Shown piece after piece: positions 1-64,000 of a DNA stretch of 64,000 bases; position 1 is the stretch's first letter, and the number at the start of each line of letters is the position of its first letter. This stretch comes from Sphingobium cloacae. Its GTDB lineage: Bacteria; Pseudomonadota; Alphaproteobacteria; Sphingomonadales; Sphingomonadaceae. The stretch is from assembly GCF_002355855.1 (NCBI RefSeq), contig NZ_AP017657.1:1-64000 (forward strand). Direction: 5' to 3'. The notes under the pieces were generated by a model that was not told the origin of the DNA, made no database searches, and was given only the letters and a program-made list of their open reading frames with translations. The position numbers and the translations under genes were made by a program.

Positions 1-1197
1 ATGCTGTCGGGTCAGATTCTCGATGCGATGATCACCTCGTGCGAGAATGCAAAAACCGTTCTGCGGCAAGCGGCGATAGATCCATCCGACAGGAAAACCC
101 TCAATATTTCAATGGGGGCCTCGGTCGCCGCGGAGTTTCTGGGGAGGACGCCCGAAGCCCTGTCCAAGGCGGAAGCGCGTGGACGCCTTCCTGCGCCGAA
201 GACGTCCGCCAACGGGCGCAGATATTACACGGTCGAGGATTTGATCGCGATTCGCGAAGCGCTCGGTATCAAGATGGGCAAATTGCCGTCCGAGCGAGCG
301 GTCGTCGTGGCCGTGCAGAATTTCAAGGGCGGTGTCAGCAAATCGACCACGGGCAAGCACCTTGCCGATTATCTTGCCCTGCGGGGTTACCGGGTTCTTG
401 TCGTGGACTGCGATCCCCAGGCTTCGATGAGCGTGATGTTCGACGTCAATCTCGAGGCCTTGGTCGACGAGACCCATACGCTGTCGAATTTCCTGTCGCC
501 GCGCATCGACGAAGCGGATTCGCTGCGCAAGACGATCCAGAAGACAGCCTGGCCCAATATCGACATCTGCCCGGCGAACCTCGGCCTGCAGGACACCGAA
601 TGGGAACTGACCGCGACGATCGAGGAAGGACCGACAGCGATCGCGGGCGCGTTCCGCATGCTGCGGATCGGACTGGAGGAAGTTCGTCACGACTATGACG
701 TCGTCATTCTCGACCCTCCCCCGGCCATGGGGTTTCTCGGCGTGAACACGCTGACTGCGGCCGATGGCCTGTTGATCCCCGTCCCTGCCCGGCAGCTCGA
801 CTATCTGTCGACCATTCATTTCATGCAGACCTGCCGCGAGGCGATGGATCTCGTCTCCAAGTTCGACACGTCGATCGACTATGGCTTCATTCGGGTCGTC
901 TGCACGATGTTCCAGCCCAGTCGCACGAACGAGGCGCAGATGCTCCAGGTCATGGAGAAGACCTACGCCGGACAAATGCTCTCGACACCGATTCTGCTCT
1001 CGGAAGAGATCAAGAATGCGGGACTTTCGATGTCTTCGATTTACGAGATCAACAAACCCTACGGCTCGCATCAGACCTATGTTCGCTGCCGCGACAATCT
1101 CAACATGGTCTTCCGCGAGGTAGAGAAAGACATCTGCAAGCAGTGGCCATCGCGGATGGCGCAGCTTGGCACCGATCGGTTGACGGAGGCCGCATGA
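1..1197 (+). CDS. parA: ParA-type partition ATPase, replicon 1
   Basis: Predicted plasmid-partition ATPase that would move plasmid copies apart together with ParB. The protein is 398 aa. An N-terminal DNA-binding region (about residues 35-95, MerR-like helix-turn-helix in style) precedes the ATPase domain, so it resembles the long type Ia ParAs. The deviant Walker A motif KGGVSKST lies at residues 109-116, followed by VVDCDPQAS around 135-143 and VVILDPPP around 234-241. The stop overlaps the parB start as ATGA, so the two are translationally coupled. The ATG is the first base of the window, so an upstream start and the promoter cannot be judged. Identity as a partition ATPase is secure; exact N-terminus is not. 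Confidence 0.93.
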   Translation: MLSGQILDAMITSCENAKTVLRQAAIDPSDRKTLNISMGASVAAEFLGRTPEALSKAEARGRLPAPKTSANGRRYYTVEDLIAIREALGIKMGKLPSERAVVVAVQNFKGGVSKSTTGKHLADYLALRGYRVLVVDCDPQASMSVMFDVNLEALVDETHTLSNFLSPRIDEADSLRKTIQKTAWPNIDICPANLGLQDTEWELTATIEEGPTAIAGAFRMLRIGLEEVRHDYDVVILDPPPAMGFLGVNTLTAADGLLIPVPARQLDYLSTIHFMQTCREAMDLVSKFDTSIDYGFIRVVCTMFQPSRTNEAQMLQVMEKTYAGQMLSTPILLSEEIKNAGLSMSSIYEINKPYGSHQTYVRCRDNLNMVFREVEKDICKQWPSRMAQLGTDRLTEAA

Positions 1198-2264
1198 GCA
1201 GCGCGGGGGGCAGACGGCGGAGTCTCTTGGCGAACGCCATCGAAAGCATCGGCACGACACCGCCCCCGACACGCGCGGCCGATGGTCCCGTCGCCGGGGA
1301 TCACGCGGATCGAGAAAAGCCCGCCGAAGAACCGGCGACACCGTCCTTCCTCGAACGGCGCGGGGTTGCGTTCGATGAGATCGCGCGCACCGTCAAGCGC
1401 CTCACCATTCGCCTGAAGCCGTCGGAATGCTCGATCTGGCCAGGCAATGCGCGCGACTATGCGGCGCTTAGCTATGACCGCTGCGCCTCCCTGATTGAAT
1501 CGATCAGGGAGGAAGGAACCAATCGCGAACCGGTGGTCGTCAGGCGAACCCCCAATGCCGAACAGCCCTATGAGCTGATCGTCGGCACACGTCGTCATTT
1601 TTCGATCTCCTGGCTCCATGCGAACAACCATAGCGAGATCGAACTCGTAGCCCGGATCGAAACGCTCGATGACGAAGGCGCCTTCCGTCTCGCGGACCTG
1701 GAAAACCGGGAGCGCGAGGACGTCACCGATCTCGAGCGGGCCCGAAATTATCGGCACGCGGTGGAAGCCTATTATAAGGGCGTCAGGGCGCAGATGGCCG
1801 AGCGCCTGGCGATCCCCAAGCAGAATCTTCACAATCTGCTGCAACTCGCCGAACTCCCCGACGAGGTGGTGAGCGCATTTGCGGAACCAGGCGACCTGAA
1901 GGTCCGTCACGGCATGCGCCTGTCGCCGCTCATCAAGGATGAGCGCTATCGCGACGCCATTCTCGGTGAGGCGGCCATAATCGCCGCCGAGCAGAAAGAG
2001 CTGCTGGCCGCCGGCGCGGAAAAGATCGAGGGCAGCAAAGTCTGCGAACGCCTGGCCGCGGCCGTGACACCTTCCAGGCCTGCGCCTTCGCCAAAGGCGA
2101 AGCCGGCTCTGACGGCAGCTTCGGGCAAGGAGATCGGACAAGTTCTCGCCGATACCAAGGCGAAGGGCATCACGATCAACATCAATCCAAAAGGCCGCGC
2201 ATCGGTCGATGAGATTCTGGACGCACTGCGTCCGGTCATCGAGAGCGCGAGATTTGCGCGATAA
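1194..2264 (+). CDS. parB: ParB partition DNA-binding protein, replicon 1
   Basis: Predicted centromere-binding protein of replicon 1, partner of the upstream ParA. I chose the ATG at 1194, which overlaps the parA stop (ATGA), over the in-frame ATG at 1143, which would overlap parA by 55 bases. This gives 356 aa. The N-terminus is basic (SAGGRRRS); the central part carries the ParB/Srx-like signature VGTRRHFS and the conserved LADLENREREDVTDLERA block, followed by helices fitting the ParB helix-turn-helix. The C-terminus is a short alpha/beta tail ending RFAR. The candidate binding sites are the palindromes at 2310 and 4395 (inference). Confidence 0.92.
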   Translation: MSSAGGRRRSLLANAIESIGTTPPPTRAADGPVAGDHADREKPAEEPATPSFLERRGVAFDEIARTVKRLTIRLKPSECSIWPGNARDYAALSYDRCASLIESIREEGTNREPVVVRRTPNAEQPYELIVGTRRHFSISWLHANNHSEIELVARIETLDDEGAFRLADLENREREDVTDLERARNYRHAVEAYYKGVRAQMAERLAIPKQNLHNLLQLAELPDEVVSAFAEPGDLKVRHGMRLSPLIKDERYRDAILGEAAIIAAEQKELLAAGAEKIEGSKVCERLAAAVTPSRPAPSPKAKPALTAASGKEIGQVLADTKAKGITININPKGRASVDEILDALRPVIESARFAR

Positions 2265-2309
2265 TGAGAATCCACAATAAATCTTTTATTTTCAAATCGT
2301 TATGATGGA

Positions 2310-2325
2310 GTAAAACGCGTTTTAC
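2310..2325. promoter_or_regulatory. 16-bp perfect palindrome upstream of repA (candidate parS or operator)
   Basis: GTAAAACGCGTTTTAC is a perfect palindrome 19 nt upstream of the repA start, inside the only gap between parB and repA. The identical 16-mer recurs at 4395-4410 at the other side of repA and its iterons. Size and symmetry fit a ParB site or a repressor operator controlling repA. Which one cannot be told from sequence. Confidence 0.6.
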
Positions 2326-2344
2326 GCGTGTTGCAGGACATGAG

Positions 2345-3475
2345 ATGCCACAGGACTACCGCGAAGACGGTCAAGTAGACCTCTTTCTGCCGCAACTGAC
2401 GGCACTGCCGCTTCGCGACCAGCGCGAAACGATGGAACGCCCATTCTTTTCCCTGTCCAAGCGCAAGCGCCTGAAGCCGATCGACTATGTCAGTCCGGAC
2501 CGAAAAGTTACCGTCCATGTTTCGGCCAACTCGGAATATGGCCTCGCCACGATCTACGATCTCGACATCCTGATCTACTGCGCCTCGGTGCTCATCGAAC
2601 ATAAGCGCCGCGGTGCGAACGACATTCCGCAAACCTTGAACGTCGTGCCCTACGACATGCTCAGGACACTCAAACGCGAGGTCGGCGGCCGAGCCTATGA
2701 CTTGCTGGGCAATGCGCTTGACCGTCTGCAGTCAACCACGGTGAAGACCAATATCCGCTCGGGCGACGCTGTCGAAACCACTTTCTCCTGGATCGACAGC
2801 TACAGTCAGCTCAAGGACCGCACGGGCAACGTGCGAGGTATGCGCATCACCCTCGCCAAGTGGTTTTACGACGGCGTGCTGATGGAAGGCGGCGTCCTCG
2901 CGATCGATCCCGCCTATTTCTCGCTCACCGGGGGGAGAGAACGCTGGCTGTACCGGGTTGCGCGCAAGCACGCCGGCGGCGCCGGAACGGACGGCTTCGC
3001 GATCTCCATGCCGACGCTGTTCGAAAAATCGGGCGCGGAAGGTGACTATCGTCGCTTCAAATTCGAGATGACCAAGATCGTCCGGGAAAACGCGCTGCCG
3101 GGTTACGCGCTCGAACTGGAATTGCGCGCAGAGGCCGAACCGTTCCTGCGCATGGTCAGGCGCAACCTCACGAGCGAACCCGGAGCCCCCTCCCCTGCCC
3201 TGGTCCAGACTGCACCCACGCCTGGCCGGGCTACTCCTTCCGCACAAGACAAGGCGATCGACGAACCGCCGATCGCCTTCCCGGAATATGGACATATCGC
3301 CCATAGCGCCTTTGGCGCCATCGCACGGGCCAACCTGCCCGAACCGCAGCGTGACCACGGCATGGTCGCCGACGACTTTCGGTCATTCCTGAGGCAGCGC
3401 GAAATCGCATACGACGCCAGGAACATCACGCAGATCTTCGCAACATTCTGTTCGAAGCAACGCGCGGCGCTGTAG
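2345..3475 (+). CDS. repA: RPA-type plasmid replication initiator, replicon 1
   Basis: Predicted replication initiator that binds the nearby iterons and opens the origin. It is 376 aa and belongs to the RPA (replication initiator protein A) type by its opening block: LPLRDQRETMERPFFSLSKR followed by KRLKPIDY, then YGLATIYDLDILIY and a winged-helix-like region with LTGGRERWLYRVARKHAGG. The same blocks appear in the second initiator at 16744, so the two are homologues. The C-terminal 100 residues are Pro/Ala-rich and probably a linker plus small tail. Start ATG 2345 lies just after the 2310 palindrome. A long perfect palindrome overlaps its stop codon. Confidence 0.93.
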   Translation: MPQDYREDGQVDLFLPQLTALPLRDQRETMERPFFSLSKRKRLKPIDYVSPDRKVTVHVSANSEYGLATIYDLDILIYCASVLIEHKRRGANDIPQTLNVVPYDMLRTLKREVGGRAYDLLGNALDRLQSTTVKTNIRSGDAVETTFSWIDSYSQLKDRTGNVRGMRITLAKWFYDGVLMEGGVLAIDPAYFSLTGGRERWLYRVARKHAGGAGTDGFAISMPTLFEKSGAEGDYRRFKFEMTKIVRENALPGYALELELRAEAEPFLRMVRRNLTSEPGAPSPALVQTAPTPGRATPSAQDKAIDEPPIAFPEYGHIAHSAFGAIARANLPEPQRDHGMVADDFRSFLRQREIAYDARNITQIFATFCSKQRAAL

Positions 3476-3500
3476 CGCGCTACAGCGCCGCTTCGAACAG
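3448..3500. repeat. Nested perfect palindrome at the 3' end of repA
   Basis: Positions 3464-3491 form a 28-bp perfect palindrome centred on GCGC and spanning the repA stop codon. It is extended by outer arms CTGTTCGAAG (3448-3457) and CTTCGAACAG (3491-3500), with a 6-nt asymmetry on the left. The structure could be a repA terminator, an origin cruciform or a protein-binding site. It has no T-run directly after it, which argues against a simple intrinsic terminator. Confidence 0.7.
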
Positions 3501-3552
3501 CGCGGCCTTTCAGGAACAACCTTCCGCTACCCGAGTTGCGCATAGTTCTTGC

Positions 3553-4251
3553 GTTCCTGAAGTACCGACGGACAAGGGCCGGCAGTTGCGCGGCCCCTCC
3601 CCACCGAGCACCCCGTCCTACCGGGACGCTATCCCATAGAATATGAGATCTCAGCCATGACGCGGGGCTCAGCGGCCGGGCGTTGCCGCCATTATTTTCG
3701 CCTATTACGCTGTGCGGGCCGAAGTCACAGCCACCTTGGCCAAGCCGTTACGTCCTTCCGGGCCAGGCTCGGGCATCGATCATCCCACCAGTTGACCGGC
3801 GCCGGGTACATCAGGAACGCGGACACCCTTTCGATCATCGCACGTCGTTTCCAAGCAACCAGGATATAAGCCGGATAAAGCAGATGGCGGGTCAATCTCG
3901 TGCCGGCGCTTCCTGGAACGAGAGGGAAGGGAAGGGGGGAACGCTGCGATCGTTCATCGAGATCGGCTCCGCGGCAATCGATCAGGCGTTCCTGAAATAC
4001 CGTGCGGAGGAAAACTCCGCCGCCTCGGTCCGCCATGGCAGACGAGATCAAACGGCCGAGCCCAATAGGCGGCCGTTCCCAAAGTACCGCGCCATCGACG
4101 TGTATTCACGCCTCGCCAGGCCCGGAGATGATGGCCCGGCGACCGCCGTTTCAAGCGCCCGGCAGCCAGTCATTGAAGTTCAAACCAGAGCGAAACTCCG
4201 CTCCAGAGGCTGGCCGCCTGTCTCGATCGGCCCTTCGTTCCTAATATACCG
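3553..4251. repeat. Replicon 1 origin, forward iteron block
   Basis: Four forward copies of a 15-bp iteron with consensus GTTCCTGAAATACCG lie at 3553-3567, 3988-4002, 4075-4089 and 4237-4251, with one to four differences between copies. They follow repA directly and face the inverted block at 4448-4550. Iterons next to an RPA-type initiator mark an origin of replication. The open frames through this stretch look like chance products of repeated GC-rich DNA, and I see no gene between 3501 and 4560. Confidence 0.75.
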
Positions 4252-4394
4252 TGGGAGAGTCGGGAGGCCTTGCCGATTTCCCGGCCAGCAAGTGCCCGAG
4301 TGTCATGATCGCGGCTACAAGAGTGGCTATCAACTGTGTCCGCCTGTGTCGTCAGGAAGCTCAAAACTCCGGGAAATCAGGGATGTAGCATCGA

Positions 4395-4410
4395 GTAAAA
4401 CGCGTTTTAC
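4395..4410. promoter_or_regulatory. Second copy of the 16-bp palindrome (candidate parS or operator)
   Basis: GTAAAACGCGTTTTAC, identical to the copy at 2310-2325, lies between the two iteron blocks. The two copies bracket repA and most of the origin, which fits a centromere-like role better than a simple repA operator, though both remain possible. Confidence 0.6.
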
Positions 4411-4447
4411 CGCCCTTTCCGCCCCGATCTCCAATGACCCGCCCACA

Positions 4448-4550
4448 CGGTATTTCAGGAACGGCGCACGGTACATTGGGAACCGAATCACGGTCCAATG
4501 GGAACACCGCACAGGGTATTTCAGGAACGGTCAGACGGTATTACGGGAAC
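4448..4550. repeat. Replicon 1 origin, inverted iteron block
   Basis: Five inverted copies of the same iteron (CGGTATTTCAGGAAC form) start at 4448, 4469, 4491, 4514 and 4536. Their spacing of 21-23 bp keeps them on one face of the helix, as expected for cooperative binding by an initiator. The opposite orientation to the four upstream copies suggests a handcuffing or bipartite origin arrangement (inference). Confidence 0.78.
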
Positions 4551-4562
4551 GCGCTGAATTCC

Positions 4563-5413
4563 CCGACTCGTGATGAATCCATGAGTCGCGTCCGGCGCAT
4601 CCACAGCCTAACTTTCTATCTTTATTTCTAAAGGAATTAACGGCGCCTGCGGCGCTTCTCCCTTTCTTTGAAAAGATTGAAGGGGGAGGGGACGCCATCG
4701 GCAAGCACCGAACACAATGACAAGGCCCAGTGCCCGATCTCGCACGAGCATAGAGCATCCAGAGGATGGCGTTCAACATCCGCTGCCGAACCGTGCATCG
4801 CCCGCCTCCCGATCAATCAGCGCGACAACACTCGACGATGCGCACTCGAAGCTGGTCCCATCATCTTGGCTACCCTGCCTTGATTCCCGCGGACGATGGC
4901 GGACGAGATCCCGGTTCACCTCATCCTGTCGCCTGACCTACCTCATCACCGGGTCTGCCTCGACGCCTTCGAAAGAATCGAATGTCGGCGAGCCCAGATC
5001 GAAGTCCAAACTCTCGAGGGCCTGTTGGAAGCCTGGATCTACCTCGATGCTGAACGTCTGCCATCGAACGGGCATCCAGCTGGCGTAGCGCTCACGCGAC
5101 ATCACCTCGTTCGATCAGCTTGTGAAATGTTAGGGTACATACCGCCGAAGCCAGGGTGCTTCATATCCAGCGCACCCCTCAAAATCGGAACAAACCGAGA
5201 AATAGTCCTAAAACGCCGCCAGAGCCTTACCAGGCGCTTTTGGGCCTTCTGGCATCCACGGCCTCATGAATAGCGTCAAATCGCTCTGTGCGGGCGTCTG
5301 GCTGGGCCGTATTTTGGGCCAGTTGTCACAAGTTTGTGATCAAAATCAGAGCGCACATGATTGTGAACCCCACTTGCTCCCACCGCAAATTCGCATTTGA
5401 TTCGCAACACCTG
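4563..5413. other. No convincing gene
   Basis: This stretch contains several overlapping open frames on both strands, the best being 125 codons at 4896-5273, but none shows a recognisable fold, a good ribosome-binding site or sensible codon use. A G-rich run (GGGGGAGGGG) lies near 4681. It is probably a degraded spacer between the origin and the RHE_PE00001-family gene. Confidence 0.4.
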
Positions 5414-6448
5414 TCATGGCGACGAAAGCTTTGGCCCGCGCGCGCTTGTAAGCAGCTTGTCGATGGCGGCCATTTCCTGATCAAATGCATCGAAAGCCAC
5501 GGTGAGGTCGCGGCTCGCGGGCAGGGGAGGGGGCTCCTTCGCCGGACGGCCGCGCTTCGGTGCTGCATAACCGAATTCGACCGCAAGGTCCGGTGGCAGA
5601 AACAGCCGCCAGCTGCGCCGCTGGGTAATCTCGACCAGAAGATCCGCGGCGACGGCCCGCTCCAGCAGCTTGCTCGCTCCGGCGACGCTGAGGGCCAGCG
5701 CATCGGCAACTCCCTGGGGCGATAGCAGCGGGCGATGATGCGTGAGCGCGAGCAGCCGGGGGAGGGCGCCCGGACGGAACGCTTCGACGATCGCGCGTTG
5801 GGCGTTGCGATGAAATTTCTCCAGATCGTGAAGCCGTTCCAGACCCTCGCGCGCCGATCGTTCGAGCGCCCGCAACACCGCCAGCCAATCATCGGCGTCG
5901 GGTTTGCGCTTCAGCCGGAACGCCTTGGCGCCGCCGGCGAGGCAGGGGAGGGTGCTCGCGGAGAGGCCGCTATCGCGTAGCGCGAACGGCAGGCCGAGCC
6001 AGGGCAGGATGCCGCCATCCGCCAGCGCGTGTTGGCGGACCTGATCGAGCGCGCGGACGAGGGCAGGGTGCTGCGTGGCAACCGCCGGCGCGCTGATGGC
6101 GGTGGGCAGCGTATCGCGCCAGGCGAGCGGGTCGGGATCGGCGAGCGCCGCGGCCCACGCATCGAAGCGGTCGAACAGGTCGAGGGTGGTCGAGCGCAGC
6201 GGCCGGCCGGGGATCTGGAGCCCGCAACCCCAGGAAAATACGTCGATTTCGTCGACCTCGGCCGATTGCAGTTGCAGCGCCCGCGCATAGCCTGACCAGG
6301 TAGCCCGCCGGTTCCATGCCGAGGCGGCGGAACTGACGGAAATTCGGGCATCCAGGCGAGAAATGGACGCGGTGCAAGACGCTATGGCTGCCGCCATTTG
6401 TGGGGTATAATCGGGGCCATAAGAGGCGGGCGAGGGCATGTCAGCCAT
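5414..6448 (-). CDS. RHE_PE00001 family (DUF1612 plus HTH) protein
   Basis: Predicted helix-turn-helix protein of the RHE_PE00001 family found on many rhizobial and sphingomonad plasmids; its role is not established. From the ATG at 6448 it has 344 aa. The N-terminal half (about residues 60-200) is the DUF1612-like part with the DLFDRFDAWAAALADPDPL block. The C-terminal half carries a winged-helix segment, LLSPQGVADALALSVAGASK, and a basic tail (PKRGRPAKEP). A TTG two codons upstream is an alternative start. It is transcribed away from the VapBC pair, and the 6501-6525 dyad lies in the shared upstream region, so it may regulate itself or its neighbour (inference). Confidence 0.75.
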   Translation of the reverse strand: MADMPSPASYGPDYTPQMAAAIASCTASISRLDARISVSSAASAWNRRATWSGYARALQLQSAEVDEIDVFSWGCGLQIPGRPLRSTTLDLFDRFDAWAAALADPDPLAWRDTLPTAISAPAVATQHPALVRALDQVRQHALADGGILPWLGLPFALRDSGLSASTLPCLAGGAKAFRLKRKPDADDWLAVLRALERSAREGLERLHDLEKFHRNAQRAIVEAFRPGALPRLLALTHHRPLLSPQGVADALALSVAGASKLLERAVAADLLVEITQRRSWRLFLPPDLAVEFGYAAPKRGRPAKEPPPLPASRDLTVAFDAFDQEMAAIDKLLTSARGPKLSSP

Positions 6449-6500
6449 GCCCAATAGTGAACTGAAAGCAAAGTTCAGTAAAGTATGCCCGGATGCCTAG

Positions 6501-6525
6501 TGTTGATAATGGATCGTTATCAACA
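6501..6525. promoter_or_regulatory. Perfect dyad operator-like site
   Basis: TGTTGATAA (6501-6509) and TTATCAACA (6517-6525) are perfect inverted arms with a 7-bp spacer. The site lies between the divergent RHE_PE00001 and vapB-like genes, so it is a good candidate operator for one or both. Confidence 0.55.
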
Positions 6526-6606
6526 TTAGATGAACCGTGCTTGCGCTGTAGCAGCACGGCCACTATAATCAGGGGCCGATCAAATCTGAACCGTAGGAGT
6601 GCCGTC

Positions 6607-6888
6607 GTGGCTACTGCCGCCCATCATCCGCCGCGCCGCAAACAGCGCGCCATCACCATCCGCTCCGATCATGCGCTCAAGCGCCTCGAACTGCTCGCCC
6701 GCGACGGCCGCAGCCAGGTTGAAATTATCGAAGAGGCGCTGGACCGGATGCCGCTGCCAAAGGAAAAGGACCGAGACGCGTTCCTTGCGGAGATTAGGGC
6801 GATCCAAGCGCGCGTCCCCAAGCGAACATATCCGACCATGGCGGAGATTGACGCCGAGCTTTGGGACGAGGACGGGTTGCCCCGATGA
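6607..6888 (+). CDS. vapB: VapB-like antitoxin (Rv0623/PSK type)
   Basis: Predicted antitoxin that binds and neutralises the PIN toxin encoded next and represses their shared promoter. I choose the GTG at 6607 because AGGAG (6595-6599) lies 7 nt upstream. The longer frame to 6493 has no such site and would run through the dyad at 6501. This gives 93 aa: a basic N-terminus (PPRRKQRAITI), a ribbon-helix-helix-like DNA-binding segment through about residue 45, and a C-terminal acidic toxin-binding tail (TYPTMAEIDAELWDEDGLPR). The stop overlaps the toxin start as ATGA. Confidence 0.85.
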   Translation: MATAAHHPPRRKQRAITIRSDHALKRLELLARDGRSQVEIIEEALDRMPLPKEKDRDAFLAEIRAIQARVPKRTYPTMAEIDAELWDEDGLPR

Positions 6889-7295
6889 TCATTGATACTT
6901 CGGCGCTGATCGCGGTGCTGACGGGCGAGGAGGGCAGTGAGGCGCTGGTCGAGGCGATCGTCGCCGAACGAGGCGGAATTCCGGCACCCGCCATGGTTGA
7001 GTTTGTGCGTGTCGCGAGCAACCAGCGATTTGGTCTGCGGGCCGAAGCTGAGGATATGCTTGCCAAGTTCGAACGCCGCGGCTGCGCGACACTGGCGTTC
7101 ACGCATGACCACGCGAGGATCGCAAACGAAGCCGAACCGCTTTACGGTTCTGGGAACGGCAATGGCGGACCGCTCAACCTGCTCGACCTTATGGTCTATG
7201 CTGTGGCCAGAGAACGCGGCGAGCCGCTGCTGTGCACGGGCAAGGATTTCGCGGTGACGGATATCGCGCTTCACAAGGCCAGTCGGCCTTGGTGA
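6885..7295 (+). CDS. vapC: VapC-type PIN-domain ribonuclease toxin
   Basis: Predicted PIN-domain endoribonuclease toxin of 136 aa. The first acidic residue of the PIN site is in MIIDTSALIAVL (Asp4), and later ones are in LNLLDLMVYAVA and GKDFAVTD. The ATG at 6885 overlaps the antitoxin stop, so the pair is coupled with antitoxin first, as is usual for vapBC. An upstream in-frame ATG (6861) would lie inside the antitoxin gene and is not needed. Expected to stabilise the plasmid by post-segregational killing. Confidence 0.88.
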   Translation: MIIDTSALIAVLTGEEGSEALVEAIVAERGGIPAPAMVEFVRVASNQRFGLRAEAEDMLAKFERRGCATLAFTHDHARIANEAEPLYGSGNGNGGPLNLLDLMVYAVARERGEPLLCTGKDFAVTDIALHKASRPW

Positions 7296-7353
7296 AAGTG
7301 GACCAAGAAGCCTGAATGCGCTCGCGGCCAACGGCTAGAGCACGGAGAAGTCA

Positions 7354-7644
7354 ATGGACGAACATGCCGCAGAAGGTAAGCTCACCGCGCTGGTAACGGA
7401 TTATGCGCGAAGCCGGGCAGTTGCCGTATCGCGCGGAGAAGAAACGCCGGGGTTGGCGGCATTGCTCGTCGGCCGCTACGGCCGCGGCATCTACGACGCG
7501 GCGGACGTGCTGCTCGGGAGGCCAGCCGCGCAGCGCATCGTCGAGATCCTCGATCGCGAGGTGATGGCGATCGACCCCGAATGGCGGCGCCACGATCAGG
7601 ATCGTTGGAGGGCGCGTCCTGCCGATCTGACAGGGGGCGCGTGA
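7354..7644 (+). CDS. Small conserved-looking protein upstream of the recombinase
   Basis: A 96-aa protein I do not recognise. It has a helical N-terminal half (LTALVTDYARSRAVAVSRGE) and a middle segment RGIYDAADVLLGRPAAQRIV; no signal peptide or membrane segment is visible. It ends 13 nt before the tyrosine recombinase and reads in the same direction, so the two are probably co-transcribed and it could be an accessory factor. An AGAAG lies upstream of the start at modest quality. Confidence 0.6.
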   Translation: MDEHAAEGKLTALVTDYARSRAVAVSRGEETPGLAALLVGRYGRGIYDAADVLLGRPAAQRIVEILDREVMAIDPEWRRHDQDRWRARPADLTGGA

Positions 7645-7657
7645 CGAGACGCTCCCG

Positions 7658-8785
7658 ATGACGCTTTCGGCAGCCATGGACGTGCGCGATGGCGCTGTGC
7701 TCGACTTGGTGGTGCGCGACGTGCGCGACCTGGTCGGTGCATCTGCGCCGATCGATGCGGAACTTGTGTCTGCTGCCGTCCGGGGCTGGTCGCATAATAC
7801 ACGCCGCGCGTTCCGATCGGACCTGACCATCTGGGGACAATGGTGCCGCCGCAATCGCCTCGACCCGCCGTCGGCCAAGCCACACGACGTCTCCCGCTGG
7901 GTTCGATCGCTTGCTGGGCTCGAGCTGTCCGACGAAACGATTCGGGCGATGGCGACGATTGAACGCTACATCGTAAACGTCGGTTGGGCATACCGAATGG
8001 CGGGCATTGCCGATCCCACCGCCGCACCGCTGGTCAAGCTCGAGATGAAAGCGGCGCGCAAATCGCTCGGCGTCCGCCAGCGCCAGGCGCGCGCGCTGCG
8101 CTTCAAGGGTGACATCGCGGATCTCGACAGCCCGCCGTCGGGCGTTTGCCTTGTCCATCTCCTGAAGGCATGCCGTCGGGACGAGCTGGGCTTGCGGGAC
8201 GCCGCCCTGCTGCGCGTGGCCTATGACGCCGGGGCGCGCCGGTCCGAGTTGGTGGCGATCGAGGTCGGACATATCGAAGGGCCGGACAGCGATGGCGCGG
8301 GCACGCTGTTCATTCCGTCGAGCAAGACCGACCGGGAAGGGGAGGGGGCCTATGCCTATCTTTCGCCTGCGACGATGGATGCGATCGCGAGATGGCGCGA
8401 GAAGGCAGGCATCCGCAAAGGACCGCTGTTCCGCCGGGTCGAAACGCATTTTGATGGGTCGGTCGCGGCGATCGGCACCGAACGGCTGCACCCCAACAGC
8501 ATCACGCTCATCTACAGGCGGGTCATTCGGGCCGCCTGGGCAAAGAAGCTGCTCGGGCCGATCTCGGAAGCGGAGCTGGAACGCTGGGTATCGGCGGTAT
8601 CGTCGCATTCGATCCGGGTCGGGGTCGCGCAGGACAATTTCGCGGCGGGGGAGGCTCTGCCTGCAATCATGCAGGCGTACCGCTGGCGCGATCCCAAGAC
8701 CGTGATGCGGTATGGCGCCAGGCTCGCGACCAGGAGCGGGGCAAGTGCACGGCTCGCCGCGCGCTTTTCAAAGGAGCACGCCTGA
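7658..8785 (+). CDS. Tyrosine recombinase / integrase
   Basis: Predicted site-specific tyrosine recombinase of 375 aa, within the normal range for integrases and XerC-like plasmid resolvases. The N-terminal SAM-like DNA-binding domain covers about residues 35-140 (HNTRRAFRSDLTIWGQWC). The catalytic domain shows GARRSEL with the catalytic Arg at 194, HSIR at 317-320 (His and second Arg), Trp343 in the H/W position and the nucleophile Tyr352 in VMRYGA. All four box residues are present, so it looks active. It may resolve plasmid multimers or belong to an integrated element; no attachment site was identified. Confidence 0.88.
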   Translation: MTLSAAMDVRDGAVLDLVVRDVRDLVGASAPIDAELVSAAVRGWSHNTRRAFRSDLTIWGQWCRRNRLDPPSAKPHDVSRWVRSLAGLELSDETIRAMATIERYIVNVGWAYRMAGIADPTAAPLVKLEMKAARKSLGVRQRQARALRFKGDIADLDSPPSGVCLVHLLKACRRDELGLRDAALLRVAYDAGARRSELVAIEVGHIEGPDSDGAGTLFIPSSKTDREGEGAYAYLSPATMDAIARWREKAGIRKGPLFRRVETHFDGSVAAIGTERLHPNSITLIYRRVIRAAWAKKLLGPISEAELERWVSAVSSHSIRVGVAQDNFAAGEALPAIMQAYRWRDPKTVMRYGARLATRSGASARLAARFSKEHA

Positions 8786-9021
8786 CCAAGCGCCGCATTG
8801 CGCCGTAGGCGTATCGCGGTTGCCGCATCCGCTGCGAAATGCAGCTTTCTCACCTCGAGAGATCCGCCAGCGGAGCGGAACGGGCCAGGCCTCTTACCCG
8901 GCCTGTCATCATCGTGATCGCCTGGGCGGAAAAAATGTTCTAGTTTCGTCTCGTGACGTCGAGAGGAGCGCTCGTCAGGAAGATGACGATCAATCAGGCG
9001 ACATCGACAAGAGGCGAGCAG

Positions 9022-10218
9022 ATGCTCGCGTTGCGGCGCGCCCGAATGGCTGCCTCGCCCCCGATCCTGCGAGGTGCTTTCCGGCCGTTCTTCTTCCTGG
9101 GGCCGCTCTGGGCCGTTGCCGCGCTGACTTTGTGGCTGCTCACCCTGGCGGGCGAGATTGTTCTCCCCACGGTCCTCGACCCGCTCGCGTGGCATCGACA
9201 CGAAATGCTGTTCGGCTTTGTGGGCGCGGTCATCGCGGGATTCCTCCTGACGGCCATTCCGAACTGGACAGGCCGCCTTCCCATTGCGGGGATGCCCCTC
9301 GCCATGTTGACCGGTCTCTGGTTGATGGGACGGCTTGGCGTCCTCTTTTCCGCGTTGACTGGACCGGTCGTTGCGGCGGCAATTGATGTCGGCTTTTACT
9401 GCGTGCTTGCGGCGGTTGCCGCGCGCGAGGTGATTGCGGCGAAAAACCGCAACCTTCCCGTCGTAGCTCTGGTTCTCCTGTTCGGAATTGCAAATGCGCT
9501 CGATCATGCGGCAGGCGCGGGAGTGATAGGCGATCCCGACCTTGGGTGGCGGGCGGCAATCACGCTGGTCGTTTTGATGATTTCGCTCATTGGCGGGCGC
9601 ATCATCCCGTCGTTCACGCGCAACTGGATGGCGAAGCAAGGAATGAAGGACGGGCTCCCCGGCCAACCGACGCGCTTCGATCTGGTGGTCATCGGAGTAA
9701 CCGGGATTGCCTTGTTGGTCTGGACCGTTTCTCCCGAGGCGCGCGTCGTGCCCTGGCTGCTCTCGGCGTCCGGTGCGCTTCAATTGGTCCGAATGTCGAG
9801 GTGGCGAGGCTGGCGGACGCTGCGCGATCCGCTCGTGCTCATCCTCCATATCGGTTATCTCTGGATACCGACAGGCTTGCTTCTGATCGCCGCTGTCGGG
9901 TTTGGGGCTCTTGTCTCCCGTTCGGCCGCAATTCACGCCCTCACCGCTGGTGCCATGGCGACGATGATCCTAGCCGTGATGTCACGCGCTACCCTGGGAC
10001 ATACCGGGCGGCCATTGAAGGCCGATGCGGGGACCGTGCTCGCATATACTCTGATTACATTCGGCGCGTTGCTACGTATCGGAGCACCAAGCGGCGTATT
10101 CGATTACAATGTGGGCATGGAAATCGCCGGGCTCTGTTGGGGCGGTGCGTTCCTTGTCTTTCTTGCCGTCTATGGACCGATGCTCTTTGCCGCGAGGGTC
10201 GACAACCCTTCAGGTTAG
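9022..10218 (+). CDS. nnrS: NnrS family heme/copper membrane protein
   Basis: Predicted polytopic inner-membrane protein of the NnrS family, linked in proteobacteria to nitric-oxide tolerance and containing heme and copper. The frame shows about a dozen hydrophobic segments and the family signature near the start (LRGAFRPFFFLGPLWA), followed by WHRHEMLFGFVGAVIAGFLL. Conserved His residues in WHRHE fit metal or heme binding. I choose ATG 9022 with AGAGG seven bases upstream; ATG 8983 and GTG 8953 in the same frame are alternatives. It stands alone, without visible denitrification genes. Confidence 0.85.
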   Translation: MLALRRARMAASPPILRGAFRPFFFLGPLWAVAALTLWLLTLAGEIVLPTVLDPLAWHRHEMLFGFVGAVIAGFLLTAIPNWTGRLPIAGMPLAMLTGLWLMGRLGVLFSALTGPVVAAAIDVGFYCVLAAVAAREVIAAKNRNLPVVALVLLFGIANALDHAAGAGVIGDPDLGWRAAITLVVLMISLIGGRIIPSFTRNWMAKQGMKDGLPGQPTRFDLVVIGVTGIALLVWTVSPEARVVPWLLSASGALQLVRMSRWRGWRTLRDPLVLILHIGYLWIPTGLLLIAAVGFGALVSRSAAIHALTAGAMATMILAVMSRATLGHTGRPLKADAGTVLAYTLITFGALLRIGAPSGVFDYNVGMEIAGLCWGGAFLVFLAVYGPMLFAARVDNPSG

Positions 10219-10359
10219 AACTGAAGTCAGCTTTCAGCGTGGGCTTCGCTAAGCTGTTGGCTCCGATTGTCAGCCTCGGCGTCAGCATTCATTGGCGATC
10301 TGTTCATCGCGGATACGCGTGGATCAGGTGTGCTGGAGTATCAGCCGTCCGCTTGGCTA

Positions 10360-10675
10360 TCACTCATTCCATTTCAGAAGCACGGAAAGGCCGCCGCTTG
10401 CATTGGATCGCAAGGACAGCTCGCCACCGCTCGCCTCGACGATTTCCCGGGCGATTGAGAGGCCGAGGCCGTGATTTTGGCCCCGTTCGTCAAGGCGCAC
10501 ACCGCGCTCGAGCACGGCCGAATGAAGATGAAGCGGAATACCGGGGCCATCGTCGTTCACCTCGATCCAGCGGCCCTTCCCGTCCGATCCGGCAAGCACC
10601 TCGACTGTCGCGCTGGCGTAGCGCGCCGCATTTTCGACGATGGCCCCCAATGCCTCGAGCGCGGCTTCGACGCTC
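10360..10675 (-). pseudogene. Histidine kinase C-terminal remnant
   Basis: This frame encodes only the ATP-binding end of a sensor kinase: an N-box-like IVENAARYASATVEV, the G1 box VNDDGPGIP, the G2 box GQNHGLGLSIAREIVEASGG and a final beta strand ending LLKWNE. The sensor, membrane segments, HAMP and phosphoacceptor His region are missing. Upstream, the sequence runs directly into the receiver domain of the neighbouring regulator gene in another reading frame. The kinase and regulator genes were therefore joined by an internal deletion at about 10675. Confidence 0.85.
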
Positions 10676-10963
10676 ATCGGCGCCAACCTCGATGCCTTCC
10701 ACCTTGTCGAGCCATGCGCCGCGTGCCGAAAGGATGATGATCGGAAATGTCCTCCCTTCACTTCGCCAGCGCTTGAGAACGGTCAGGCCATCAAGGCGGG
10801 GAAGGCCGAGATCCAGCACCACCACGTCATAATCCTCATCCCCGCCCATCACCCACGCCTTCTCCCCATCTTCCGCGTGATCGACCGTGAATCCGGCGCG
10901 GGCAAGGGCGTCCGACAGGCCCTTGGCGATTGCTTCATCATCTTCAACCAGCAGCAGGCGCAT
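10676..10963 (-). pseudogene. Response regulator receiver domain, 3' end deleted
   Basis: Intact N-terminal receiver domain of an OmpR/PhoB-like response regulator: MRLLLVEDDEAIAKGL, phosphoacceptor Asp in VVVLDLGLPRLDG (Asp51), the conserved Ser/Thr region in IIILSARG, and GIEVGAD at about residues 90-96, where the conserved Lys strand should follow. The coding sense then ends and the frame runs out of phase into a kinase remnant, so the DNA-binding domain is lost. The start overlaps the stop of the upstream PepSY gene, consistent with an original operon PepSY-regulator-kinase. Confidence 0.88.
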
Positions 10964-10964
10964 T

Positions 10965-11390
10965 TCAGTCTTCTTCGAGTTCGCGGATCGTGCCGCTTCG
11001 CGCGTCGATCTTCATCTCGATCGAACGGCTGTCGGCAGTGAGGATCGTTATTTCATACTCAGGTGTGCCGTCGTCGTCTTCCAATTCGACATCGATGACG
11101 TCACCGGCGACCCGACGTTGCGCGATCTTGAGGATGCGTTCGAGGGGGAGCAGCGATGGATCGAGGGACCGGGACGGCGCCTGTTCCGTGCCGGCCGCGA
11201 CAATCGCGACCTGTTCTTGAGAGCCGGCACCTTCTTCGGCGGGGGAGGGGGGCGGCGGCGGGAGGGGGGCCCTGTTCTCCGGCACGTCCGGCTGGCGCGC
11301 CGGATTTGCCTGGTCGCCTGCGCCGCCGCCATCACAGGCGCTCAGCAGCGCCAGGACCATCGCTACCAATGTTCGATGCCGGGGACCCAT
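10965..11390 (-). CDS. PepSY-domain lipoprotein
   Basis: Predicted periplasmic lipoprotein of 141 aa. It starts with a signal peptide ending in a lipobox-like LLSACDGG (Cys at residue 19), then a Pro/Ala-rich linker (PLPPPPPSPAEE), then a PepSY domain of about 65 residues (LERILKIAQRRVAGDVIDVE, then IEMKIDARSGTIRELEED). PepSY domains often accompany two-component systems and are thought to inhibit proteases or sense the envelope. It is the first gene of the minus-strand operon with the damaged regulator/kinase pair and is divergent from the secreted PepSY-like gene at 11513. Confidence 0.82.
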   Translation of the reverse strand: MGPRHRTLVAMVLALLSACDGGGAGDQANPARQPDVPENRAPLPPPPPSPAEEGAGSQEQVAIVAAGTEQAPSRSLDPSLLPLERILKIAQRRVAGDVIDVELEDDDGTPEYEITILTADSRSIEMKIDARSGTIRELEED

Positions 11391-11512
11391 GGAGTAAGAT
11401 CTGCCTGATCGGTCCTGACACCCCGCTGACGGCCCGGGTTGGATCGCTGTCAGGCAGCGGGGGGCATGTTGGACGGGTCATCGCCAAGGTGACTCGATCA
11501 GGAGACACGAGA

Positions 11513-11866
11513 ATGAAACGGAGCTTGTTGGCTGTAGCGCTTGGCGCCGCGGGCGTAGGAGGTATCGTCGTTGCTTCGACAGCGCTGGCGGAACCGGTGC
11601 CGGCCGCGGCGAAGAATCAGCCATTTTTTGCCAACGCGCACTGGGACGACGATTTCGACGAGCGGCGCCGCTTTGGCCCAATGCGTGTACCGAATGTCGA
11701 TGCAGTCAAGCGCGCAGGAATAGTCGATGTGGTGGAAATCGAACGGGACGACGGGCGTCTCGAAGTCGAAGGCTTCGACGCACAGGGCCGGGAGATCACG
11801 CTGCACATGGACCGGCGGGGACAGCGCGTCCTGTCGGTGCGTCGTGACCGCGACTGGGACGATTGA
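11513..11866 (+). CDS. Secreted PepSY-like protein
   Basis: Predicted periplasmic protein of 117 aa. The ATG at 11513 has AGGAG at 11500-11504, eight bases upstream, which rules out the longer frame to 11156 that runs antisense through the divergent gene. An N-terminal signal peptide (MKRSLLAVALGAAGVGG through STALA) is followed by an acidic/basic segment and a PepSY-like beta region (DVVEIERDDGRLEVEGFDAQ, then EITLHMDRRGQRVLSV). Together with the divergent PepSY lipoprotein it forms the usual two-PepSY arrangement around a two-component system. IS6100 lies 23 bp after its stop. Confidence 0.78.
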   Translation: MKRSLLAVALGAAGVGGIVVASTALAEPVPAAAKNQPFFANAHWDDDFDERRRFGPMRVPNVDAVKRAGIVDVVEIERDDGRLEVEGFDAQGREITLHMDRRGQRVLSVRRDRDWDD

Positions 11867-11889
11867 GTCGGCTGTTCTGCGAGGCAAGC

Positions 11890-12769
11890 GGCTCTGTTGC
11901 AAAAATCGTGAAGCTTGAGCATGCTTGGCGGAGATTGAACGGATGGAGCGATGACGGATTTCAAGTGGCGCCATTTCCAGGGTGATGTGATCCTGTGGGC
12001 GGTGCGCTGGTATTGTCGCTATCCGATCAGCTATCGCGACCTTGAGGAAATGCTGGCGGAACGCGGCATTTCGGTCGACCATACGACGATCTATCGCTGG
12101 GTCCAGCGCTACGCCCCGGAGATGGAGAAGCGGCTGCGCTGGTTCTGGCGGCGTGGCTTTGATCCGAGCTGGCGCCTGGATGAAACCTACGTCAAGGTGC
12201 GGGGCAAGTGGACCTACCTGTACCGGGCAGTCGACAAGCGGGGCGACACGATCGATTTCTACCTGTCGCCGACCCGCAGCGCCAAGGCAGCGAAGCGGTT
12301 CCTGGGCAAGGCCCTGCGAGGCCTGAAGCACTGGGAAAAGCCGGCCACGCTCAATACTGACAAAGCGCCGAGCTATGGTGCAGCGATCACCGAATTGAAG
12401 CGCGAAGGAAAGCTGGACCAGGAAACGGCCCACCGGCAGGTGAAGTATCTCAATAACGTGATCGAGGCCGATCACGGAAAGCTCAAGATGCTGATCAAGC
12501 CGGTGCGCGGTTTCAAATCGATCCCCACGGCCTATGCCACGATCAAGGGATTCGAAGTCATGCGAGCCCTGCGCAAAGGACAGGCTCGTCCCTGGTGCCT
12601 GCAGCCCGGCATCAGGGGAGAGGTGCGCCTTGTGGAGAGAGCTTTCGGCATTGGGCCCTCGGCACTGACGGAGGCCATGGACATGCTCAACCACCATTTC
12701 GCAGCAGCCGCCTGATCGGCGCAGAGCGACAGCCTACCTGTGACTGCCGCCAATCTTTGCAACAGAGCC
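11890..12769 (+). mobile_element. IS6100: IS6100, copy 1
   Basis: An 880-bp element bounded by 14-bp inverted ends GGCTCTGTTGCAAA (11890-11903) and TTTGCAACAGAGCC (12756-12769). Length, ends and transposase all match IS6100 of the IS6 family as I know it. The 8-bp flanks (AGGCAAGC and GTCGGTCC) differ, so there is no target duplication. It appears the same as copy 2 at 28686-29565 and has the same orientation. Confidence 0.95.
11951..12715 (+). CDS. tnpA: IS6100 transposase, copy 1
   Basis: DDE transposase of the IS6 family, 254 aa from this ATG. Positions of the catalytic triad are visible in WRLDETYVKV (first Asp), ATLNTDKAPSYG (second Asp) and NVIEADHGKLK (Glu). An N-terminal helix-turn-helix lies in ISYRDLEEMLAERGISVDHT. 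IS6 transposases move by replicative transposition, giving cointegrates in which the IS ends up as direct repeats. The sequence is the same as that of the copy at 28747. Confidence 0.95.
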   Translation: MTDFKWRHFQGDVILWAVRWYCRYPISYRDLEEMLAERGISVDHTTIYRWVQRYAPEMEKRLRWFWRRGFDPSWRLDETYVKVRGKWTYLYRAVDKRGDTIDFYLSPTRSAKAAKRFLGKALRGLKHWEKPATLNTDKAPSYGAAITELKREGKLDQETAHRQVKYLNNVIEADHGKLKMLIKPVRGFKSIPTAYATIKGFEVMRALRKGQARPWCLQPGIRGEVRLVERAFGIGPSALTEAMDMLNHHFAAAA

Positions 12770-12828
12770 GTCGGTCCCAACGGGGAACTCCGGGATTACG
12801 GTCAGCGCGTGCTTGCTGCCAAAACGCG

Positions 12829-13359
12829 ATGATGATGACGGGAGCCCCGATCAAACTTACCCAAGCGGACGCCGCAGACGTTGCAGACCTGTACAACCGT
12901 TGCAGCGACTATTTCCTGTTGCAGGACGGGGCCGCGCCCACGCTGGACGATGCTCGCGAGCTTTTCTCCGATGTGCCGCCCGAAAAGAGCGCCCATAATC
13001 AAGCTGTCCTGGGATGGAAGGGGCCTGGCGGCCTATATGCAATCGCGGCCATCCTCCGCGATTATCCGCGTGATGGCACATGGTATCTCGGCTTCATGAT
13101 CGTAGATGCCGCACAGCGTGGTCGTGGCGTCGGACGCTCAATTTACTCGACGGTCGAAAGCTGGGCCGCTGCGGGAGGTGCCACAGAGATTCGGTTGGCC
13201 GTGCTGGAAGCGAATGAAGCGGCAGAGCGATTTTGGCGTTCTCTCGGCTTCATTGAGTATCGGCGCGTTGGGCCAGACACCTTCAAAATGCGTAGCCATC
13301 GCCGGATAGAACTGAGCCGTCGCCTTTCTGGCGCGACCGTAGAAGGCAGCAACAAGTAA
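12829..13359 (+). CDS. GNAT family N-acetyltransferase
   Basis: Predicted acetyl-CoA-dependent N-acetyltransferase of 176 aa, substrate unknown. The acetyl-CoA pyrophosphate-binding motif A is clear in FMIVDAAQRGRGVGRSIYST (Q/RxxGxG/A). It is followed by motif B residues in EIRLAVLEANEAAERFWRSL and the terminal strand GFIEYRRVGPDTFKM. I start at the first of three consecutive ATGs (12829). The longer frame extends back into the IS6100 end and is not credible. It sits just inside the IS6100-bracketed segment, so its original promoter may have been lost. Confidence 0.82.
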   Translation: MMMTGAPIKLTQADAADVADLYNRCSDYFLLQDGAAPTLDDARELFSDVPPEKSAHNQAVLGWKGPGGLYAIAAILRDYPRDGTWYLGFMIVDAAQRGRGVGRSIYSTVESWAAAGGATEIRLAVLEANEAAERFWRSLGFIEYRRVGPDTFKMRSHRRIELSRRLSGATVEGSNK

Positions 13360-13426
13360 GATCTCGCGCCGGCTATCTGGGCGAGCTTGGCGTAGGATTC
13401 CGCCCCCTCCCGCAAACGCCCCCGAA

Positions 13427-13882
13427 GTGATTGAAACAAACATACTCGGCTTCACGGATTTGCTGGTCCGCCTGGTCGAAATTTTCAAGCGGCAACAGTC
13501 TGAAGTCTCAATAATCGCAGTGTCGAGCCTGGCAGGCGAAACATCCGTACCGTTCCAGGCGGTCTACGGCGCGTCGAAAGCCTATGTGAGTAATCTCATG
13601 CGGGCACTTTCCGTCGAGCTTGCCGGGACGGGGGTGAGCGTCGGATCTTTCGTACCAGGGGGCATCGACACCGACATGGCTGCCCTCAGCGATTTGAAGT
13701 GGGGGAAGTTGGGTTTGATGGACGTTGACCGGTGCGCCGCCCATGTGGTCCACGCCTTGGTTCATCGGCGATCCTTCGCCGTGCCGGGGATGGGCAACAG
13801 GCTCACATATCTGGCAAGCAGGGCTCTGCCTCGATCGTTGGTCAGCCGGCTTGCCGCCCTCCCGTACAGGCGTCCGCAATAG
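13427..13882 (+). pseudogene. Short-chain dehydrogenase, N-terminal truncated
   Basis: The C-terminal two thirds of an SDR oxidoreductase. The catalytic Ser and the YxxxK motif are present in VSSLAGETSVPFQAVYGASKAY, followed by the helix with VELAGTGVSVGSFVPGGIDTDM. The N-terminal TGxxxGxG nucleotide-binding strand and roughly the first 100 residues are missing; the preceding bases do not encode them. It ends 70 bp before a Tn3-type terminal repeat (13954). The truncation points to a rearrangement, probably inactive. Confidence 0.75.
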
Positions 13883-13953
13883 CGACCCATGTTCGCGGAC
13901 AGGTTCAGCGCTCACCGAAAGCCTATGCTGGCAGCGGACCCCGTTTGTTCGCC

Positions 13954-13991
13954 GTTAGCGTGCAGATACGTCACTTTCGTGTAGTCACCCC
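13954..13991 (-). repeat. 38-bp Tn3-type terminal inverted repeat (interior to the left)
   Basis: Read on the minus strand from 13991, the repeat begins GGGGTGACTACACGAAAGTG and runs to 13954. It matches the repeat at 18221-18258 in inverse orientation except at the last base. Length, the GGGG outer end and the inner ACGCTAA-like end are typical of Tn3-family elements. The interior of this copy faces left, away from replicon 2. Confidence 0.85.
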
Positions 13992-14002
13992 TGCAAGTGT
14001 GA

Positions 14003-14284
14003 TTACTGGCGGCGCAGACGGTCGGGCGTCCAGCCTTCTGGCAATTCGTCGCCGGGTTCGGGCGGCCGATTGGGCACCTTGTCAAGAACGCGGTCGAGAT
14101 CATCCAGCGTGTAGCCTTTGGAGCGCCGCTTGAAGAACTCCGCAGCCGTCTCCACAACGCCGATCTTTTGGGCCACGGCCGTTGCGATCCATTGATTGAG
14201 GCTTACGCCATCTTCCTTCGCCAGTCGCGCCGCCGCCGCCTTGATCGAGGTCGGCAGCTTGAGCGGGTAAGTCGCCTTGCTCAT
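14003..14284 (-). CDS. Ribbon-helix-helix antitoxin
   Basis: Predicted antitoxin of 93 aa. The N-terminal 45 residues look like a ribbon-helix-helix/Arc-type DNA-binding domain (YPLKLPTSIKAAAARLAKED, then VSLNQWIATAVAQKIG); the C-terminal half is acidic and would wrap the toxin. It overlaps the upstream PIN toxin gene by 4 bp (toxin first, antitoxin second), the reverse of the common order. Its 3' end lies 12 bp from the Tn3-type repeat at 13991. Confidence 0.78.
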   Translation of the reverse strand: MSKATYPLKLPTSIKAAAARLAKEDGVSLNQWIATAVAQKIGVVETAAEFFKRRSKGYTLDDLDRVLDKVPNRPPEPGDELPEGWTPDRLRRQ

Positions 14285-14706
14285 TCGCTTAACTCCTTCA
14301 ACACATCAGCCGGTCGCAGCAACCGGACTCCGAACCGGGGCGCTGCGTCGCTGAAATCCCGGATATTGTAAGTCACAAGCGCATCAGCGCGTCCGTTGAT
14401 TGCCGTTTCCAGCACCATTTCGTCATCAGGATCACGGAGCTGGGGACGCCAGCGCATATGCACCTCGACCGGCTCAACCAGTATAGCGAGCGCACCTAGA
14501 AACCTGTCCACGTCATCCAGCGTAAGGCCGGATACTTCACGCTGCACGTTCCGTTTCAGCACGTCCTCATACTCGAAAAACAAGGTCGGCGTGGCGAGCA
14601 GCGTCACCCGGCGATCCCGAGCAGCACGCACCAACGCGAAGCCCGCTCCTGTCCGGCTCCGTAGCGCCGTCACAATCACCGAGGTATCCACCACAATCCT
14701 TTGCAT
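14281..14706 (-). CDS. PIN-family toxin (TIGR00305-like)
   Basis: Predicted PIN-domain ribonuclease toxin of 141 aa from the second of two tandem ATGs. Acidic active-site residues are visible in IVVDTSVIVTAL, in FEYEDVLKRNV, and in LRDPDDEMVLETAINGRADALVTYN, where the DPDDE block is typical of the TIGR00305 branch. It is the first gene of the toxin-antitoxin pair and lies just left of the repeats and SprT-like gene of replicon 2, so it probably serves that replicon's stability. Confidence 0.82.
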   Translation of the reverse strand: MQRIVVDTSVIVTALRSRTGAGFALVRAARDRRVTLLATPTLFFEYEDVLKRNVQREVSGLTLDDVDRFLGALAILVEPVEVHMRWRPQLRDPDDEMVLETAINGRADALVTYNIRDFSDAAPRFGVRLLRPADVLKELSE

Positions 14707-14798
14707 CACGACCTATATAACATCCTATGGGATGTTTTTCCAGATGCCTTGGAGCGCCCTTCCCTTCCCGTCATTCGAGATTCTTCGGGCGGGACCGA

Positions 14799-14839
14799 GA
14801 CTAAGCAAATAAGCTACCAAGCGACTAAGTGATTAAGCG
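14799..14839. repeat. Degenerate TAAGCG repeat cluster A
   Basis: Several imperfect copies of the TAAGC(GA) unit lie here: CTAAGC, AATAAGC, GCGACTAAG and GATTAAGCG. They resemble the better copies around the second parA (15665-15747 and 16363-16400). I read them as outlying sites of the same partition-related array. Confidence 0.5.
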
Positions 14840-14954
14840 CCTGCCGCTTCGCGGCACCGTGGCCCTACTCGCTACGCTCCCCAAGCCCGCAAGCGGTCTT
14901 GGCCCAAGGTGACGAACCACATGGCGGGGCGAGATCGCAAGCGGATCTCGCTGC

Positions 14955-15668
14955 ATGTGTCGGCGTGCGCCGGCGCGTCGTCTGTTTGCGTGGGGAGAGA
15001 GCGTTCCGCCCCCTCTCCCCAGCAACGGGAATAGACGGGCCGTGGCTCAGTCGCCTCGCTCCCTGCGCCCGCACCACCCCGTCGATTCCCGCTGCCCCCC
15101 TCTCCTGCCGGCGCCCCTGCCCGATCGCGTGCGCGTGGCGATCGGCTTCACCAGCAGAGGCGCGAAGGCCAAAGCGATCGGCGAGTGCTGGGATAACCGC
15201 TTGAGCGCGGACGGGCATTTTGAAATCTTCATTCGCCCGGACCTCGCCCATGCGCCCGACGCCATGCCGGCGCAGATCGCGGCCATCCTCGCGCATGAGC
15301 TGGTCCACGCCGCTGTCGGCATCCCGGCAGGGCATGGGAAGGCGTTTAAACGGGTCGCGCTGGGGCTTGGCCTGGTCGGGCCGATGCGCGCCACCACCCC
15401 CGGTGAGGCGTTTTTTGCGGCCATCGCGCCGATCATGGACGCCGTTCGCCCCCTCCCCCATGCCCGTCTCGACACGGACGGCGAATCCACCGCGCCCAGG
15501 AAGCAGACAACCCGGATGCTCAAATGCGAGTGCGCGACGTGCGGCTATACGGTGCGGACCGCGCGCAAATGGCTTGAGCTGGCCGGTGCGCCGCTCTGCC
15601 CGATCGAGGATCATAGCCGGATGGAGCATGAGCCGCTGGACGACGATGAAGGCGAAGGGAAGAGCTAA
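14955..15668 (+). CDS. SprT-like zinc metallopeptidase domain protein
   Basis: Predicted SprT-like protein. The zinc-binding HExxH motif is HELVHA at residues 114-119 of the longest frame, flanked by PAQIAAILA and a following GHGKAFKRVA with a third ligand candidate. The C-terminal part has a zinc-ribbon-like cysteine cluster (KCECATCGYT and LCP). The convincing homologous part begins around DRVRVAIGF (near 15120), so the true start may lie downstream of 14955; the first 50 residues look like translated spacer. Proteins of this kind are common between toxin modules and parA/repA on such plasmids; function there is unknown. Confidence 0.7.
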   Translation: MCRRAPARRLFAWGESVPPPLPSNGNRRAVAQSPRSLRPHHPVDSRCPPLLPAPLPDRVRVAIGFTSRGAKAKAIGECWDNRLSADGHFEIFIRPDLAHAPDAMPAQIAAILAHELVHAAVGIPAGHGKAFKRVALGLGLVGPMRATTPGEAFFAAIAPIMDAVRPLPHARLDTDGESTAPRKQTTRMLKCECATCGYTVRTARKWLELAGAPLCPIEDHSRMEHEPLDDDEGEGKS

Positions 15669-15747
15669 GCGACTAAGCGAATAGCCGACTAAGCGGCGCG
15701 GCTTGCCTGCTAAGCGACTAAGCGATATAAGCCGCTTAGTCGCTTAG
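15665..15747. repeat. CTAAGCGACTAAGCG repeats upstream of the second parA
   Basis: The 15-mer CTAAGCGACTAAGCG occurs at 15665-15679 and 15710-15724, and as its exact reverse complement at 15733-15747. The last two form a perfect hairpin with an 8-nt loop, ending directly before the parA ribosome-binding site (AGGAG at 15749). A half site lies near 15688. This fits an operator/centromere for the downstream ParA-RHH pair, as in ParFG-type systems (inference). Confidence 0.75.
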
Positions 15748-15758
15748 CAGGAGCCGTC

Positions 15759-16412
15759 ATGCAGACTTGGGCTATCATCGCACAGAAGGGCGGGCAGTCG
15801 AAAACGACCATCGCAACCGCCTTTGCCGTGGAGGCCGCCCGCGAAGGGGCGGCGGTCGTGATCCTCGATGCCGACGATCGGCAGGGGTCGGCGCTCTATT
15901 GGTCGGAGCGCCGGGAAACCGACGATGTATTGGTGAAGGACAGCAGCGTCGCGGGCTTGCCGCTGCACGTCTCGCGCGGCCGTGAGAGCGGCAAGTTGGA
16001 CCTTATCATCATCGACACGCCGGCGAACTCAAAGGACATTGCCATGCTGGCGGCCGAGCAGGCCGATTTCGTGGTGATCCCGGTCGCGCCGCGCGGCCTG
16101 GACGTTCATTCGGTGCTGCAAACCGTCAAGCAAGTGCAGCAGGCGGGAACGCCGTTCGCCGTGATCCTGACGCAAGTGCCGCACCAGGGCGGGGAGGGGG
16201 CCGAGGCGCGCGCCGGCTTCGCGGCGAAGGGGGTGGCGGTGTTCGATTCCGTGCTGCACTTCCGCAAGGACTTCTACAAGGCGACGCCGATCGGCAAGAC
16301 CGCGATCGAGCTGGACCCCGAGAGCAAGGCGGCGGCCGAGTTGCGCGCCGCCTTCGCCGAGGCTAAGCGACTAAGCGGTTATGCGAATAAGCCACTAAGC
16401 GAGGTAGCGTAA
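15759..16412 (+). CDS. parA: ParA/ParF-type partition ATPase, replicon 2
   Basis: Predicted small (type Ib, ParF-like) partition ATPase of 217 aa with no N-terminal HTH. The Walker A motif KGGQSKTT is at residues 10-17 (Gln replaces the usual Val/Gly); the VILDADDRQGSALYW and LIIIDTPANS motifs follow. AGGAG lies 5 nt before the ATG. The last codons contain a further copy of the 15-bp repeat, so the protein ends with AKRLSGYANKPLSEVA encoded partly by repeat DNA. The next gene starts at its final base. It would act with the RHH protein at 16412. Confidence 0.88.
   Translation: MQTWAIIAQKGGQSKTTIATAFAVEAAREGAAVVILDADDRQGSALYWSERRETDDVLVKDSSVAGLPLHVSRGRESGKLDLIIIDTPANSKDIAMLAAEQADFVVIPVAPRGLDVHSVLQTVKQVQQAGTPFAVILTQVPHQGGEGAEARAGFAAKGVAVFDSVLHFRKDFYKATPIGKTAIELDPESKAAAELRAAFAEAKRLSGYANKPLSEVA
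16363..16400. repeat. TAAGCG repeat cluster at the end of parA
   Basis: CTAAGCGACTAAGCG occurs at 16363-16377 inside the 3' end of parA, followed by partial copies (GAATAAGC, CACTAAGCG). The partition repeats thus flank the parA gene on both sides. Confidence 0.65.
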
Positions 16413-16747
16413 TGGCCAAGAAATCGTCGGCCCTGGCCGGAATCTTCGATGATCCCGAACCTGAGGCAGCGCCAGCGCCCGGGCCGGCGCAGCCGGCGCG
16501 GGAACCCGGTGCCCGATCGCGGCCGAAGCGGGCAGGGGAGGGGACGCAGGGCGCATCCAGCGCCGCGCCGGCGCGGCGCAGCAGCCACCCCGGCAAAAAG
16601 CCGGTATTGATCCACATTCCCGAGGATATGCACCGCACCTTGCGGCAGCTTAGCGTCGAGGAGGGCGGCGAGCCGCTGACCATCATCACCGAGCGGCTGT
16701 TGCGGCAATATCTCGTGCAGCGCGGCCATGCCCGGTTCGCGCCGTGA
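16412..16747 (+). CDS. RHH partition partner (ParG/ParC-like)
   Basis: Predicted centromere-binding partner of the ParF-like ATPase, 111 aa. The N-terminal 65 residues are Pro/Ala/Arg-rich and probably flexible. The C-terminus carries a ribbon-helix-helix-like domain: PVLIHIPEDMHRTLRQLSVE, then PLTIITERLLRQYLVQRG. ParG-type proteins have this layout and bind repeats upstream of parA. It overlaps the preceding parA by one base and the following repA by 4 bases, so parA-RHH-repA form one operon. Confidence 0.75.
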   Translation: MAKKSSALAGIFDDPEPEAAPAPGPAQPAREPGARSRPKRAGEGTQGASSAAPARRSSHPGKKPVLIHIPEDMHRTLRQLSVEEGGEPLTIITERLLRQYLVQRGHARFAP

Positions 16748-17703
16748 GCAAGCGGCGCGATCCGAACCCCGAGTTCGATTTCTTCATTCCGTTGATGAAC
16801 GACCTTCCGCTGAAAGATCAGCGGGAGATGATGGAGCGCCCGTTTTTCTCGCTCCAGAAGCGCAAGCGCCTCAAGCCGATCGAATATCGCAGCCCGGACG
16901 GCGAGGCGTGGGTGAAGGTCGAGGCGATGCCGGCCTATGGCATGGCGACGATATGGGACGCCGATATTCTGATATGGGCCGCGTCCGTCCTCAACCGGAT
17001 GAAGGAGCAGGGCGTCAACGACCTGCCCCGCACGCTCACCACGACCACCTACGACCTGTTGCGCGGCATCCGGCGCGGCACCGGGGGGCGGGCCTATCAG
17101 GAGCTGCAAGCCGCCATGTCGCGCTTAGAGACGACTTCCATTCGCACGTCGCTGCGCGCGCCCAAGCGCCGCACGGAGGCGCAATTCGGGTGGCTGGACG
17201 GATGGTCGCTTGAGGTGGACCCGGACACCGATCAGCCGCGCGGCATGACCATCACCCTGTCGAATTGGGTCTATGAGGGCATCGTCAGCGAGCGGTCGTT
17301 GCTCACCATGCACCAGGATTATTTCCTGCTGACTGGCGGGCTTGAACGCGCGCTCTACCGGATCGCGCGCAAGCACGCGGGCCAACAGCGGGGAGGGTGG
17401 ACCTGTCGCGTCGAAATGCTGCGCGAGAAGGCCGGCAGCGACGCCCAGCCCAAGGAGTTCAACCGCATGTTGCGGAAGATCATCGAGGCCGATCAGCTCC
17501 CCGAATATACGCTGGCAATGACGCAGACCGTCGATGGCGCGCCGGCGGTGCTGTTCCAGTTGCGCGGCGCGGCCGAGGCCGCCGAGCTGCACGCCAGGCT
17601 AGAGGCCGACCGCGAACGCCGGGAGCGCATGGACGCCGATCGCCGGCGAACGCAGGAGGTGGACGACCTGATGGATCGCCTCGCACGCGGCGGGACGCGC
17701 TGA
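16744..17703 (+). CDS. repA: RPA-type plasmid replication initiator, replicon 2
   Basis: Second replication initiator in the window, 319 aa, starting with GTG that overlaps the stop of the RHH gene. It shares the RPA signature with the first initiator (LPLKDQREMMERPFFSLQKR, then KRLKPIEY; YGMATIWDADILIWAASVLN; LTGGLERALYRIARKHAG) but lacks the long Pro-rich C-terminal tail. Instead it ends in a charged coiled-coil-like helix (AELHARLEADRERRERMDAD). The iterons that follow are unrelated in sequence to those of replicon 1, so the two initiators probably recognise different origins. Confidence 0.92.
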   Translation: MSKRRDPNPEFDFFIPLMNDLPLKDQREMMERPFFSLQKRKRLKPIEYRSPDGEAWVKVEAMPAYGMATIWDADILIWAASVLNRMKEQGVNDLPRTLTTTTYDLLRGIRRGTGGRAYQELQAAMSRLETTSIRTSLRAPKRRTEAQFGWLDGWSLEVDPDTDQPRGMTITLSNWVYEGIVSERSLLTMHQDYFLLTGGLERALYRIARKHAGQQRGGWTCRVEMLREKAGSDAQPKEFNRMLRKIIEADQLPEYTLAMTQTVDGAPAVLFQLRGAAEAAELHARLEADRERRERMDADRRRTQEVDDLMDRLARGGTR

Positions 17704-17708
17704 ACTAT

Positions 17709-17921
17709 CGTGGTATCACCCACCGGCTTGACTCCGGCGCTTCGCCAGCGTCGCCGTATCCGCGACTCGGAACGCCGGATTACGCGGCTTTTGGGCTTCG
17801 GGCTGTGGATAAGTCGCGCCGGATCAGCTCCCGGCATCGTGGTTTCGCCCACCTTGGCGTCGTGGTTTCACACACCCGGCCTTCGTGGTTTCACACACCG
17901 AATCACGTGGGATCACCCACC
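17709..17921. repeat. Replicon 2 origin iterons
   Basis: Five direct copies of a 16-bp iteron with consensus CGTGGTTTCACACACC start at 17709, 17838, 17861, 17884 and 17906. Two copies are identical and the others differ at two to three positions. The last four are spaced 22-23 bp apart, on one face of the helix. The array begins six bases after repA, the normal position for an iteron origin of this initiator type. Confidence 0.8.
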
Positions 17922-18220
17922 GGGCCGATTCCCAAACCTTTGCAGAAAAACGGAAAAAACCGCTTTCAGACCGGCTTAACTTACTTAACGATTCCTCTTT
18001 TAACAGAATCCCTAACGGAGAAGCGCCGCCTCTTGGGGCTTCGCCCCGCCGGCTCGCGGCCTTCGGCCGCCCCGGATCGCTTGAGCGATCCTCCCACCCG
18101 GCATCCCCATAATGAGCCGGCTTCGCCGGCACGTATTTTGTTGGTGTGTGGGATTGCAGAACCACCACACCCAACCATCCAGCGCCGCACCCAGCGGCAC
18201 CGTCGCAAATTGGCTTTCCA
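17922..18220. other. Hairpin-rich non-coding end of replicon 2
   Basis: No gene is seen here. An AT-rich stretch (around 17975-18015) next to the iterons could be the origin's unwinding element. It is followed by four tight hairpins: GGGGCTTCGCCCC at 18035, GCGGCCTTCGGCCGC at 18056, an 18-bp inverted repeat at 18074-18091 and GCCGGCTTCGCCGGC at 18116. Several have TTCG-type loops. They could terminate transcription leaving repA or form origin structure. Confidence 0.55.
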
Positions 18221-18258
18221 GGGGTGACTACACGAAAGTGACGTATCTGCACGCTAAG
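18221..18258 (+). repeat. 38-bp Tn3-type terminal inverted repeat (interior to the right)
   Basis: Starts GGGGTGACTACACGAAAGTG and ends ACGCTAAG, exactly 38 bp, the classic Tn3-family end. It lies 19 bp beyond the stop codon of the old tnpA fragment at 18278, the expected position for that transposon's end. The mate-like copy at 13954-13991 points the other way, so replicon 2 lies between two outward-facing ends. Confidence 0.88.
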
Positions 18259-18277
18259 GGCGAACGGATGACGAACA

Positions 18278-18562
18278 TTACGCGGCAAGCAGCGAATTGA
18301 CGGCGCGAAGCGGTCGCAGGGCATCCGGATCGGGGCGATCATCGACATTCCAGCTATAGTCGCCAGTCAGTGAGATATGCTCCCACCCCAATGGGGCGAT
18401 GTGGCGCGCAATCTCGTCGGGTGTGCTGATGTCCGCCAGCGCCATTTCGAGATAGCGGGTGTTCCACAGGATGATGGCGGCAACGAGCAGGTTGAGGCCG
18501 GATGCACGATAGGTCTGGTTCTCGAACCGCCGATCGCGCAGCTCGCCGAGCTGGTTGAAGAA
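18278..18562 (-). pseudogene. tnpA: Old Tn3-family transposase, C-terminal piece
   Basis: The last ~94 residues of a Tn3-family transposase, beginning [12 protein letters not shown] and ending with the family's closing blocks [20 protein letters not shown] and [14 protein letters not shown]. It is separated from the preceding part (22667-23436) by a complete nested transposon (18563-22666). Removing that element and one copy of the AAGAA duplication restores a continuous frame reading [17 protein letters not shown]. Confidence 0.9.
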
Positions 18563-18625
18563 GGCCCAGTCGGCCCGAAGCTGCGATTTTGGCCATGTTG
18601 AAGAACAAAGATTGAACATGGCGAT

Positions 18626-19492
18626 CTACCAGGCTCGCTCTTGTCCTCCAATCTCGTAAACATCGGTCTCGATCGAGCACCTGTAGCTCTCTGCGATGTT
18701 GAACATCTCTGTCTGGAGAGATGCGATCTCATCATCGAGGCTGACGCCATCGGCACCCTGATCATAGGCGACGGTCAGCGTGTAATCGCAGTTCCCGGTC
18801 TTTTGCATCTGGTAATCCCGCTCCAGCATCGCCTCAATGCGCTCGCGAGCGGGCTTTCTGCCACGACCATGCTTGTTGAAGTTCTCGATGGTCAGATGCA
18901 GGGCGATGGTGACAGAAGGCGGCTTTTCCGGCAGCCCGATCCTTGAAGGAATGACGTCAAGCGCCCGATAGACGGTCATTCTTGAGATCTTGAGGTCGCG
19001 CGCGACGCTGGCCTTGCTCGCGCCGGCGGTGATCCGGCGTCGGATTTCATCGTCATCGATGTTTTTCTTCCGGCCTTTGTAGACGCCTTCGGCGCGCGCC
19101 GCCTCGATCCCGGCGCGCTGCCGGTCCTTGATGAACGTCAGTTCCATGTCCGCGACCATGCCCAGAATGGTGATCACCATCCGCCCCATGCTTCCGGCCG
19201 TCGTCACCTCCGGCTCAAGCACCCGCAATGAGGCTCCCTTCTGGTCGAGTTCATGAACCAGATTGAGAACATCGCGTGTGGAGCGACCGAGCCGATCGAG
19301 ACGCAGGACGACGAGTTCGTCATCGGCGCGCAGGAACTGCATGATCGTCTCAAGCTCCGTGCGTCCAGTGCGCGATGCGCCCGAGCCTGTTTCGGAGCGG
19401 AGGATTTCACAGCCCGCTGCCTTCAACCGGGCAACCTGGATGTCGAGATCCTGGTCGATGGTGCTGACGCGGGCGTAGCCGACGCGGGTCAT
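18626..19492 (-). CDS. tnpR: Serine resolvase with long C-terminal extension
   Basis: Predicted resolvase for cointegrates of the nested transposon. From the ATG at 19492 (MTRVGYARVSTIDQDLDIQV, with the catalytic Ser in ARVS) it has 288 aa, versus about 185 for ordinary Tn3 resolvases. The catalytic core is followed by the HTH segment RRRITAGASKASVARDLKIS with MTVYRAL. After that an extra domain of about 100 residues follows with no match I recognise (ALHLTIENFNKHGRGRKPAR, later SYRCSIETDVYEIGG). A longer frame to 19654 would run through the res region and is rejected. Confidence 0.88.
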   Translation of the reverse strand: MTRVGYARVSTIDQDLDIQVARLKAAGCEILRSETGSGASRTGRTELETIMQFLRADDELVVLRLDRLGRSTRDVLNLVHELDQKGASLRVLEPEVTTAGSMGRMVITILGMVADMELTFIKDRQRAGIEAARAEGVYKGRKKNIDDDEIRRRITAGASKASVARDLKISRMTVYRALDVIPSRIGLPEKPPSVTIALHLTIENFNKHGRGRKPARERIEAMLERDYQMQKTGNCDYTLTVAYDQGADGVSLDDEIASLQTEMFNIAESYRCSIETDVYEIGGQERAW

Positions 19493-19634
19493 GGGCAAAT
19501 CCGTCACATTAGGGTGGCTTTGCCCTCGTACAGTAACATTGGTGACGGAACCACCCTTTTGTGACATGTCGTATATGTCACTTCCGATCGTCACGTTCGG
19601 GTGCACCCAAATGGTGCGAGCGGAAAGGCCCCGG
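19493..19634. promoter_or_regulatory. Putative res site and tnp promoters
   Basis: The gap between tnpR and tnpA contains ordered dyads expected for resolvase subsites: GTGACAT/ATGTCAC (19561-19567 and 19575-19581), CCGTCAC/GTGACGG (19501 and 19542) and AGGGTGG/CCACCCT (19511 and 19551). This is the normal position of res in Tn3-family elements. Confidence 0.6.
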
Positions 19635-22544
19635 TCAGGCAGCAAGCCGCCCAAAATCGATCCGGCTATTCAGATCGAGGTCGAAGCGGCCATAAGGATT
19701 GACGTGGCTGTAAATCAGCGGTGTGAGGCCGCGATAATCATCCGGCGTCATCCGGCCCGTCCATTTCGGTTCCACCAGCACGCTCTGAAGCATTCGGGTG
19801 TTCACATAGACAAGCGACGCTTGCAGCAAATGTAGCGCCAGGACCGAGAGCTGCTGCTCATCGATGCGGTTAGTGGCGATCTCGCCGCCCTTGCCGAAGA
19901 AAACGAACCCATTGGCACTGTTCCAGTTTTCAACGACATTCAGGCCTTCATGAATTTCGCGGCGGAAGGACTCCTCGCGCAGATACCGGCACAGGAAGAT
20001 CGTCTTGACCGCGCGGCCCAGCTCACTCAACGCCTTGTAGGTCGGGTGCATCACCTCGGAGCGGCTAAACCGGCGCAGGATCGCCTCCGGGTCGGCGGTT
20101 TTTGTCTGCATCGCGGCTGCATATTTGACCATCTCGTCATATTGCTGCTCGATCTCATCCCAGTTGATCGGACTGGAGAGGATCGGCTGCAAGTGGGGAA
20201 GCCGCGTTCGCATGCCGACATCGGGAAGAGCCAGCTTCTGGCGAGCGATCGCTTTCAGGCGGGGTGCAAGCTCAAATCCGAGAAGCCGGCAAAATGCAAA
20301 GCCAACCGCGCTTTGGCCATGACTATCAACATATTGTCGCTGGATTTCCATGTCGGTGCAATGGCGCAGCACGCCCTCGATCATGGAGGCGACCTCGGAG
20401 GAAGAGCAGCGCTTGAGCTGGGAATAGACGCATGTCGCGCGTCGTTCGACATGCCAGTAGATCATGACGCCCCGTCCACCATAACGCGCATGCCATTCCG
20501 TCATCAGGTTGCGATCCCAGGCTCCGAACTTTGTGGAATCTGACGCACAGGCCGTGCCGGCGTCCCCCCAGACTGCAGCATTGCGGATTGCCAGGGTCGC
20601 ATTCGCAACCCTGGCACACGCCTCCTTGAGCGCCGCGGCATGAACGAAGCGGCGATGGACATGCAGCAGCTCTTCATAGCTGACATCGGGGGTGGCGCCG
20701 GCGATCCGCTTGAGCCCGGCATTCGTTCCCAGGCCGTAGAGGCATAGCAGGAGACGTTGATCCAGCGCGGTTTTCGGCAGTGCAACACGCGAGGCCGATG
20801 TTTCGAACGCTTCGAGAAGTCCCGTATCAAGGGCAGCCTCCTTCAGTACGTCGAGCAGCCCGGTCATCGGCCAGCGTTGGCCGATCTCGGTCTTGATCGA
20901 GGCGAGACCCCTGGGTTCGGGCAAGGGTTTGAACGGGGTGAGAGATATACGGTTCTCGCCGCGCCACAGCAGCCGAACCTTGTCGTTCCGGGGAATATTG
21001 GCATTGAGGAGCAACAGTTCCTGAGCAAGCTCTTCCCGGATGGCGCTTGAAAATGCACGCGCATCCGCCGTCAGGTTCAATCCTGTGTAATATGCTTCTC
21101 GCCGCGCATCGAAGTCCTTGGGAAGATCGTCATCGGGATTGCGGTATCGGTCCGCCCCGACAACCCAGATTTCCTTAGAACGGATGCGATCGCGCAGTTG
21201 CGCGAGGACACAAAGCTCATAACTGATCCGGTTTACGCGCCCCTCTTCATCAATGACGGAACTGCGCCATCTCGCCGGAATGACCTCGTCGACCGGCACT
21301 GCGTGCGGCGGCACGTAGCGGCATCCATCATCCACTTTGCTTCTGATCCAGTCCAGGGCCGCCAGCACCGGACGCCACACGGCGTTGTTCGACCGGAACT
21401 CCAGTGCCGAAAGCAGGCTTGGCAGCATACGGCGATAATGATTGGCCCATGACCTCCGCATCACCTTGTAGATCCGCCGATCCAAGGCGCCCTTTGCCTG
21501 GCTTTCCTTGATGATCGCCGCCAGTTTGTCCTTGCCGGCGATTGGGAAAATGACATCGCAGATGCGCCCGGATGGATCGTCGATCGAAGCGCTGGCAATC
21601 TCGACCAGGAGTCGCTCCTTGCCATAGACCCGCTCGATGTCTTTCGCGATATCGCCCACCACCTTGCGTTTCGAGCGCGATCCGATCTTATGGACCGTCT
21701 CGATCAGCAGGTCGACCATCGCATCCGTAAGCTGAGCTTCCCGCGCCATCAGATAAACGGCATAGAGCCCGAGCTGGCGCGCCGGTACATGCCGGCGCAT
21801 CTCCGAGGCTTTCTCGCCGGCAACCCGGCGAACGATCTGATCGACCCATGCCTTGCCCGTGACCGATAGGAAATCTCGGGGAAGAGCAAGCCGTTGGATA
21901 AAGGCGAGTTTGGCGGTCACGCCAAGAATGTTTTCGAGCGTCGCCTGACCTGCATCCCCCTTCATCGTGTTGAAGCCGGTCGGGCCATCGGGATCGGCGA
22001 GCGAGGCTTCCAGCAAGGCGACCGCATCCGGCGCAAGCCGATCGCGGACTCGGGCCAACAGGGCCTCCAGATAGAGGTGTCGTTGCGAACGGACGAGGCG
22101 TTCCAGCTCCTTGCGCGACGGCCCATAGATACGGCGGTCGCGGCACCACAGGAAAACATGCTCGAGCATGGCATTGATCGGCTGCCCGCCCGCACAAAGA
22201 TCGTCGGAAATCCACCTCGACAACGCCCTGCGATCCGTCTGCGTCATACGGCGGAACCCGAGATGCCGCAAAATCTCCGCGCAATGCCGGCGGGCGGTGC
22301 GCCCGGAAAAATCATAGTGGTTCACGGATTTGGCATCGAGACCAAGTTGCTCCGCCAGATACAAGACACCGTCGGAGGGTATCGACGCATGATCCGGCAC
22401 AAAGAAGCCATGCCCGGCGAAAAATCTAAGCTGAACCGCCAATCCCAGTCGTGCCGTCTCCGCTTTGCCGGTCACGAACGCGATGTCCGAAAAACTCAGG
22501 CTCCAGGAGCCGATCAGATCCCCACTCGAAACGCCAAGGCTCAT
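19635..22544 (-). CDS. tnpA: Tn3-family transposase, intact
   Basis: Full-length DDE transposase of 969 aa, normal for the Tn3 family. The N-terminal DUF4158-like region runs from [20 protein letters not shown] to about residue 170. The catalytic part carries [15 protein letters not shown] (first Asp), [16 protein letters not shown] (second Asp) and [20 protein letters not shown] (Glu). The C-terminus ends with [19 protein letters not shown] in place of the LTGDY-type ending of the interrupted transposase, so the two transposases belong to different branches. It reads convergently with nothing and shares the res gap with tnpR. Confidence 0.93.
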
Positions 22545-22666
22545 AACGCCGCTCCCTTATCGGAGCGGAACGTCGTTCCTCGCATGGGCGATCGTCAACA
22601 ACAACCAGCCCGTTCCCGACGTGTTCTCCAAGATGACCAAAATCGCAGCTTCGGGCCGACTGGGCC

Positions 22667-23436
22667 AAGAAGAGCGCGCGGGCGAGCGCGTTGCGGGCCT
22701 CACCCTTGTTGAGTCCAGCCTGGGTGCGCCGTCGCAGGTCAATGTCGCGCAGCCAGTCGAGCATGAAGATCGAGCGTTCGAGGCGACCAAGCTCGCGCAG
22801 CGCGAGGGCGAGTCCGTTCTGCCGCGGATAGGCGGACAGCCGGCGCAGCATGGCCGACGCCGTGACGGTGCCGGTGCGGATCGACGTGGCGAACCGCAAC
22901 AGTTCGTCCCAATGGTCACCGACATGGGCCATAGCGATCGGATCGCCCGTCATCCCGGCCAGCAGCGATCCGGCTTCCTGACCCGACAGCAGGTGCAGGC
23001 GCCGGTCCTTGATGTCGCGCAGACGCGGCGCGAAACGGTAGCCGAAGAAGGGCATGAGCCCAAATACATGGTCTGATGCCCCGCCCGTATCGGTATAGTG
23101 CTCCTCGATCGTGAGGCCGCTCTGGTGATAGAGCAAGCCATCCAGAACATAGGGCGCTTCGCCAGCAGTTGCCGCGATCACCCGGCTTGCGAAGGGATCA
23201 TATCGATCCGAGACATGCGTGTAAAAGGCGACACCCGGTTCGTTGCCGCTGCGCGCGTTGATGTCACCGATTGCGGCCCCGCGACCGCCAGCATGAAACT
23301 GTTGCCCGTCGCTCGACGAGGTAGTGCCGTCTCCCCACAGTGCGGCGAGCGGCATGGTGCGATGGGCGTCGATCAGCCGGGCTAACGCCGCGCCATAGGC
23401 GGCTTCGCTGATATGCCAGTCGTGAAGATGGGCGAG
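22667..23436 (-). pseudogene. tnpA: Old Tn3-family transposase, central piece
   Basis: Central catalytic segment of the interrupted transposase, reading LAHLHDWHISEAAYGAALAR through ALWGDGTTSSSDGQQF (first catalytic Asp), EAPYVLDGL (second Asp) and LNKGEARNALARAL (Glu), where the nested transposon begins. The N-terminal ~640 residues are absent: at about 23436 the frame meets a TAA belonging to the plasmid gene on its left flank (minus-strand sense). The junction is not a transposon end, so a deletion removed the front of this element. Confidence 0.88.
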
Positions 23437-23601
23437 TTACAGCGCGTCGTCGGCGGGCGTGAGCGCCATGCCCTCGATCGCGAGATTGGCGCGGGCGTCG
23501 GCATCATCCTCGCGCCACATCGCCGCGTCGGCCGAGCTGCCCCGCTCATAGTCGAGCACGCGGACCTCTACCCGTATCGCCTCGATGTCCAGCGCGCTCA
23601 T
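23437..23601 (-). CDS. VbhA-like antitoxin, probably truncated
   Basis: A 54-aa frame starting MSALDIEAIRVEVRVLDYER with ATG overlapping the traD stop. The segment ARANLAIEGMALTPADD resembles the VbhA/Fic-antitoxin inhibition helix (a degenerate (S/T)xxxE(G/N) motif, here NLAIEG). Such proteins are usually longer and are followed by more residues; here a stop comes exactly where the old transposase sequence begins. I infer a plasmid gene cut by the same deletion that beheaded the transposase. No Fic toxin gene is present in the window. Confidence 0.6.
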   Translation of the reverse strand: MSALDIEAIRVEVRVLDYERGSSADAAMWREDDADARANLAIEGMALTPADDAL

Positions 23602-23816
23602 TGTGCTTCGCTCCCTTCCGCTTCCGCGTCGAAGGCTCGCTTGCCGCGCCGCTTCCAGAGCGCGAGCGCGTTGCCGTCGTCGCGCGCCTTCGCCGCCAGT
23701 TCGAGCATCGCGCCGTAGAGCGTTGCGCGATCGTCGTTGGCGAGATCGACCAGGCCGGCTTTCTGGACGAGGCCGCCCAGCTCGATCAGGTGGCGGGTGC
23801 GTTCGCGGCGTTGCAC
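23598..23816 (-). CDS. traD: Ti-type conjugal transfer protein TraD
   Basis: Predicted small relaxosome accessory protein. The GTG at 23816 is preceded by AGAGGA six bases upstream and gives 72 aa, matching the ~71 aa of Ti-plasmid TraD; the longer frame to 24074 overlaps traC and is rejected. The family pattern RERTRHLIELGGLVQKAGLV, then LYGAMLELA and KRRGKRAFDAE is clear. It follows traC on the minus strand, divergent from traA, the normal Ti arrangement around oriT. Confidence 0.82.
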   Translation of the reverse strand: MQRRERTRHLIELGGLVQKAGLVDLANDDRATLYGAMLELAAKARDDGNALALWKRRGKRAFDAEAEGSEAQ

Positions 23817-23886
23817 GACCCATCCTCTCGTATCGGTTCGGCGCTGCGCGGCCTCAGCCCTGCGCACCGCCTGCGCCAGCTTCGCC

Positions 23887-24159
23887 TCACTCCCCGCCGT
23901 TGCCCGCAGCGCCTTTGCCAGCCTTGCGCCCGCGCCGCTGAAAGAAGGCGGAGCCTTTCGCGCGCCACGCCTCCCTCGCACCGGCATCCTTCGATGAAAC
24001 GGCGTCGAGCAGCGCGCCCGCCAGCGTCTCGATGTCGAGAGCATCGGCCCCGGTTGCTGCCACCAGCTCGCCAAGCTGCTGCACCTTCTTGGCCTTCAGT
24101 GCCCTGGCCTTGTCACCCAGCGCTTTCAGCTCCGCGTCGTAGTCGCGCGCCTTGCGCAT
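23887..24159 (-). CDS. traC: Ti-type conjugal transfer protein TraC
   Basis: Predicted relaxosome accessory protein of 90 aa. The ATG at 24159 (MRKARDYDAELKALGDKARA) is preferred over the longer frame because homologous sequence starts there. It is a charged helical N-terminus followed by KVQQLGELVAATGADALDIE, then LAGALLDAV and AWRAKGSAFFQRRG, a pattern typical of TraC-type proteins. It is the first gene of the minus-strand traC-traD unit and is divergent from the relaxase across the presumed oriT. Confidence 0.75.
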   Translation of the reverse strand: MRKARDYDAELKALGDKARALKAKKVQQLGELVAATGADALDIETLAGALLDAVSSKDAGAREAWRAKGSAFFQRRGRKAGKGAAGNGGE

Positions 24160-24334
24160 ATTCTTCTCCCTCGCGGCCGTCGAACAGAAGCCGCAGCGTA
24201 GCATTATCACGCGCGCGAGGAACCGTCCGATATGAGATATGCGGCAAAGTCAATCATGCGAACGACAGAGAGTGTGAGTGCGCGCTTATACGTCGTTGCC
24301 GACGTGCGCTCAGAAAGGCAGTATAGCGACCGTC
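24160..24334. other. oriT: Presumed origin of transfer (oriT)
   Basis: The 175-bp gap between divergent traC and traA holds GTGCGCGCTTATACGTCG (about 24278-24295), close to the nic-region core of Ti/RSF1010-type oriTs (a GTGCGC then TTA pattern), followed by the short inverted repeat CGTCGTTGCCGACG. Position between traC and traA is the same as in Ti plasmids. The exact nick base is not assigned. Confidence 0.65.
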
Positions 24335-27262
24335 ATGGCGATCTACCATTTCTCGGCCAAGGTCATCAGCCGCGCCAACGGGTCGAGCGCGGTTGCGTCG
24401 GCCGCCTATCGCTCGGCATCCGAGCTGCACGATGACCGGCTCGGGCGCGACCATGATTTCTCGAACAAGGCCGGCGTCGTCCATTCGGAAATCCTATTGC
24501 CCGAAAGTGCACCGGAGCGTTTAAACGATCGCGCGACCTTGTGGAACGAGGTCGAGGCCGGCGAGAAGCGCAAGGACGCGCAGTTGGCGCGCGAGGTCGA
24601 ATTCTCGATCCCGCGCGAGCTGGACCAGAAAGAGGGCATCCGGCTTGCCCGCGAATTTGTCGAAAAGCAGTTCGTCGAACGCGGCATGGTCGCGGACCTG
24701 AATGTGCATTGGGACATGGGGAAGGATGGGCAACCGAAGCCGCACGCGCATGTCATGCTCTCGATGCGCGAGGTAAGGCCGGAGGGCTTCGGCCAGAAGG
24801 TGCGCGAGTGGAACAGCACGCAGCTCTTGCAGGACTGGCGTGAGGCGTGGGCCGATCATGTCAACGAGCGCCTGGCCGAGCTGGATATTGATGCCCGGAT
24901 CGATCCTCGCAGCTACGAGGCACAAGGTATCGAGCTGGAGCCGCAACACAAGATCGGGCCGGCTGCATCGCGTATGCCCGACCAGGGGCTTGAGGCCGAG
25001 CGGGTCGAGGACCATGCTCGGATCGCGCGGGAGAATGGCGAGAAGATCATCGCCAATCCCACCGTCGCGCTCGACGCGATCACCCGCAGCCAAGCGACGT
25101 TCACGCGGCGCGACCTGGCGCAGTTCGCGTTCCGCCACAGCGACGGCAAGGACCAGTTCGACCAGGTGATGAGCGCGGTGCGGACCTCGCGCGAGCTGGT
25201 GGCGCTGGGGAAGGACGGGCGTGGCGAGGACCGCTTTACCTCCCGCGAAATGATCGAGACGGAGCAGCGGTTGGAACGCGCCGGCGATCGGCTTGCCGAT
25301 CGGAGCGGGCATGGTCTCCCGGCGATGGAGCAGTCCTTGCGGGCCACCGCCGGGAGTGAGGGCCTGAAGCTGGGGAACCAGCAGGAGGCCGCGCTGGCGC
25401 ATATAACAGGGGAGAAGGATATTGCCATCGTGGTCGGCTATGCCGGCACCGGCAAATCGACCATGTTGGGGGTTGCGCGCGACGAATGGGAGCGGGCGGG
25501 CTTTCAGGTGCGCGGCGCGGCCTTGTCGGGGATCGCGGCCGAGGGGCTTGAGGGCGGCTCCGGCATCGCCTCGCGCACGATCGCCAGCATGGAATATCAG
25601 TGGGAGCAGGGCCGCGAGCAGCTCAGTGCCCGCGACGTGCTGGTGATCGACGAGGCCGGCATGATCGGCACGCGCCAGATGGAGCGGGTGCTGTCGGAAG
25701 CCGAGCGGGCAGGGGCGAAGGTCGTTCTTGTCGGTGACGCCGAGCAGTTGCAGGCGATCGAGGCCGGTGCAGCGTTCCGCGCGCTTGCCGAGCGCCACGG
25801 CGCGGCCGAGATCAACGAGGTTCGCCGGCAGCATGAGGACTGGCAGAAGGACGCGACGCGGGCGCTGGCGACGGGCCGGACCGGCGAGGCTGTCCATGCC
25901 TATGAGGCGCACGGCATGGTCCACGCGGCTGAGACGCGCGAGCAGGCCCACAGCGACCTTGTGGACCGCTGGGACGCGCAGCGCGTCGCTGATCCCGACA
26001 AGACGCGGATCATCCTCACCCACACCAATGCCGAGGTGCGCGACCTGAACCTGGCGGCGCGCGATCGGCTGCGCGACGCCGGCGAGCTGGGGGCGGACGT
26101 GCGCGTGTCGGCCGATCGCGGCGTGCGGGAGTTCGCGACCGGCGACCGCATCATGTTCCTGAAAAACGAGCGCGGGCTAGGGGTAAAGAACGGCACGCTG
26201 GGGCAGGTCGAGCGGGTCAGCCCCGAGCGCATGGCGGTGAAGCTGGACGATGGCCGTCAAGTCGCGTTCGACCTGAAGGACTATGCCCATGTTGATCATG
26301 GCTATGCCGCTACCATCCACAAATCGCAGGGCGTGACGGTCGATCGCGCACACGTCCTCGCCACCCCCGGCATGGACCGCCATTCGGCCTATGTGGCGCT
26401 GTCGCGGCACCGTGACGAGGTGCAGCTCCATTACGGCCATGACGACTTCGCCGACGTGTCCCGGCTTGTCCGCACGCTGTCGCGCGCGCGGGCGAAGGAT
26501 ATGACGTCGGACTATCCGATGTTCCGGGACCGCGACGGCAAGGTTCGGGCCTTTGCCGAGCGGCGCGGGCTTTCTGGCGAGGCCAAGGCCGTGGCTGAGC
26601 GACAGCCGCGGCGCGGCATGTTCGACGGGCTGAAACTGCCCCAGCGCACGTCGGCACCAACGCCGGCGAAGGAAGCGCCTGCGCGTGCCGAGCAGGGCCA
26701 GGACCGTGCTTTCACGCGCGCGGTCGAGCGGGCCTCGCGTTCGGCCGAGGCGGTGTTGCAGGCGCGCGTATCAGGCGGGCCAGTGCTGGAACATCAGAAA
26801 GTCGCGCTCGAGCGCGCGATCGAGGCGCTGGACCAGATCAGGCCGTCCGCCTCGCGTGATATGGCGTCGGCGATGCAGCGCGACCCCACCTTGTTGCGCG
26901 AGGCGGCGGCGGGGCACAGCGGCCCGATGGTCGAGGCGATACGCCAAGAGGCGAGCGTGCGGGCTGATCCGAACTTGCGGGCCGATCGGTTCGTGGAACG
27001 CTGGCAACAGCTCTCCCAGGACCGCGACCGGCTGTATCGCGCCGGCGACATCACGGGCCGCGAGAAGGCGGGCAGGGAAATGGCGGGCATGGCGAAAAGT
27101 CTTGAGCGCGATCCGCAGGTGGAATCGATCCTGCGCGGTCGCGCGCGCGAACTGGGGCTTGAGATCGGCATGAACCGTAGCCGTGATATGGGGCGGGGCG
27201 ATTTGGGCCGCCAGTTGACGCAGGATTTGGGGATTGGCCGTGATCGTGGCCTTAGTCGATGA
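24335..27262 (+). CDS. traA: Ti-type conjugative relaxase TraA (MobQ/MobL domain plus helicase)
   Basis: Predicted relaxase-helicase that nicks oriT and unwinds the transferred strand, 975 aa from the ATG at 24335 (MAIYHFSAKVISRANGSSAV, matching the TraA opening). The MobA/MobL relaxase domain occupies about residues 1-220 with metal-binding His residues in KPHAHVMLSMR (around 135-145). The TraI-like superfamily I helicase follows, with Walker A GYAGTGKST near 367-375, DEAGM in VLVIDEAGMIG, and HKSQGVTVDRAHV near the end. The C-terminal ~200 residues are charged and helical. The frame is intact, so mobilization is plausible. Confidence 0.93.
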   Translation: MAIYHFSAKVISRANGSSAVASAAYRSASELHDDRLGRDHDFSNKAGVVHSEILLPESAPERLNDRATLWNEVEAGEKRKDAQLAREVEFSIPRELDQKEGIRLAREFVEKQFVERGMVADLNVHWDMGKDGQPKPHAHVMLSMREVRPEGFGQKVREWNSTQLLQDWREAWADHVNERLAELDIDARIDPRSYEAQGIELEPQHKIGPAASRMPDQGLEAERVEDHARIARENGEKIIANPTVALDAITRSQATFTRRDLAQFAFRHSDGKDQFDQVMSAVRTSRELVALGKDGRGEDRFTSREMIETEQRLERAGDRLADRSGHGLPAMEQSLRATAGSEGLKLGNQQEAALAHITGEKDIAIVVGYAGTGKSTMLGVARDEWERAGFQVRGAALSGIAAEGLEGGSGIASRTIASMEYQWEQGREQLSARDVLVIDEAGMIGTRQMERVLSEAERAGAKVVLVGDAEQLQAIEAGAAFRALAERHGAAEINEVRRQHEDWQKDATRALATGRTGEAVHAYEAHGMVHAAETREQAHSDLVDRWDAQRVADPDKTRIILTHTNAEVRDLNLAARDRLRDAGELGADVRVSADRGVREFATGDRIMFLKNERGLGVKNGTLGQVERVSPERMAVKLDDGRQVAFDLKDYAHVDHGYAATIHKSQGVTVDRAHVLATPGMDRHSAYVALSRHRDEVQLHYGHDDFADVSRLVRTLSRARAKDMTSDYPMFRDRDGKVRAFAERRGLSGEAKAVAERQPRRGMFDGLKLPQRTSAPTPAKEAPARAEQGQDRAFTRAVERASRSAEAVLQARVSGGPVLEHQKVALERAIEALDQIRPSASRDMASAMQRDPTLLREAAAGHSGPMVEAIRQEASVRADPNLRADRFVERWQQLSQDRDRLYRAGDITGREKAGREMAGMAKSLERDPQVESILRGRARELGLEIGMNRSRDMGRGDLGRQLTQDLGIGRDRGLSR

Positions 27263-27324
27263 TGGCTTTGCGGATAAGCGCCTATCATGCTAAGGTGATA
27301 TGCGTTTAACTAGAGATTCGACCC

Positions 27325-27570
27325 ATGAACGATATGACCCGCTGGACCGTTTCGGTATCGAAAAACACCGACATTGCGGTGCGTAGCTTTCTCGCGCAGC
27401 GCGGCATGAAGAAAGGCGATCTTTCCCGCTTCATCGAGGAGGCAGTCAAATGGCGTGTTCTCGATCAAACCATCACCGAGGCGAGAGCCAAGTTCGAGGA
27501 TATGGACCCCGACGAGCTGGACGCACTGATTGGGGAGGCGGTGGCCGCCGCGCGTCAGCCCGCCGCCTGA
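27325..27570 (+). CDS. Ribbon-helix-helix antitoxin
   Basis: Predicted antitoxin of 81 aa. The N-terminal half (TRWTVSVSKNTDIAVRSFLA, then KKGDLSRFIEEAVKWRVL) fits a ribbon-helix-helix DNA-binding domain and the C-terminal half is acidic (EDMDPDELDALIGEAV). It is followed 3 bp later by a PIN toxin. This pair travels next to traA inside the IS6100-bracketed segment. Confidence 0.8.
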   Translation: MNDMTRWTVSVSKNTDIAVRSFLAQRGMKKGDLSRFIEEAVKWRVLDQTITEARAKFEDMDPDELDALIGEAVAAARQPAA

Positions 27571-27573
27571 CCC

Positions 27574-28008
27574 GTGCGCGTCGTTGTCGATACCAATGTC
27601 CTCATAAGCGCGCTGCTGTCGAGCCGATCGCCGCCCGCGCAGATCGTCACGCTCTGGCGGGAAGGGCGGTTCGCGCTGCTGACTTCTCAAGAGCAACTGG
27701 ACGAGCTGGCGCGGGTGACGCGCTATCCCAAAATCCGCGAGCGGCTTTCGCCGGCGCTGGCGGGGCGGCTTGTCAACGAGCTTCGCGACGTGGCCGTGAT
27801 GGTGACGGACCTTCCGCGCGTGACGGCCTGCGCCGATCCTTGGGATAATTTTCTGTTGGCGATGATCGTCGCGGGCAGGGCCGATCATCTTGTGACCGGC
27901 GACAAGCGGGATTTGCTGTCGATGGGCCGTTACGAAGGCGCACGGATTATCGCCGTGCGGGATTTTCTGACGATATTCGGGTGGCTCACCAAGGATGAGC
28001 GGACATGA
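27574..28008 (+). CDS. PIN-family toxin (TIGR00305-like)
   Basis: Predicted PIN-domain ribonuclease toxin of 144 aa starting with GTG. Acidic residues of the active site appear in VVVDTNVLISALL (Asp5), EQLDELARV and CADPWDNFLLAMIVAGRADH. The ADPWDN block and following LVTGDKRDLL are typical of the TIGR00305 branch. The 3' end overlaps the next gene by 4 bases. Antitoxin-first order here contrasts with the 14.0-14.7 kb pair. Confidence 0.83.
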   Translation: MRVVVDTNVLISALLSSRSPPAQIVTLWREGRFALLTSQEQLDELARVTRYPKIRERLSPALAGRLVNELRDVAVMVTDLPRVTACADPWDNFLLAMIVAGRADHLVTGDKRDLLSMGRYEGARIIAVRDFLTIFGWLTKDERT

Positions 28009-28685
28009 GCGAGCGGGACGAGTATCGCGAGGAACCGGCAAACGGCGAGGACCCGGCGCTGGCGTTCGAGCGGTTGCGCCGCGAGGTGTCGTTGCTGCGC
28101 CATGCGGTCGAGGCGCTGACCACGGCGCGCGAGTCCATCGACATTCCCGACTATGAGCCGACGCTTGAGCGCACCGAAAAGGTGCTGGGTATCCTGGTGC
28201 AGCAGATCGACGGTGTGCGAAAAAGCCCCGCCATGAGGCTCACCCCGGAGAATATGGGAGGTCGTTTAAACGCTTCTGTCGCCGAGGCGACCCACGAGCT
28301 GCGCGCCCAGGTGCAGGCAACCGACATGGTGCTCAGAGGGGCAGCGCGCGACTTGTCCGATATGGTCACATCGGCGCGGCGGGGTGACGAGCAGAACCGT
28401 TGGCTGTATATCGTGGGTGGCGTCGGTCTGGTAGTGGGGCTGTTGCTCTATACGCTGCTCGCCGGTCCGATCGCGCGGATGATGCCGGCGAGCTGGCTTT
28501 GGCCCGAGCGCATGGCGACGCGGGCGCTTGGCGAAAAGTCGGCATGGGATGCGGGGCAACGTTTGATGCAGACGGCCGCGCCGGAGAGCTGGGGATCGAT
28601 CGTCGCGGCGGCCCCGCTCGCCGATGGCAACCGCGAGGCGGTGCAGGCGTGCCGCAAACAGGCCGAAAAAGCGAAAAGACCGGTG
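28005..28685 (+). pseudogene. DUF6118-like membrane protein, 3' end cut by IS6100
   Basis: The first ~227 residues of a plasmid protein I place, from memory, near DUF6118. It has a charged N-terminal helix (ALAFERLRREVSLLRHAVEA), a central amphipathic region, one transmembrane helix (YIVGGVGLVVGLLLYTLLAG, about residues 135-154) and a periplasmic or cytoplasmic tail. IS6100 copy 2 begins at 28686, so the natural C-terminus is missing and the reading frame runs on into the element. The CGTTTAAACG motif lies inside it at 28263. Confidence 0.72.
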
Positions 28686-29565
28686 GGCTCTGTTGCAAAA
28701 ATCGTGAAGCTTGAGCATGCTTGGCGGAGATTGAACGGATGGAGCGATGACGGATTTCAAGTGGCGCCATTTCCAGGGTGATGTGATCCTGTGGGCGGTG
28801 CGCTGGTATTGTCGCTATCCGATCAGCTATCGCGACCTTGAGGAAATGCTGGCGGAACGCGGCATTTCGGTCGACCATACGACGATCTATCGCTGGGTCC
28901 AGCGCTACGCCCCGGAGATGGAGAAGCGGCTGCGCTGGTTCTGGCGGCGTGGCTTTGATCCGAGCTGGCGCCTGGATGAAACCTACGTCAAGGTGCGGGG
29001 CAAGTGGACCTACCTGTACCGGGCAGTCGACAAGCGGGGCGACACGATCGATTTCTACCTGTCGCCGACCCGCAGCGCCAAGGCAGCGAAGCGGTTCCTG
29101 GGCAAGGCCCTGCGAGGCCTGAAGCACTGGGAAAAGCCGGCCACGCTCAATACTGACAAAGCGCCGAGCTATGGTGCAGCGATCACCGAATTGAAGCGCG
29201 AAGGAAAGCTGGACCAGGAAACGGCCCACCGGCAGGTGAAGTATCTCAATAACGTGATCGAGGCCGATCACGGAAAGCTCAAGATGCTGATCAAGCCGGT
29301 GCGCGGTTTCAAATCGATCCCCACGGCCTATGCCACGATCAAGGGATTCGAAGTCATGCGAGCCCTGCGCAAAGGACAGGCTCGTCCCTGGTGCCTGCAG
29401 CCCGGCATCAGGGGAGAGGTGCGCCTTGTGGAGAGAGCTTTCGGCATTGGGCCCTCGGCACTGACGGAGGCCATGGACATGCTCAACCACCATTTCGCAG
29501 CAGCCGCCTGATCGGCGCAGAGCGACAGCCTACCTGTGACTGCCGCCAATCTTTGCAACAGAGCC
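28686..29565 (+). mobile_element. IS6100: IS6100, copy 2
   Basis: Second 880-bp IS6100, with ends GGCTCTGTTGCAAA (28686-28699) and TTTGCAACAGAGCC (29552-29565). It has the same orientation as copy 1, and the encoded transposases read the same. The 8-bp flanks GACCGGTG and GATCAAGG differ, so no target duplication is present. It truncates genes on both sides (a DUF6118-like gene to the left and a resolvase to the right), so the two flanks were joined by rearrangement rather than simple insertion. Confidence 0.95.
28747..29511 (+). CDS. tnpA: IS6100 transposase, copy 2
   Basis: The 254-aa IS6 family DDE transposase, the same by eye as the copy at 11951, with the same triad contexts (LDETYVKV, NTDKAPSYG, VIEADHGKLK). 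Two functional copies in direct orientation can mobilise or delete the DNA between them. Confidence 0.95.
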   Translation: MTDFKWRHFQGDVILWAVRWYCRYPISYRDLEEMLAERGISVDHTTIYRWVQRYAPEMEKRLRWFWRRGFDPSWRLDETYVKVRGKWTYLYRAVDKRGDTIDFYLSPTRSAKAAKRFLGKALRGLKHWEKPATLNTDKAPSYGAAITELKREGKLDQETAHRQVKYLNNVIEADHGKLKMLIKPVRGFKSIPTAYATIKGFEVMRALRKGQARPWCLQPGIRGEVRLVERAFGIGPSALTEAMDMLNHHFAAAA

Positions 29566-30049
29566 GATCAAGGTGTTCACCGACGTCATGTCGGGCAAGA
29601 GCATGGAGCGGCCCGGTCTGGCCGAACTGATCGCCTATGCCCGCAAGGGCGACACGCTGGCGGTGGTCCGCCTCGATCGGCTTGGGCGCTCGCTCGCCGA
29701 ATTGCTCACCACGGTCGAGACGCTACGCGGCCAGGGCATCGCGCTCCTGAGTCTTGAGGAAAAGATCGACACATCGTCGGCCGCCGGCGAACTCATCTTC
29801 CATGTGTTCGGGGCCATCGCCCATTTCGAGCGGAGACTGATCTCCGAGCGAACCAGGGATGGGATCGCCGCCGCGCGCGCCAAAGGCAAGTTGCCCGGCC
29901 GTCAGCCGCTCGACATGTCCAAGGTACATGCCGCCATCAAACTGGTCGAAGCGAGCATCTCGCCGACAGAAGCAGCACGACAACTCGGCATCGGCCGATC
30001 GACCATCTATCGAGAAATGCGCCGCCTCGGCGTGGAAAGGCCCATCTGA
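29566..30049 (+). pseudogene. tnpR: Tn3-family resolvase, N-terminus removed by IS6100
   Basis: A serine resolvase lacking its first ~35 residues, including the catalytic Ser strand. What remains begins IKVFTDVMSGKSMERPGLAE and includes AVVRLDRLGRSLAELL, LISERTRDGIAAARAKGKLP and the HTH end EAARQLGIGRSTIYREMRRL. The 5' end is cut exactly at the IS6100 end. It belonged to a Tn3-family transposon whose surviving end is the repeat at 31455-31492. A GTG at 29573 could start translation, but the product would be inactive. Confidence 0.88.
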
Positions 30050-31423
30050 ATGTCCAGATCGAAATCGGCTCACGATCTTTCCGGCCTGATGAAATATGCG
30101 GATCGCGCGCCATGGGATGAGGCATTGGCCGAAATGCTGTCCGCGCATCTCGATCCGGCGAGCGAAGCGACCGGACTCGAGCCTGACGCCATATTCGAGA
30201 TAATTGGCGATCACTGGCAAGGGCCGCTATGGGGCTGCGCCTTTGAAGATCTGCTTACGCAGGAACTGGAACCCGACGGTCGCAATCTGGTCGATGACTA
30301 TCTCAAGCGCCGGGGCTGGAACGAAAAGGCGCCGAACAAGGCCTATATGCGCGCGTTACGCGATACGGTCATGTCGCTCTATGAGGTCAGCGAAGTCGTG
30401 CCTGGTCAGTCGATGACCTTGCGCGATCTGCTGCGCGACGTTGCTCCGGTGACGGTGCGCGAACACGGTGCAACCCAGACCCTGGTCAACTGGGACAAGA
30501 TCGCCGCAAGGGTTGTCGACGTGAACGGGCGCCATGGCATTTCCGGAGCGCTGTTGCCGTTCAGCGCTGAGGGCGCCGTGCGAGTGGTCGAGGCATTTTC
30601 CCGACTTGCCGACGAAACTCAGGACACTGCGGAATTGGACCCGTCCGATCGGGACGCGCTTCTGGGAGCATCGGGACCGATGTTCACGAACATGTGGCTG
30701 CTCGACTGTCTGGGCAAGGCCATGCCCGGCAGCGCGCCGGATATGGTCAACGCCGACGGCGATGACCTGGTGTTCCACCGTATCGTTTTTCCGCTGGCGA
30801 AAGGCGTGGTCGGCAAGAGCCTGATCCGAAGGCTGAACGCGGCACAATGGCTGGAACCTGCCAGCGACAGTTTCTGGAACTGGCTGGCACCAGCGACGAA
30901 GAACAAGAAGCCGCAAGCGACCAAAGGCAAGCGGGCCTTCGTCACGACCATGGATGACGGCACGCCGGTTTTTGCCAATGTGGAACTGGCAGGGCGCAAG
31001 CTGATCGTCGAGGTAAACAGTGCCGCCCGCGCGGAGCGAGCAATTACCCAGATGGGCGAATGGCTTGGTGATTGCGTGAGCGCGCCTATGGCCGAAATCC
31101 GGACGCTCGATCAGGTTATGGCCGACGATGCCGCCCGCACGCCACAGGACGAGGCGCTGGATATTCCACCGCATGAAATGGAGCGCATCGTTCACGATAT
31201 GCTGACCCGTGAATATACGAAAACGCTCGATGAGCCGGTCCCAGCCCTCAGCCACAAGACGCCACGCGTTCTGGCCTGTACAAAGGCGGGGCGGGTAAAG
31301 GTAGCCGACTGGCTCAAATATATCGAAAATGGCGCGGCAAAATCGGGCACCGCCGATCCGATGGGCACCTATGACTTTACATGGATGTGGGAAGAACTGG
31401 GGCTTAGCGACCTCCGGCGGTAA
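30050..31423 (+). CDS. Hypothetical protein, passenger of a Tn3-family element
   Basis: A 457-aa protein I do not recognise with certainty. It starts immediately after the resolvase stop (ATG at 30050), so it was co-transcribed with it. It is soluble and has no signal peptide or membrane segment. It has an N-terminal helical region (PWDEALAEMLSAHLDPASEA), a central part with KKPQATKGKRAFVTTMDDGT, and a C-terminal block (KTPRVLACTKAGRVKVADWL followed by YDFTWMWEELGL) that resembles the end of other plasmid-borne proteins of unknown role. It lies between tnpR and the transposon end, the usual place for passenger genes. Confidence 0.65.
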   Translation: MSRSKSAHDLSGLMKYADRAPWDEALAEMLSAHLDPASEATGLEPDAIFEIIGDHWQGPLWGCAFEDLLTQELEPDGRNLVDDYLKRRGWNEKAPNKAYMRALRDTVMSLYEVSEVVPGQSMTLRDLLRDVAPVTVREHGATQTLVNWDKIAARVVDVNGRHGISGALLPFSAEGAVRVVEAFSRLADETQDTAELDPSDRDALLGASGPMFTNMWLLDCLGKAMPGSAPDMVNADGDDLVFHRIVFPLAKGVVGKSLIRRLNAAQWLEPASDSFWNWLAPATKNKKPQATKGKRAFVTTMDDGTPVFANVELAGRKLIVEVNSAARAERAITQMGEWLGDCVSAPMAEIRTLDQVMADDAARTPQDEALDIPPHEMERIVHDMLTREYTKTLDEPVPALSHKTPRVLACTKAGRVKVADWLKYIENGAAKSGTADPMGTYDFTWMWEELGLSDLRR

Positions 31424-31454
31424 CGGCCATCATGCGGTTCTTGAAATGTTCTCG

Positions 31455-31492
31455 CTTAGCGTTGTCTGGCGTACCTTCCACGCGATGCCCTC
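31455..31492 (-). repeat. 38-bp Tn3-type terminal repeat, right end
   Basis: Read on the minus strand from 31492, the repeat starts GAGGGCATCGCGTGGAAGGT and ends ACGCTAAG at 31455, 38 bp long, with the inner ACGCTAAG shared by many Tn3-family ends. It lies beyond the passenger gene and directly before the damaged trb-operon gene. I did not find its mate in the window; it was probably lost when IS6100 copy 2 cut the resolvase. Confidence 0.72.
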
Positions 31493-31688
31493 TAGAAGCG
31501 CTGAATACTTCGCCGCACATGCGGACGAGGCAAATGAGATCATCGCGTCCTGCACGGCAGGGAAGGTGAGGGGCGTCGAGTGCGACAATGCGCGAGAAGG
31601 GCTCCGCATTATCGCGAGCGCCAAGGCTATGAAGCACGTCGAACAGCCGGTGAGTGGCGGTGCCGGCCTGTCCTACAAGCGGCCATAG
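31493..31688 (+). pseudogene. trbK: TrbK/EexN-type entry-exclusion protein, 5' end missing
   Basis: The remaining frame reads SAEYFAAHADEANEIIASCT, then VRGVECDNAREGLRIIASA, the typical mature part of TrbK/EexN entry-exclusion lipoproteins (YFxAHxxE, Cys, ECxNA). The signal peptide and lipobox are absent because a Tn3-type end abuts at 31492. It sits 8 bp before trbL, the normal place of trbK in Ti-type trb operons. Its loss should weaken entry exclusion. Confidence 0.72.
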
Positions 31689-31696
31689 GGGGGCTG

Positions 31697-32947
31697 ATGC
31701 GCTTGCGTTACCTTGCCGCCGCGGCGGTTGGCATCGGCTTGCTCTACGCTGCCCCCGCTCTCGCACAGACTGCGGGGGGAGCGCCGGCCCTGGATCAAAT
31801 CGGGCAGCAATTCGTCACTCGATTCCAGTCTATCGAAAGCACGCTGCGCGGATTCGCGCTGCGGCTCTTCGGCCTGCTCGTAATAATTGAGTTCGCTTGG
31901 GCAGCGATGGGACTGGCGTTCCGCCAAGCCGATTTCGGCGAATGGGCTGCGTTGCTCGTCAATCAAATCATGTTCATCGGCTTCGGTCTCGCCCTCGTCA
32001 CGTTCGGTCCCGCGTGGGCCGGCGCGATCGTGGCGAGCTTCCAACAAGCCGGTAGCCAAGCCTCGGCCGCTGCGGGAGGCGGTGCGATCCTGCATCCCTC
32101 CGACGTATTTGGCGCGGGTATGAACATCGCCGCGAAGATCCTCGAACACATGAGCGCCCTTCGTCCCGGCGAGGCCATCGGCTTTGCCCTCTGCGGCGTC
32201 GTGGTGATCGTGGCTTTCGCGCTCATCTGCGCCATCATGATCCTGACGATTGTGTCAGGCTACGCGATCGTTTCGATGGGCGTTCTGTTCATGGGCTTTA
32301 GCGGCTCGCGGTGGACCCGCGACCTCGCAATGAAAGTCATCATGGGCGTCGTCGGAATCGGCGCGAAACTCATGGTGCTGCAAATCATCGTGGGGGTCGG
32401 AGCGTCGCTCTTCGCCGATTGGTCGAACAAAGGCATCACTACGATCGACGATGCTCTTGTAATGGTCGGTTTTTCGGTAGTGATGCTGGCGCTCGCGAAG
32501 GTCATTCCGGACCTCGTGGGCTCAATGATTAATGGTTCTGTCTTCACCGGGGGCGGCGCGCTGAGCGCGGCGGGCGCGGCTGTTGCCGGCGGTGCGGCCG
32601 GGTTCGCCGCTGGCGTCGTCGGCGCTGGCGCCGCAGCTCACGGGGCTGGCAAGCTGGCGAGCGAACAGCTCGCCACCGCGCAAGGGCAGGGCACAGCCCC
32701 TCAGTCGGCGATGGGTCGATTTATGAACCTCGCCGGCAATACAGGGCGCAACCTTGCCGGCGCGGCCGTGCAAGACGTGGGGGCCCGTCTCGGTGGGCGA
32801 GCGCCCTACGGCTCGATGGGCGGACGCATGGGCGATCGAATGCGAACCCAAGCGGCCGAAATGCGGTCGGCGCGTGAAGCGCCGACGCCGGCCCCCGCTG
32901 CGGCCAGCACCGCCGAAGGAAGCAACAACACAATCAGCGCAGCATAA
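31697..32947 (+). CDS. trbL: P-type conjugal transfer protein TrbL
   Basis: Predicted polytopic inner-membrane component (VirB6-like) of the mating-pair apparatus, 416 aa from the ATG at 31697. A signal-like N-terminus (MRLRYLAAAAVGIGLL) ends in ALAQTA. About six hydrophobic helices follow between residues 50 and 290, including VVVIVAFALICAIMILTIVS and the family-typical MGVLFMGFSGSRWTRDLA. The C-terminal third is Ala/Gly-rich and probably cytoplasmic. Start and order (K-L-F-G-H-I) match Ti-type operons. Confidence 0.9.
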   Translation: MRLRYLAAAAVGIGLLYAAPALAQTAGGAPALDQIGQQFVTRFQSIESTLRGFALRLFGLLVIIEFAWAAMGLAFRQADFGEWAALLVNQIMFIGFGLALVTFGPAWAGAIVASFQQAGSQASAAAGGGAILHPSDVFGAGMNIAAKILEHMSALRPGEAIGFALCGVVVIVAFALICAIMILTIVSGYAIVSMGVLFMGFSGSRWTRDLAMKVIMGVVGIGAKLMVLQIIVGVGASLFADWSNKGITTIDDALVMVGFSVVMLALAKVIPDLVGSMINGSVFTGGGALSAAGAAVAGGAAGFAAGVVGAGAAAHGAGKLASEQLATAQGQGTAPQSAMGRFMNLAGNTGRNLAGAAVQDVGARLGGRAPYGSMGGRMGDRMRTQAAEMRSAREAPTPAPAAASTAEGSNNTISAA

Positions 32948-33007
32948 CGGCGACCCCCGGCGGGGCCGTCTCGGATCAACCGTGTGTTTCAAGATGGGAT
33001 ATAAGCC

Positions 33008-33685
33008 ATGAAGCGACCGAAAGGGCAGGGCGGGCCGGTTGACCGGAACGTCTATCTCGACACCCGCCGCGAATGGAACGAGCGTTACGGAAGCTATATT
33101 TCGCGTGAGCGCAAATGGCGTCTCGCGACCTTCTGCCTGGCGGGGATCGCCGCCCTTGCGGTCGGCGGTCTTGCTTATGATCGGGGCCAGAACAAGGTCG
33201 TTCCCTACATCGTGGAAGTAAACGGGCTCGGGGATGCCGTGCCGGTCGCGATCGCCGATCGGGCGGCCCGGCCTGATGCGCGGATTGTCCGGGCCCAGCT
33301 CGCACGCTGGATCACGAATATTCGCAGCGTCTATCTCGACGCGGCGGCCGAACGCCAGTCGATCGACCAAGGCTATGCAATGGTCAACCGGCGCGGGCCG
33401 GCTTTCCAAACGCTGACCGATTATCACAAGGCCAACGATCCGTTCGTGCGGGCTGCCAGCGAAAGCGTGACGGTCCAGGTCGAATCCGTGCTGCCGATCT
33501 CCAACGATAGCTGGCGCGTCGAATGGCGCGAGGAAGTGCGCGGCCGGGACGGCAACGTATCGAGCCGCACCAATTGGCAGGCTGTCGTCGGCATCACCGT
33601 CACGCCGCCCACGGATGAACGCCAGGTGCTGGTCAATCCGATGGGGGTCTTCGTCAACTCCGTTAGCTGGTCGCAGCGCGTCTAA
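33008..33685 (+). CDS. trbF: Conjugal transfer protein TrbF (VirB8-like)
   Basis: Predicted assembly factor of the type IV secretion channel, 225 aa. A short cytoplasmic N-terminus contains YLDTRREWNERYGSYISRER, a family hallmark. It is followed by one membrane helix (LATFCLAGIAALAVGGLAYD, about residues 40-60) and a periplasmic NTF2-like domain with RVEWREEVRGRDG and the closing NPMGVFVNSVSWSQRV. ATG 33008 is preceded by a weak purine-rich site. It lies 60 bp after trbL. Confidence 0.92.
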   Translation: MKRPKGQGGPVDRNVYLDTRREWNERYGSYISRERKWRLATFCLAGIAALAVGGLAYDRGQNKVVPYIVEVNGLGDAVPVAIADRAARPDARIVRAQLARWITNIRSVYLDAAAERQSIDQGYAMVNRRGPAFQTLTDYHKANDPFVRAASESVTVQVESVLPISNDSWRVEWREEVRGRDGNVSSRTNWQAVVGITVTPPTDERQVLVNPMGVFVNSVSWSQRV

Positions 33686-33699
33686 GAGGGGTCTTGGTT

Positions 33700-34695
33700 A
33701 TGAAACAACTCGTTCTCGTCTCGGCGCTGGCACTGGCGGCCAGCTCAACCTCCCTCGCTCAGACTGCCCCCGGTCCTGTTGCGCCTGGTCCGATAGTGCC
33801 GGCGATCGAGCCGGCGACGCTGCCCCCGGCGGGCGCGGGGGTGCCGGCGGGTCCGCCGATCGCCGATCAGCCCGATATTGCACCACGCTATGCGCCGCCG
33901 CCGGTCAATCTTATGTCGCGGCGCAACGCGACGCTCACGCCTCGGGAGCGCCGCTCGGTCGAGCTGTCGGACTCGTGGACCGGCAACGCCGACATGCCAG
34001 CACGCGGCAATGAGGGTGCGGTGATGTTCACCTTCGGATCGACGCTCCCCACTGTCGTTTGCGCGCCGCTTTACGTCTGCGACATCACCCTGCAACCCGG
34101 CGAGACGGTCAACGACATCAATGTCGGCGACGCGGTGCGTTGGAAACTCTCGCCCGCGACGAGCGGGCAAGGGCAGGGGGCCACGACGCACGTCATCGTG
34201 AAGCCCACCGACGCGGCGCTGCGAACGAACGCGATCATCACCACTGATCGGCGCGTGTATGTCCTGACGCTGGTGAGCCGGCAAAAGGACTGGATGCCCC
34301 GGATCGCGTTCAACTATCCGGAAGACGCGCAAGCCGAATGGGCCGCCTATCGAGCGGCACGCCAGGCTGAGCAACAAGCGACCGTGATGGACACCGGCCA
34401 GAATGTCGCCGCGTTGGACTTCGGCTATCGGATCAGCGGCGACAAACCACGCTGGCGTCCGCTGCGGGTCTATAACGACGGCTCGAAAACCTACGTCCAG
34501 TTCCCGGCCGCGATGGTATCGAGCGAGGCCCCGGCGCTGGTGGCGATCGGCGCCGACGGCAAGGATCAGCTCGTCAACTATCGCTTGGTCGGCGACCGCT
34601 ACGTTGCCGACAAGGTGCTGGATCGAGCGGCCCTCCTGAGCGGCGTCGGGCGCCGCCAGGTGAAGGTGGAAATCACCCGCAACGGGCGGCAATGA
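33700..34695 (+). CDS. trbG: P-type conjugal transfer protein TrbG (VirB9-like)
   Basis: Predicted outer-membrane-complex component of the mating apparatus. I choose ATG 33700 (MKQLVLVSALALAASSTSLA, an obvious signal peptide) with AAGAGGGG 8 bases upstream over the in-frame TTG at 33694; this gives 331 aa. The VirB9/CagX domain is clear: GAVMFTFGSTLPTVVCAPLY, GETVNDINVGDAVRW, TDRRVYVLTLVSR, FGYRISGDKPRWRPLRVYND and the C-terminal GVGRRQVKVEITRNGR. Confidence 0.93.
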   Translation: MKQLVLVSALALAASSTSLAQTAPGPVAPGPIVPAIEPATLPPAGAGVPAGPPIADQPDIAPRYAPPPVNLMSRRNATLTPRERRSVELSDSWTGNADMPARGNEGAVMFTFGSTLPTVVCAPLYVCDITLQPGETVNDINVGDAVRWKLSPATSGQGQGATTHVIVKPTDAALRTNAIITTDRRVYVLTLVSRQKDWMPRIAFNYPEDAQAEWAAYRAARQAEQQATVMDTGQNVAALDFGYRISGDKPRWRPLRVYNDGSKTYVQFPAAMVSSEAPALVAIGADGKDQLVNYRLVGDRYVADKVLDRAALLSGVGRRQVKVEITRNGRQ

Positions 34696-35141
34696 TGAGC
34701 CGCCCGCTTCGCGTCCTGGCGCTGGCGGGTTGTGTCGCGCTCGCCGGTTGCGCGACGCCCCGTTCCGATCGGTCCTGGGTGTCGCCGGCTGCCGTATCCG
34801 ACGCCAGCTCGATCGCGGCGGCGATCGCGGAATGGCTGGGCGAGGAAGCCCCGCCCGCCACGTCGACCTTGCTCGTGCTGCCAGTATCTCGCCGGCAGGC
34901 CGACAACGGCGTGACGGCTGCCCTGACGGCCGATCTGCGCCGGATGGGCTACGGCCTCGCCACAAGCCTCGCTGCGTCGCCTGACGCCCATGTGGTGCGT
35001 TACCTCGTCACCCCGATATTCGAGCGGCACGTCGTCGTGCGCGTCCAGCTCGACGGGGTGGAAGGCGCGCGCCTGTTCTATCGTGACGGGCGGGGCGGCC
35101 TGCTGCCCGCCTCGGCCCTGACAATGAGGGGAACCCTATGA
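34692..35141 (+). CDS. trbH: TrbH-like conjugal transfer lipoprotein
   Basis: Predicted outer-membrane lipoprotein (VirB7-like role) of 149 aa. The signal peptide ends in a lipobox, CVALAGCATP (Cys near residue 20). A 100-residue domain follows with no strong motif other than LLVLPVSRRQADNGVTAAL, consistent with TrbH of Ti plasmids. The start overlaps the trbG stop and the 3' end overlaps trbI, so the three are translationally coupled. Assignment rests mainly on position and the lipobox. Confidence 0.75.
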   Translation: MMSRPLRVLALAGCVALAGCATPRSDRSWVSPAAVSDASSIAAAIAEWLGEEAPPATSTLLVLPVSRRQADNGVTAALTADLRRMGYGLATSLAASPDAHVVRYLVTPIFERHVVVRVQLDGVEGARLFYRDGRGGLLPASALTMRGTL

Positions 35142-36448
35142 GCCCGCCTCCTGTGATCGACAATCCCGACGACTCGCCGGACCTGCTGGCGCGCCCGCCA
35201 GCGCGCGGGGCAGGGGTTCGCCGCCTCAACCGCATTCCGCTGTTCATCGTCATCGGGATCGCGTGCGCGGTCCTGCTGTTGCTGGTCTATACGGCTTCGC
35301 AGCGCTCGCGATCGAACATGGCGACGGGCATGGCAGACGACAGCGGCAACAAGGGGCCGGTGGCGTCCAGCTCGCCCCCGCAGCTCGCTGATGCTCCGGA
35401 GTCAGGCGTGATCCCGCCGGCCGTCGTCGGCCCGACGATCGACCCGACGACAGGGGCAGCCGGGGCTCCCGGTGCGCCGCAACAGGTTGTCGTGCGCCAG
35501 CGACCGCCCAATCCCTATGAGCAGGATTGGGCGCGCTATAATCAACAGCGACTCCAAGTGGCGCAGGCGCGCGAAGGCGCGTTCATGTCGGCGCTGAACG
35601 CGCCTACGGGCGTGCAGCTTGCTTCGCAGCGCACCAGCGGGGCCCCCGCCGGAACAGGAGCAGCGCCCGCACCGGCGGGCCTTGATCCAGCAACGCTGGC
35701 CGCCTTCGGCGGCATCCCCGGCGGAGCTGCGCCGAGATCGGCCGCGGCTGCTGGTGGCCTCCCGGCCGACAACGATTCTCAATTCAACGGGCAGGATGCA
35801 AAGCGCGACTTCCTCACGCGGCGGTCGCAAGAGAGCAACTATTCGCCAGCGATGCGAACGGCCGTCGTCTCGCCCTATGAAATGAAGGCCGGCACAGTGA
35901 TTCCGGCGGTAATGATCGGCGGCATCAACTCCGATCTGCCGGGCCAGATTCTCGGCCAGGTCTCCGAGAATGTCTATGACACCAAGACGGGTCGTTATCT
36001 GCTGATCCCCCAAGGGTCCAAGCTCGTCGGCACCTATGACAATTCGGTCACGATGGGCCAAAACCGCGTGCTGGTGGTCTGGAAGCGGGTCATCTTCCCC
36101 GATGCCTCGTCGCTCGATCTCGACATGATGCCGGGGGCGGATCAGGGCGGCTACGCCGGCTTCCGCGACCAAGTGAACAATCACTATGGCAAAATCTTCG
36201 GCAGCGCTCTGATGTTGTCGTTGTTCTCGGCGGGGATTCAGGTTTCCCAGCCCCGCAATAGCAGCATCCTCACAAACCCCGACGTGGGGCAAACGGCAGC
36301 CGGTGCGGTCGGGCAACAGCTCGGCCAGGTCGGCACGCAGCTCATGCAGCGAAACCTTCGTATCCAACCGACGCTGGAAATCCGGCCAGGCTATCGGTTC
36401 AACGTGGAAGTGACGAAAGACCTCATTATCCAACCTTGGCGGCGCTAA
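35138..36448 (+). CDS. trbI: Conjugal transfer protein TrbI (VirB10-like)
   Basis: Predicted channel core protein that spans inner and outer membranes, 436 aa. One N-terminal membrane helix (IPLFIVIGIACAVLLLLVYT, about residues 31-50), a long Pro/Ala-rich periplasmic linker with PPNPYEQDWARYNQQRLQVA, and a C-terminal VirB10 domain: SPYEMKAGTVIPAVMIGGIN, GRYLLIPQGSKLVGTYDNSV and the ending GYRFNVEVTKDLIIQPW. It closes the trb operon, and a terminator-like hairpin follows at 36474. Confidence 0.94.
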   Translation: MSPPPVIDNPDDSPDLLARPPARGAGVRRLNRIPLFIVIGIACAVLLLLVYTASQRSRSNMATGMADDSGNKGPVASSSPPQLADAPESGVIPPAVVGPTIDPTTGAAGAPGAPQQVVVRQRPPNPYEQDWARYNQQRLQVAQAREGAFMSALNAPTGVQLASQRTSGAPAGTGAAPAPAGLDPATLAAFGGIPGGAAPRSAAAAGGLPADNDSQFNGQDAKRDFLTRRSQESNYSPAMRTAVVSPYEMKAGTVIPAVMIGGINSDLPGQILGQVSENVYDTKTGRYLLIPQGSKLVGTYDNSVTMGQNRVLVVWKRVIFPDASSLDLDMMPGADQGGYAGFRDQVNNHYGKIFGSALMLSLFSAGIQVSQPRNSSILTNPDVGQTAAGAVGQQLGQVGTQLMQRNLRIQPTLEIRPGYRFNVEVTKDLIIQPWRR

Positions 36449-36473
36449 GCCCTCGGGTCGCACCGAGCGGGCC

Positions 36474-36505
36474 GGGGCCGGGGGCAACCTCGGCCCCGCT
36501 TTTCG
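36474..36505 (+). terminator. Terminator after trbI
   Basis: GGGGCCG (36474-36480) pairs with CGGCCCC (36491-36497) across a 10-nt loop and is followed by GCTTTTCG. It begins 25 bp after the trbI stop and probably ends the trb transcript. Confidence 0.6.
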
Positions 36506-36602
36506 CCCCGACGATCGACAGCCGGCAGGCGGCCATTGGATATTAACGTTGAAGGCGCTATATAGGGGTCGGCTTCATCGGCGTCGGTCGATGCACCTAC
36601 CT

Positions 36603-36642
36603 GAGCCCGTCGCGCTGTCACGCGGCGGGCTCAAACCTTTTT
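36603..36642 (+). terminator. Strong intrinsic terminator
   Basis: GAGCCCG-T-CGCG (36603-36614) pairs with CGCG-G-CGGGCTC (36621-36632) with one G-T wobble, then AAACC and five Ts. It lies between the trb operon and the tiny minus-strand gene at 36692. Confidence 0.7.
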
Positions 36643-36655
36643 GGGCTCGATAGAT

Positions 36656-36685
36656 GGGGCGGGCGCCCTGTCAGACGCCCGCCCC
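36656..36685 (-). repeat. 10-bp perfect stem after the small peptide gene
   Basis: GGGGCGGGCG (36656-36665) and CGCCCGCCCC (36676-36685) form a perfect 10-bp stem with a 10-nt loop. On the minus strand it starts 6 bases after the stop of the 28-codon peptide gene, so it may stabilise or end that short transcript. Confidence 0.55.
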
Positions 36686-36691
36686 GCTAGG

Positions 36692-36778
36692 TCAGGTTTT
36701 CCGCTGACCCAGCTTCACAATTGCGACCACAAGCGCGAACGCTGCGATCGTCAATTGCACGGCTTCATATGCTGTCAA
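36692..36778 (-). CDS. Tiny hydrophobic peptide, putative holin-like type I toxin
   Basis: A 28-codon gene read on the minus strand from a TTG at 36778 with a perfect AAGGAGGT Shine-Dalgarno (36788-36795) 9 nt upstream. The peptide begins MTAYEAVQLTIAAFALVVAI and ends with a basic tail LGQRKT: one transmembrane helix with polar N-terminus and positive C-terminus. The opening (M-x-x-Y/F-E-A-x-x-L) and length match the short 'putative holin-like toxin' peptides known mostly from Firmicutes. A strong hairpin follows. No antisense RNA promoter was identified, so the toxin role is inference. Confidence 0.6.
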   Translation of the reverse strand: MTAYEAVQLTIAAFALVVAIVKLGQRKT

Positions 36779-36879
36779 ATCGAATACACCTCCTTCGGGC
36801 AGCAGGATTAGCGACGGAAGCTGTCACATCCCATCGCTGCCACCCACGGACGCTATAGCCGGTCAGCTCTCCGTTGCGT

Positions 36880-37018
36880 CCACCATAGTCGGCCGCGCCT
36901 ATGTCGGCCGCCGGCACGCATAGTCGGTTGCGACTATGCTGCAGAGCCTTGGATCGATCGCGGGCCCGCGATCGCGCATAGTCGCCTTCACCTATGCTCG
37001 AGGAATTTCCTCGAGCAC
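36880..37018. repeat. CATAGTCG repeat and palindrome cluster
   Basis: CATAGTCG or its inverse occurs at least four times (near 36888, 36919, 36932 and 36977), including a perfect GCATAGTCG/CGACTATGC inverted pair with a GTTG loop. An 18-bp palindrome, GATCGCGGGCCCGCGATC, lies near 36956. A TGCTCGAGGAA/TTCCTCGAGCA hairpin lies just beyond the 3' end of the zeta gene and may be its terminator. The repeats look like binding sites for a regulator or partition protein. No gene is seen here. Confidence 0.6.
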
Positions 37019-37021
37019 GGT

Positions 37022-38203
37022 CTAGCGGGTGCGCCCCTGGGTCTGCTTCCGGGGATCGGTCACTTTGCCGATCCCGCCGCGATAGCTGATGGTGAGGTTT
37101 CGGCCTTCGGCCAGGTCGGCTGTGCTGCCGGTCAGAAAACGGAGCTGATGGCTGATCTGCTTGCCGTCCACGAGCTGCGTGGCGGTCTTGGCGTCCACGG
37201 CGACGATCGGGCCGGTATAGGTGCCGTCATCCGCCGGGGCCTCGGCCGCCGGCTTCGGGGCGGCCGTAGGGGCGTAGAGGCCCCTTAGAAGTTGCGGGCT
37301 TCGATCTTCGCCAGTTCGTCGGGGTTCGTCGCCAGGCGCTTCGCCGCTGCCGTCAGGCTCGCGTGCCACGCCTTGCTCGCGCGCCGCGATTGGCTGGCCT
37401 CGGGCCTGGCGCTCGAAGTCGTCGCTTCCTCGGCCCTCTCGCCTGATCCGGTGGAGCTGGTCGAATAGTCTCTGCTCGGTCGATCCACGGCTTAGTTCCT
37501 CCTGCCAGTGTTTGAGCCCGTCCCTTATATCATAAGAACGCGGGTTTGTCCGGTCGCGAATATCGTGGATCTCAATCTCCACCCGGTCGCCAAATTCCGC
37601 GTGAATCGCCTCAAGCCCAGCGGGCGTTCCATCTTGAATGCGGGCCATGGTCGCGATCGACGCGCCACGCCCTACCCGCTCGAACCGCCTGAGCGTGTTT
37701 TCAAAAGCGTCCTCGATACGCGGCAGCACAGCCGCGATCGACACGGTAAGCCCCCGATCGAGCGCGCCCGCGATCTTGGCGCGGCTCGATGGGTCGAGAA
37801 GCTGGCCCTCGTAGAGCACTCGCGCGTCGGGAGGCAGGCCCGCCGACATGATAAGCGAAGTCTTGCCCGATCCGGGGGAGCCGGTGACGAAAAGCGCAAG
37901 CCGGCGCGTCGGATCGCGCTCGTCGGCCAACGTGCGCCGAAACTGCTCGGACGCCAGCACCGCAGCCGTATTATGGACGGCGTTGTTGTAACGGCCCCGC
38001 GCAATCGGCGAGGCCGAATATTCGGGGATGATCTCTTTCATGAGGTCGGCGCAGACATAGCGCCCATCGAACGATTCCGCGTGCTGGCGATAGGCGACAA
38101 AGAACGGCTCGGGATCGCGTTCGGCAGCGCACACAACGCGCTGCTCGACTTCGGCCCGGTCGGGGTCGACCGGGTGCGTGATCCGGATCGGCTCTAACGC
38201 CAT
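37022..38203 (-). CDS. Zeta-type toxin kinase with KfrB-like C-terminal domain
   Basis: Predicted zeta/PezT-like kinase of 393 aa. The Walker A motif GSPGSGKTS is at residues 108-116 within LALFVTGSPGSGKTSLIMSA, and zeta-like blocks follow (GQLLDPSSRAKIAGALDRGL, later RRFERVGRGASIATM and EIEIHDIRDRTNP). A linker rich in charge and Pro leads to a C-terminal ~60-residue domain (YTGPIVAVDAKTATQLVDGK, then GRNLTISYRGGIGKV) resembling the KfrB repeat of plasmid proteins. No epsilon antitoxin gene is evident beside it; the overlapping upstream gene encodes a membrane protein. It may act in plasmid stability or transfer. Confidence 0.78.
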   Translation of the reverse strand: MALEPIRITHPVDPDRAEVEQRVVCAAERDPEPFFVAYRQHAESFDGRYVCADLMKEIIPEYSASPIARGRYNNAVHNTAAVLASEQFRRTLADERDPTRRLALFVTGSPGSGKTSLIMSAGLPPDARVLYEGQLLDPSSRAKIAGALDRGLTVSIAAVLPRIEDAFENTLRRFERVGRGASIATMARIQDGTPAGLEAIHAEFGDRVEIEIHDIRDRTNPRSYDIRDGLKHWQEELSRGSTEQRLFDQLHRIRREGRGSDDFERQARGQPIAAREQGVAREPDGSGEAPGDEPRRTGEDRSPQLLRGLYAPTAAPKPAAEAPADDGTYTGPIVAVDAKTATQLVDGKQISHQLRFLTGSTADLAEGRNLTISYRGGIGKVTDPRKQTQGRTR

Positions 38204-38571
38204 CCGGCGCCAGCGCCTTCGTCGTTGGCGGGCCGCCTGTAAGCGGCCGGCGGCGGCACGTCGGACATCGCGGCCTCCGCCCCCCTCCCCCTTACCTCCG
38301 GGCCCGCAAGGGACCGATTGAGGGCTTCTCGCAACTTACGCTGCACGGTGGCGATCGCGACATTGACGACAAAACAACCGAACGCGAAAGCGAGGCTGAT
38401 TCCGGCCTCGCCGATCGCCGAAGGTCGGCTGAGGACATACCATTTCAACAGGAAGATCGGGACGCCAAGGAAGCCGAACACGGTTCCCAGCGAGAAAGCG
38501 AAGCGGATCACGCCAAGCATCCAACTCAACAGCCCGTGGCCGAATATCTTGCTGACGTTAAGCAGGAACAT
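38194..38571 (-). CDS. Small membrane protein upstream of the zeta gene
   Basis: A 125-aa protein of unknown function with two likely membrane helices (LLSWMLGVIRFAFSLGTVFG with FLGVPIFLLKW; then AGISLAFAFGCFVVNVAIAT) followed by a basic cytoplasmic tail with Pro residues. It overlaps the zeta gene by 10 bases and the recombinase gene by 14, so the three form one minus-strand operon. Whether it modulates the kinase is not known. Confidence 0.68.
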   Translation of the reverse strand: MFLLNVSKIFGHGLLSWMLGVIRFAFSLGTVFGFLGVPIFLLKWYVLSRPSAIGEAGISLAFAFGCFVVNVAIATVQRKLREALNRSLAGPEVRGRGAEAAMSDVPPPAAYRRPANDEGAGAGWR

Positions 38572-39247
38572 GGTCGTTCCCTCCGGTCCGGGCCTTCTCC
38601 AAGGCCATAACCCTTTTCACCTGGGCGACGCTGCAATTGGCCAGCTCGGCCGTCGCGGCAATGCTCTTGCCGCCCTGCCGCAACGCGACGATCTGCCGGT
38701 GCTTCGCCTTGTCGGCTCGACGGCCGCTATAGCGCCCTTCCCTCTTGGCGATCTCAATGCCCTGCCGCTGCCGCTCGCGACGGTCCTCATAGTCGTCGCG
38801 GGCGGTCTGTAGCGCGACGCGCAAAAGCATGTCCTGCATCGCCTCGATCACGATCTTGGCAACGCCCGTGGAACTGGCCGCCAGCTCAGACAGGTCGATG
38901 ACACCGGGGACGGCCAGCTTCGCGCCCCGGTCCTTGATGGTCGCGACAAGCTGCTCTGCTTCGGAAAGCGGCAAGCGGCTGATGCGGTCGATCTTCTCCG
39001 CGATCACCACTTCGCCGGCCTGAAGGTCTCCAATCATCCGCTGAAGCTCGGGCCGATCGGCGCGCGCACCCGATGCCTTCTCGCGGTAGATGCCGGCGAC
39101 GTAGAAGCCTTGGGCCCGTGCCGTCTCTGCGATCTGCTCTTGGCGGGCCAGGTCTTGGTCATCGGTGCTGACGCGCAAATACACCCGCGCGATCTTCGCG
39201 GCGATCGGGGCGGCGTCTGCGGCCTTGGCTCGTTTGGGTGTGCCCAT
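38558..39247 (-). CDS. Serine recombinase (resolvase/invertase family)
   Basis: Predicted small serine recombinase of 229 aa, probably for multimer resolution. The catalytic Ser is in ARVYLRVSTDDQDLARQEQI, followed by GARADRPELQRMIGDLQAGE, VIAEKIDRISRLP and a C-terminal HTH segment (IVALRQGGKSIAATAELANC). It heads the minus-strand operon with the membrane protein and zeta-like kinase. Upstream of the start, at 39248-39260, the plus strand reads CCTAGCCTATATA, giving a TATATAGG-like -10 element on the minus strand. Confidence 0.88.
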   Translation of the reverse strand: MGTPKRAKAADAAPIAAKIARVYLRVSTDDQDLARQEQIAETARAQGFYVAGIYREKASGARADRPELQRMIGDLQAGEVVIAEKIDRISRLPLSEAEQLVATIKDRGAKLAVPGVIDLSELAASSTGVAKIVIEAMQDMLLRVALQTARDDYEDRRERQRQGIEIAKREGRYSGRRADKAKHRQIVALRQGGKSIAATAELANCSVAQVKRVMALEKARTGGNDHVPA

Positions 39248-39386
39248 CCTAGCCTATATACCACGCATGGCTAATAAAGCTCCACAAGCAACTTAAAAAA
39301 GCCTAGCTCAACAAGCGGACTTCAATTGGCCTTCGGAAGCGGGTCTCCCAAAATGCGAGGGCAGGTAAAGGAGTGGGTGGTTCTCG

Positions 39387-40370
39387 ATGACGCCTGATAG
39401 TCGCACGCTGCGCGATCGGCTCGAAGGAAGCCAGGTCGCGATCTATTTTGCAGCGGTTATCGCGGGCGCTCTGATCGCGCTCGCGGTTTCTGGCTCGGCC
39501 TCATGGGAAGCGGCAATCAACCCGGCGCTGGTTTTGATGCTGTTCGTCACCTTCCTGCAAGTGCCGCTTGCGGAGCTGGGCCGCGGCTTTGGTCGACTCC
39601 GCTTCCTCGGCGCGCTGCTCGCGGTCAACTTCGTCGCCGTGCCGCTGCTGGTGGCGGTCCTCGTCCAATTCGTGCCGAACGATCCGATGATCCGCCTCGG
39701 CGTCCTGCTTGTGCTGCTCTGCCCCTGTATCGACTATGTGGTGACGTTCGCCCATCTCGGCCGCGCCGACGCCAAGCTGCTACTGGCTTCCACGCCCGCT
39801 CTGCTGGTCGTCCAAATGCTGCTGTTGCCGATCTACCTCCGACTGTTCCTCGGCACGGCAGCCTCGGACCTCGTGCAAGCCGGTCCTTTCCTGCACGCGT
39901 TCCTGTGGCTGATAGCGATCCCGCTCGCGCTGGCGGTCCTTGTTCAACTGTGGGCGCGGCGATCGGCGACGGGCGCGCGCGCCTCGGCCGCGCTGGGCCT
40001 GTTGCCTGTGCCGGCGACGGCTGTCGTCCTGCTGATCGTCATCGCGGCCGTCGTCCCCCAGCTCGGGCAGGCTATCGGCGCGGCGCTGCGCGTCGTGCCG
40101 ATCTATATCGCCTTCGCCATCATAGCGCCGCTGGTTGGTTGGGTCGCCGCGCGTGCCGCAAAGCTGGACGCGGAGGCGGGGCGGGCGCTGGCGTTCAGCG
40201 CGGCGACACGCAATTCGCTGGTCGTCCTACCGCTCGCCTTGGCGGTGCCGGGAGCGGTGCCGCTGCTGCCCGCGATCATCGTCGCGCAAACGCTGGTCGA
40301 ACTGATCGCAGAGCTGGTGTTTATCCGAACTGTCTCAAGGCTGGGCTCCGCTCTCCCATCAATCGTATAA
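39387..40370 (+). CDS. Bile acid:sodium symporter/ACR3-like transporter
   Basis: Predicted inner-membrane transporter of 327 aa with about ten hydrophobic helices in the BASS/ACR3 fold. Family-like blocks include INPALVLMLFVTFLQVPLAE, LVLLCPCIDYVVTFAHLGRA (Cys in helix 4, as in ACR3 arsenite exporters) and FSAATRNSLVVLPLALAVPG. The ACR3-type Cys and the 'TRNSLVVLP' motif support arsenite or related anion export, but no ArsR or ArsC gene is adjacent, so substrate is uncertain. It stands alone between the recombinase operon and an inward-facing fliE. Confidence 0.8.
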   Translation: MTPDSRTLRDRLEGSQVAIYFAAVIAGALIALAVSGSASWEAAINPALVLMLFVTFLQVPLAELGRGFGRLRFLGALLAVNFVAVPLLVAVLVQFVPNDPMIRLGVLLVLLCPCIDYVVTFAHLGRADAKLLLASTPALLVVQMLLLPIYLRLFLGTAASDLVQAGPFLHAFLWLIAIPLALAVLVQLWARRSATGARASAALGLLPVPATAVVLLIVIAAVVPQLGQAIGAALRVVPIYIAFAIIAPLVGWVAARAAKLDAEAGRALAFSAATRNSLVVLPLALAVPGAVPLLPAIIVAQTLVELIAELVFIRTVSRLGSALPSIV

Positions 40371-40385
40371 TTCTTCCGATCGCGG

Positions 40386-40763
40386 TCAAACCGGCATGTT
40401 CATGATGTCCTTATAGGCGGACATCAGTTTGTTGCGCACTTGAAGGGTGGCCTCGAAGCTGATGGAGGCGCGCTGCTGAATGATCGCGACCGTCGCGATG
40501 TCGGTGATTTCGCCACGCTCGTAGGCTTCCGTGGCAACGTCCTCCTGTTCTTGGAGCGTATTTACCTTTTGCAGCGCGCCTTGGAACGCGGATGCAAAAC
40601 TACCTTTTGGGGCGCTGACCCCCTCAAGGCCCGGACTGTTGGTTGCAGGGGAAGGGGCCGCGACATCGCGAAGCGCAGTATTGCGCTGGAGGATCGCGCT
40701 TCTGAGCGCCATCACATCGGCCGTCCCTATGCCCATCGCTCGCGCCCTGGAGTTCGTGGACAA
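40386..40763 (-). CDS. fliE: Orphan flagellar basal-body protein FliE
   Basis: A 125-aa protein with the full FliE pattern: a variable N-terminus, SFASAFQGALQKVNTLQEQE, then a helical C-terminus EATLQVRNKLMSAYKDIMNM ending in PV. Normal FliE (about 100-125 aa) joins the MS ring to the rod. No other flagellar gene is in the window, and the gene lies on the opposite strand between a transporter and a phosphatase. It reads as an intact but isolated copy, acquired from a flagellar locus (inference). Confidence 0.82.
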   Translation of the reverse strand: MSTNSRARAMGIGTADVMALRSAILQRNTALRDVAAPSPATNSPGLEGVSAPKGSFASAFQGALQKVNTLQEQEDVATEAYERGEITDIATVAIIQQRASISFEATLQVRNKLMSAYKDIMNMPV

Positions 40764-40852
40764 TCTTAACGAAGTTTAATTAAGAAGCCGTTAAGCATGT
40801 TGAACGCGAGCGCGCTGGATCGCCCTCGGGTCTGCTTTGCCCGAACACAGGG

Positions 40853-40862
40853 CGTTTAAACG
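40853..40862. promoter_or_regulatory. CGTTTAAACG motif within a 16-bp palindrome
   Basis: GGGCGTTTAAACGCCC at 40850-40865 is a perfect palindrome upstream of the HAD gene. Its 10-bp core also occurs at 15343, 24518 and 28263 inside genes of the transfer/replicon 2 region. Confidence 0.5.
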
Positions 40863-40899
40863 CCCCGGATCAGGGCGAACGCCAAGAGAGGACAATGGA

Positions 40900-41649
40900 A
40901 TGAAGAGGCTGATTGCGTTCGATCTCGACGGCACGCTGGCCGAAAGCAAGCGGCCGTTGTCCGACGATATGGCGGCGACACTGGCGCGGCTGCTCGCCGT
41001 GGCTGATGTGGCAATTATCTCGGGTGGCGACTGGCCGCAGTTTGCCAAACAGATCGCTTCACGGCTGCCGGCCGACGCGGCCCGCGATCGCCTCTGGCTG
41101 ATGCCCACGACCGGCACCAAGCTCTATCGCTTCATCAATGATGAGTGGCGGGCGATCTATGCCGAGCTTTTCGACGACGCCGAACGCACGGCGATCCGAT
41201 CGGCGTTTGACCGGGCATTGGGGGAGGCCGGATTGGCGGACGAGCGAACATGGGGCGAGCGGATCGAGGATCGGGGCAGCCAGATAACCTTTTCCGGCTT
41301 GGGGCAGGCGGCGCCGCTGAAAGAGAAAGAAGCGTGGGACGCGGATCGATCCAAGCGAACTGGCCTGCAAGCAACGCTCCGGTCAGCGCTGCCGGGCATG
41401 GCGATCAACCTGGGCGGCACGACATCGATCGACGTAACCCGTGCAGGCGTCGACAAGGGTTATGGCCTCAAGCGCCTGAGCGCCGAAAGCGGCATAGCCT
41501 TGGCTGATATGCTGTTCATCGGCGACGCGATCTATCCCGGCGGAAACGACTATCCCGCCGCTCAGATTGGGATGGAAACGATCCGGGTGCGCGATGTCGC
41601 TGAGACAGCGGCGGTGATCGCCGCCATCGTCGCCTGCCTGCGCCGATAA
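40900..41649 (+). CDS. HAD-IIB family phosphatase
   Basis: Predicted HAD-superfamily phosphohydrolase of 249 aa (subfamily IIB, phosphomannomutase- or Cof-like). The nucleophile motif is FDLDGTLAES at residues 7-16, the second motif VAIISGGDW follows at about 37-45, and the acidic motif GDAIYPGGNDYPA with GDxxxxxxxD lies near 203-215. The ATG at 40900 has AGAGGA about ten bases upstream. A perfect palindrome (40850-40865) precedes it. Substrate unknown. Confidence 0.82.
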   Translation: MKRLIAFDLDGTLAESKRPLSDDMAATLARLLAVADVAIISGGDWPQFAKQIASRLPADAARDRLWLMPTTGTKLYRFINDEWRAIYAELFDDAERTAIRSAFDRALGEAGLADERTWGERIEDRGSQITFSGLGQAAPLKEKEAWDADRSKRTGLQATLRSALPGMAINLGGTTSIDVTRAGVDKGYGLKRLSAESGIALADMLFIGDAIYPGGNDYPAAQIGMETIRVRDVAETAAVIAAIVACLRR

Positions 41650-41685
41650 GGGCGAGGCGAACCACGGCCTGAAAGCGGGGCACCT

Positions 41686-42036
41686 ATGTATTTTCTGGCG
41701 GCCAAAGCCATCATTTCGGGGATTCTGATCGCCGCCGCATCGGAGCTGGCCAAGCGCTATCCGGGGTTCGGCGCGCTGATCGCTTCCCTTCCGCTCGTCT
41801 CGGTGTTGGGGATGATGTGGCTTTGGCATGATCGGCCCGACGCCACCAACATGGCGGCGCACTCGCAAGCCACGTTCTGGTTCGTGCTGCCCTCGCTGCC
41901 GCTCTTCCTGCTCATCCCGTGGCTGCTGCGCCACGGCGTCACCTTCTGGCCTGCCCTGCTGGCGGGATGCGCGCTGACCGTCCTGCTCTATTTCGCGATG
42001 GTGGCGGTTCTTCAACGTCTCGGGGTCACACTGTAA
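41686..42036 (+). CDS. DUF3147 family membrane protein
   Basis: A 116-aa integral membrane protein with four predicted helices (AKAIISGILIAAASELA; FGALIASLPLVSVLGMMWLW; FWFVLPSLPLFLLIPWLL; LLAGCALTVLLYFAMVAVL). Layout and the RYPGFGALIASLP segment match DUF3147. Function is not known. It lies 36 bp after the HAD gene in the same direction and may share its transcript. Confidence 0.72.
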   Translation: MYFLAAKAIISGILIAAASELAKRYPGFGALIASLPLVSVLGMMWLWHDRPDATNMAAHSQATFWFVLPSLPLFLLIPWLLRHGVTFWPALLAGCALTVLLYFAMVAVLQRLGVTL

Positions 42037-42082
42037 TCGTGCAACTATTCCCTAGCGGTTGGGTTTCTGATATGGTCGGACA

Positions 42083-42331
42083 ATGCCAACCGTGATGCGC
42101 ATAGACGGCCTGCGCGTCGTGATCTGGCCGAACGACCATAAACCCGCGCACGTCCATGTTAAGGGCGCGCAAGGAGAGGCGATCTTCAATCTGCGATGCC
42201 CCGGCGGACCGCCGGAGCTGCGCGAAAGCTACGGGTTCCGGCTGACGGACCTGAACCGGATCGTGGAGGCGCTGGCGGCGGCGATCGGCGCGCTCTGCGA
42301 GGAATGGAGGACGATTCATGGCAATTACTGA
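42083..42331 (+). CDS. DUF4160 protein, toxin-like partner
   Basis: An 82-aa protein with the DUF4160 pattern: PTVMRIDGLRVVIWPNDHKP followed by AHVHVKGAQGEAIF, then LRESYGFRLTDLNRIVEALA. DUF4160 proteins are commonly paired with DUF2442 proteins and are suspected toxin-antitoxin modules. Its stop overlaps the next gene by 14 bases. Confidence 0.75.
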   Translation: MPTVMRIDGLRVVIWPNDHKPAHVHVKGAQGEAIFNLRCPGGPPELRESYGFRLTDLNRIVEALAAAIGALCEEWRTIHGNY

Positions 42332-42737
42332 GCGCGAAATGGCGCTGGCCGAAAAGCGGATGGGTGCGCTTCGCGAGGCGGGTCATGCGGTGTCGGCGCG
42401 TTACGATCGTCGCCGCGCCCGTGTGGTCGTCGCTCTAAACACCGGGGTCGAGCTGACCTTTCCTGCGGGCCTTGCCGAAGGGCTGGCCGACGCCTCGCCG
42501 GACAGCCTGGCCGAAATCGAAATCAGCCCTGCGGGCTTGGGGCTGCATTGGCCGAAGCTCGACGCTGATCTCTCTGTCCCCGGCCTCCTGCAAGGGGTGC
42601 TGGGCTCCAAGAAGTGGATGGCCCGCCAGCTTGGCGCCGAAGGCGGCAAGGCGCGGACCGCCGCCAAAGTGGCCGCGTCCCGTGCCAACGGGCGAAAGGG
42701 TGGTCGGCCGCGCAAGCTGGCGGGCGTGGCCTCCTAA
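42318..42737 (+). CDS. DUF2442 protein, antitoxin-like partner
   Basis: A 139-aa protein. The central segment RARVVVALNTGVELTFPAGL and EIEISPAGLGLHWPKLDADL with SVPGLLQGVLGSKKWMARQL fits DUF2442. The C-terminus is basic and Ala-rich (KARTAAKVAASRANGRKGGR), suggesting DNA binding. Overlap with the DUF4160 gene supports a coupled pair. Toxin and antitoxin roles are inferred from the pairing only. Confidence 0.75.
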   Translation: MAITEREMALAEKRMGALREAGHAVSARYDRRRARVVVALNTGVELTFPAGLAEGLADASPDSLAEIEISPAGLGLHWPKLDADLSVPGLLQGVLGSKKWMARQLGAEGGKARTAAKVAASRANGRKGGRPRKLAGVAS

Positions 42738-42743
42738 CGGCCG

Positions 42744-42872
42744 TTATTCTTCCGGCACGTCCTCGACGCTCTCTCGACCGTCATTATCAGGCTGCGGCGA
42801 GAGCTGATCGGGTGCCTCGCTAGGCCCGGTCGGCGGCGAGTCAGGATGCGGGTCGGGCGGGGCGCTAGCCAT
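42744..42872 (-). CDS. 42-aa acidic peptide gene
   Basis: A short minus-strand gene with ATG at 42872 and GGAGG seven bases upstream. The peptide is Pro/Asp/Glu-rich (MASAPPDPHPDSPPTGPSEA, ending EDVPEE) and has no Cys or hydrophobic segment, so it is probably disordered. It lies just downstream of merR on the same strand and may be co-transcribed. Function unknown. Confidence 0.5.
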   Translation of the reverse strand: MASAPPDPHPDSPPTGPSEAPDQLSPQPDNDGRESVEDVPEE

Positions 42873-42908
42873 GTCTGTTCCTCCAAAACCTCGGAACCCG
42901 CAAAATCA

Positions 42909-43319
42909 TCAAGCAGTTCCGGCGGCCGGGCCGATCGGCGACAGCGCTTCGATGATCCGACATTCCGCGATCGTCGATCCCTCACAGCACTGCAAGCTGC
43001 GGACCAGCTCGGTGCGGAGTGCTGTGAGGTCCGCCAGCTTGCGATCGATCTCGGCGACGTGATGCCCGGCGATCACGTCGACCTCGGCGCAAGAGCCATC
43101 GCGATTGTCGGCGAGCCGCAGCAGCTCCTTCACCTGGTCGAGCGTGAACCCAAGGTCGCGCGAGCGCTTTATGAAGGATAGCCGATCGAGGTGCCCCCGA
43201 TTGTAGATGCGGTAGTTTCCGCCCGTTCGATCCGGAGGCGCTATCAAGCCCTCGGCTTCATAAAATCGGATCGTCTCGATTTTCAGCCCGATCCGGCTCG
43301 CTATTTCGCCGATTTTCAT
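42909..43319 (-). CDS. MerR-family metal-responsive regulator (CadR/ZntR-like)
   Basis: Predicted metal-sensing transcription activator of 136 aa. The winged HTH is at residues 1-40 (MKIGEIASRIGLKIETIRFY), the dimerisation helix at about 80-110. Metal-ligand cysteines are at 77 (GSCAEVD), 111-112 (QCCEG) and 120 (AECRII), matching the Cys layout of CadR/PbrR/ZntR-type proteins and so suggesting Cd, Pb or Zn. It is divergent from a CDF transporter across a canonical MerR promoter (43336-43368). Confidence 0.88.
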   Translation of the reverse strand: MKIGEIASRIGLKIETIRFYEAEGLIAPPDRTGGNYRIYNRGHLDRLSFIKRSRDLGFTLDQVKELLRLADNRDGSCAEVDVIAGHHVAEIDRKLADLTALRTELVRSLQCCEGSTIAECRIIEALSPIGPAAGTA

Positions 43320-43335
43320 ACCCGCCTCTTCGCGC

Positions 43336-43368
43336 TTGACCCTCTAGTGGGATGAGGGTTCATATAAG
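43336..43368 (+). promoter_or_regulatory. MerR-type promoter and operator for the CDF gene
   Basis: TTGACC (-35, 43336-43341) is followed by the dyad ACCCTC/GAGGGT (43339-43359) and CATATAA (43361-43367) as the -10, giving the long 19-20 bp spacer that MerR activators need. The dyad sits between -35 and -10, exactly where MerR proteins bind. Confidence 0.75.
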
Positions 43369-43395
43369 GTGTCCGTCACGCGAATCGAGGCTGTC

Positions 43396-44046
43396 TTGTC
43401 GGACGATTGCTGCTCACGAAAAGGCGACACGATCGCCCAGCTCGGCCGAAAGGCCGATCAGCGCCGTGTGCTGCTCATCGTCATGGCGATCAACTTCGTC
43501 ATGTTCGTCGCTGAGTTTGGCGGAGGTCTGATCGCGCAATCGTCCGCGCTCATGGCAGATTCGGTCGACATGCTCGGCGATGCCGTCGTCTATGCGATCA
43601 GCCTTTACGCCCTGACCCGTGGCCCGCGCTGGGAAGCAGGAGCGGCGCTCGCCAAGGGTGGGATCATTCTCGCCTTCGGCGTCGCTGTGCTGTTCGAGAT
43701 CGCCAACAAGATCGTTAATGGCGTGCCGCCTTCCTCGACGTTGATGCTCGTTTTCGGCGGGATCGCGCTCGTCGCAAACCTCAGTTGCCTTGCCCTGCTG
43801 TGGCAGTTCCGGTCCGAAAATGTGAATATGTCGAGCACATTCGAGTGTTCGCGCAACGATGTCGCTTCAAATATTGGCGTCTTGATTGCCGCCGGCCTGG
43901 TGGCCTTCACTGACACGGCTTGGCCGGACATCGTGGTCGGGGGCGTGATCGCCCTGATATTCCTTCGATCGGCGTGGCGGGTTCTGGCCGAAGCCATTCC
44001 GGCTTGGCGTGATGCCCGTCCCGTTTCGCCCGACGTGTTACGGTGA
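43396..44046 (+). CDS. CDF-type cation transporter, short form
   Basis: Predicted cation diffusion facilitator with six helices and no long cytoplasmic C-terminal domain (216 aa against ~300 usual). The metal-site helix reads ALMADSVDMLGDAVVYAISL, with Asp where Zn/Cd types have His, so metal preference is unclear. The in-frame GTG at 43369 would lie in the first base after the -10 of the MerR promoter. I therefore choose the TTG at 43396 (SDDCCSRKG), with GAGG 5 nt upstream. An N-terminal Cys pair (DDCCSRKG) may bind metal. Confidence 0.82.
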   Translation: MSDDCCSRKGDTIAQLGRKADQRRVLLIVMAINFVMFVAEFGGGLIAQSSALMADSVDMLGDAVVYAISLYALTRGPRWEAGAALAKGGIILAFGVAVLFEIANKIVNGVPPSSTLMLVFGGIALVANLSCLALLWQFRSENVNMSSTFECSRNDVASNIGVLIAAGLVAFTDTAWPDIVVGGVIALIFLRSAWRVLAEAIPAWRDARPVSPDVLR

Positions 44047-44186
44047 GCCACGATGACCGTGAAACCTGCTTTTCACACCAAGGGATCAACATGCGCGCCG
44101 GCAGAAACCTTTGCCGGGCGAAATCTTCTCATCCGAGTCGATTGTTTTCTTCGTCACCGAACATCGTTGTGCTAGGTCTCTAAGTG

Positions 44187-44522
44187 ATGCGCCGCCTATT
44201 CCTCATGCTTGCTGCGATTTTCGTCAGCCTGTCTTTGACGGGCGGAGCGATCGCGCACGCGGCGGAGCCGGTCGCCTGCATCGACACCAGCACTGCGGCC
44301 AGCATGGGCCATAGCAGCGGCGATGCCGATCAGGTGCCCAAGGATGCCGAGAAAGGCTATCCTCATCATCATGGTGGCTGTCACGGCCATCAGGTGTGCG
44401 ATCGCGTGTCCGAAGCGGTTGTGGTGACGGGATTCCACACGGCCGTATCGCTGCCGCTTCGCAGCCTCCCGTTCGTGCCGCTGGCCACAGCCGACCCGGC
44501 TCTTCGTCCTCCGATAGCCTGA
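44187..44522 (+). CDS. CzcI-like periplasmic His-rich protein
   Basis: A 111-aa secreted protein with a signal peptide (MRRLFLMLAAIFVSLSLTGG, cleaved near AHA) and a His-rich stretch (YPHHHGGCHGHQVCDRV) that could bind Cu, Zn or Co. It precedes czcC and reads the same way, the position of the small CzcI-type regulators or metal-binding proteins in czc operons. The assignment rests on position and composition only. Confidence 0.65.
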   Translation: MRRLFLMLAAIFVSLSLTGGAIAHAAEPVACIDTSTAASMGHSSGDADQVPKDAEKGYPHHHGGCHGHQVCDRVSEAVVVTGFHTAVSLPLRSLPFVPLATADPALRPPIA

Positions 44523-44580
44523 CAATTCCACTCTAGCCGCACGTCTGCGGCGCCCTTGGAATTGTCAGGAGCCATCCTTC

Positions 44581-45945
44581 ATGTATCGAATCATCGCGGC
44601 CGTGCTGGCCGCGGCGTCCTTGGCCGAAGCGGCCGGGGCGCAGACGGCGCCGTCGCCGGGTCTCCCGGCGGCGAGCGCGGCGTCACAGACAGCGCCCATC
44701 TTCACGCTCGACAGCGCGCTTGCCGCTGGCGGCATGTCGCCTTCTCCAAGTGCTGCAAATATCAGCAGCACAACGCGCCCGCTTGGCGGGCCTTCGGCCG
44801 CCCCGACTAGCCTGCCGTCCGTCGCGGCGGCCACTGCCGGGGTCGACGCTGCCACGGCCGCCCGCCGGGTGGCCGGGTTGCGGCCCAATCCTGAGCTACA
44901 GTCGCAAGTCGAGAACATCGCCGGCTCGGGCGTCTATAAGGGGCTGCGCAGCTCCGAAACGACAGTCGGCGTCGCTCTCCCGCTCGAACTTGGCGGCAAG
45001 CGGCCGGCGCGGGTCGCGCTCGCCACCGCGCGCCTGACACGGGCGCAGATTCAGGCGGAAATCGCGCGCGCCGATCTGCGGCTCCGGATCATTCAACTCT
45101 ACATCGAGGCCGCCGCAGCCGAGCGGCGGGCCGACGTGCTGGCCGAACAAGCCAGCATTGCGGCCAATGCCTTCCGCGCCTCGCGGGAGCGGGTCACGGC
45201 GGGGGATGTTGGCCCGATCGAACAGCAGCGCGCCGACGTGTTGCGGATCAACGCACAAGTGGCAGCGGAAAGCGCCGCTCGCCAGGCGCAGGCCGCACGC
45301 ACCAATCTGGCCACGCTGCTCAACGCGCCTGTCACCGGCCCGCTCGACCAAGCATGGTTCGATCGGGTCGACGGTTACGGCCCACCGCGACCGATCGAGG
45401 TAGAAGGCACCCTGACGCTCGCGGCGGCCGAAGCCGACGTGCGAACGGCGGACGCGCAAGTGCGCGTCGCGAAGTCGCTGAGGGTGCCGGACCTCACGGT
45501 CAGCACCTTCGCCCGCCGCTTGCAGGCGACGGGCGACACGGCCGCCGTCGTCGGCATTTCGATCCCGATCCCGCTGTTCAATAACGGCAGCGCCTTCGTG
45601 GCACAGTCCCGATCGGAACAGACGGTCGCGGTTGCACAACGCAACCTCGCCGTGATCGACACACGCCAGGCCATCGCCAGCGCTCAAGCCGAAGTGGCAA
45701 ACGCCGCCGCGACCGCGCGGGCGGCCGGCGGGCCCGGGCTTGCCGCAGCACAGGAAGCCGCCCGCATCGCGCGGATTGGCTGGGCCCAAGGCAAGTTCGA
45801 CCAAATCGCGCTGCTCGATGCCGAGCGGACCCTTTCACAGACCCGCCAGACCTACGTCGATGCGCTCGCCGCCTACCACGACGCACAGGCTCGGCTCGAC
45901 CGGCTCACCACGCCGGCCCCCCTCGTTTCCGGAGACAACCGATGA
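44581..45945 (+). CDS. czcC: CzcC, outer-membrane factor of the efflux pump
   Basis: Predicted TolC-like outer-membrane channel of the heavy-metal RND pump, 454 aa. A signal peptide (IIAAVLAAASLAEAAGA) is followed by two TolC repeats with LRPNPELQSQVENIAGSGVY, GVALPLELGGKRPARVALAT and a second-half block VGISIPIPLFNNGSAFVAQS. The gene ends overlapping czcB by 4 bases. Cysteine for lipid attachment is not evident at the usual position. Confidence 0.9.
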   Translation: MYRIIAAVLAAASLAEAAGAQTAPSPGLPAASAASQTAPIFTLDSALAAGGMSPSPSAANISSTTRPLGGPSAAPTSLPSVAAATAGVDAATAARRVAGLRPNPELQSQVENIAGSGVYKGLRSSETTVGVALPLELGGKRPARVALATARLTRAQIQAEIARADLRLRIIQLYIEAAAAERRADVLAEQASIAANAFRASRERVTAGDVGPIEQQRADVLRINAQVAAESAARQAQAARTNLATLLNAPVTGPLDQAWFDRVDGYGPPRPIEVEGTLTLAAAEADVRTADAQVRVAKSLRVPDLTVSTFARRLQATGDTAAVVGISIPIPLFNNGSAFVAQSRSEQTVAVAQRNLAVIDTRQAIASAQAEVANAAATARAAGGPGLAAAQEAARIARIGWAQGKFDQIALLDAERTLSQTRQTYVDALAAYHDAQARLDRLTTPAPLVSGDNR

Positions 45946-47120
45946 TCGATCAGGACGCTAATCAGAAGCGGCGACTGCTGGGCGGCGCTGGCGCCATCGC
46001 CCTCGTAGCAGCGCTGGGCGGCTTCGCCGTCGCCAAATGCACCGCCGACAAGCCCGCGACGGAAGCGGCGGCCGGGAACGCTGCCGCCCCGGCAAAGGAA
46101 GAGAAGACGCCCGATGCGGTCGCGATGAACGCTCAAGCGATCACGCAGGCCGGCATTTCGACAGAGACGATCCAAGCCGGCGGCCTCGGTGCCGAGATCG
46201 TGGCACAGGCGACGGTGAGCGCATCGCCGCAAGGCGAGGCGATCGTCACGGCCCGCGCTGCGGGCGCGGTGACGCGGCTGATGAAGCGGCTCGGCGATCC
46301 GGTTCGGGCTGGCGAGACGCTGGCGATCGTCGAAAGCCGGGACGCGGCGCAGATTGCCGCCGATCGCACTGCTGCGGCGGCTAAGGCGGTGCAGGCGCAA
46401 AAGGCGCTCGCCCGTGAACAATATCTCTTCCGGCAAAAGGTATCGGCGCGGGTCGAGCTGGAACAGGCTGAGGCCGATGCCGCCGCCGCCGCCGCCGAAG
46501 CGCGGCGCGCAAGCGTATCTGCCGGCGCGGCACGGGTCACGTCCGATGGGCGCGGCGTTGTCGTATCGAGCCCGATTTCAGGGCGTGTGACGGCCGCCAG
46601 TGTCAGCCTGGGCGCGTTCGTTCAGCCCGAGACCGAACTGATGCGGGTGGCTGACGCCTCCAAGGTGCAGATTGAGGCGGCTGTCGGGCCAACGGACGCA
46701 CAGCGCCTATCACCGGGTGACAAGGCCATTATCGAGCTGCCGGACGGTCGGACGATGGACGCGCGCGTCCGCGCCGTCACGCCGGGCCTCGCGAGCGAGA
46801 CGCGCTCGGCGACGGCGGTGCTGGATGTGTCCGGCACGCTGCAACCGGGACTCGCGGTGCGTGTCCGCTTGTTGCCGAGCCGTGGCGACAGCTCGAATGC
46901 GATCGTCGTGCCCGAAGAGGCGCTGCAATCGCTTGAAGGCCGTGACGTAGTGTTCCTCCGCACGGCGCAGGGTTTCCGGGCGCAGACGGTGACGATCGGC
47001 CAGCGCAGCAATGGTCGCGTCGAAATCATCCGGGGCCTGTCGGCGGGCAGCCAAATCGCCACCCGCAACGCCTTCTTGCTCAAAGCCGAGATCGGCAAGG
47101 GCGCGGGCGAGGAGGAATAG
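45942..47120 (+). CDS. czcB: CzcB, periplasmic adaptor
   Basis: Predicted membrane-fusion protein of the efflux pump, 392 aa. One N-terminal anchor helix (GGAGAIALVAALGGFAVAKC) is followed by the lipoyl/hairpin region (VTARAAGAVTRLMKRLGDPV; later ALAREQYLFRQKVSARVELE), a beta-barrel and the C-terminal domain with GRVEIIRGLSAGSQIATRNA. There is no His-rich N-terminal insert as in some CzcB proteins. It starts inside the end of czcC and ends 3 bp before czcA. Confidence 0.92.
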   Translation: MIDQDANQKRRLLGGAGAIALVAALGGFAVAKCTADKPATEAAAGNAAAPAKEEKTPDAVAMNAQAITQAGISTETIQAGGLGAEIVAQATVSASPQGEAIVTARAAGAVTRLMKRLGDPVRAGETLAIVESRDAAQIAADRTAAAAKAVQAQKALAREQYLFRQKVSARVELEQAEADAAAAAAEARRASVSAGAARVTSDGRGVVVSSPISGRVTAASVSLGAFVQPETELMRVADASKVQIEAAVGPTDAQRLSPGDKAIIELPDGRTMDARVRAVTPGLASETRSATAVLDVSGTLQPGLAVRVRLLPSRGDSSNAIVVPEEALQSLEGRDVVFLRTAQGFRAQTVTIGQRSNGRVEIIRGLSAGSQIATRNAFLLKAEIGKGAGEEE

Positions 47121-47123
47121 AGC

Positions 47124-50100
47124 ATGATCGCCAATCTCATGGCGCTCTCCGTCCGCGCTCGCTGGACGGTCCTAGCGCTATTCCTCGTCATCGCCGGCCT
47201 CGGCGTCTGGCAGCTCTCCAAGCTGCCGATCGACGCCGTGCCGGACATCACCAACAAACAGGTCCAAATCAACACGATCGACCCGCGCCTGTCGCCGGTC
47301 GAAATTGAAAAGCTCGTTACCTATCCGGTCGAAATTTCGCTCGCCGGCATTCCCGGCCTCGAAACCACACGCTCGATCTCGCGCAATGGTTTCAGCCAGG
47401 TCACGGCGATCTTCACCGACAAAACCGACCTCTATTTTGCACGCCAACAGGTCGGTGAACGGTTGCGACAGGCAGCCGAGAAGCTGCCCGAAGGCGTGCA
47501 GCCGCAGGTCGGGCCGGTCACGACCGGCTTGGGCGAAATCGTCATGTATACCGTTGGCTATGCCAACCCCGACGGCCGCGGCGCCAAGAAGGTCGCCGGG
47601 CAACCCGGATGGCAGCCCGATGGCAGCTATCTCACCCCCGAAGGCGACCGCCTGAGCGATCCGGTTTCCAAGGCCGGCTACCTCCGGACGGTCCAAGATT
47701 GGATCATCAGCCCGCAGCTCCGCTCGGTGGGCGGCGTTGCCGGCGTCGACTCGATCGGCGGCTATGCCAAGACATTCGTCGTCGAGCCCGATCCCACGAA
47801 GCTCGCCAGTTTCGGCATTTCCTATAGCGAGCTGGGCCAGGCGCTCGAAAACGCCAACCTCGCGGTCGGCGCGAACTACTATAACCGGGGCGGCGAAGCC
47901 TATCTCGTCCGCGTCGATTCCCGCGTCCGCACGGTCGACGAGATCCGGAACGCCGTCGCGGCAACGCGGGGCGGCGTGCCGATCACGATCGGCCAGATTG
48001 CCAATGTGAAAATCGGGGGCGATCTGCGCACCGGCGCCGGCAGCATGAACGGCAACGAAGCCGTCATCGGCACCGTTCTGATGCTGATCGGCCAGAACAG
48101 CCGGGTGGTTGCCGAACAGTCATCCGCCAAGCTCGATCAGGTCGCCAAAACCCTGCCACCCGGCATCGAAGTCAAAGTGGTGCTCGACCGTGCCAAGCTG
48201 GTCAGCGCCACGGTGGCGACAGTCCAGCGCAACCTGACCGAAGGCGCGATCCTCGTCGCGGCATCGCTCTTCCTGCTGCTCGGCAATTGGCGCGCCGCGC
48301 TGATCGCCGTTCTTGTCATCCCCTTCTCATTCCTGATGATGGCGATGGGAATGAACGCCTTTAACGTGCCCGGCAATCTGATGAGCCTGGGCGCGCTCGA
48401 CTTCGGTTTGATCGTCGATGGCGCAGTCATCATCATCGAAAACTGCCTCGCCAGACTGGCGCATCGACAAGAGCATGAAGGCCGGTTGCTGTCGCTCCGC
48501 GAACGTCTCGAAGAGACGATGCGGGCGGCGCAGGAAATGATTAAGCCGACCGTCTTCGGGCAGGCGATCATTCTCTTGGCCTTCGCGCCGCTGCTGACCT
48601 TCACGGGCGTCGAGGGCAAAACCTTCTCGCCGATGGCCATCACCATCATGCTCGCGCTGGTCGCGGCGTTCGTGCTCGCGATTACCCTCGTTCCGGCGAT
48701 GGTCGCGATCCTGATCCGGGGCAAGGTCGCGGAAAAGGACGTGTGGCTGATCCGCAAGTCCAAGGAACGCTATCTGCCGCTGCTGGACAAGGCGATTGCA
48801 CGGCCATGGCCGTTCATCCTCGGCGGCCTCGCCTTCTTCCTGGCCGCCATCCCGGCCTTCGGCCTGCTGGGATCGGAGTTTATCCCCCAGCTCGACGAAA
48901 AGAACCTCGCAATGGCCTCGACGCGCGTGCCCTCGGTCAGCCTCGAACAGTCGCTCGTTATGCAGCGCCAAGTCGAAGCGGCGGTGAAGCGCCTGCCGGA
49001 AGTGGAGACGATGTTCTCCAAAACCGGCACCGCCGAAGTCGCGACCGATCCGATGCCGCCGAACGTGTCGGACGGCTTCGTCATCCTCAAGCCGCAAGAT
49101 CAGTGGCCGGCGGGTGTCGAGACGAAGGCGGACGCCGTTGCCCGGATCGAAAAGGCGGCGGGCGGGAAGCTCGGCAATCTCTATGAAGTCAGTCAGCCGA
49201 TCCAGCTCCGCTTCAACGAGCTGATCGCGGGTGTGCGCGGCGATGTCGCGATCAAGCTCTATGGCGATGATCTCGATAAGATGTCGCAGGCCGCGAACGA
49301 AATGGTTCGCGTGCTGCAAGGCATCCCCGGCGCGGCCAGCGTGAAGGCCGATCAGGTGGGTGGTGCGCCGACCCTCGACGTGAAGCTCGATCGCGCCGCC
49401 ATCGCCCGCCTCGGACTCACGGTCCGCGACGTGGCGGACACGGTTGCGGCGGGCCTTGGCGGACGCGAATCCGGCCTCGTCTATGAAGGCGATCGCCGGT
49501 TCGACGTGACGGTGCGCGTGCCCGACGCGACCCGTGCGAACCTCGACGACATCCGGGTGCTGCCGGTGTTGCTGCCGGCCGCTGAGGGCCGTCCGCGAAG
49601 TCAGGTGCCGCTCGCTCAAGTGGCTCAAATCCGGCTGACCGAAGGGCTCAACCAGATTAGCCGCGAGAATGGCAAGCGCCGTGTCGTCGTGCAGGTCAAC
49701 TTGGCCGGACGCGATGCGGGATCGTTCGTGGAAGAAGCACAGGCGAAGATCGCACAGGTCAAGCTCCCGGCGGGCTACTACCTCGAATGGGGTGGCCAGT
49801 TCGAGAACCTACAGGCCGCGTCCAAGCGCCTGTCGATCGTCGTGCCGCTCTGCTTCCTCGCGATCTTCGGGCTGCTCTACATGGCGCTGGGGAGCTTCGG
49901 GCGAGCCGGCGCGGTGTTTCTGGCGGTGCCGCTGGGCTTGGCCGGCGGCGTGTTCACGCTCGCCCTGACCGGCATCAATTTCTCGGTGTCGGCAGCAGTT
50001 GGCTTTATCTGCTTGGCTGGTGTCGCAGTTTTGAACGGTCTCGTCGTGATGACCGCCATCCGCGAACGCAGTGAGGCAGGGATGCCGATCGTGGAGGCGA

Positions 50101-50381
50101 TCCGCGACGGCATGGCCGACAAGATGCGCGCCGTAGTGATGACCGGCTTCGTGCCAGCGATCGGCTTCGTGCCGATGGCGCTCGCCCATGGGACGGGCGC
50201 TGAGGTTCAGAAGCCGCTCGCCACAACCGTGATCGGTGGCCTGATCGCGGCCACCATCCTGACCCTGCTCGTGCTGCCGGCGATCGCCAAGGTGATCCTC
50301 GGCCGCAGCGACAAACACCAAGCAGAAGAGACCGGACCGCAGCATGGCGCGGAACCCGTCCCCAGCCAAGGAGATGCGTGA
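47124..50381 (+). CDS. czcA: CzcA, RND-family heavy-metal exporter
   Basis: Predicted proton-driven inner-membrane pump of the HME-RND family, 1085 aa with twelve membrane helices and two large periplasmic loops. The HME signature DFGLIVDGAVIIIEN begins at Asp426 in helix IV; the acidic residues there carry protons and help define the Zn/Co/Cd-type group. The opening KLPIDAVPDITNKQVQINTI and GLETTRSISRNGFSQVTAIF are typical of CzcA/CusA-like pumps. A short His/Glu tail follows. The stop overlaps the DUF190 gene by 4 bases. Confidence 0.94.
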   Translation: MIANLMALSVRARWTVLALFLVIAGLGVWQLSKLPIDAVPDITNKQVQINTIDPRLSPVEIEKLVTYPVEISLAGIPGLETTRSISRNGFSQVTAIFTDKTDLYFARQQVGERLRQAAEKLPEGVQPQVGPVTTGLGEIVMYTVGYANPDGRGAKKVAGQPGWQPDGSYLTPEGDRLSDPVSKAGYLRTVQDWIISPQLRSVGGVAGVDSIGGYAKTFVVEPDPTKLASFGISYSELGQALENANLAVGANYYNRGGEAYLVRVDSRVRTVDEIRNAVAATRGGVPITIGQIANVKIGGDLRTGAGSMNGNEAVIGTVLMLIGQNSRVVAEQSSAKLDQVAKTLPPGIEVKVVLDRAKLVSATVATVQRNLTEGAILVAASLFLLLGNWRAALIAVLVIPFSFLMMAMGMNAFNVPGNLMSLGALDFGLIVDGAVIIIENCLARLAHRQEHEGRLLSLRERLEETMRAAQEMIKPTVFGQAIILLAFAPLLTFTGVEGKTFSPMAITIMLALVAAFVLAITLVPAMVAILIRGKVAEKDVWLIRKSKERYLPLLDKAIARPWPFILGGLAFFLAAIPAFGLLGSEFIPQLDEKNLAMASTRVPSVSLEQSLVMQRQVEAAVKRLPEVETMFSKTGTAEVATDPMPPNVSDGFVILKPQDQWPAGVETKADAVARIEKAAGGKLGNLYEVSQPIQLRFNELIAGVRGDVAIKLYGDDLDKMSQAANEMVRVLQGIPGAASVKADQVGGAPTLDVKLDRAAIARLGLTVRDVADTVAAGLGGRESGLVYEGDRRFDVTVRVPDATRANLDDIRVLPVLLPAAEGRPRSQVPLAQVAQIRLTEGLNQISRENGKRRVVVQVNLAGRDAGSFVEEAQAKIAQVKLPAGYYLEWGGQFENLQAASKRLSIVVPLCFLAIFGLLYMALGSFGRAGAVFLAVPLGLAGGVFTLALTGINFSVSAAVGFICLAGVAVLNGLVVMTAIRERSEAGMPIVEAIRDGMADKMRAVVMTGFVPAIGFVPMALAHGTGAEVQKPLATTVIGGLIAATILTLLVLPAIAKVILGRSDKHQAEETGPQHGAEPVPSQGDA

Positions 50382-50728
50382 TGGCAGAGCCAGCCAGAAA
50401 ATTGCTTCGAATCTACACGGATGAAGCGGCCTACATCGGCGACCGAAAGGTGTTCGAATATGTCGCTTCGCTCGCGCGTGATCGGAAGATTGCGGGTCTG
50501 ACGGTCCTTGAAGCCCTGATCGGCTTCGGGACTTCCGCGCACGTCCATCGCCGCCATGTGCTCGAAAGCGATCGGGCCGTGGTGATCGAGATCGTCGATT
50601 TCGAGGATGCGTTGCGCGCGTTCGTCACCGATCTGGATGATGTGCCCGACATCGGGCTCATCACCCTCGAAGCGATCGAGGTCATTGGCGGCAAGGCCAG
50701 CAAGACGCTGAAAGGCCCCGCCCGATGA
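50378..50728 (+). CDS. DUF190 family protein
   Basis: A 116-aa soluble protein of the DUF190 family, similar to PII-like signalling proteins. The pattern KLLRIYTDEAAYIGDRKVFE, then IAGLTVLEALIGFGTSAHVH and VVIEIVDFEDALRAFV fits. Overlap with czcA and position at the end of the pump genes suggest a regulatory or metal-sensing accessory role; the ligand is unknown. Confidence 0.82.
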   Translation: MMAEPARKLLRIYTDEAAYIGDRKVFEYVASLARDRKIAGLTVLEALIGFGTSAHVHRRHVLESDRAVVIEIVDFEDALRAFVTDLDDVPDIGLITLEAIEVIGGKASKTLKGPAR

Positions 50729-50875
50729 ACCCCGGCCCGGTGAGCGCGGAGGCTTGCACCAAGCAAGCCCTCGCGTCCTCGCCAGCTCCCATCAATCCCC
50801 CGTCATATGGGGAGGGAGGCCGCCTTGGCGCGGCCTCCGGTTTGGCCGTGTCGCGGCCAGACAGGACAGGCTGCC

Positions 50876-51376
50876 ATGAAGGAAGAAACCACACTCGATT
50901 TCAATATGTCGGCGCTGCGCGTCTGGTCGCTGCTCTCCGATTTGAAGGGCTATGCGCGCTGGCACCCGGTCTATCGCATAGCGGGAGAAGCCGAACGCGG
51001 CGCGGAAATGGATGTCACCTGGCTGCTGTTCAAAGGCGACCGGAAGATGACGACGCAAATGGTCATCAACAGGCTGGTCAAGCCGCAACTGATTGGCTGG
51101 CAGATGGGCGTACGGGGGTTTTTGACCTTCGACGAGCGTTACGAGATCGAGCCCATCGCGAACGGTGTTCGCATCCACCATTCGGTCGAGTGCCGGGGCA
51201 TCGTCGGGGCCTTGGTGGGCCGCATGATGCGCAAAGGGCTGCGGCGGACGATGCGGATACAGGATGCCGCGTTCCTCGCGCTTCTGCGCCGGCAATCGCG
51301 CCTTCCGGGGCAATCCATGCGCCAGCGAAGACGCCCCCTCAAATCACCGCCCGGTGGCCATGCGGCCAATGATTGA
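50876..51376 (+). CDS. SRPBCC family protein
   Basis: A 166-aa START/SRPBCC-like ligand-binding protein. The frame starts at the ATG 50876 ([20 protein letters not shown]); the longer frame to 50807 has no ribosome-binding site and overlaps a GC-rich hairpin upstream. The helix-grip pattern [52 protein letters not shown] fits. The C-terminus is basic and Gln/Arg-rich. Ligand and role in the metal cluster are unknown. Confidence 0.75.
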
Positions 51377-51658
51377 CACGGCAACCTCGAACGCGAGCCC
51401 AGAGCGGTGCGGTCCTTACGATGCACTGATCGTCGGCGGTGGCCCGGCAGGCTTGACCGCCGCGATCTATCTCGCCCGCTACCGCCGTCGCGTGATCGTG
51501 GTCGATGAAGGGCACAGCCGCGCGAAATGGATTCCGCGCTCGCATAATCATGCAGGCTTTCCGGACGGCATCAACGGTGAGGAACTGCTAGGCCGCATTC
51601 GCGATCAAGCGGAACGCTATGGCGCGACGATCACAACCGGTCGCATAGACAGGCTCAA
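51360..51658 (+). pseudogene. Thioredoxin-reductase-like flavoprotein, 5' part
   Basis: N-terminal part of an FAD-dependent NAD(P)-disulfide oxidoreductase-like protein: [20 protein letters not shown] is the FAD-binding GxGxxG fold, followed by the [18 protein letters not shown] strand and [20 protein letters not shown]. It is interrupted after RIDRL by a Tn3-family element (51659-55516). The start is ATG 51360 or 51369; both overlap the end of the SRPBCC gene. Removing the element and one CTCAA restores an open frame. Confidence 0.9.
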
Positions 51659-51718
51659 GGCGTCACTTCAAGGTTTGTGCGCCAGACAACGATTTGACGG
51701 ACATTTCGGGAACATCGG

Positions 51719-53965
51719 TCATGCCACGAGCTTGAGCCGCGCCAGCGGATCGTTCAGCGGCCGAAATTCGCCCGCAGAAATTCGCTTGGCCTGGTCCCAA
51801 AGATAATCGCCGGTCAGGCTGATGTGCGCCCAGCCCATTGGCGACAGATGGGCAAGCAGCGCTAGATCAAATTCGATGTCGGTAGCACCGAGATGCTGCA
51901 CAGCCCGGTCAAGATAGAGCGTGTTCCAATAGGAAATCGCCGCGATCAGCAGATTGAGGCCCGAAGCGCGGTATTCCTGGTTTTCGAGGCTTCGATCCGT
52001 AAATCGGCCCTGGCGATTGGTGTAGATGGCCGCTGCCAAAGTATGCCGCGCCTCCCCCTTGTTCAGGCCCGCTTGGCATGCCCGCCGAAGCGTGGGCTGT
52101 TCCAGCCAGTCGAGCGCGAACAGCGTGCGCTCGATGCGGCCGAGTTCGGCAAGCGCAAAATCCAGTTTGTTTTGCCGCTTGTAGGCAGCAAGCTTGCGCA
52201 TGATGACCGAGGGCGCGACAGTGCCATCCTTGATCGACGCCACGACCCGGACGATGTCATCCCAATCGGCTTCGATCGCGGCTGTCTTGATCGTGCGGCC
52301 CATCAGACATTCGATGCCCCGATAGGATGATGGTGCCAGAATGGAGCCAAGCTTGCGATCCGCAATGTCGCGCAATCGCGGGACGAATCGGAAGCCCAGT
52401 AGGTGGCACAACCCGAACACATGGTCACTGGCACCGCCGGTGTCGGTATAATGTTCGTGCAACGGGAGTTGCCCGGCGCCCAGAACCAGACCATCGAGCA
52501 CATAGGGCGCTTCCCCGGCTGTTGCGGACATGATCCGCGAGCCGAAGGATGCAAAATGGTCGGAGACATGCGAATATATCTTCACCCCTGGCTCTGCACC
52601 GTACTTGGCATTGACCTCGGCGGCGCCCGACCGGCTTCTTCCGGAGCGGAAAAACTGGCCGTCGGACGACGAGCTGGTTCCCGCGCCCCAGTGGCGCGCG
52701 AACGGAAGCTGATGATGGGCCGCGACTATCGTCTGGAGTGCGTGGCTGTAATTTTCGGGCGACAGGTACCAATTGTGCGTCCACGCGATCTGAGCATAGG
52801 TCACGCCTTCGCTGGCATTGGCCATGCGCTCCAAGCCCAGATTGGTGCCGACCGCCAGCTATCCGGCCTGCGCCTTTGCGGCCACCAGCTTGTGCCAACC
52901 CACCATTTCATCGATCAGCTCGAGCGGATCGCCGCCGTGCTGGATCGCTTCATCAAGGGCCGAAATCGTCGCGCCGAACAGTCGCATCAGCTGGCCGACG
53001 GACTGGATGCTGTCCTGATAGCGCCTCTCCCGGCCGCGCCGTGCGCGGGTGAACATGCCGCCGATCAGACGATCGAACATCTGGATCGCACCATCGGCAA
53101 GCCGGGCTTCAAGATCGATGACGGCTGCCACAAGCGTCGCGCGGCGGCGATTAAGGCTGTAGTCAGAGAGGAGAAAGGCCGGGGCCACGCCGCCTTCGCG
53201 AACAAATTGGGCGAAGCGGAATTCGGGGATCTCGGAGCTGACTGCGGGATCGATGCCAATATTGCGCACAAACCGCAACCGCTCCAAGAGGCCATTGATG
53301 TTCGCTGTATTCGGCGCTTCATCGTAGGCGCGGAGCCAGGCCAAGGGCGTCATCCCGAAATCGGAATTGTTGACGAGCAGGTCGTCGAGATGCGCCATCT
53401 CGGAGGAATCTAGCGTCTCGATGAGTGCGGCTGCGGCCGCTTTGCGCGCGCGAGCCCGTCCGGCAAGTCCGGCCCGCCCCAAGGTATCCGAGGCGGGCAA
53501 GATGAAGCGCTTGTCCTTCAGCCCCTCGATCAGTGCGCGAACGATGGGTTCGCCGCGATCTGTGTGTCGCGCGGCGGCTTCCGCCAGTTCCAGCGCGAAA
53601 GGAATGTCCATGCGCCGGAAGGGATGAAGCCCCAGGTATCGGGCGACGATCTCGGCATGGTCGTTTCGGGTCTGTGAGCGCTGACCATAGCTGGTGAGCG
53701 CTGCCGGATCGACGTGCAGTTGGGCGGCGAGGTAATGCAAAACGGGGGTCGGGACGGCATTGTTTCCCGGCAAGCCGAATCCAAGATGACGCATCAAGGC
53801 AATATGGCTTGCGAGGCCAAGCCTGTTCGGCGCGCCGTAGCGCCTGCCGATCACTTCGATGTCTTCGGCGGACAACGTGTAGTTGGCGATGATCGCGATG
53901 TCGTCGGTCGGCGGCTCGAATAGGCATCGGCGCTCGTGATCAGTCAGGAGCCGTCGTCTCGCCAA
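51719..53965 (-). pseudogene. tnpA: Tn3-family transposase with internal deletion and stop
   Basis: Starts MARRRLLTDHERRCLFEPPT at 53965 and encodes 368 residues of the N-terminal DNA-binding half up to an in-frame TAG at 52859. The same frame then continues as LAVGTNLGLERMANASEGVT with the catalytic half (SSSDGQFF, EAPYVLDGL, LNKGEARHTL) to 51719. The total (~740 residues) is about 230 short of a normal Tn3 transposase, so a middle segment is deleted in addition to the stop. The frame downstream is intact. Confidence 0.88.
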
Positions 53966-54165
53966 TTTGCCCTCCCACCGATTCGTCGCGTCAGATTAAC
54001 GCGAGGGTCTGCCAATGCGAAGAGGTGCACTGTCCGATAGACGATCCCTTAGCGAACATGTGTCGGCAGCGCCGCCATCGCACCGAAAACCTGTGTTCCG
54101 CCTGTCTCGTTTGACTGGTCCGATTTGTTTTGCGTTGAAGGCCCCTTCTGCGATACAAGTCCCGG
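53966..54165. promoter_or_regulatory. Putative res site between divergent tnpA and tnpR
   Basis: The 200-bp gap between divergently transcribed tnpA and tnpR is where res and both promoters sit in this branch of Tn3-family elements. I see no other gene; TTGACT near 54112 could be a tnpR -35. Confidence 0.45.
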
Positions 54166-54768
54166 ATGACCAACACCCTGATCGGCTATGCCCGCTGCTC
54201 AACGGACAAGCAGGATCTTGCCGCACAGCGCGACGCTCTGGTCCAGCTTGGGGTGGCACCGGATCGAATTTATACCGACCACGGTTTCACCGGGACCAAT
54301 CGTGCGCGACCAGGTTTGGATCAGGCCTTGGCCGCAGTTCGCAATGGCGACACGCTGGTGGTGCCCAAGCTCGACCGACTTGCGCGCTCCGTTCCCGACG
54401 CACGGGCGATCGGCGACCAGCTGACGGCACGCGGCGTGAGATTGCAACTCAGTGCCAGCGTCCACGATCCCGGCGACCCCATGGGCAAGCTGTTCTTCAA
54501 CATCCTTGCCACCTTCGCGGAATTCGAAGCCGATCTGATCAGGATGCGGACCCGGGAAGGTATGGCCGTCGCCCGCGCCCGGGGAAAGCTGCGCGGCAAG
54601 AAGCCAAAGCTATCTGATCGGCAGCAGAAGGAGTTGCGCCGGATGTATGACACCGGCGATTATTCGATCAGCGACCTGGCCGAACTGTTCTCGATTTCGC
54701 GTCCGACAGTTTATCGCACCCTTGGCCGGCAGCCCACGGTCACTGCCGTGACGGCGGAACCAGCTTGA
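54166..54768 (+). CDS. tnpR: Serine resolvase of the Tn3-family element
   Basis: Predicted resolvase of 200 aa, normal length. The catalytic Ser is in LIGYARCSTDKQDLAAQRDA; other family blocks are TLVVPKLDRLARSVPDARAI, LATFAEFEADLIRMRTREGM and the C-terminal HTH LAELFSISRPTVYRTLG. It would resolve cointegrates at the adjacent res site. It is followed 22 bp later by the toxin gene. Confidence 0.9.
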   Translation: MTNTLIGYARCSTDKQDLAAQRDALVQLGVAPDRIYTDHGFTGTNRARPGLDQALAAVRNGDTLVVPKLDRLARSVPDARAIGDQLTARGVRLQLSASVHDPGDPMGKLFFNILATFAEFEADLIRMRTREGMAVARARGKLRGKKPKLSDRQQKELRRMYDTGDYSISDLAELFSISRPTVYRTLGRQPTVTAVTAEPA

Positions 54769-54790
54769 CTATGCACCTTATATAGTGCAT

Positions 54791-55156
54791 ATGGTAGCCA
54801 TGGGATCGGGGACCGCACAACGCATCGAGCTGGTGTTCTACCAGACCGATGCAGGCAATGTCCCCGTTCGCGACTGGCTACTCGGTCTCCCTGAAGCCAA
54901 TCGCCGCGAGATTGGCCAGGACTTACAGCGGGTCCAGTTCCGCTGGCCGGTTGGCATGCCGCTGGTTCGCCCTATGGGAAAGGGGCTGTTCGAAGTGCGT
55001 ACATCCCTGCCTGACGGAACGATCGCGCGTGTGCTGTTCTGTTTCCACCAAGGCGAACTCTACGCGCTGCATGGATTTATCAAGAAGTCACAGACGACGC
55101 CAGCCGCAGATTTGGAATTGGCACGCAAGCGCCAGAAAGAGGTTGAAAATGGCTGA
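54791..55156 (+). CDS. RelE/HigB-like toxin (Gp49 family)
   Basis: Predicted ribosome-dependent mRNA interferase-like toxin of 121 aa from the ATG at 54791 (a GTG at 54785 and ATG at 54800 are alternatives). The family blocks RIELVFYQTDAGNVPVRDWL, VRPMGKGLFEVRTSLPDGTI and RVLFCFHQGELYALHGFIKK are clear. It precedes its antitoxin with an 8-base overlap, the usual toxin-first order for this branch. It travels as a passenger of a Tn3-family transposon. Confidence 0.85.
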   Translation: MVAMGSGTAQRIELVFYQTDAGNVPVRDWLLGLPEANRREIGQDLQRVQFRWPVGMPLVRPMGKGLFEVRTSLPDGTIARVLFCFHQGELYALHGFIKKSQTTPAADLELARKRQKEVENG

Positions 55157-55433
55157 GAACAAACATCGCGGCCCGACGCTGGACAGCTTCCTCGAGGAAG
55201 AAGGTGTGCTCGCGGAATTCCAGGCCAAGGCCATCAAGGAAGTCATCGCTTGGCAGCTTTCCGAGGCGATGCGCGAACGCAAGCTCAGCAAGAAGCGACT
55301 GGCGCTATTGATGCATACCAGCAGGACACAAGTAGACCGCATGCTTGATCCCGCCGATGGCAATGTCACCATCGAAACCCTGCAGCGCGCTGCCGCCGTC
55401 GTGGGGCGTAGGGTCGAGCTCGCGCTGATCTGA
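55149..55433 (+). CDS. XRE-family antitoxin
   Basis: Predicted HTH antitoxin of 94 aa. The ATG at 55149 follows AGAGG by five bases; a longer frame reads through the toxin gene and is rejected. The HTH segment is MRERKLSKKRLALLMHTSRT followed by QVDRMLDPADGNVTIETLQR, a Cro/C1-like domain. It would repress the pair's promoter and neutralise the toxin. It ends about 45 bp before the transposon's right end. Confidence 0.85.
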   Translation: MAENKHRGPTLDSFLEEEGVLAEFQAKAIKEVIAWQLSEAMRERKLSKKRLALLMHTSRTQVDRMLDPADGNVTIETLQRAAAVVGRRVELALI

Positions 55434-55516
55434 TAAGCAAACAAGGCCGACTACGCCGAATGTTCCGCTTATGTCCGCCAAATCGTTGTTTGGCGCACAA
55501 ACCTTGAGGTGACGCC

Positions 55517-56197
55517 CTCAAGGGTTCGTCAGGCGGATTCTTCGCGGGCGGCGACAGATTGGCAATCTCAGCCCGCTCGATCCTGATCGCGACCGGCGTG
55601 GAAAATCGGCGGCCGGAAATCGATGACGCCACGCATCGGGACGCGCTCGATCGGGGGCTTTTGCGCTATTGCCCCGTTTGCGACGGCTTCGAGGCGAGCG
55701 ATCAGGCGATCGGTGTCATTGGCGCTGATGCGCACGGCGTTGCCGAAGCCTTGTTTCTGAGGACTTTTTCCGACCGTATCACCCTGATCGCGCACAACGC
55801 GGTGGAGCTGGACCGCAGCGATCGCGACAGTTTGACAGGTGCCGGGGTGACCATCGCGAGCAGTGCGCTCGAACGGCTCGATTTCTCTGACCCCCAAGTC
55901 ATCACACATCTGGTCGATGGCAGCGAACTGCGGTTCGACACGATCTATCCGGCGCTCGGATCGGACAGTAACAACGCGCTGGCCCGGCAGCTCCGGGCCG
56001 AACTCAGCGACGATCAGTGTATCGTCGTCGACTCCAAGCAACGCACGAACATCCGCGGCGTCTATGCGGCCGGTGACATCGTTTTGTCGCTCGATCAAAT
56101 CAGTGTGGCGATGGGGCACGCGGCGATCGCAGCGACCGCGATGCACAACGATCTGCGCGACTTGGACGGTCAGACGCCCATCAGTGAGCGAAGCTGA
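55517..56197 (+). pseudogene. Thioredoxin-reductase-like flavoprotein, 3' part
   Basis: The remaining two thirds of the interrupted flavoprotein. After the CTCAA duplication the frame continues GSSGGFFAGGDRLAISARSI, LIATGVENRRP and the CxxC-like redox site CPVCDGFEASDQAIGVIGAD (Cys-Pro-Val-Cys). It ends with the second FAD segment RTNIRGVYAAGDIV and LDQISVAMGHAAIAA. The CPVC site matches the thioredoxin reductase redox centre. Without the upstream part it is probably not made. Confidence 0.9.
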
Positions 56198-56584
56198 TGG
56201 ACATGCCGCGCCGCACGGTCTTGGAGGGCATTGCCACAAATGCGGCATTGAGCGTCGCGATCGGAGCGCCTTGGGCTGCCGGAGTAAGCGCGAAGTCGAC
56301 GCACGGCGGGGACGTGGCCCGCTGGGACGCTTTCGAGATCGTTACCGGCGACACAATAGTAGCCGCTGCAAAGGTCGCGGGCCAACCGGCGAGGGGCATT
56401 CTCGATAGCGGCAGCGGCGCGACCATCCTTTCGTCCGATTTGGCGGCCCGGCTCGGTCTGGCAGGTGATGCCCGCACGATCAGCGGCTTGGCGGCCAAAA
56501 CCGGCGTCACGCTCGTCAAGGATGTAGTTGTCGAGCTGGCGGGGCTCCCCCGTGCGCTTCCGTTCGTAATCGTCGGCGACCTAA
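56197..56584 (+). pseudogene. Aspartic protease with PDZ domain, 5' part
   Basis: N-terminal part of a retropepsin-like aspartic protease: a Tat-like or hydrophobic export segment (TVLEGIATNAALSVAIGAPW) and the active-site motif ILDSGSGATILSSDLAARLG (DSG). The start ATG overlaps the stop of the flavoprotein gene. The frame breaks after VIVGDL at 56584, where an IS1380-family element starts. Removing the element and one CTAA copy restores a frame reading VGDLSAVSRTIGQSVDLVLG. Confidence 0.88.
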
Positions 56585-58230
56585 CCCGCCTTATTCACCA
56601 AAAGTGTCCTGAAGGGTTGGCGGGAGTGGCGTAAGCCTCTGATCTGAATTAGGAACTGGGTGTCTAAGCCGAACCTGCCGCAGGGCAGAAAATGCCACGG
56701 GCCACACCCGCCATGAACGATGATATCGCAAGCTCATTTGGATTCCCAGCAGTCGGCCGCAAGAAAATCACAGCTGCGTTCGACGGTGGCCGGCTTACCT
56801 CGGATGGCGGTGTTCTACTGCTTGCACAGGCCGAGCGCGCGATGGGGATTTGCCAGCGCCTGGCGGCTTGTATTGCCGATCCGCGCGATCCAGCGCGGGT
56901 GATCCATCGCCTGGATGACATTCTGCGTGCCCGTGTGTTCGCGATTGCGTGCGGCTATGAGGATGCCGATGATCTCGATGCTCTGCGCGACGATCCAGGC
57001 TTCCGCCTGGCGCTCGGCAAGCTGCCGGAATCGGGCGCGGGGCTGGCCAGCCAACCGACGATGAGCCGGTGGGAAAATGCACCGACTACGCGCGAACTGG
57101 CCAGCATGATGGCCGCGATGATCGACATCTACTGCGCCAGCTATCCCGCCCCTCCGACAGCGGTCACGCTGGATATCGACGACACGTGCGACGTCGTGCA
57201 TGGCTATCAACAGCTCTCGTTCTGGAACGGGCATCATGGGGAGCGCTGCTTCCTACCGATCCATATCTACGACACCGCGACCGGCAGGCCGGTGGCCATG
57301 CTGCTGCGCACAGGCAAGACGCCTTCTGGAAAGGAGGCGGCGGGGCACATCCGACGCCTGGTGCGTCACCTGCGCCGTAATTGGCCCGATACCCACATCA
57401 CTATCCGCGGCGACGGGCACTATGGTCGACCCGAGGTCATGGCCTACTGCGATGCGGCCCGCGTCGATTACGTGTTCGGCCTGCCCACCAATTCAGCGCT
57501 GCGCGCCGATCCCGCCATTGTTGCGGTCGCCGATGCCTGCGCGGTCAAGCGCGCCCAGCGTCAGTGTCCCGTCCTGCGCAACTATGCCGAGACCCGCTAT
57601 GGGGCAAAGACCTGGAAGTGCCAGCGTCGCGTCGTTGCACGGATCGAGGCCAGCACGCTGGGCATGGACATCCGCTATGTCGTCACCTCGTTGGCAACAG
57701 GATCGGCCGAGCACATCTACGACACGCTCTACTGCGCGCGTGGTCAGGCCGAGAACCTGATCAAGCGCCACAAGTCCCAGCTCGCCAGCGACCGAACCTC
57801 GTGCCGCTCGGCCAATGCCAATCAGATGCGCCTGATACTGCACACTGCCGCATACTGGCTGCTATGGCGCATCCAGCAGGCGATGCCCAGGACCGCTGCT
57901 CTGGCAAGCGCGGAGTTTACCACCTTGCGCCTGCGGCTGCTCAAGGTCGCTGCGCGCGTCGTAGAAAGTGCTAGCCGCATCCGCATTGCCTTCGCTTCCG
58001 CCTGTCCGGATGCCGACCTGTTCCGCGCCCTCGTTCTCCGGCTGAAGCCTGCGCCGACGTAGCCCATGCGGCAGCGCCGCAGAACTCCGAGCCCAGCCCT
58101 TCAACCCGAAAAGCCCATCAATCCGAATGCGGTGAAACAAACGCCAGCGATGCCGGTCGTCCGCGCAATACAGCCAGCCGCAGCAAATGCCCAGAGCGGA
58201 CCCGAAACCGAGCGTCGTGAATAAGAGAGG
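56585..58230 (+). mobile_element. IS1380-family insertion sequence (1,646 bp)
   Basis: The ends share an imperfect inverted repeat, CCCGCCTTATTCAC at 56585 and, on the minus strand, CCTCTCTTATTCAC at 58230. A 4-bp duplication CTAA flanks the element (56581-56584 and 58231-58234), the usual length for IS1380. It contains one transposase gene and 168 bp of downstream non-coding DNA with no gene seen. Confidence 0.88.
56713..58062 (+). CDS. IS1380 family transposase
   Basis: Predicted DDE transposase of 449 aa, normal for IS1380. The ATG at 56713 (MNDDIASSFGFPAVGRKKIT) matches the family start; an ATG seven codons upstream is an alternative. Family blocks include FDGGRLTSDGGVLLLAQAER, TVSRWEN-like TMSRWENAPT, LDIDDTCDVVHGYQQLSFWN (catalytic Asp), RGDGHYGRPEVMAYCD and CARGQAENLIKRHKSQL. 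The frame is intact. Confidence 0.92.
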   Translation: MNDDIASSFGFPAVGRKKITAAFDGGRLTSDGGVLLLAQAERAMGICQRLAACIADPRDPARVIHRLDDILRARVFAIACGYEDADDLDALRDDPGFRLALGKLPESGAGLASQPTMSRWENAPTTRELASMMAAMIDIYCASYPAPPTAVTLDIDDTCDVVHGYQQLSFWNGHHGERCFLPIHIYDTATGRPVAMLLRTGKTPSGKEAAGHIRRLVRHLRRNWPDTHITIRGDGHYGRPEVMAYCDAARVDYVFGLPTNSALRADPAIVAVADACAVKRAQRQCPVLRNYAETRYGAKTWKCQRRVVARIEASTLGMDIRYVVTSLATGSAEHIYDTLYCARGQAENLIKRHKSQLASDRTSCRSANANQMRLILHTAAYWLLWRIQQAMPRTAALASAEFTTLRLRLLKVAARVVESASRIRIAFASACPDADLFRALVLRLKPAPT

Positions 58231-59043
58231 CTAAGTGCCGTGTCGAGGACGATTGGCCAATCGGTCGATCTGGTGCTTGGCACCGATCTATTCATCGATC
58301 GATGTGTTGCGATCGACTTTGGGCGACGCCGCTACTCGCTCTCGCCAAGCGGCACATTTCAGGGCGGCGCTGGCTGGAAGGTTCTGCCGGTGTCGCGGGG
58401 AGACAAGCAAGAGCTGCTGACGCTAGTCACCCTTCCTCACGGCGGACCTGTGTCAATGATGGTCGACACGGGCAACTCGAACGCCCTGATCGTATCTCAA
58501 GCCGTGCTTCAGGACCGGGCTTTGGCGGAAGGCCGGCCACAATCCAGCGCTCTGATCGCAGGCGTGGACGGCGTGCAGACGGCGGGCCTGGTCACGATCG
58601 ACGGCGTGCAATTCGGTGGACTAACGCTCGACGGCATACCCTCGATCGCGATGCCCCGTTGGCTGCCGGCGCGTGCGGTCGGAAATGTCGGCCTCCCGCT
58701 GATCGCTCAGTTCGATGTGGTATTCGACATTTCGAGCAGCCGTCTTTGGGTGCGCCCGCTCCGCAAAGCCCAACGACTTCCTTTGCTCAAAGACCGAAGC
58801 GGCCTTGGGCTTCAGGCCGATCGATCGGCCCTGGTCGTTGTCCATGTCGCGCGAGGAAGCCCCGCCGCGCGTGATGATTGGGTTGTGGGAACCCGGATCG
58901 TCGCCGTGAACGGACAACGCATCAACGGGGGATACACCCATGGCCAGCTTTGGAAATGGCGGTTCGACCGGCCAGGCACCGTCGTGAAGCTACTTCTCGA
59001 CACGGGCAGAATAGTCCCGTTGGAGCTTGAAGATTATTACTAG
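58231..59043 (+). pseudogene. Aspartic protease with PDZ domain, 3' part
   Basis: Continues the interrupted protease: after the CTAA duplication it reads SRTIGQSVDLVLGTDLFIDR, contains the second aspartic site MMVDTGNSNALIVSQ (DTG) and the closing retropepsin region (GLPLIAQFDVVFDISSSRLW), then a C-terminal PDZ-like domain (SALVVVHVARGSPAARDDWV followed by VGTRIVAVNGQRIN). A GTG at 58240 could start a truncated product. Two half-sites (DSG and DTG) suggest a pepsin-like bilobal enzyme rather than a dimeric retropepsin. Confidence 0.82.
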
Positions 59044-59111
59044 CGGTCGCGTCGGAGGTGGCGCGATGATCGTTCAATCGGGAAAGATGAATACAGGAAA
59101 GAGGATGCCTC

Positions 59112-59432
59112 ATGGAAGATAATCGAACCTCTAAAGGCTTGTTATGCCCAACGTGCCGCGTTGATTTGGTTATGAGCGAGCGCCAAGGCATCGAGATCGA
59201 CTATTGCCCGCAATGTCGCGGGGTCTGGCTCGACCGTGGCGAACTCGACAAGATCATCGAACGCAGCGTCGCCGACGACGGGGTGAGGCCGCTGGGCGGC
59301 CGTCTTGGAATGTTCGACGAACAGCGCGGCCATGGCGATCAGCACGGCCATGGCGGTCATGGCGGAAAGCATGGCTACGAGCGCGGGGGTCATGGCCGGC
59401 GCAAGGGCTTCCTGCGCGAATTGTTCGACTGA
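59112..59432 (+). CDS. zf-TFIIB domain protein with Gly/His-rich tail
   Basis: A 106-aa protein. The N-terminal half has two Cys pairs, LCPTCRVDLVM and YCPQCRGVWLDRGEL, the zf-TFIIB zinc-finger pattern. The tail (from about residue 75) is Gly/His-rich (HGDQHGHGGHGGKHGYERGG), which would bind divalent metal, and ends with RKGFLRELFD. The Cys fingers and His tail suit a metal-binding role in this resistance cluster (inference). Confidence 0.8.
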   Translation: MEDNRTSKGLLCPTCRVDLVMSERQGIEIDYCPQCRGVWLDRGELDKIIERSVADDGVRPLGGRLGMFDEQRGHGDQHGHGGHGGKHGYERGGHGRRKGFLRELFD

Positions 59433-59438
59433 ACTGCT

Positions 59439-59939
59439 GTGAATCGGCCGCCGCACAATGAGTCCTTCGGGTGCCCGTGTGAGAACGGCCCGCGCCATGG
59501 GCGTGCCCCCTTGAATGCCCATGGCGAACGATTGAGGAAGGCCCGGCGATCGCAAAGCAGGCCGGCTCGATGGATTAGCATCGTGGCCGGGCTTGCCCTA
59601 GCGCCGGGCCTGCTCGGCTGCTCGCCGTCGTCGAACGGCGACGACAGCGCCGTGTCAGGTGATCGTCGCTTGCCGGATTTCATCGGGGAGCATTTCTACG
59701 CCTGCCCCGATGGTTCGCGCCTCGATGTCGATTTCCTCGGCGATGGCCTGACCCTTGATATCAAGACCAATCCGAAAGCCGCCCCGGTGCGCGTGACCTC
59801 GCCGGCCAGCGGACAAACTTATGTCGGCCACAACCTCAACGTGACGATCTCGGGCGGGGACCGGATCACGCTTCTGCGGCCTGGCTCCCCGCCGCTGGCC
59901 TGCAAGCGAACGCAAGTGCGTTCGGACGGGGCGAGCTAA
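59439..59939 (+). CDS. Predicted lipoprotein, MliC-like
   Basis: A secreted lipoprotein: a basic segment (KARRSQSRPARW) leads to a hydrophobic helix and the lipobox LLGCSPSS. The mature part (FIGEHFYACPDGSRLDVDFL, later PPLACKRTQVRSDGAS) has the paired Cys and size of MliC/lysozyme-inhibitor-like domains. The start is uncertain: GTG 59439 gives 166 aa, but TTG 59532 is also possible and gives a more ordinary signal peptide. Function is not known. Confidence 0.62.
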   Translation: MNRPPHNESFGCPCENGPRHGRAPLNAHGERLRKARRSQSRPARWISIVAGLALAPGLLGCSPSSNGDDSAVSGDRRLPDFIGEHFYACPDGSRLDVDFLGDGLTLDIKTNPKAAPVRVTSPASGQTYVGHNLNVTISGGDRITLLRPGSPPLACKRTQVRSDGAS

Positions 59940-59942
59940 GCA

Positions 59943-60350
59943 ATGCTCGCGCCCCTCTTCCTCACCGCCGGCCCTGCCGCCGCTTCGTTGCGCTCCGAAC
60001 CGGGGCGCAAGCCCCATCGCCGATCATCGCGACGCATCATTTGGATGATCGGCCTATCGCTGATGCCTATTCCGCCAGGGCTGATCTGGCTGGCGATGAG
60101 CATTCACGACCATGGTTTCGATTGCGGGCCACAAAGTTGGCACGGCGCGCTCGCGCTGCTGTGTGTCGCAGCCGCCGGATGCCTCGCCGCGCTCTTGATC
60201 GCTTTCAGGCGATCGCCGGACGGGCGTTTCATTCCCGCGCCCGACACGCGGGTCATCAGCATTTTCGTCCTGATCGGGATCGCCAGTTACCTCGCCTGGG
60301 CGGTGCTCCTGCACAGTGGATTCTGCACATCGCCGGGGGTGCCGCGATGA
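59943..60350 (+). CDS. Small integral membrane protein
   Basis: A 135-aa membrane protein with three predicted helices (IIWMIGLSLMPIPPGLIWLA; WHGALALLCVAAAGCLAALL; VISIFVLIGIASYLAWAVLL) and a basic N-terminus. No family recognised. It starts 3 bp after the lipoprotein gene and overlaps the next frame, so it belongs to the same plus-strand operon. Confidence 0.6.
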   Translation: MLAPLFLTAGPAAASLRSEPGRKPHRRSSRRIIWMIGLSLMPIPPGLIWLAMSIHDHGFDCGPQSWHGALALLCVAAAGCLAALLIAFRRSPDGRFIPAPDTRVISIFVLIGIASYLAWAVLLHSGFCTSPGVPR

Positions 60351-60388
60351 CACGACGCAACGCCAATCGGCACCCCGGAGAAATGAAA

Positions 60389-60619
60389 ATGTCGGATGAT
60401 GTCGCGCGCCCCGGTGATGAATCGGAACAGGCTTACTGGCATAGGCGCGCCGACGAAGAGCGGGAACGGGCCAAGCACGCCACGACCCCGGAAGGGGCCA
60501 CCGCGCACCAAGCGATCGCTGATGCCTATTCGGCCCGCGCCCAACAGCAGCCGGGCCCGGCCGCTCCCGCCTCATCCGACGACGACAAAGACGATGATGA
60601 TGGAGGGCCAAATGCGTAA
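60389..60619 (+). CDS. Acidic small protein of the metal operon
   Basis: A small hydrophilic protein of 76 aa from the ATG at 60389 (GGAG 8 nt upstream); starts at 60347 and 60383 are possible. The N-terminal half is helical (SEQAYWHRRADEERERAKHA, then TTPEGATAHQAIADAYSARA) and the C-terminus is a run of Asp/Lys (SSDDDKDDDDGGPNA). Function unknown. It overlaps the following lipoprotein gene. Confidence 0.55.
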   Translation: MSDDVARPGDESEQAYWHRRADEERERAKHATTPEGATAHQAIADAYSARAQQQPGPAAPASSDDDKDDDDGGPNA

Positions 60620-60956
60620 ACGAGTAATATTCGTTTGTCTGCCGGCACTGTTTTTGATCGGCTGCTCGCAAGCCAAGGACAACCGGCGTGAAGCGTCGGC
60701 CGCAGCGGCCGATATGTCGCAACATCAACCGATGCCGGTCCATCCGTCGTCGGGCGATGCCGATACGGACTTCCTGCAAGCCATGATCCCTCACCATCAA
60801 GGGGCGATCGACATGGCACGCGATGAAATCGCGAAAGGGAGCGATCCCAAGGTGCTCGCGCTCGCGCAGAAGGTGATTCAGGACCAGCAAGCCGAGATCA
60901 CGCAGATGGAAAAGTGGCTCGCTGATCGCCGCTCGCAACGCCAGGAGACGAAGTGA
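60612..60956 (+). CDS. DUF305 family lipoprotein
   Basis: A predicted outer- or inner-membrane lipoprotein of 114 aa starting with a signal peptide and lipobox (ALFLIGCSQAKD). The mature part has the DUF305 core DADTDFLQAMIPHHQGAIDM followed by ARDEIAKGSDPKVLALAQKV, with the HHQGAIDM motif that binds copper or other metals in homologues. The ATG at 60612 overlaps the end of the previous frame, and the stop overlaps the CDF gene. Confidence 0.85.
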   Translation: MRKRVIFVCLPALFLIGCSQAKDNRREASAAAADMSQHQPMPVHPSSGDADTDFLQAMIPHHQGAIDMARDEIAKGSDPKVLALAQKVIQDQQAEITQMEKWLADRRSQRQETK

Positions 60957-61876
60957 TGGCGCACGATCATGCGGGTGAAGCCGGCCACAGCCACGATCAT
61001 ACTGCCGGCGCCAATGCCAAGATGCTGACTTGGGCCCTTGGCTTGACGGCGACCTATCTGGTGGCCGAAGTCATCGGCGGCTTCGTGTTCAACAGCCTCG
61101 CTCTGCTGTCCGATGCCGCGCACATGCTGACCGACGTTGCCGCGCTCATCATAGCGCTCATGGCGATCAAGCTCGGCGGCAAAAGTGCCGACGACAAGCG
61201 AACCTTCGGCTACCGTAGGTTTGAAATACTCGCGGCGGCCTTCAACGCCGTCCTCCTGTTCTGCATCGCGATCTATGTTTTCGTTGAAGCCATCAAGCGC
61301 TTCAATGCCCCGCAGGAAGTCCAGTCGTGGGGCATGATGATTGTCGCCGCGATCGGTCTGGCGGTGAATTTCATTTCGATGCGCCTGCTGATGTCCGGCA
61401 AGGATGCCAGCTTCAACGTCAAGGGTGCCTATCTGGAAGTGTGGGCCGACATGATCGGCTCGGTTGGGGTGATCCTCGGCGCGCTGGCGATCAAGTTCAC
61501 GGGCTTCACCTGGATCGATCCCATCGTTGCCGTCGGCATCGGCCTTTGGGTCTTGCCGCGCACCTGGATTTTGCTCCGCGACACGACCAACGTGCTGCTT
61601 GAAGGTGTCCCGGCCGGTCTGACGCTCGGCGAGATACGATCGGAGATCGCGGCCCTCCCCGGCGTCGCCGGTCTTCACGACCTCCATGTCTGGTCGACGA
61701 GCAACGAAGAGATTAGCTGCACCGTCCATGTCGTCCTGCAATCGGACGCGGACGGCGACAGCACCCGCACAGCGGTTCAGGCAATGCTCCGCGACAAGCA
61801 TCGGATCGAACATTCAACGGTCCAAACCGAGCGATCCGAAGCCCCCTGCGACGGCCAAGAACACCTTCACCAATAG
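60953..61876 (+). CDS. czcD: CzcD-like cation diffusion facilitator
   Basis: Predicted Zn/Co/Cd-proton antiporter of 307 aa with six helices and the usual C-terminal cytoplasmic domain. The N-terminus is His-rich (AHDHAGEAGHSHDHTAG). The metal-site helices are SLALLSDAAHMLTDVAALII (H-x-x-x-D) and the second in EVWADMIGSVGVILGALAI (HxxxD-equivalent, here DMIGS). The C-terminal part LHDLHVWSTSNEEISCTVHV is typical. It overlaps the DUF305 gene and is followed by the P1B ATPase. Confidence 0.9.
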   Translation: MMAHDHAGEAGHSHDHTAGANAKMLTWALGLTATYLVAEVIGGFVFNSLALLSDAAHMLTDVAALIIALMAIKLGGKSADDKRTFGYRRFEILAAAFNAVLLFCIAIYVFVEAIKRFNAPQEVQSWGMMIVAAIGLAVNFISMRLLMSGKDASFNVKGAYLEVWADMIGSVGVILGALAIKFTGFTWIDPIVAVGIGLWVLPRTWILLRDTTNVLLEGVPAGLTLGEIRSEIAALPGVAGLHDLHVWSTSNEEISCTVHVVLQSDADGDSTRTAVQAMLRDKHRIEHSTVQTERSEAPCDGQEHLHQ

Positions 61877-61938
61877 CAACTGAACGCGATCCAACTCCAC
61901 GCCCGTGCCGGCGTTCCGACCCACGAAAGGAAGTCGTC

Positions 61939-64000
61939 ATGGACGATAAACTCAAGCTCGACATACCGGTCATCCTTCCCGATCTGCCCGACGCGGCTGA
62001 CGCCTGCCTTGATCGCCTCGTCTCTACGCTGGTCTCCCGCGATGGGGTCGATCGCGCGCATGTCATCTGCGTCGATGGCGATGAGCCGGCGGCCCTGTGC
62101 ATCCATTTCGATGCGGGCAAGCTGCCTCTGTCGCGCGTGCGCGAAATGGTGAAGGCGGCGGGTGCCGAAATTACCGAGCGGTTCGGCCATGCGATCTGGC
62201 AGGCCAAGGGGATCAATCACGAGCGCCGCGCCCGCACGGTGAGCGAAGCGCTCAGCGCCATGAAAGGGGTTGTCCAGGCAAACGCCAGCACGAGCGGATC
62301 GATCAGGGTCGAATATGATCGCCGCGAAACGACGGAACAGGACATTCGCGGCGCTTTGGCCAAGCTGAACGTCGGTCTCGGGAAAAGGATCGCGGCCGAC
62401 GACCACGCCGGCCACGATCATGCTGGCCACGATCATGCCGGACACGATCACTCCGGGCACAGCCACGGTCCCGGCGGCCACGGGCAAAAGGAAGAGAAGC
62501 ATGGCCCCGGTGACGGCCACGATCATGCCCATGGCGGGATACTCGGACCCAATACTGAGCTGATCTTCGCGCTCGCTTGCGGCGCGGCGCTGGGCATCGG
62601 CTTTGCGATCGAGAAGCTGGTGACGGGCGCGCCCTCGTGGCTGCCGCTCGCGCTCTTTATCGCCGCCTATGTCTTCGGCGGCTTCTACACGCTGCGCGAG
62701 GCGATCGAGAATTTGCGCTTGAAGCGATTTGAGATCGATACGCTGATGCTGGTTGCCGCTGCCGGCGCTGCGGCCCTCGGGGCCTGGGCGGAAGGCGCGC
62801 TGCTGCTGTTCCTGTTCAGCCTCGGCCATGCACTCGAACATTACGCCATGGGCCGCGCCAAGCGAGCGATCGAGGCGCTTGCCGAGCTGGCCCCGCGCAC
62901 CGCCATGGTGCGCCGGGACGACGGCGGGACGAGCGAGGTTCCGGTTGAGGAATTGAAGCTCGGCGACATCATCATCGTGAAGCCCGATGAGCGGGTCGCT
63001 GCCGACGGTTTCATCGTCAAGGGCACGACGGCGATCAATCAGGCCCCGGTCACGGGCGAGAGTATGCCCGTCGACAAGCGGCCCGTGCAGGATGATGAAG
63101 CGGCACGCCAGAACCCTGATAAGGTCGATGCGGCCAGTCGGGTGTTCGCCGGCACCATCAACGGTAGCGGCCTCGTCGAGATCGAGGTCACGCGACTGTC
63201 GACCGAAAGCACGCTCGCCAAAGTGGTCAAGATGGTCAGCGAGGCGGAGACGCAAAAATCGCCGACCCAGCGGTTCACGGATCGCTTCGAGAAGTTTTTC
63301 GTGCCGGCGGTGCTGGCGCTGTCCTTCCTGCTGCTGTTCGCCTGGGTGGTGGTCGACGAGCCGTTCCGCGCTAGCTTTTATCGCGCCATGGCCGTGCTGG
63401 TCGCAGCCAGCCCGTGCGCGCTCGCCATCGCGACCCCCAGCGCCGTCCTGTCCGGCGTTGCGCGTGCGGCCCGTGGCGGCGTTCTCGTCAAGGGCGGCGC
63501 GCCGCTCGAACTGCTCGGCTCGCTCGATGCGATCGCCTTCGACAAGACAGGCACGCTGACCAAGGGGGAGCCGCGCATTCAGGAGGTCATCCCGGCGCCA
63601 GGCGTAGCCAAGGAAGACCTGATGGCGATCGCCGTGGCGGTCGAATCGCTGAGCGATCATCCGCTTGCGCAGGCAATCGCCCGCGACGGTCGCGATCATA
63701 TCGGCGACAAGGCGGTCCCCTCGGCCGACAATCTCAAGAGCCTGACCGGCCGCGGCGTCTCGGCTGTCGTCGGCGAGGATGAAGTGCTGATCGGCAAGGC
63801 CGAAATGTTCGGTGCCGATGGGATCGCGCCTCTGTCAGCCGAAATGACGGAGGCGATCGAAAAGCTGCGGGCGGGAGGGCAGACGAGCATGATCGTCCGC
63901 CGCGACGGCAAGGACATGGGCGCGATCGGCCTGCTCGACACGCCCCGCGAGACGGCCAAGGCCGCTCTCGAACAGCTTCGGGCAATCGGCATCAAGCGCA
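61939..64000 (+). CDS. P1B-type metal ATPase with SPC motif (runs off window)
   Basis: Predicted metal-exporting P-type ATPase. Start ATG 61939 has AAGGAAG eight bases upstream. At least 687 residues are in the window and the end is missing. The N-terminal ~150 residues are an HMA-like domain without CxxC, followed by a His-rich run at about 155-200 (HDHAGHDHAGHDHAGHDHSG). The actuator has TGESMPVDK near 372; helix 6 has SPC at 491-493 (SPCALAIATPSA) instead of the CPC of Zn/Cd types; DKTGTLTKGE begins at Asp535. The SPC points to the P1B-4 (Co/Zn/Fe) branch. Confidence 0.9.
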   Translation, partial: MDDKLKLDIPVILPDLPDAADACLDRLVSTLVSRDGVDRAHVICVDGDEPAALCIHFDAGKLPLSRVREMVKAAGAEITERFGHAIWQAKGINHERRARTVSEALSAMKGVVQANASTSGSIRVEYDRRETTEQDIRGALAKLNVGLGKRIAADDHAGHDHAGHDHAGHDHSGHSHGPGGHGQKEEKHGPGDGHDHAHGGILGPNTELIFALACGAALGIGFAIEKLVTGAPSWLPLALFIAAYVFGGFYTLREAIENLRLKRFEIDTLMLVAAAGAAALGAWAEGALLLFLFSLGHALEHYAMGRAKRAIEALAELAPRTAMVRRDDGGTSEVPVEELKLGDIIIVKPDERVAADGFIVKGTTAINQAPVTGESMPVDKRPVQDDEAARQNPDKVDAASRVFAGTINGSGLVEIEVTRLSTESTLAKVVKMVSEAETQKSPTQRFTDRFEKFFVPAVLALSFLLLFAWVVVDEPFRASFYRAMAVLVAASPCALAIATPSAVLSGVARAARGGVLVKGGAPLELLGSLDAIAFDKTGTLTKGEPRIQEVIPAPGVAKEDLMAIAVAVESLSDHPLAQAIARDGRDHIGDKAVPSADNLKSLTGRGVSAVVGEDEVLIGKAEMFGADGIAPLSAEMTEAIEKLRAGGQTSMIVRRDGKDMGAIGLLDTPRETAKAALEQLRAIGIKR

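Follow-up and report, generated by a model that had tools for sequence, protein, structure and literature searches.

A putative type I toxin-antitoxin family with start-site repeats in sphingomonads

A short gene for a membrane peptide lies on the minus strand of the window, the whole 64-kb stretch of Sphingobium cloacae DNA analysed here, and together with its surroundings it is probably a type I toxin-antitoxin unit, with the transcripts and the toxicity predicted. By analogy, its control logic is that of the par/Fst locus of pAD1, here joined to a Hol_Tox-like peptide in Alphaproteobacteria. Comparison of related loci supports the coding conservation, the hairpins, their equal loops, a direct repeat, cognate complementarity and the position of a promoter-like element, and points to a putative new family of peptide-toxin/antisense-RNA pairs in sphingomonads, in which the architecture is kept while the recognition sequences change. 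An earlier note on this DNA had described the peptide gene. That observation is correct, and larger than first described: a 5' UTR hairpin (SL0), a second 3' UTR hairpin (SL2), the direct repeat, the antisense promoter-like element, the equal loops and the chromosomal relatives had all been overlooked.

A short membrane peptide gene is conserved

The coding part of the locus consists of the following elements:

36692..36778, minus strand: toxin-like peptide ORF with a TTG start, 28 codons (28 aa), one membrane helix and a basic tail
36788..36795, minus strand: Shine-Dalgarno sequence (SD) AAGGAGGT, 9 nt ahead of the TTG
36656..36685, minus strand: 3' UTR hairpin SL1, with TGACAG in its loop (36666-36675)

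The earlier note had claimed a 28-codon ORF with an SD nine bases before a TTG start, a single membrane helix with a basic tail and a 10-bp stem right after the stop, and all three descriptions are borne out. The AAGGAGGT octamer has a single copy on both strands of the 64-kb window, namely the SD of the peptide ORF. The hydrophobic core comprises residues 7-21 (mean Kyte-Doolittle 2.61) and is followed by K22, R26 and K27, and the stem, SL1, begins 6 nt past the stop codon and has 10 bp, or 13 bp when U-G pairs count. The window locus has the short hydrophobic peptide gene that is expected of a type I toxin-antitoxin system.

For comparison among relatives, close copies were collapsed to one representative ahead of the tests, and 14 loci were treated as distinct locus types (the window, L002, L003, L027, L028, L048, L049, L050, L052, L065, L066, L079, L080 and L081). 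When codons 2-24 of nine loci were compared in all pairs, 212, 141 and 369 substitutions fell at the first, second and third codon positions, a coding pattern. The start codon is TTG in nine of the 14 locus types, ATG in three (L049, L080, L081), GTG in L028 and, by our own reading of the sequence, CTG in L065. The suspicion that this is a real gene skipped by gene finders is upheld: start region, SD and frame are conserved, and none of ten annotated plasmid relatives with an intact peptide has a CDS covering it, as judged from the PLSDB gene table, which is incomplete. At one relative (L009) an annotated CDS terminates 5 nt within the peptide ORF.

Relatives occur on plasmids and chromosomes of sphingomonads

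A blastn search with positions 36450-37030 matched 24 of 72,556 plasmid records, two of them (H23, H24) over the 3' part only. The hosts of all 24 belong to Sphingobium, Sphingopyxis, Sphingomonas, Novosphingobium, Tardibacter or Rhizorhabdus, and 23 of the records are typed as conjugative or mobilizable. Eleven of the 24 were fetched; the same peptide, which the earlier note had proposed to seek in other sphingomonad plasmids, is intact in ten, and the start, ribosome-binding site and peptide, whose lack of conservation would have spoken against a gene, are conserved in relatives. The eleventh record, L004 from S. macrogoltabida (coordinates identical in H24), has a remnant at 2980-3125 with SL1, SL2 (loop word TCACAG in both) and a broken ORF; by eye, SL0 and the opposite-strand promoter are both absent from it. 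We treated L004 as decayed and excluded it from the duplex, repeat and promoter tests.

Among genomes, a peptide search found 12 of 150, all of a single genus and among them the window's own, which has the peptide in one copy; a scan of genome contigs gave 21 peptide loci that overlap with this set. Among 396 genomes of the order, a protein search returned eight at E <= 1, among which the window's own genome, G072, G442 (L027) and G356 (L028) are real by anatomy, and four places (L029-L032) in frames of 227-459 aa were set aside. When a nine-row profile was run against 397 genomes of the family, 27 places in 26 genomes came up at E <= 0.1. The best 11 of these 27 are the peptide or distant relatives, ten with the locus and the remainder a second place of G562; the 16 weaker places (E 0.006-0.1, frames of 122-877 aa) were set aside. 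Loci in sphingomonads occur on plasmids as well as on chromosomes. At class level, a sample of 385 genomes gave the peptide in the window's own genome alone; since this sample holds few sphingomonads, the result says only that none was seen outside sphingomonads.

Searches of other collections yielded little. A scan of viral contigs gave 66 pattern matches with no relative of the locus among them, and phage records had no match to the L027 region. A tblastn search of plasmids with the 28-aa peptide gave one record at E <= 10, the query being too weak to be useful, and Rfam returned nine matches up to E 10 over 36300-37300, every one under its gathering score.

The peptide resembles Hol_Tox

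The sole Pfam match of the window peptide is Hol_Tox (PF16935), over profile positions 1-23 of 34, at 17.1 bits against a gathering cut-off of 23.3. The holin-like pattern seen in the earlier note stands as a resemblance, and a sibling peptide (L066, 24.8 bits) passes the cut-off; family membership of the window peptide itself does not follow, as it stays under the cut-off and six-frame Hol_Tox searches did not return the window locus, its genome giving one unrelated weak place. Other peptides score 19.1 (L002), 17.2 (L003), 18.0 (L027), 17.4 (L049) and 18.3 bits (L065), and those of L028 and L048 have no Hol_Tox match. None of ten shuffled peptides matched any Pfam family, and NCBIfam had no match for five peptides. 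In 14 control genomes the Hol_Tox model gave matches in 11 at E <= 10 and in five at 0.05, with two over the cut-off both times: sub-threshold matches are common.

A search of 296 genomes of the order with the Hol_Tox family gave three loci above the cut-off (L079-L081, 24.6-25.9 bits), and its weak matches L082-L084 were set aside. These three Hol_Tox-like peptide loci lie between infB-like and rbfA-like genes: by our own reading of the translations, the downstream ORF encodes RbfA and InfB ends upstream, at a greater distance in L080. They have twin 3' hairpins with matching loops and a direct repeat, and the design is therefore not confined to plasmids. With the L080 peptide as query, 147 genomes yielded the L081 and L079 loci alone, so that this infB-rbfA branch is uncommon.

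The same antisense control could also serve a peptide that is no toxin, such as a small regulatory or structural membrane peptide needed at low dose, for example in conjugation or entry exclusion. This reading gains from the fact that the toxicity of the peptide is a prediction, from the place of the window ORF beside a T4SS operon (VirB8, CagX, TrbI), and from L079-L081, which between infB-like and rbfA-like genes have no plasmid to maintain. We nevertheless consider it unlikely. In the fetched plasmids, hypothetical, Fic, DUF3768 or DUF4942 genes make up most of the neighbours, which gives no constant partner in transfer; Hol_Tox is the one Pfam family that the peptide resembles; and par/fst, as passages on that locus describe it, likewise covers a non-ATG start (GUG) by antisense.

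Hairpins within a locus mostly have matching loops

Under the toxin-antitoxin reading, which we prefer, the elements around the ORF are read as follows:

36852..36857, minus strand: putative toxin -10 element TATAGC, weak and lacking a good -35, picked by eye
36810..36838, minus strand: 5' UTR hairpin SL0, loop TGTGACAGC
36760..36794, minus strand: direct repeat copy 1, spanning SD, start codon and codons 2-6
36602..36633, minus strand: second 3' UTR hairpin SL2, loop GTGACAGC, followed on the plus strand by AAACCTTTTT, likely the antisense terminator
36570..36602, minus strand: direct repeat copy 2, next to SL2 on the 3' side; its complement would be the 5' end of the antisense RNA
36536..36564, plus strand: antisense promoter-like element TTGGAT-N17-TATATA (-35 at 36536-36541, -10 at 36559-36564)
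36571..36645, plus strand: predicted antisense RNA of about 75 nt with the repeat complement, the anti-SL2 hairpin and a U run; ends predicted

A complete locus runs from a weak promoter through SL0, SD, ORF, SL1, SL2 and repeat copy 2 to the opposite-strand promoter-like element. In L080 and L081 a long predicted hairpin that encloses the SD takes the place of SL0, and the SD is clearly sequestered in an intramolecular stem in their predicted folds; in L081 this hairpin is near-perfect. In the window fold the SD has a pairing probability of 0.57-0.80, and the value varies among the other loci.

SL0, SL1 and SL2 mostly bear one loop word per locus, and the word varies between lineages. All three hairpins carry TGACAG in the window, L003 and L048, TCGCAG in L002, and TAGCAG in L027, L028, L050 and L052, although in this TAGCAG group SL0 is a poor simple stem and is missing from the predicted fold of L027. 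L066 has the words TGGCAG, TGGCAC and TGGCAT. SL1 and SL2 have TAGCAG in L079 and CTGCAA in L080 and L081. There are two exceptions: in L049, ACCAG is common to SL0 and SL2 and SL1 differs, and in L065, TGGCAG is found in SL1, SL2 is broken and SL0 is not recognisable. Most words follow U-N-R-C-A, from which CTGCAA and ACCAG deviate. The UNR loops are present in the mRNA hairpins, and a U run is found on the antisense side only, with none after SL1 or SL2 on the sense strand.

In 10 of 12 lineages, the apices of SL1 and SL2 have 6 or more consecutive nt in common (2 nt in L049 and 3 in L065; in L079 and L081 the run takes in stem bases). Because the lineages are related and the apices were chosen by eye, the permutation counts are not exact probabilities, yet the mean run is 6.50 for cognate against 3.58 for non-cognate pairs, with 1 of 200,000 permutations as good, or 0 of 200,000 when L081 is left out. 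For SL0 against SL2 in seven lineages the corresponding means are 7.86 and 4.67, and 5 of 5040 permutations did as well, the number expected from ties among three lineages with an equal word. At least one compensatory double change was seen in 9 of 26 SL1/SL2 pairs (10 sequences), and the covariation term is small (-0.16 kcal/mol). The sequence TTGACAG at the start codon was considered as an extra copy of the loop word and dropped, as it does not track the loop in L002 or L027.

GC-rich stems between convergent units, here a trbI-like gene on the plus strand and the peptide ORF on the minus strand, could in principle serve the plasmid as transcription terminators or as a binding element for a protein, with the small ORF incidental. 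We regard this as very improbable, given that the ORF has a codon-position pattern, that the loop words change jointly per locus, something a fixed protein site would not require, and that the direct repeat tracks the SD and start codon.

The complement of the direct repeat is predicted to pair with its own start site

On the 3' side of SL2, the sequence repeats the SD, the start and the first codons in direct orientation and in diverged form; the best repeat alignments of all loci lie 71-133 nt past the stop. When scores were compared with 2000 dinucleotide shuffles, 0-8 shuffles reached the repeat score in 13 of the 14 loci (none in seven loci, 4 in the window, 1 in L028, 2 in L065, 8 in L066, 3 in L079 and 2 in L080), and L049 failed with 152.

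Duplexes were computed between the repeat complement and the start region for eight lineages, with L027 standing for the four TAGCAG-type loci and L079-L081 left out. The mean energy is -40.2 kcal/mol for cognate and -27.4 for non-cognate pairs, and among the 40,320 permutations the identity assignment ranks first; when the SD core is taken out, the means are -29.6 and -18.2 and the identity assignment still ranks first. Every antisense row (8/8) has its own target as its best partner, and the cognate antisense is the best in 6 of 8 target columns, or 7 of 8 without the SD core. In a separate run of nine loci, none of 100,000 random permutations equalled the identity assignment when the whole antisense segment was used, and 2 of 100,000 did so with the repeat on its own; with six representatives, identity again came out as the best of 720. 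Among the four TAGCAG-type loci themselves, non-cognate duplexes are about equal to cognate ones. This complementarity and its cognate specificity are what would be expected of a locus encoding an RNA complementary to the toxin mRNA. As in par/Fst, direct repeats are found both at the start and in the predicted antisense RNA (13 of 14 loci), and all eight rows are cognate-best.

Just upstream of repeat copy 2, a TTG-N16/17-TA element on the opposite strand is found in 13 of 14 loci and is missing in L048; in seven loci its form is TTGG[AT][AT]-17-TATATA, and the spacers have diverged. Scored singly against the E. coli consensus, the promoter-like elements are equalled or exceeded by 38-695 of 1000 shuffles, 38 being the best case. 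Support for these putative promoters is their conserved position, not single-sequence strength. Repeat copy 2 would be transcribed first from this element, and the predicted antisense RNA would therefore cover the initiation region; its predicted duplex with the 5' part of the mRNA has -63.7 kcal/mol. The putative antisense RNA now has sequence evidence in the conserved opposite-strand element, the repeat and lineage-specific co-variation.

SL2 with repeat copy 2 mirrors SL0 with SD and start, and tandem duplication of the toxin gene is therefore a plausible origin of the 3' half, but that this half is now a decayed, functionless remnant is the least credible of the readings considered, as a dead copy would drift, yet in all eight lineages the complement has its own start region as best partner and the opposite-strand element is in register in 13 of 14 loci, and gene conversion, which could keep the copies alike, would leave the promoter-like element unexplained.

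Proposed mechanism and comparison with known systems

For the type I toxin-antitoxin unit we propose the following scheme, in which both transcripts and their ends, the promoter strengths, the RNA lifetimes, the kissing step, the toxicity and the stabilisation of the plasmid are predicted. A weak promoter would give a short mRNA for the membrane peptide, translated from TTG, and the convergent promoter would give the antisense RNA of about 75 nt. First contact would be made by kissing of the antisense hairpin loop with the UNR (U-turn-like) loops of the mRNA hairpins. Pairing would then spread until the antisense 5' end, complementary to the direct repeat, lies over the SD, the start codon and the codons next to it, which would keep ribosomes off and leave the duplex open to RNases. 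Upon plasmid loss, the antisense RNA would decay first and the peptide would damage the membrane, resulting in plasmid addiction.

The closest likeness is to par of pAD1, for which passages of PMC7472228 describe convergent RNAs, direct repeats DRa and DRb that let the antisense RNA cover the SD and start, a U-turn loop that begins pairing, and a non-ATG (GUG) start; the convergent RNAs of our locus are predicted. The differences are several. The window peptide has no proline, and hence lacks the PXXXG motif that the same source gives for Fst toxins, and resembles Hol_Tox instead. Two 3' hairpins and one 5' hairpin here have one loop word, whereas in par, as described there, pairing starts at one shared terminator loop. 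Repeat copy 2 lies beyond the 3' hairpins, and the host is alphaproteobacterial. The Fst family is called ubiquitous in Firmicutes in a passage of PMC10903887, and PMC7472228, where it treats the wider Fst/Ldr toxin superfamily, counts it in Gram-negatives too.

Two Bacillus subtilis systems, txpA/RatA and bsrG/SR4, likewise combine a small membrane toxin with an antisense RNA whose pairing takes place at the mRNA's 3' end, according to passages of PMC6562991, and bsrG/SR4 has a loop-loop contact with a U-turn motif. In these systems, as far as those passages go, 100-140 bp of 3' complementarity drives decay, with a conformational change at the SD in bsrG/SR4; the locus described here would block initiation directly, through a separate repeat with complementarity to the start region. 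Membrane type I toxins are described only in Proteobacteria and Firmicutes in the relevant passage of PMC8309996. Judged from titles, abstracts and passages, the open-licence literature yielded no type I toxin-antitoxin system of sphingomonads; in the parts consulted of one toxin-antitoxin paper, the single mention of Sphingobium is in a table listing protein pairs, VapC/VapB and ParE/ParD for example.

One loop word, mostly U-N-R-C-A and in up to three copies per locus, might together with the start-site repeat form an address code, both shifting together by lineage, and several loci could therefore share one cell without cross-silencing; we hold the arguments for and against such a code to be evenly balanced. 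In the consulted part of PMC7472228, variation of DRa and DRb is credited for the non-interference of two par loci. We found two loci per genome in three genomes, and the loop words differ each time (TCGCAG with TGACAG twice, TAGCAG with CTGCAA): L035 and L042 in Sphingobium lactosutens DS20, whose assembly (G004) is estimated to be 8% contaminated, L034 and L043 in Rhizorhabdus histidinilytica, and L028 and L080 in G356. If the address code is real, plasmids with different codes would be separately addictive, the loci would be a natural set of orthogonal RNA switches, and they could be one reason why sphingomonad plasmids persist. Par-type start-covering repeats in Alphaproteobacteria, with a different peptide, would then be a convergent or very old shared design.

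Flanking sites upstream of the toxin promoter

The product of the gene at 37022-38203 on the minus strand, which reads towards the peptide gene, combines a zeta-toxin-like part (Pfam, 29.4 bits) with a KfrB domain at its C-terminus (Pfam, 36.4 bits). Between this gene and the toxin promoter lie three palindrome-like sites CATAG[TG][CG]GnnnnCGACTATG, at 36884-36903, 36919-36938 and 36977-36996. Counted over both strands, this pattern has seven matches against 0.22 expected, with one elsewhere, at 28136, and the palindromes are probably operator sites for a plasmid regulator. Upstream of the toxin promoter, L003, L027, L028 and L052 have by eye an inverted repeat like TTCACGAnAAnGTGAA; the window has no such repeat and has the CATAG palindromes at that place instead. 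The putative control sites upstream of the toxin promoter therefore seem exchangeable.
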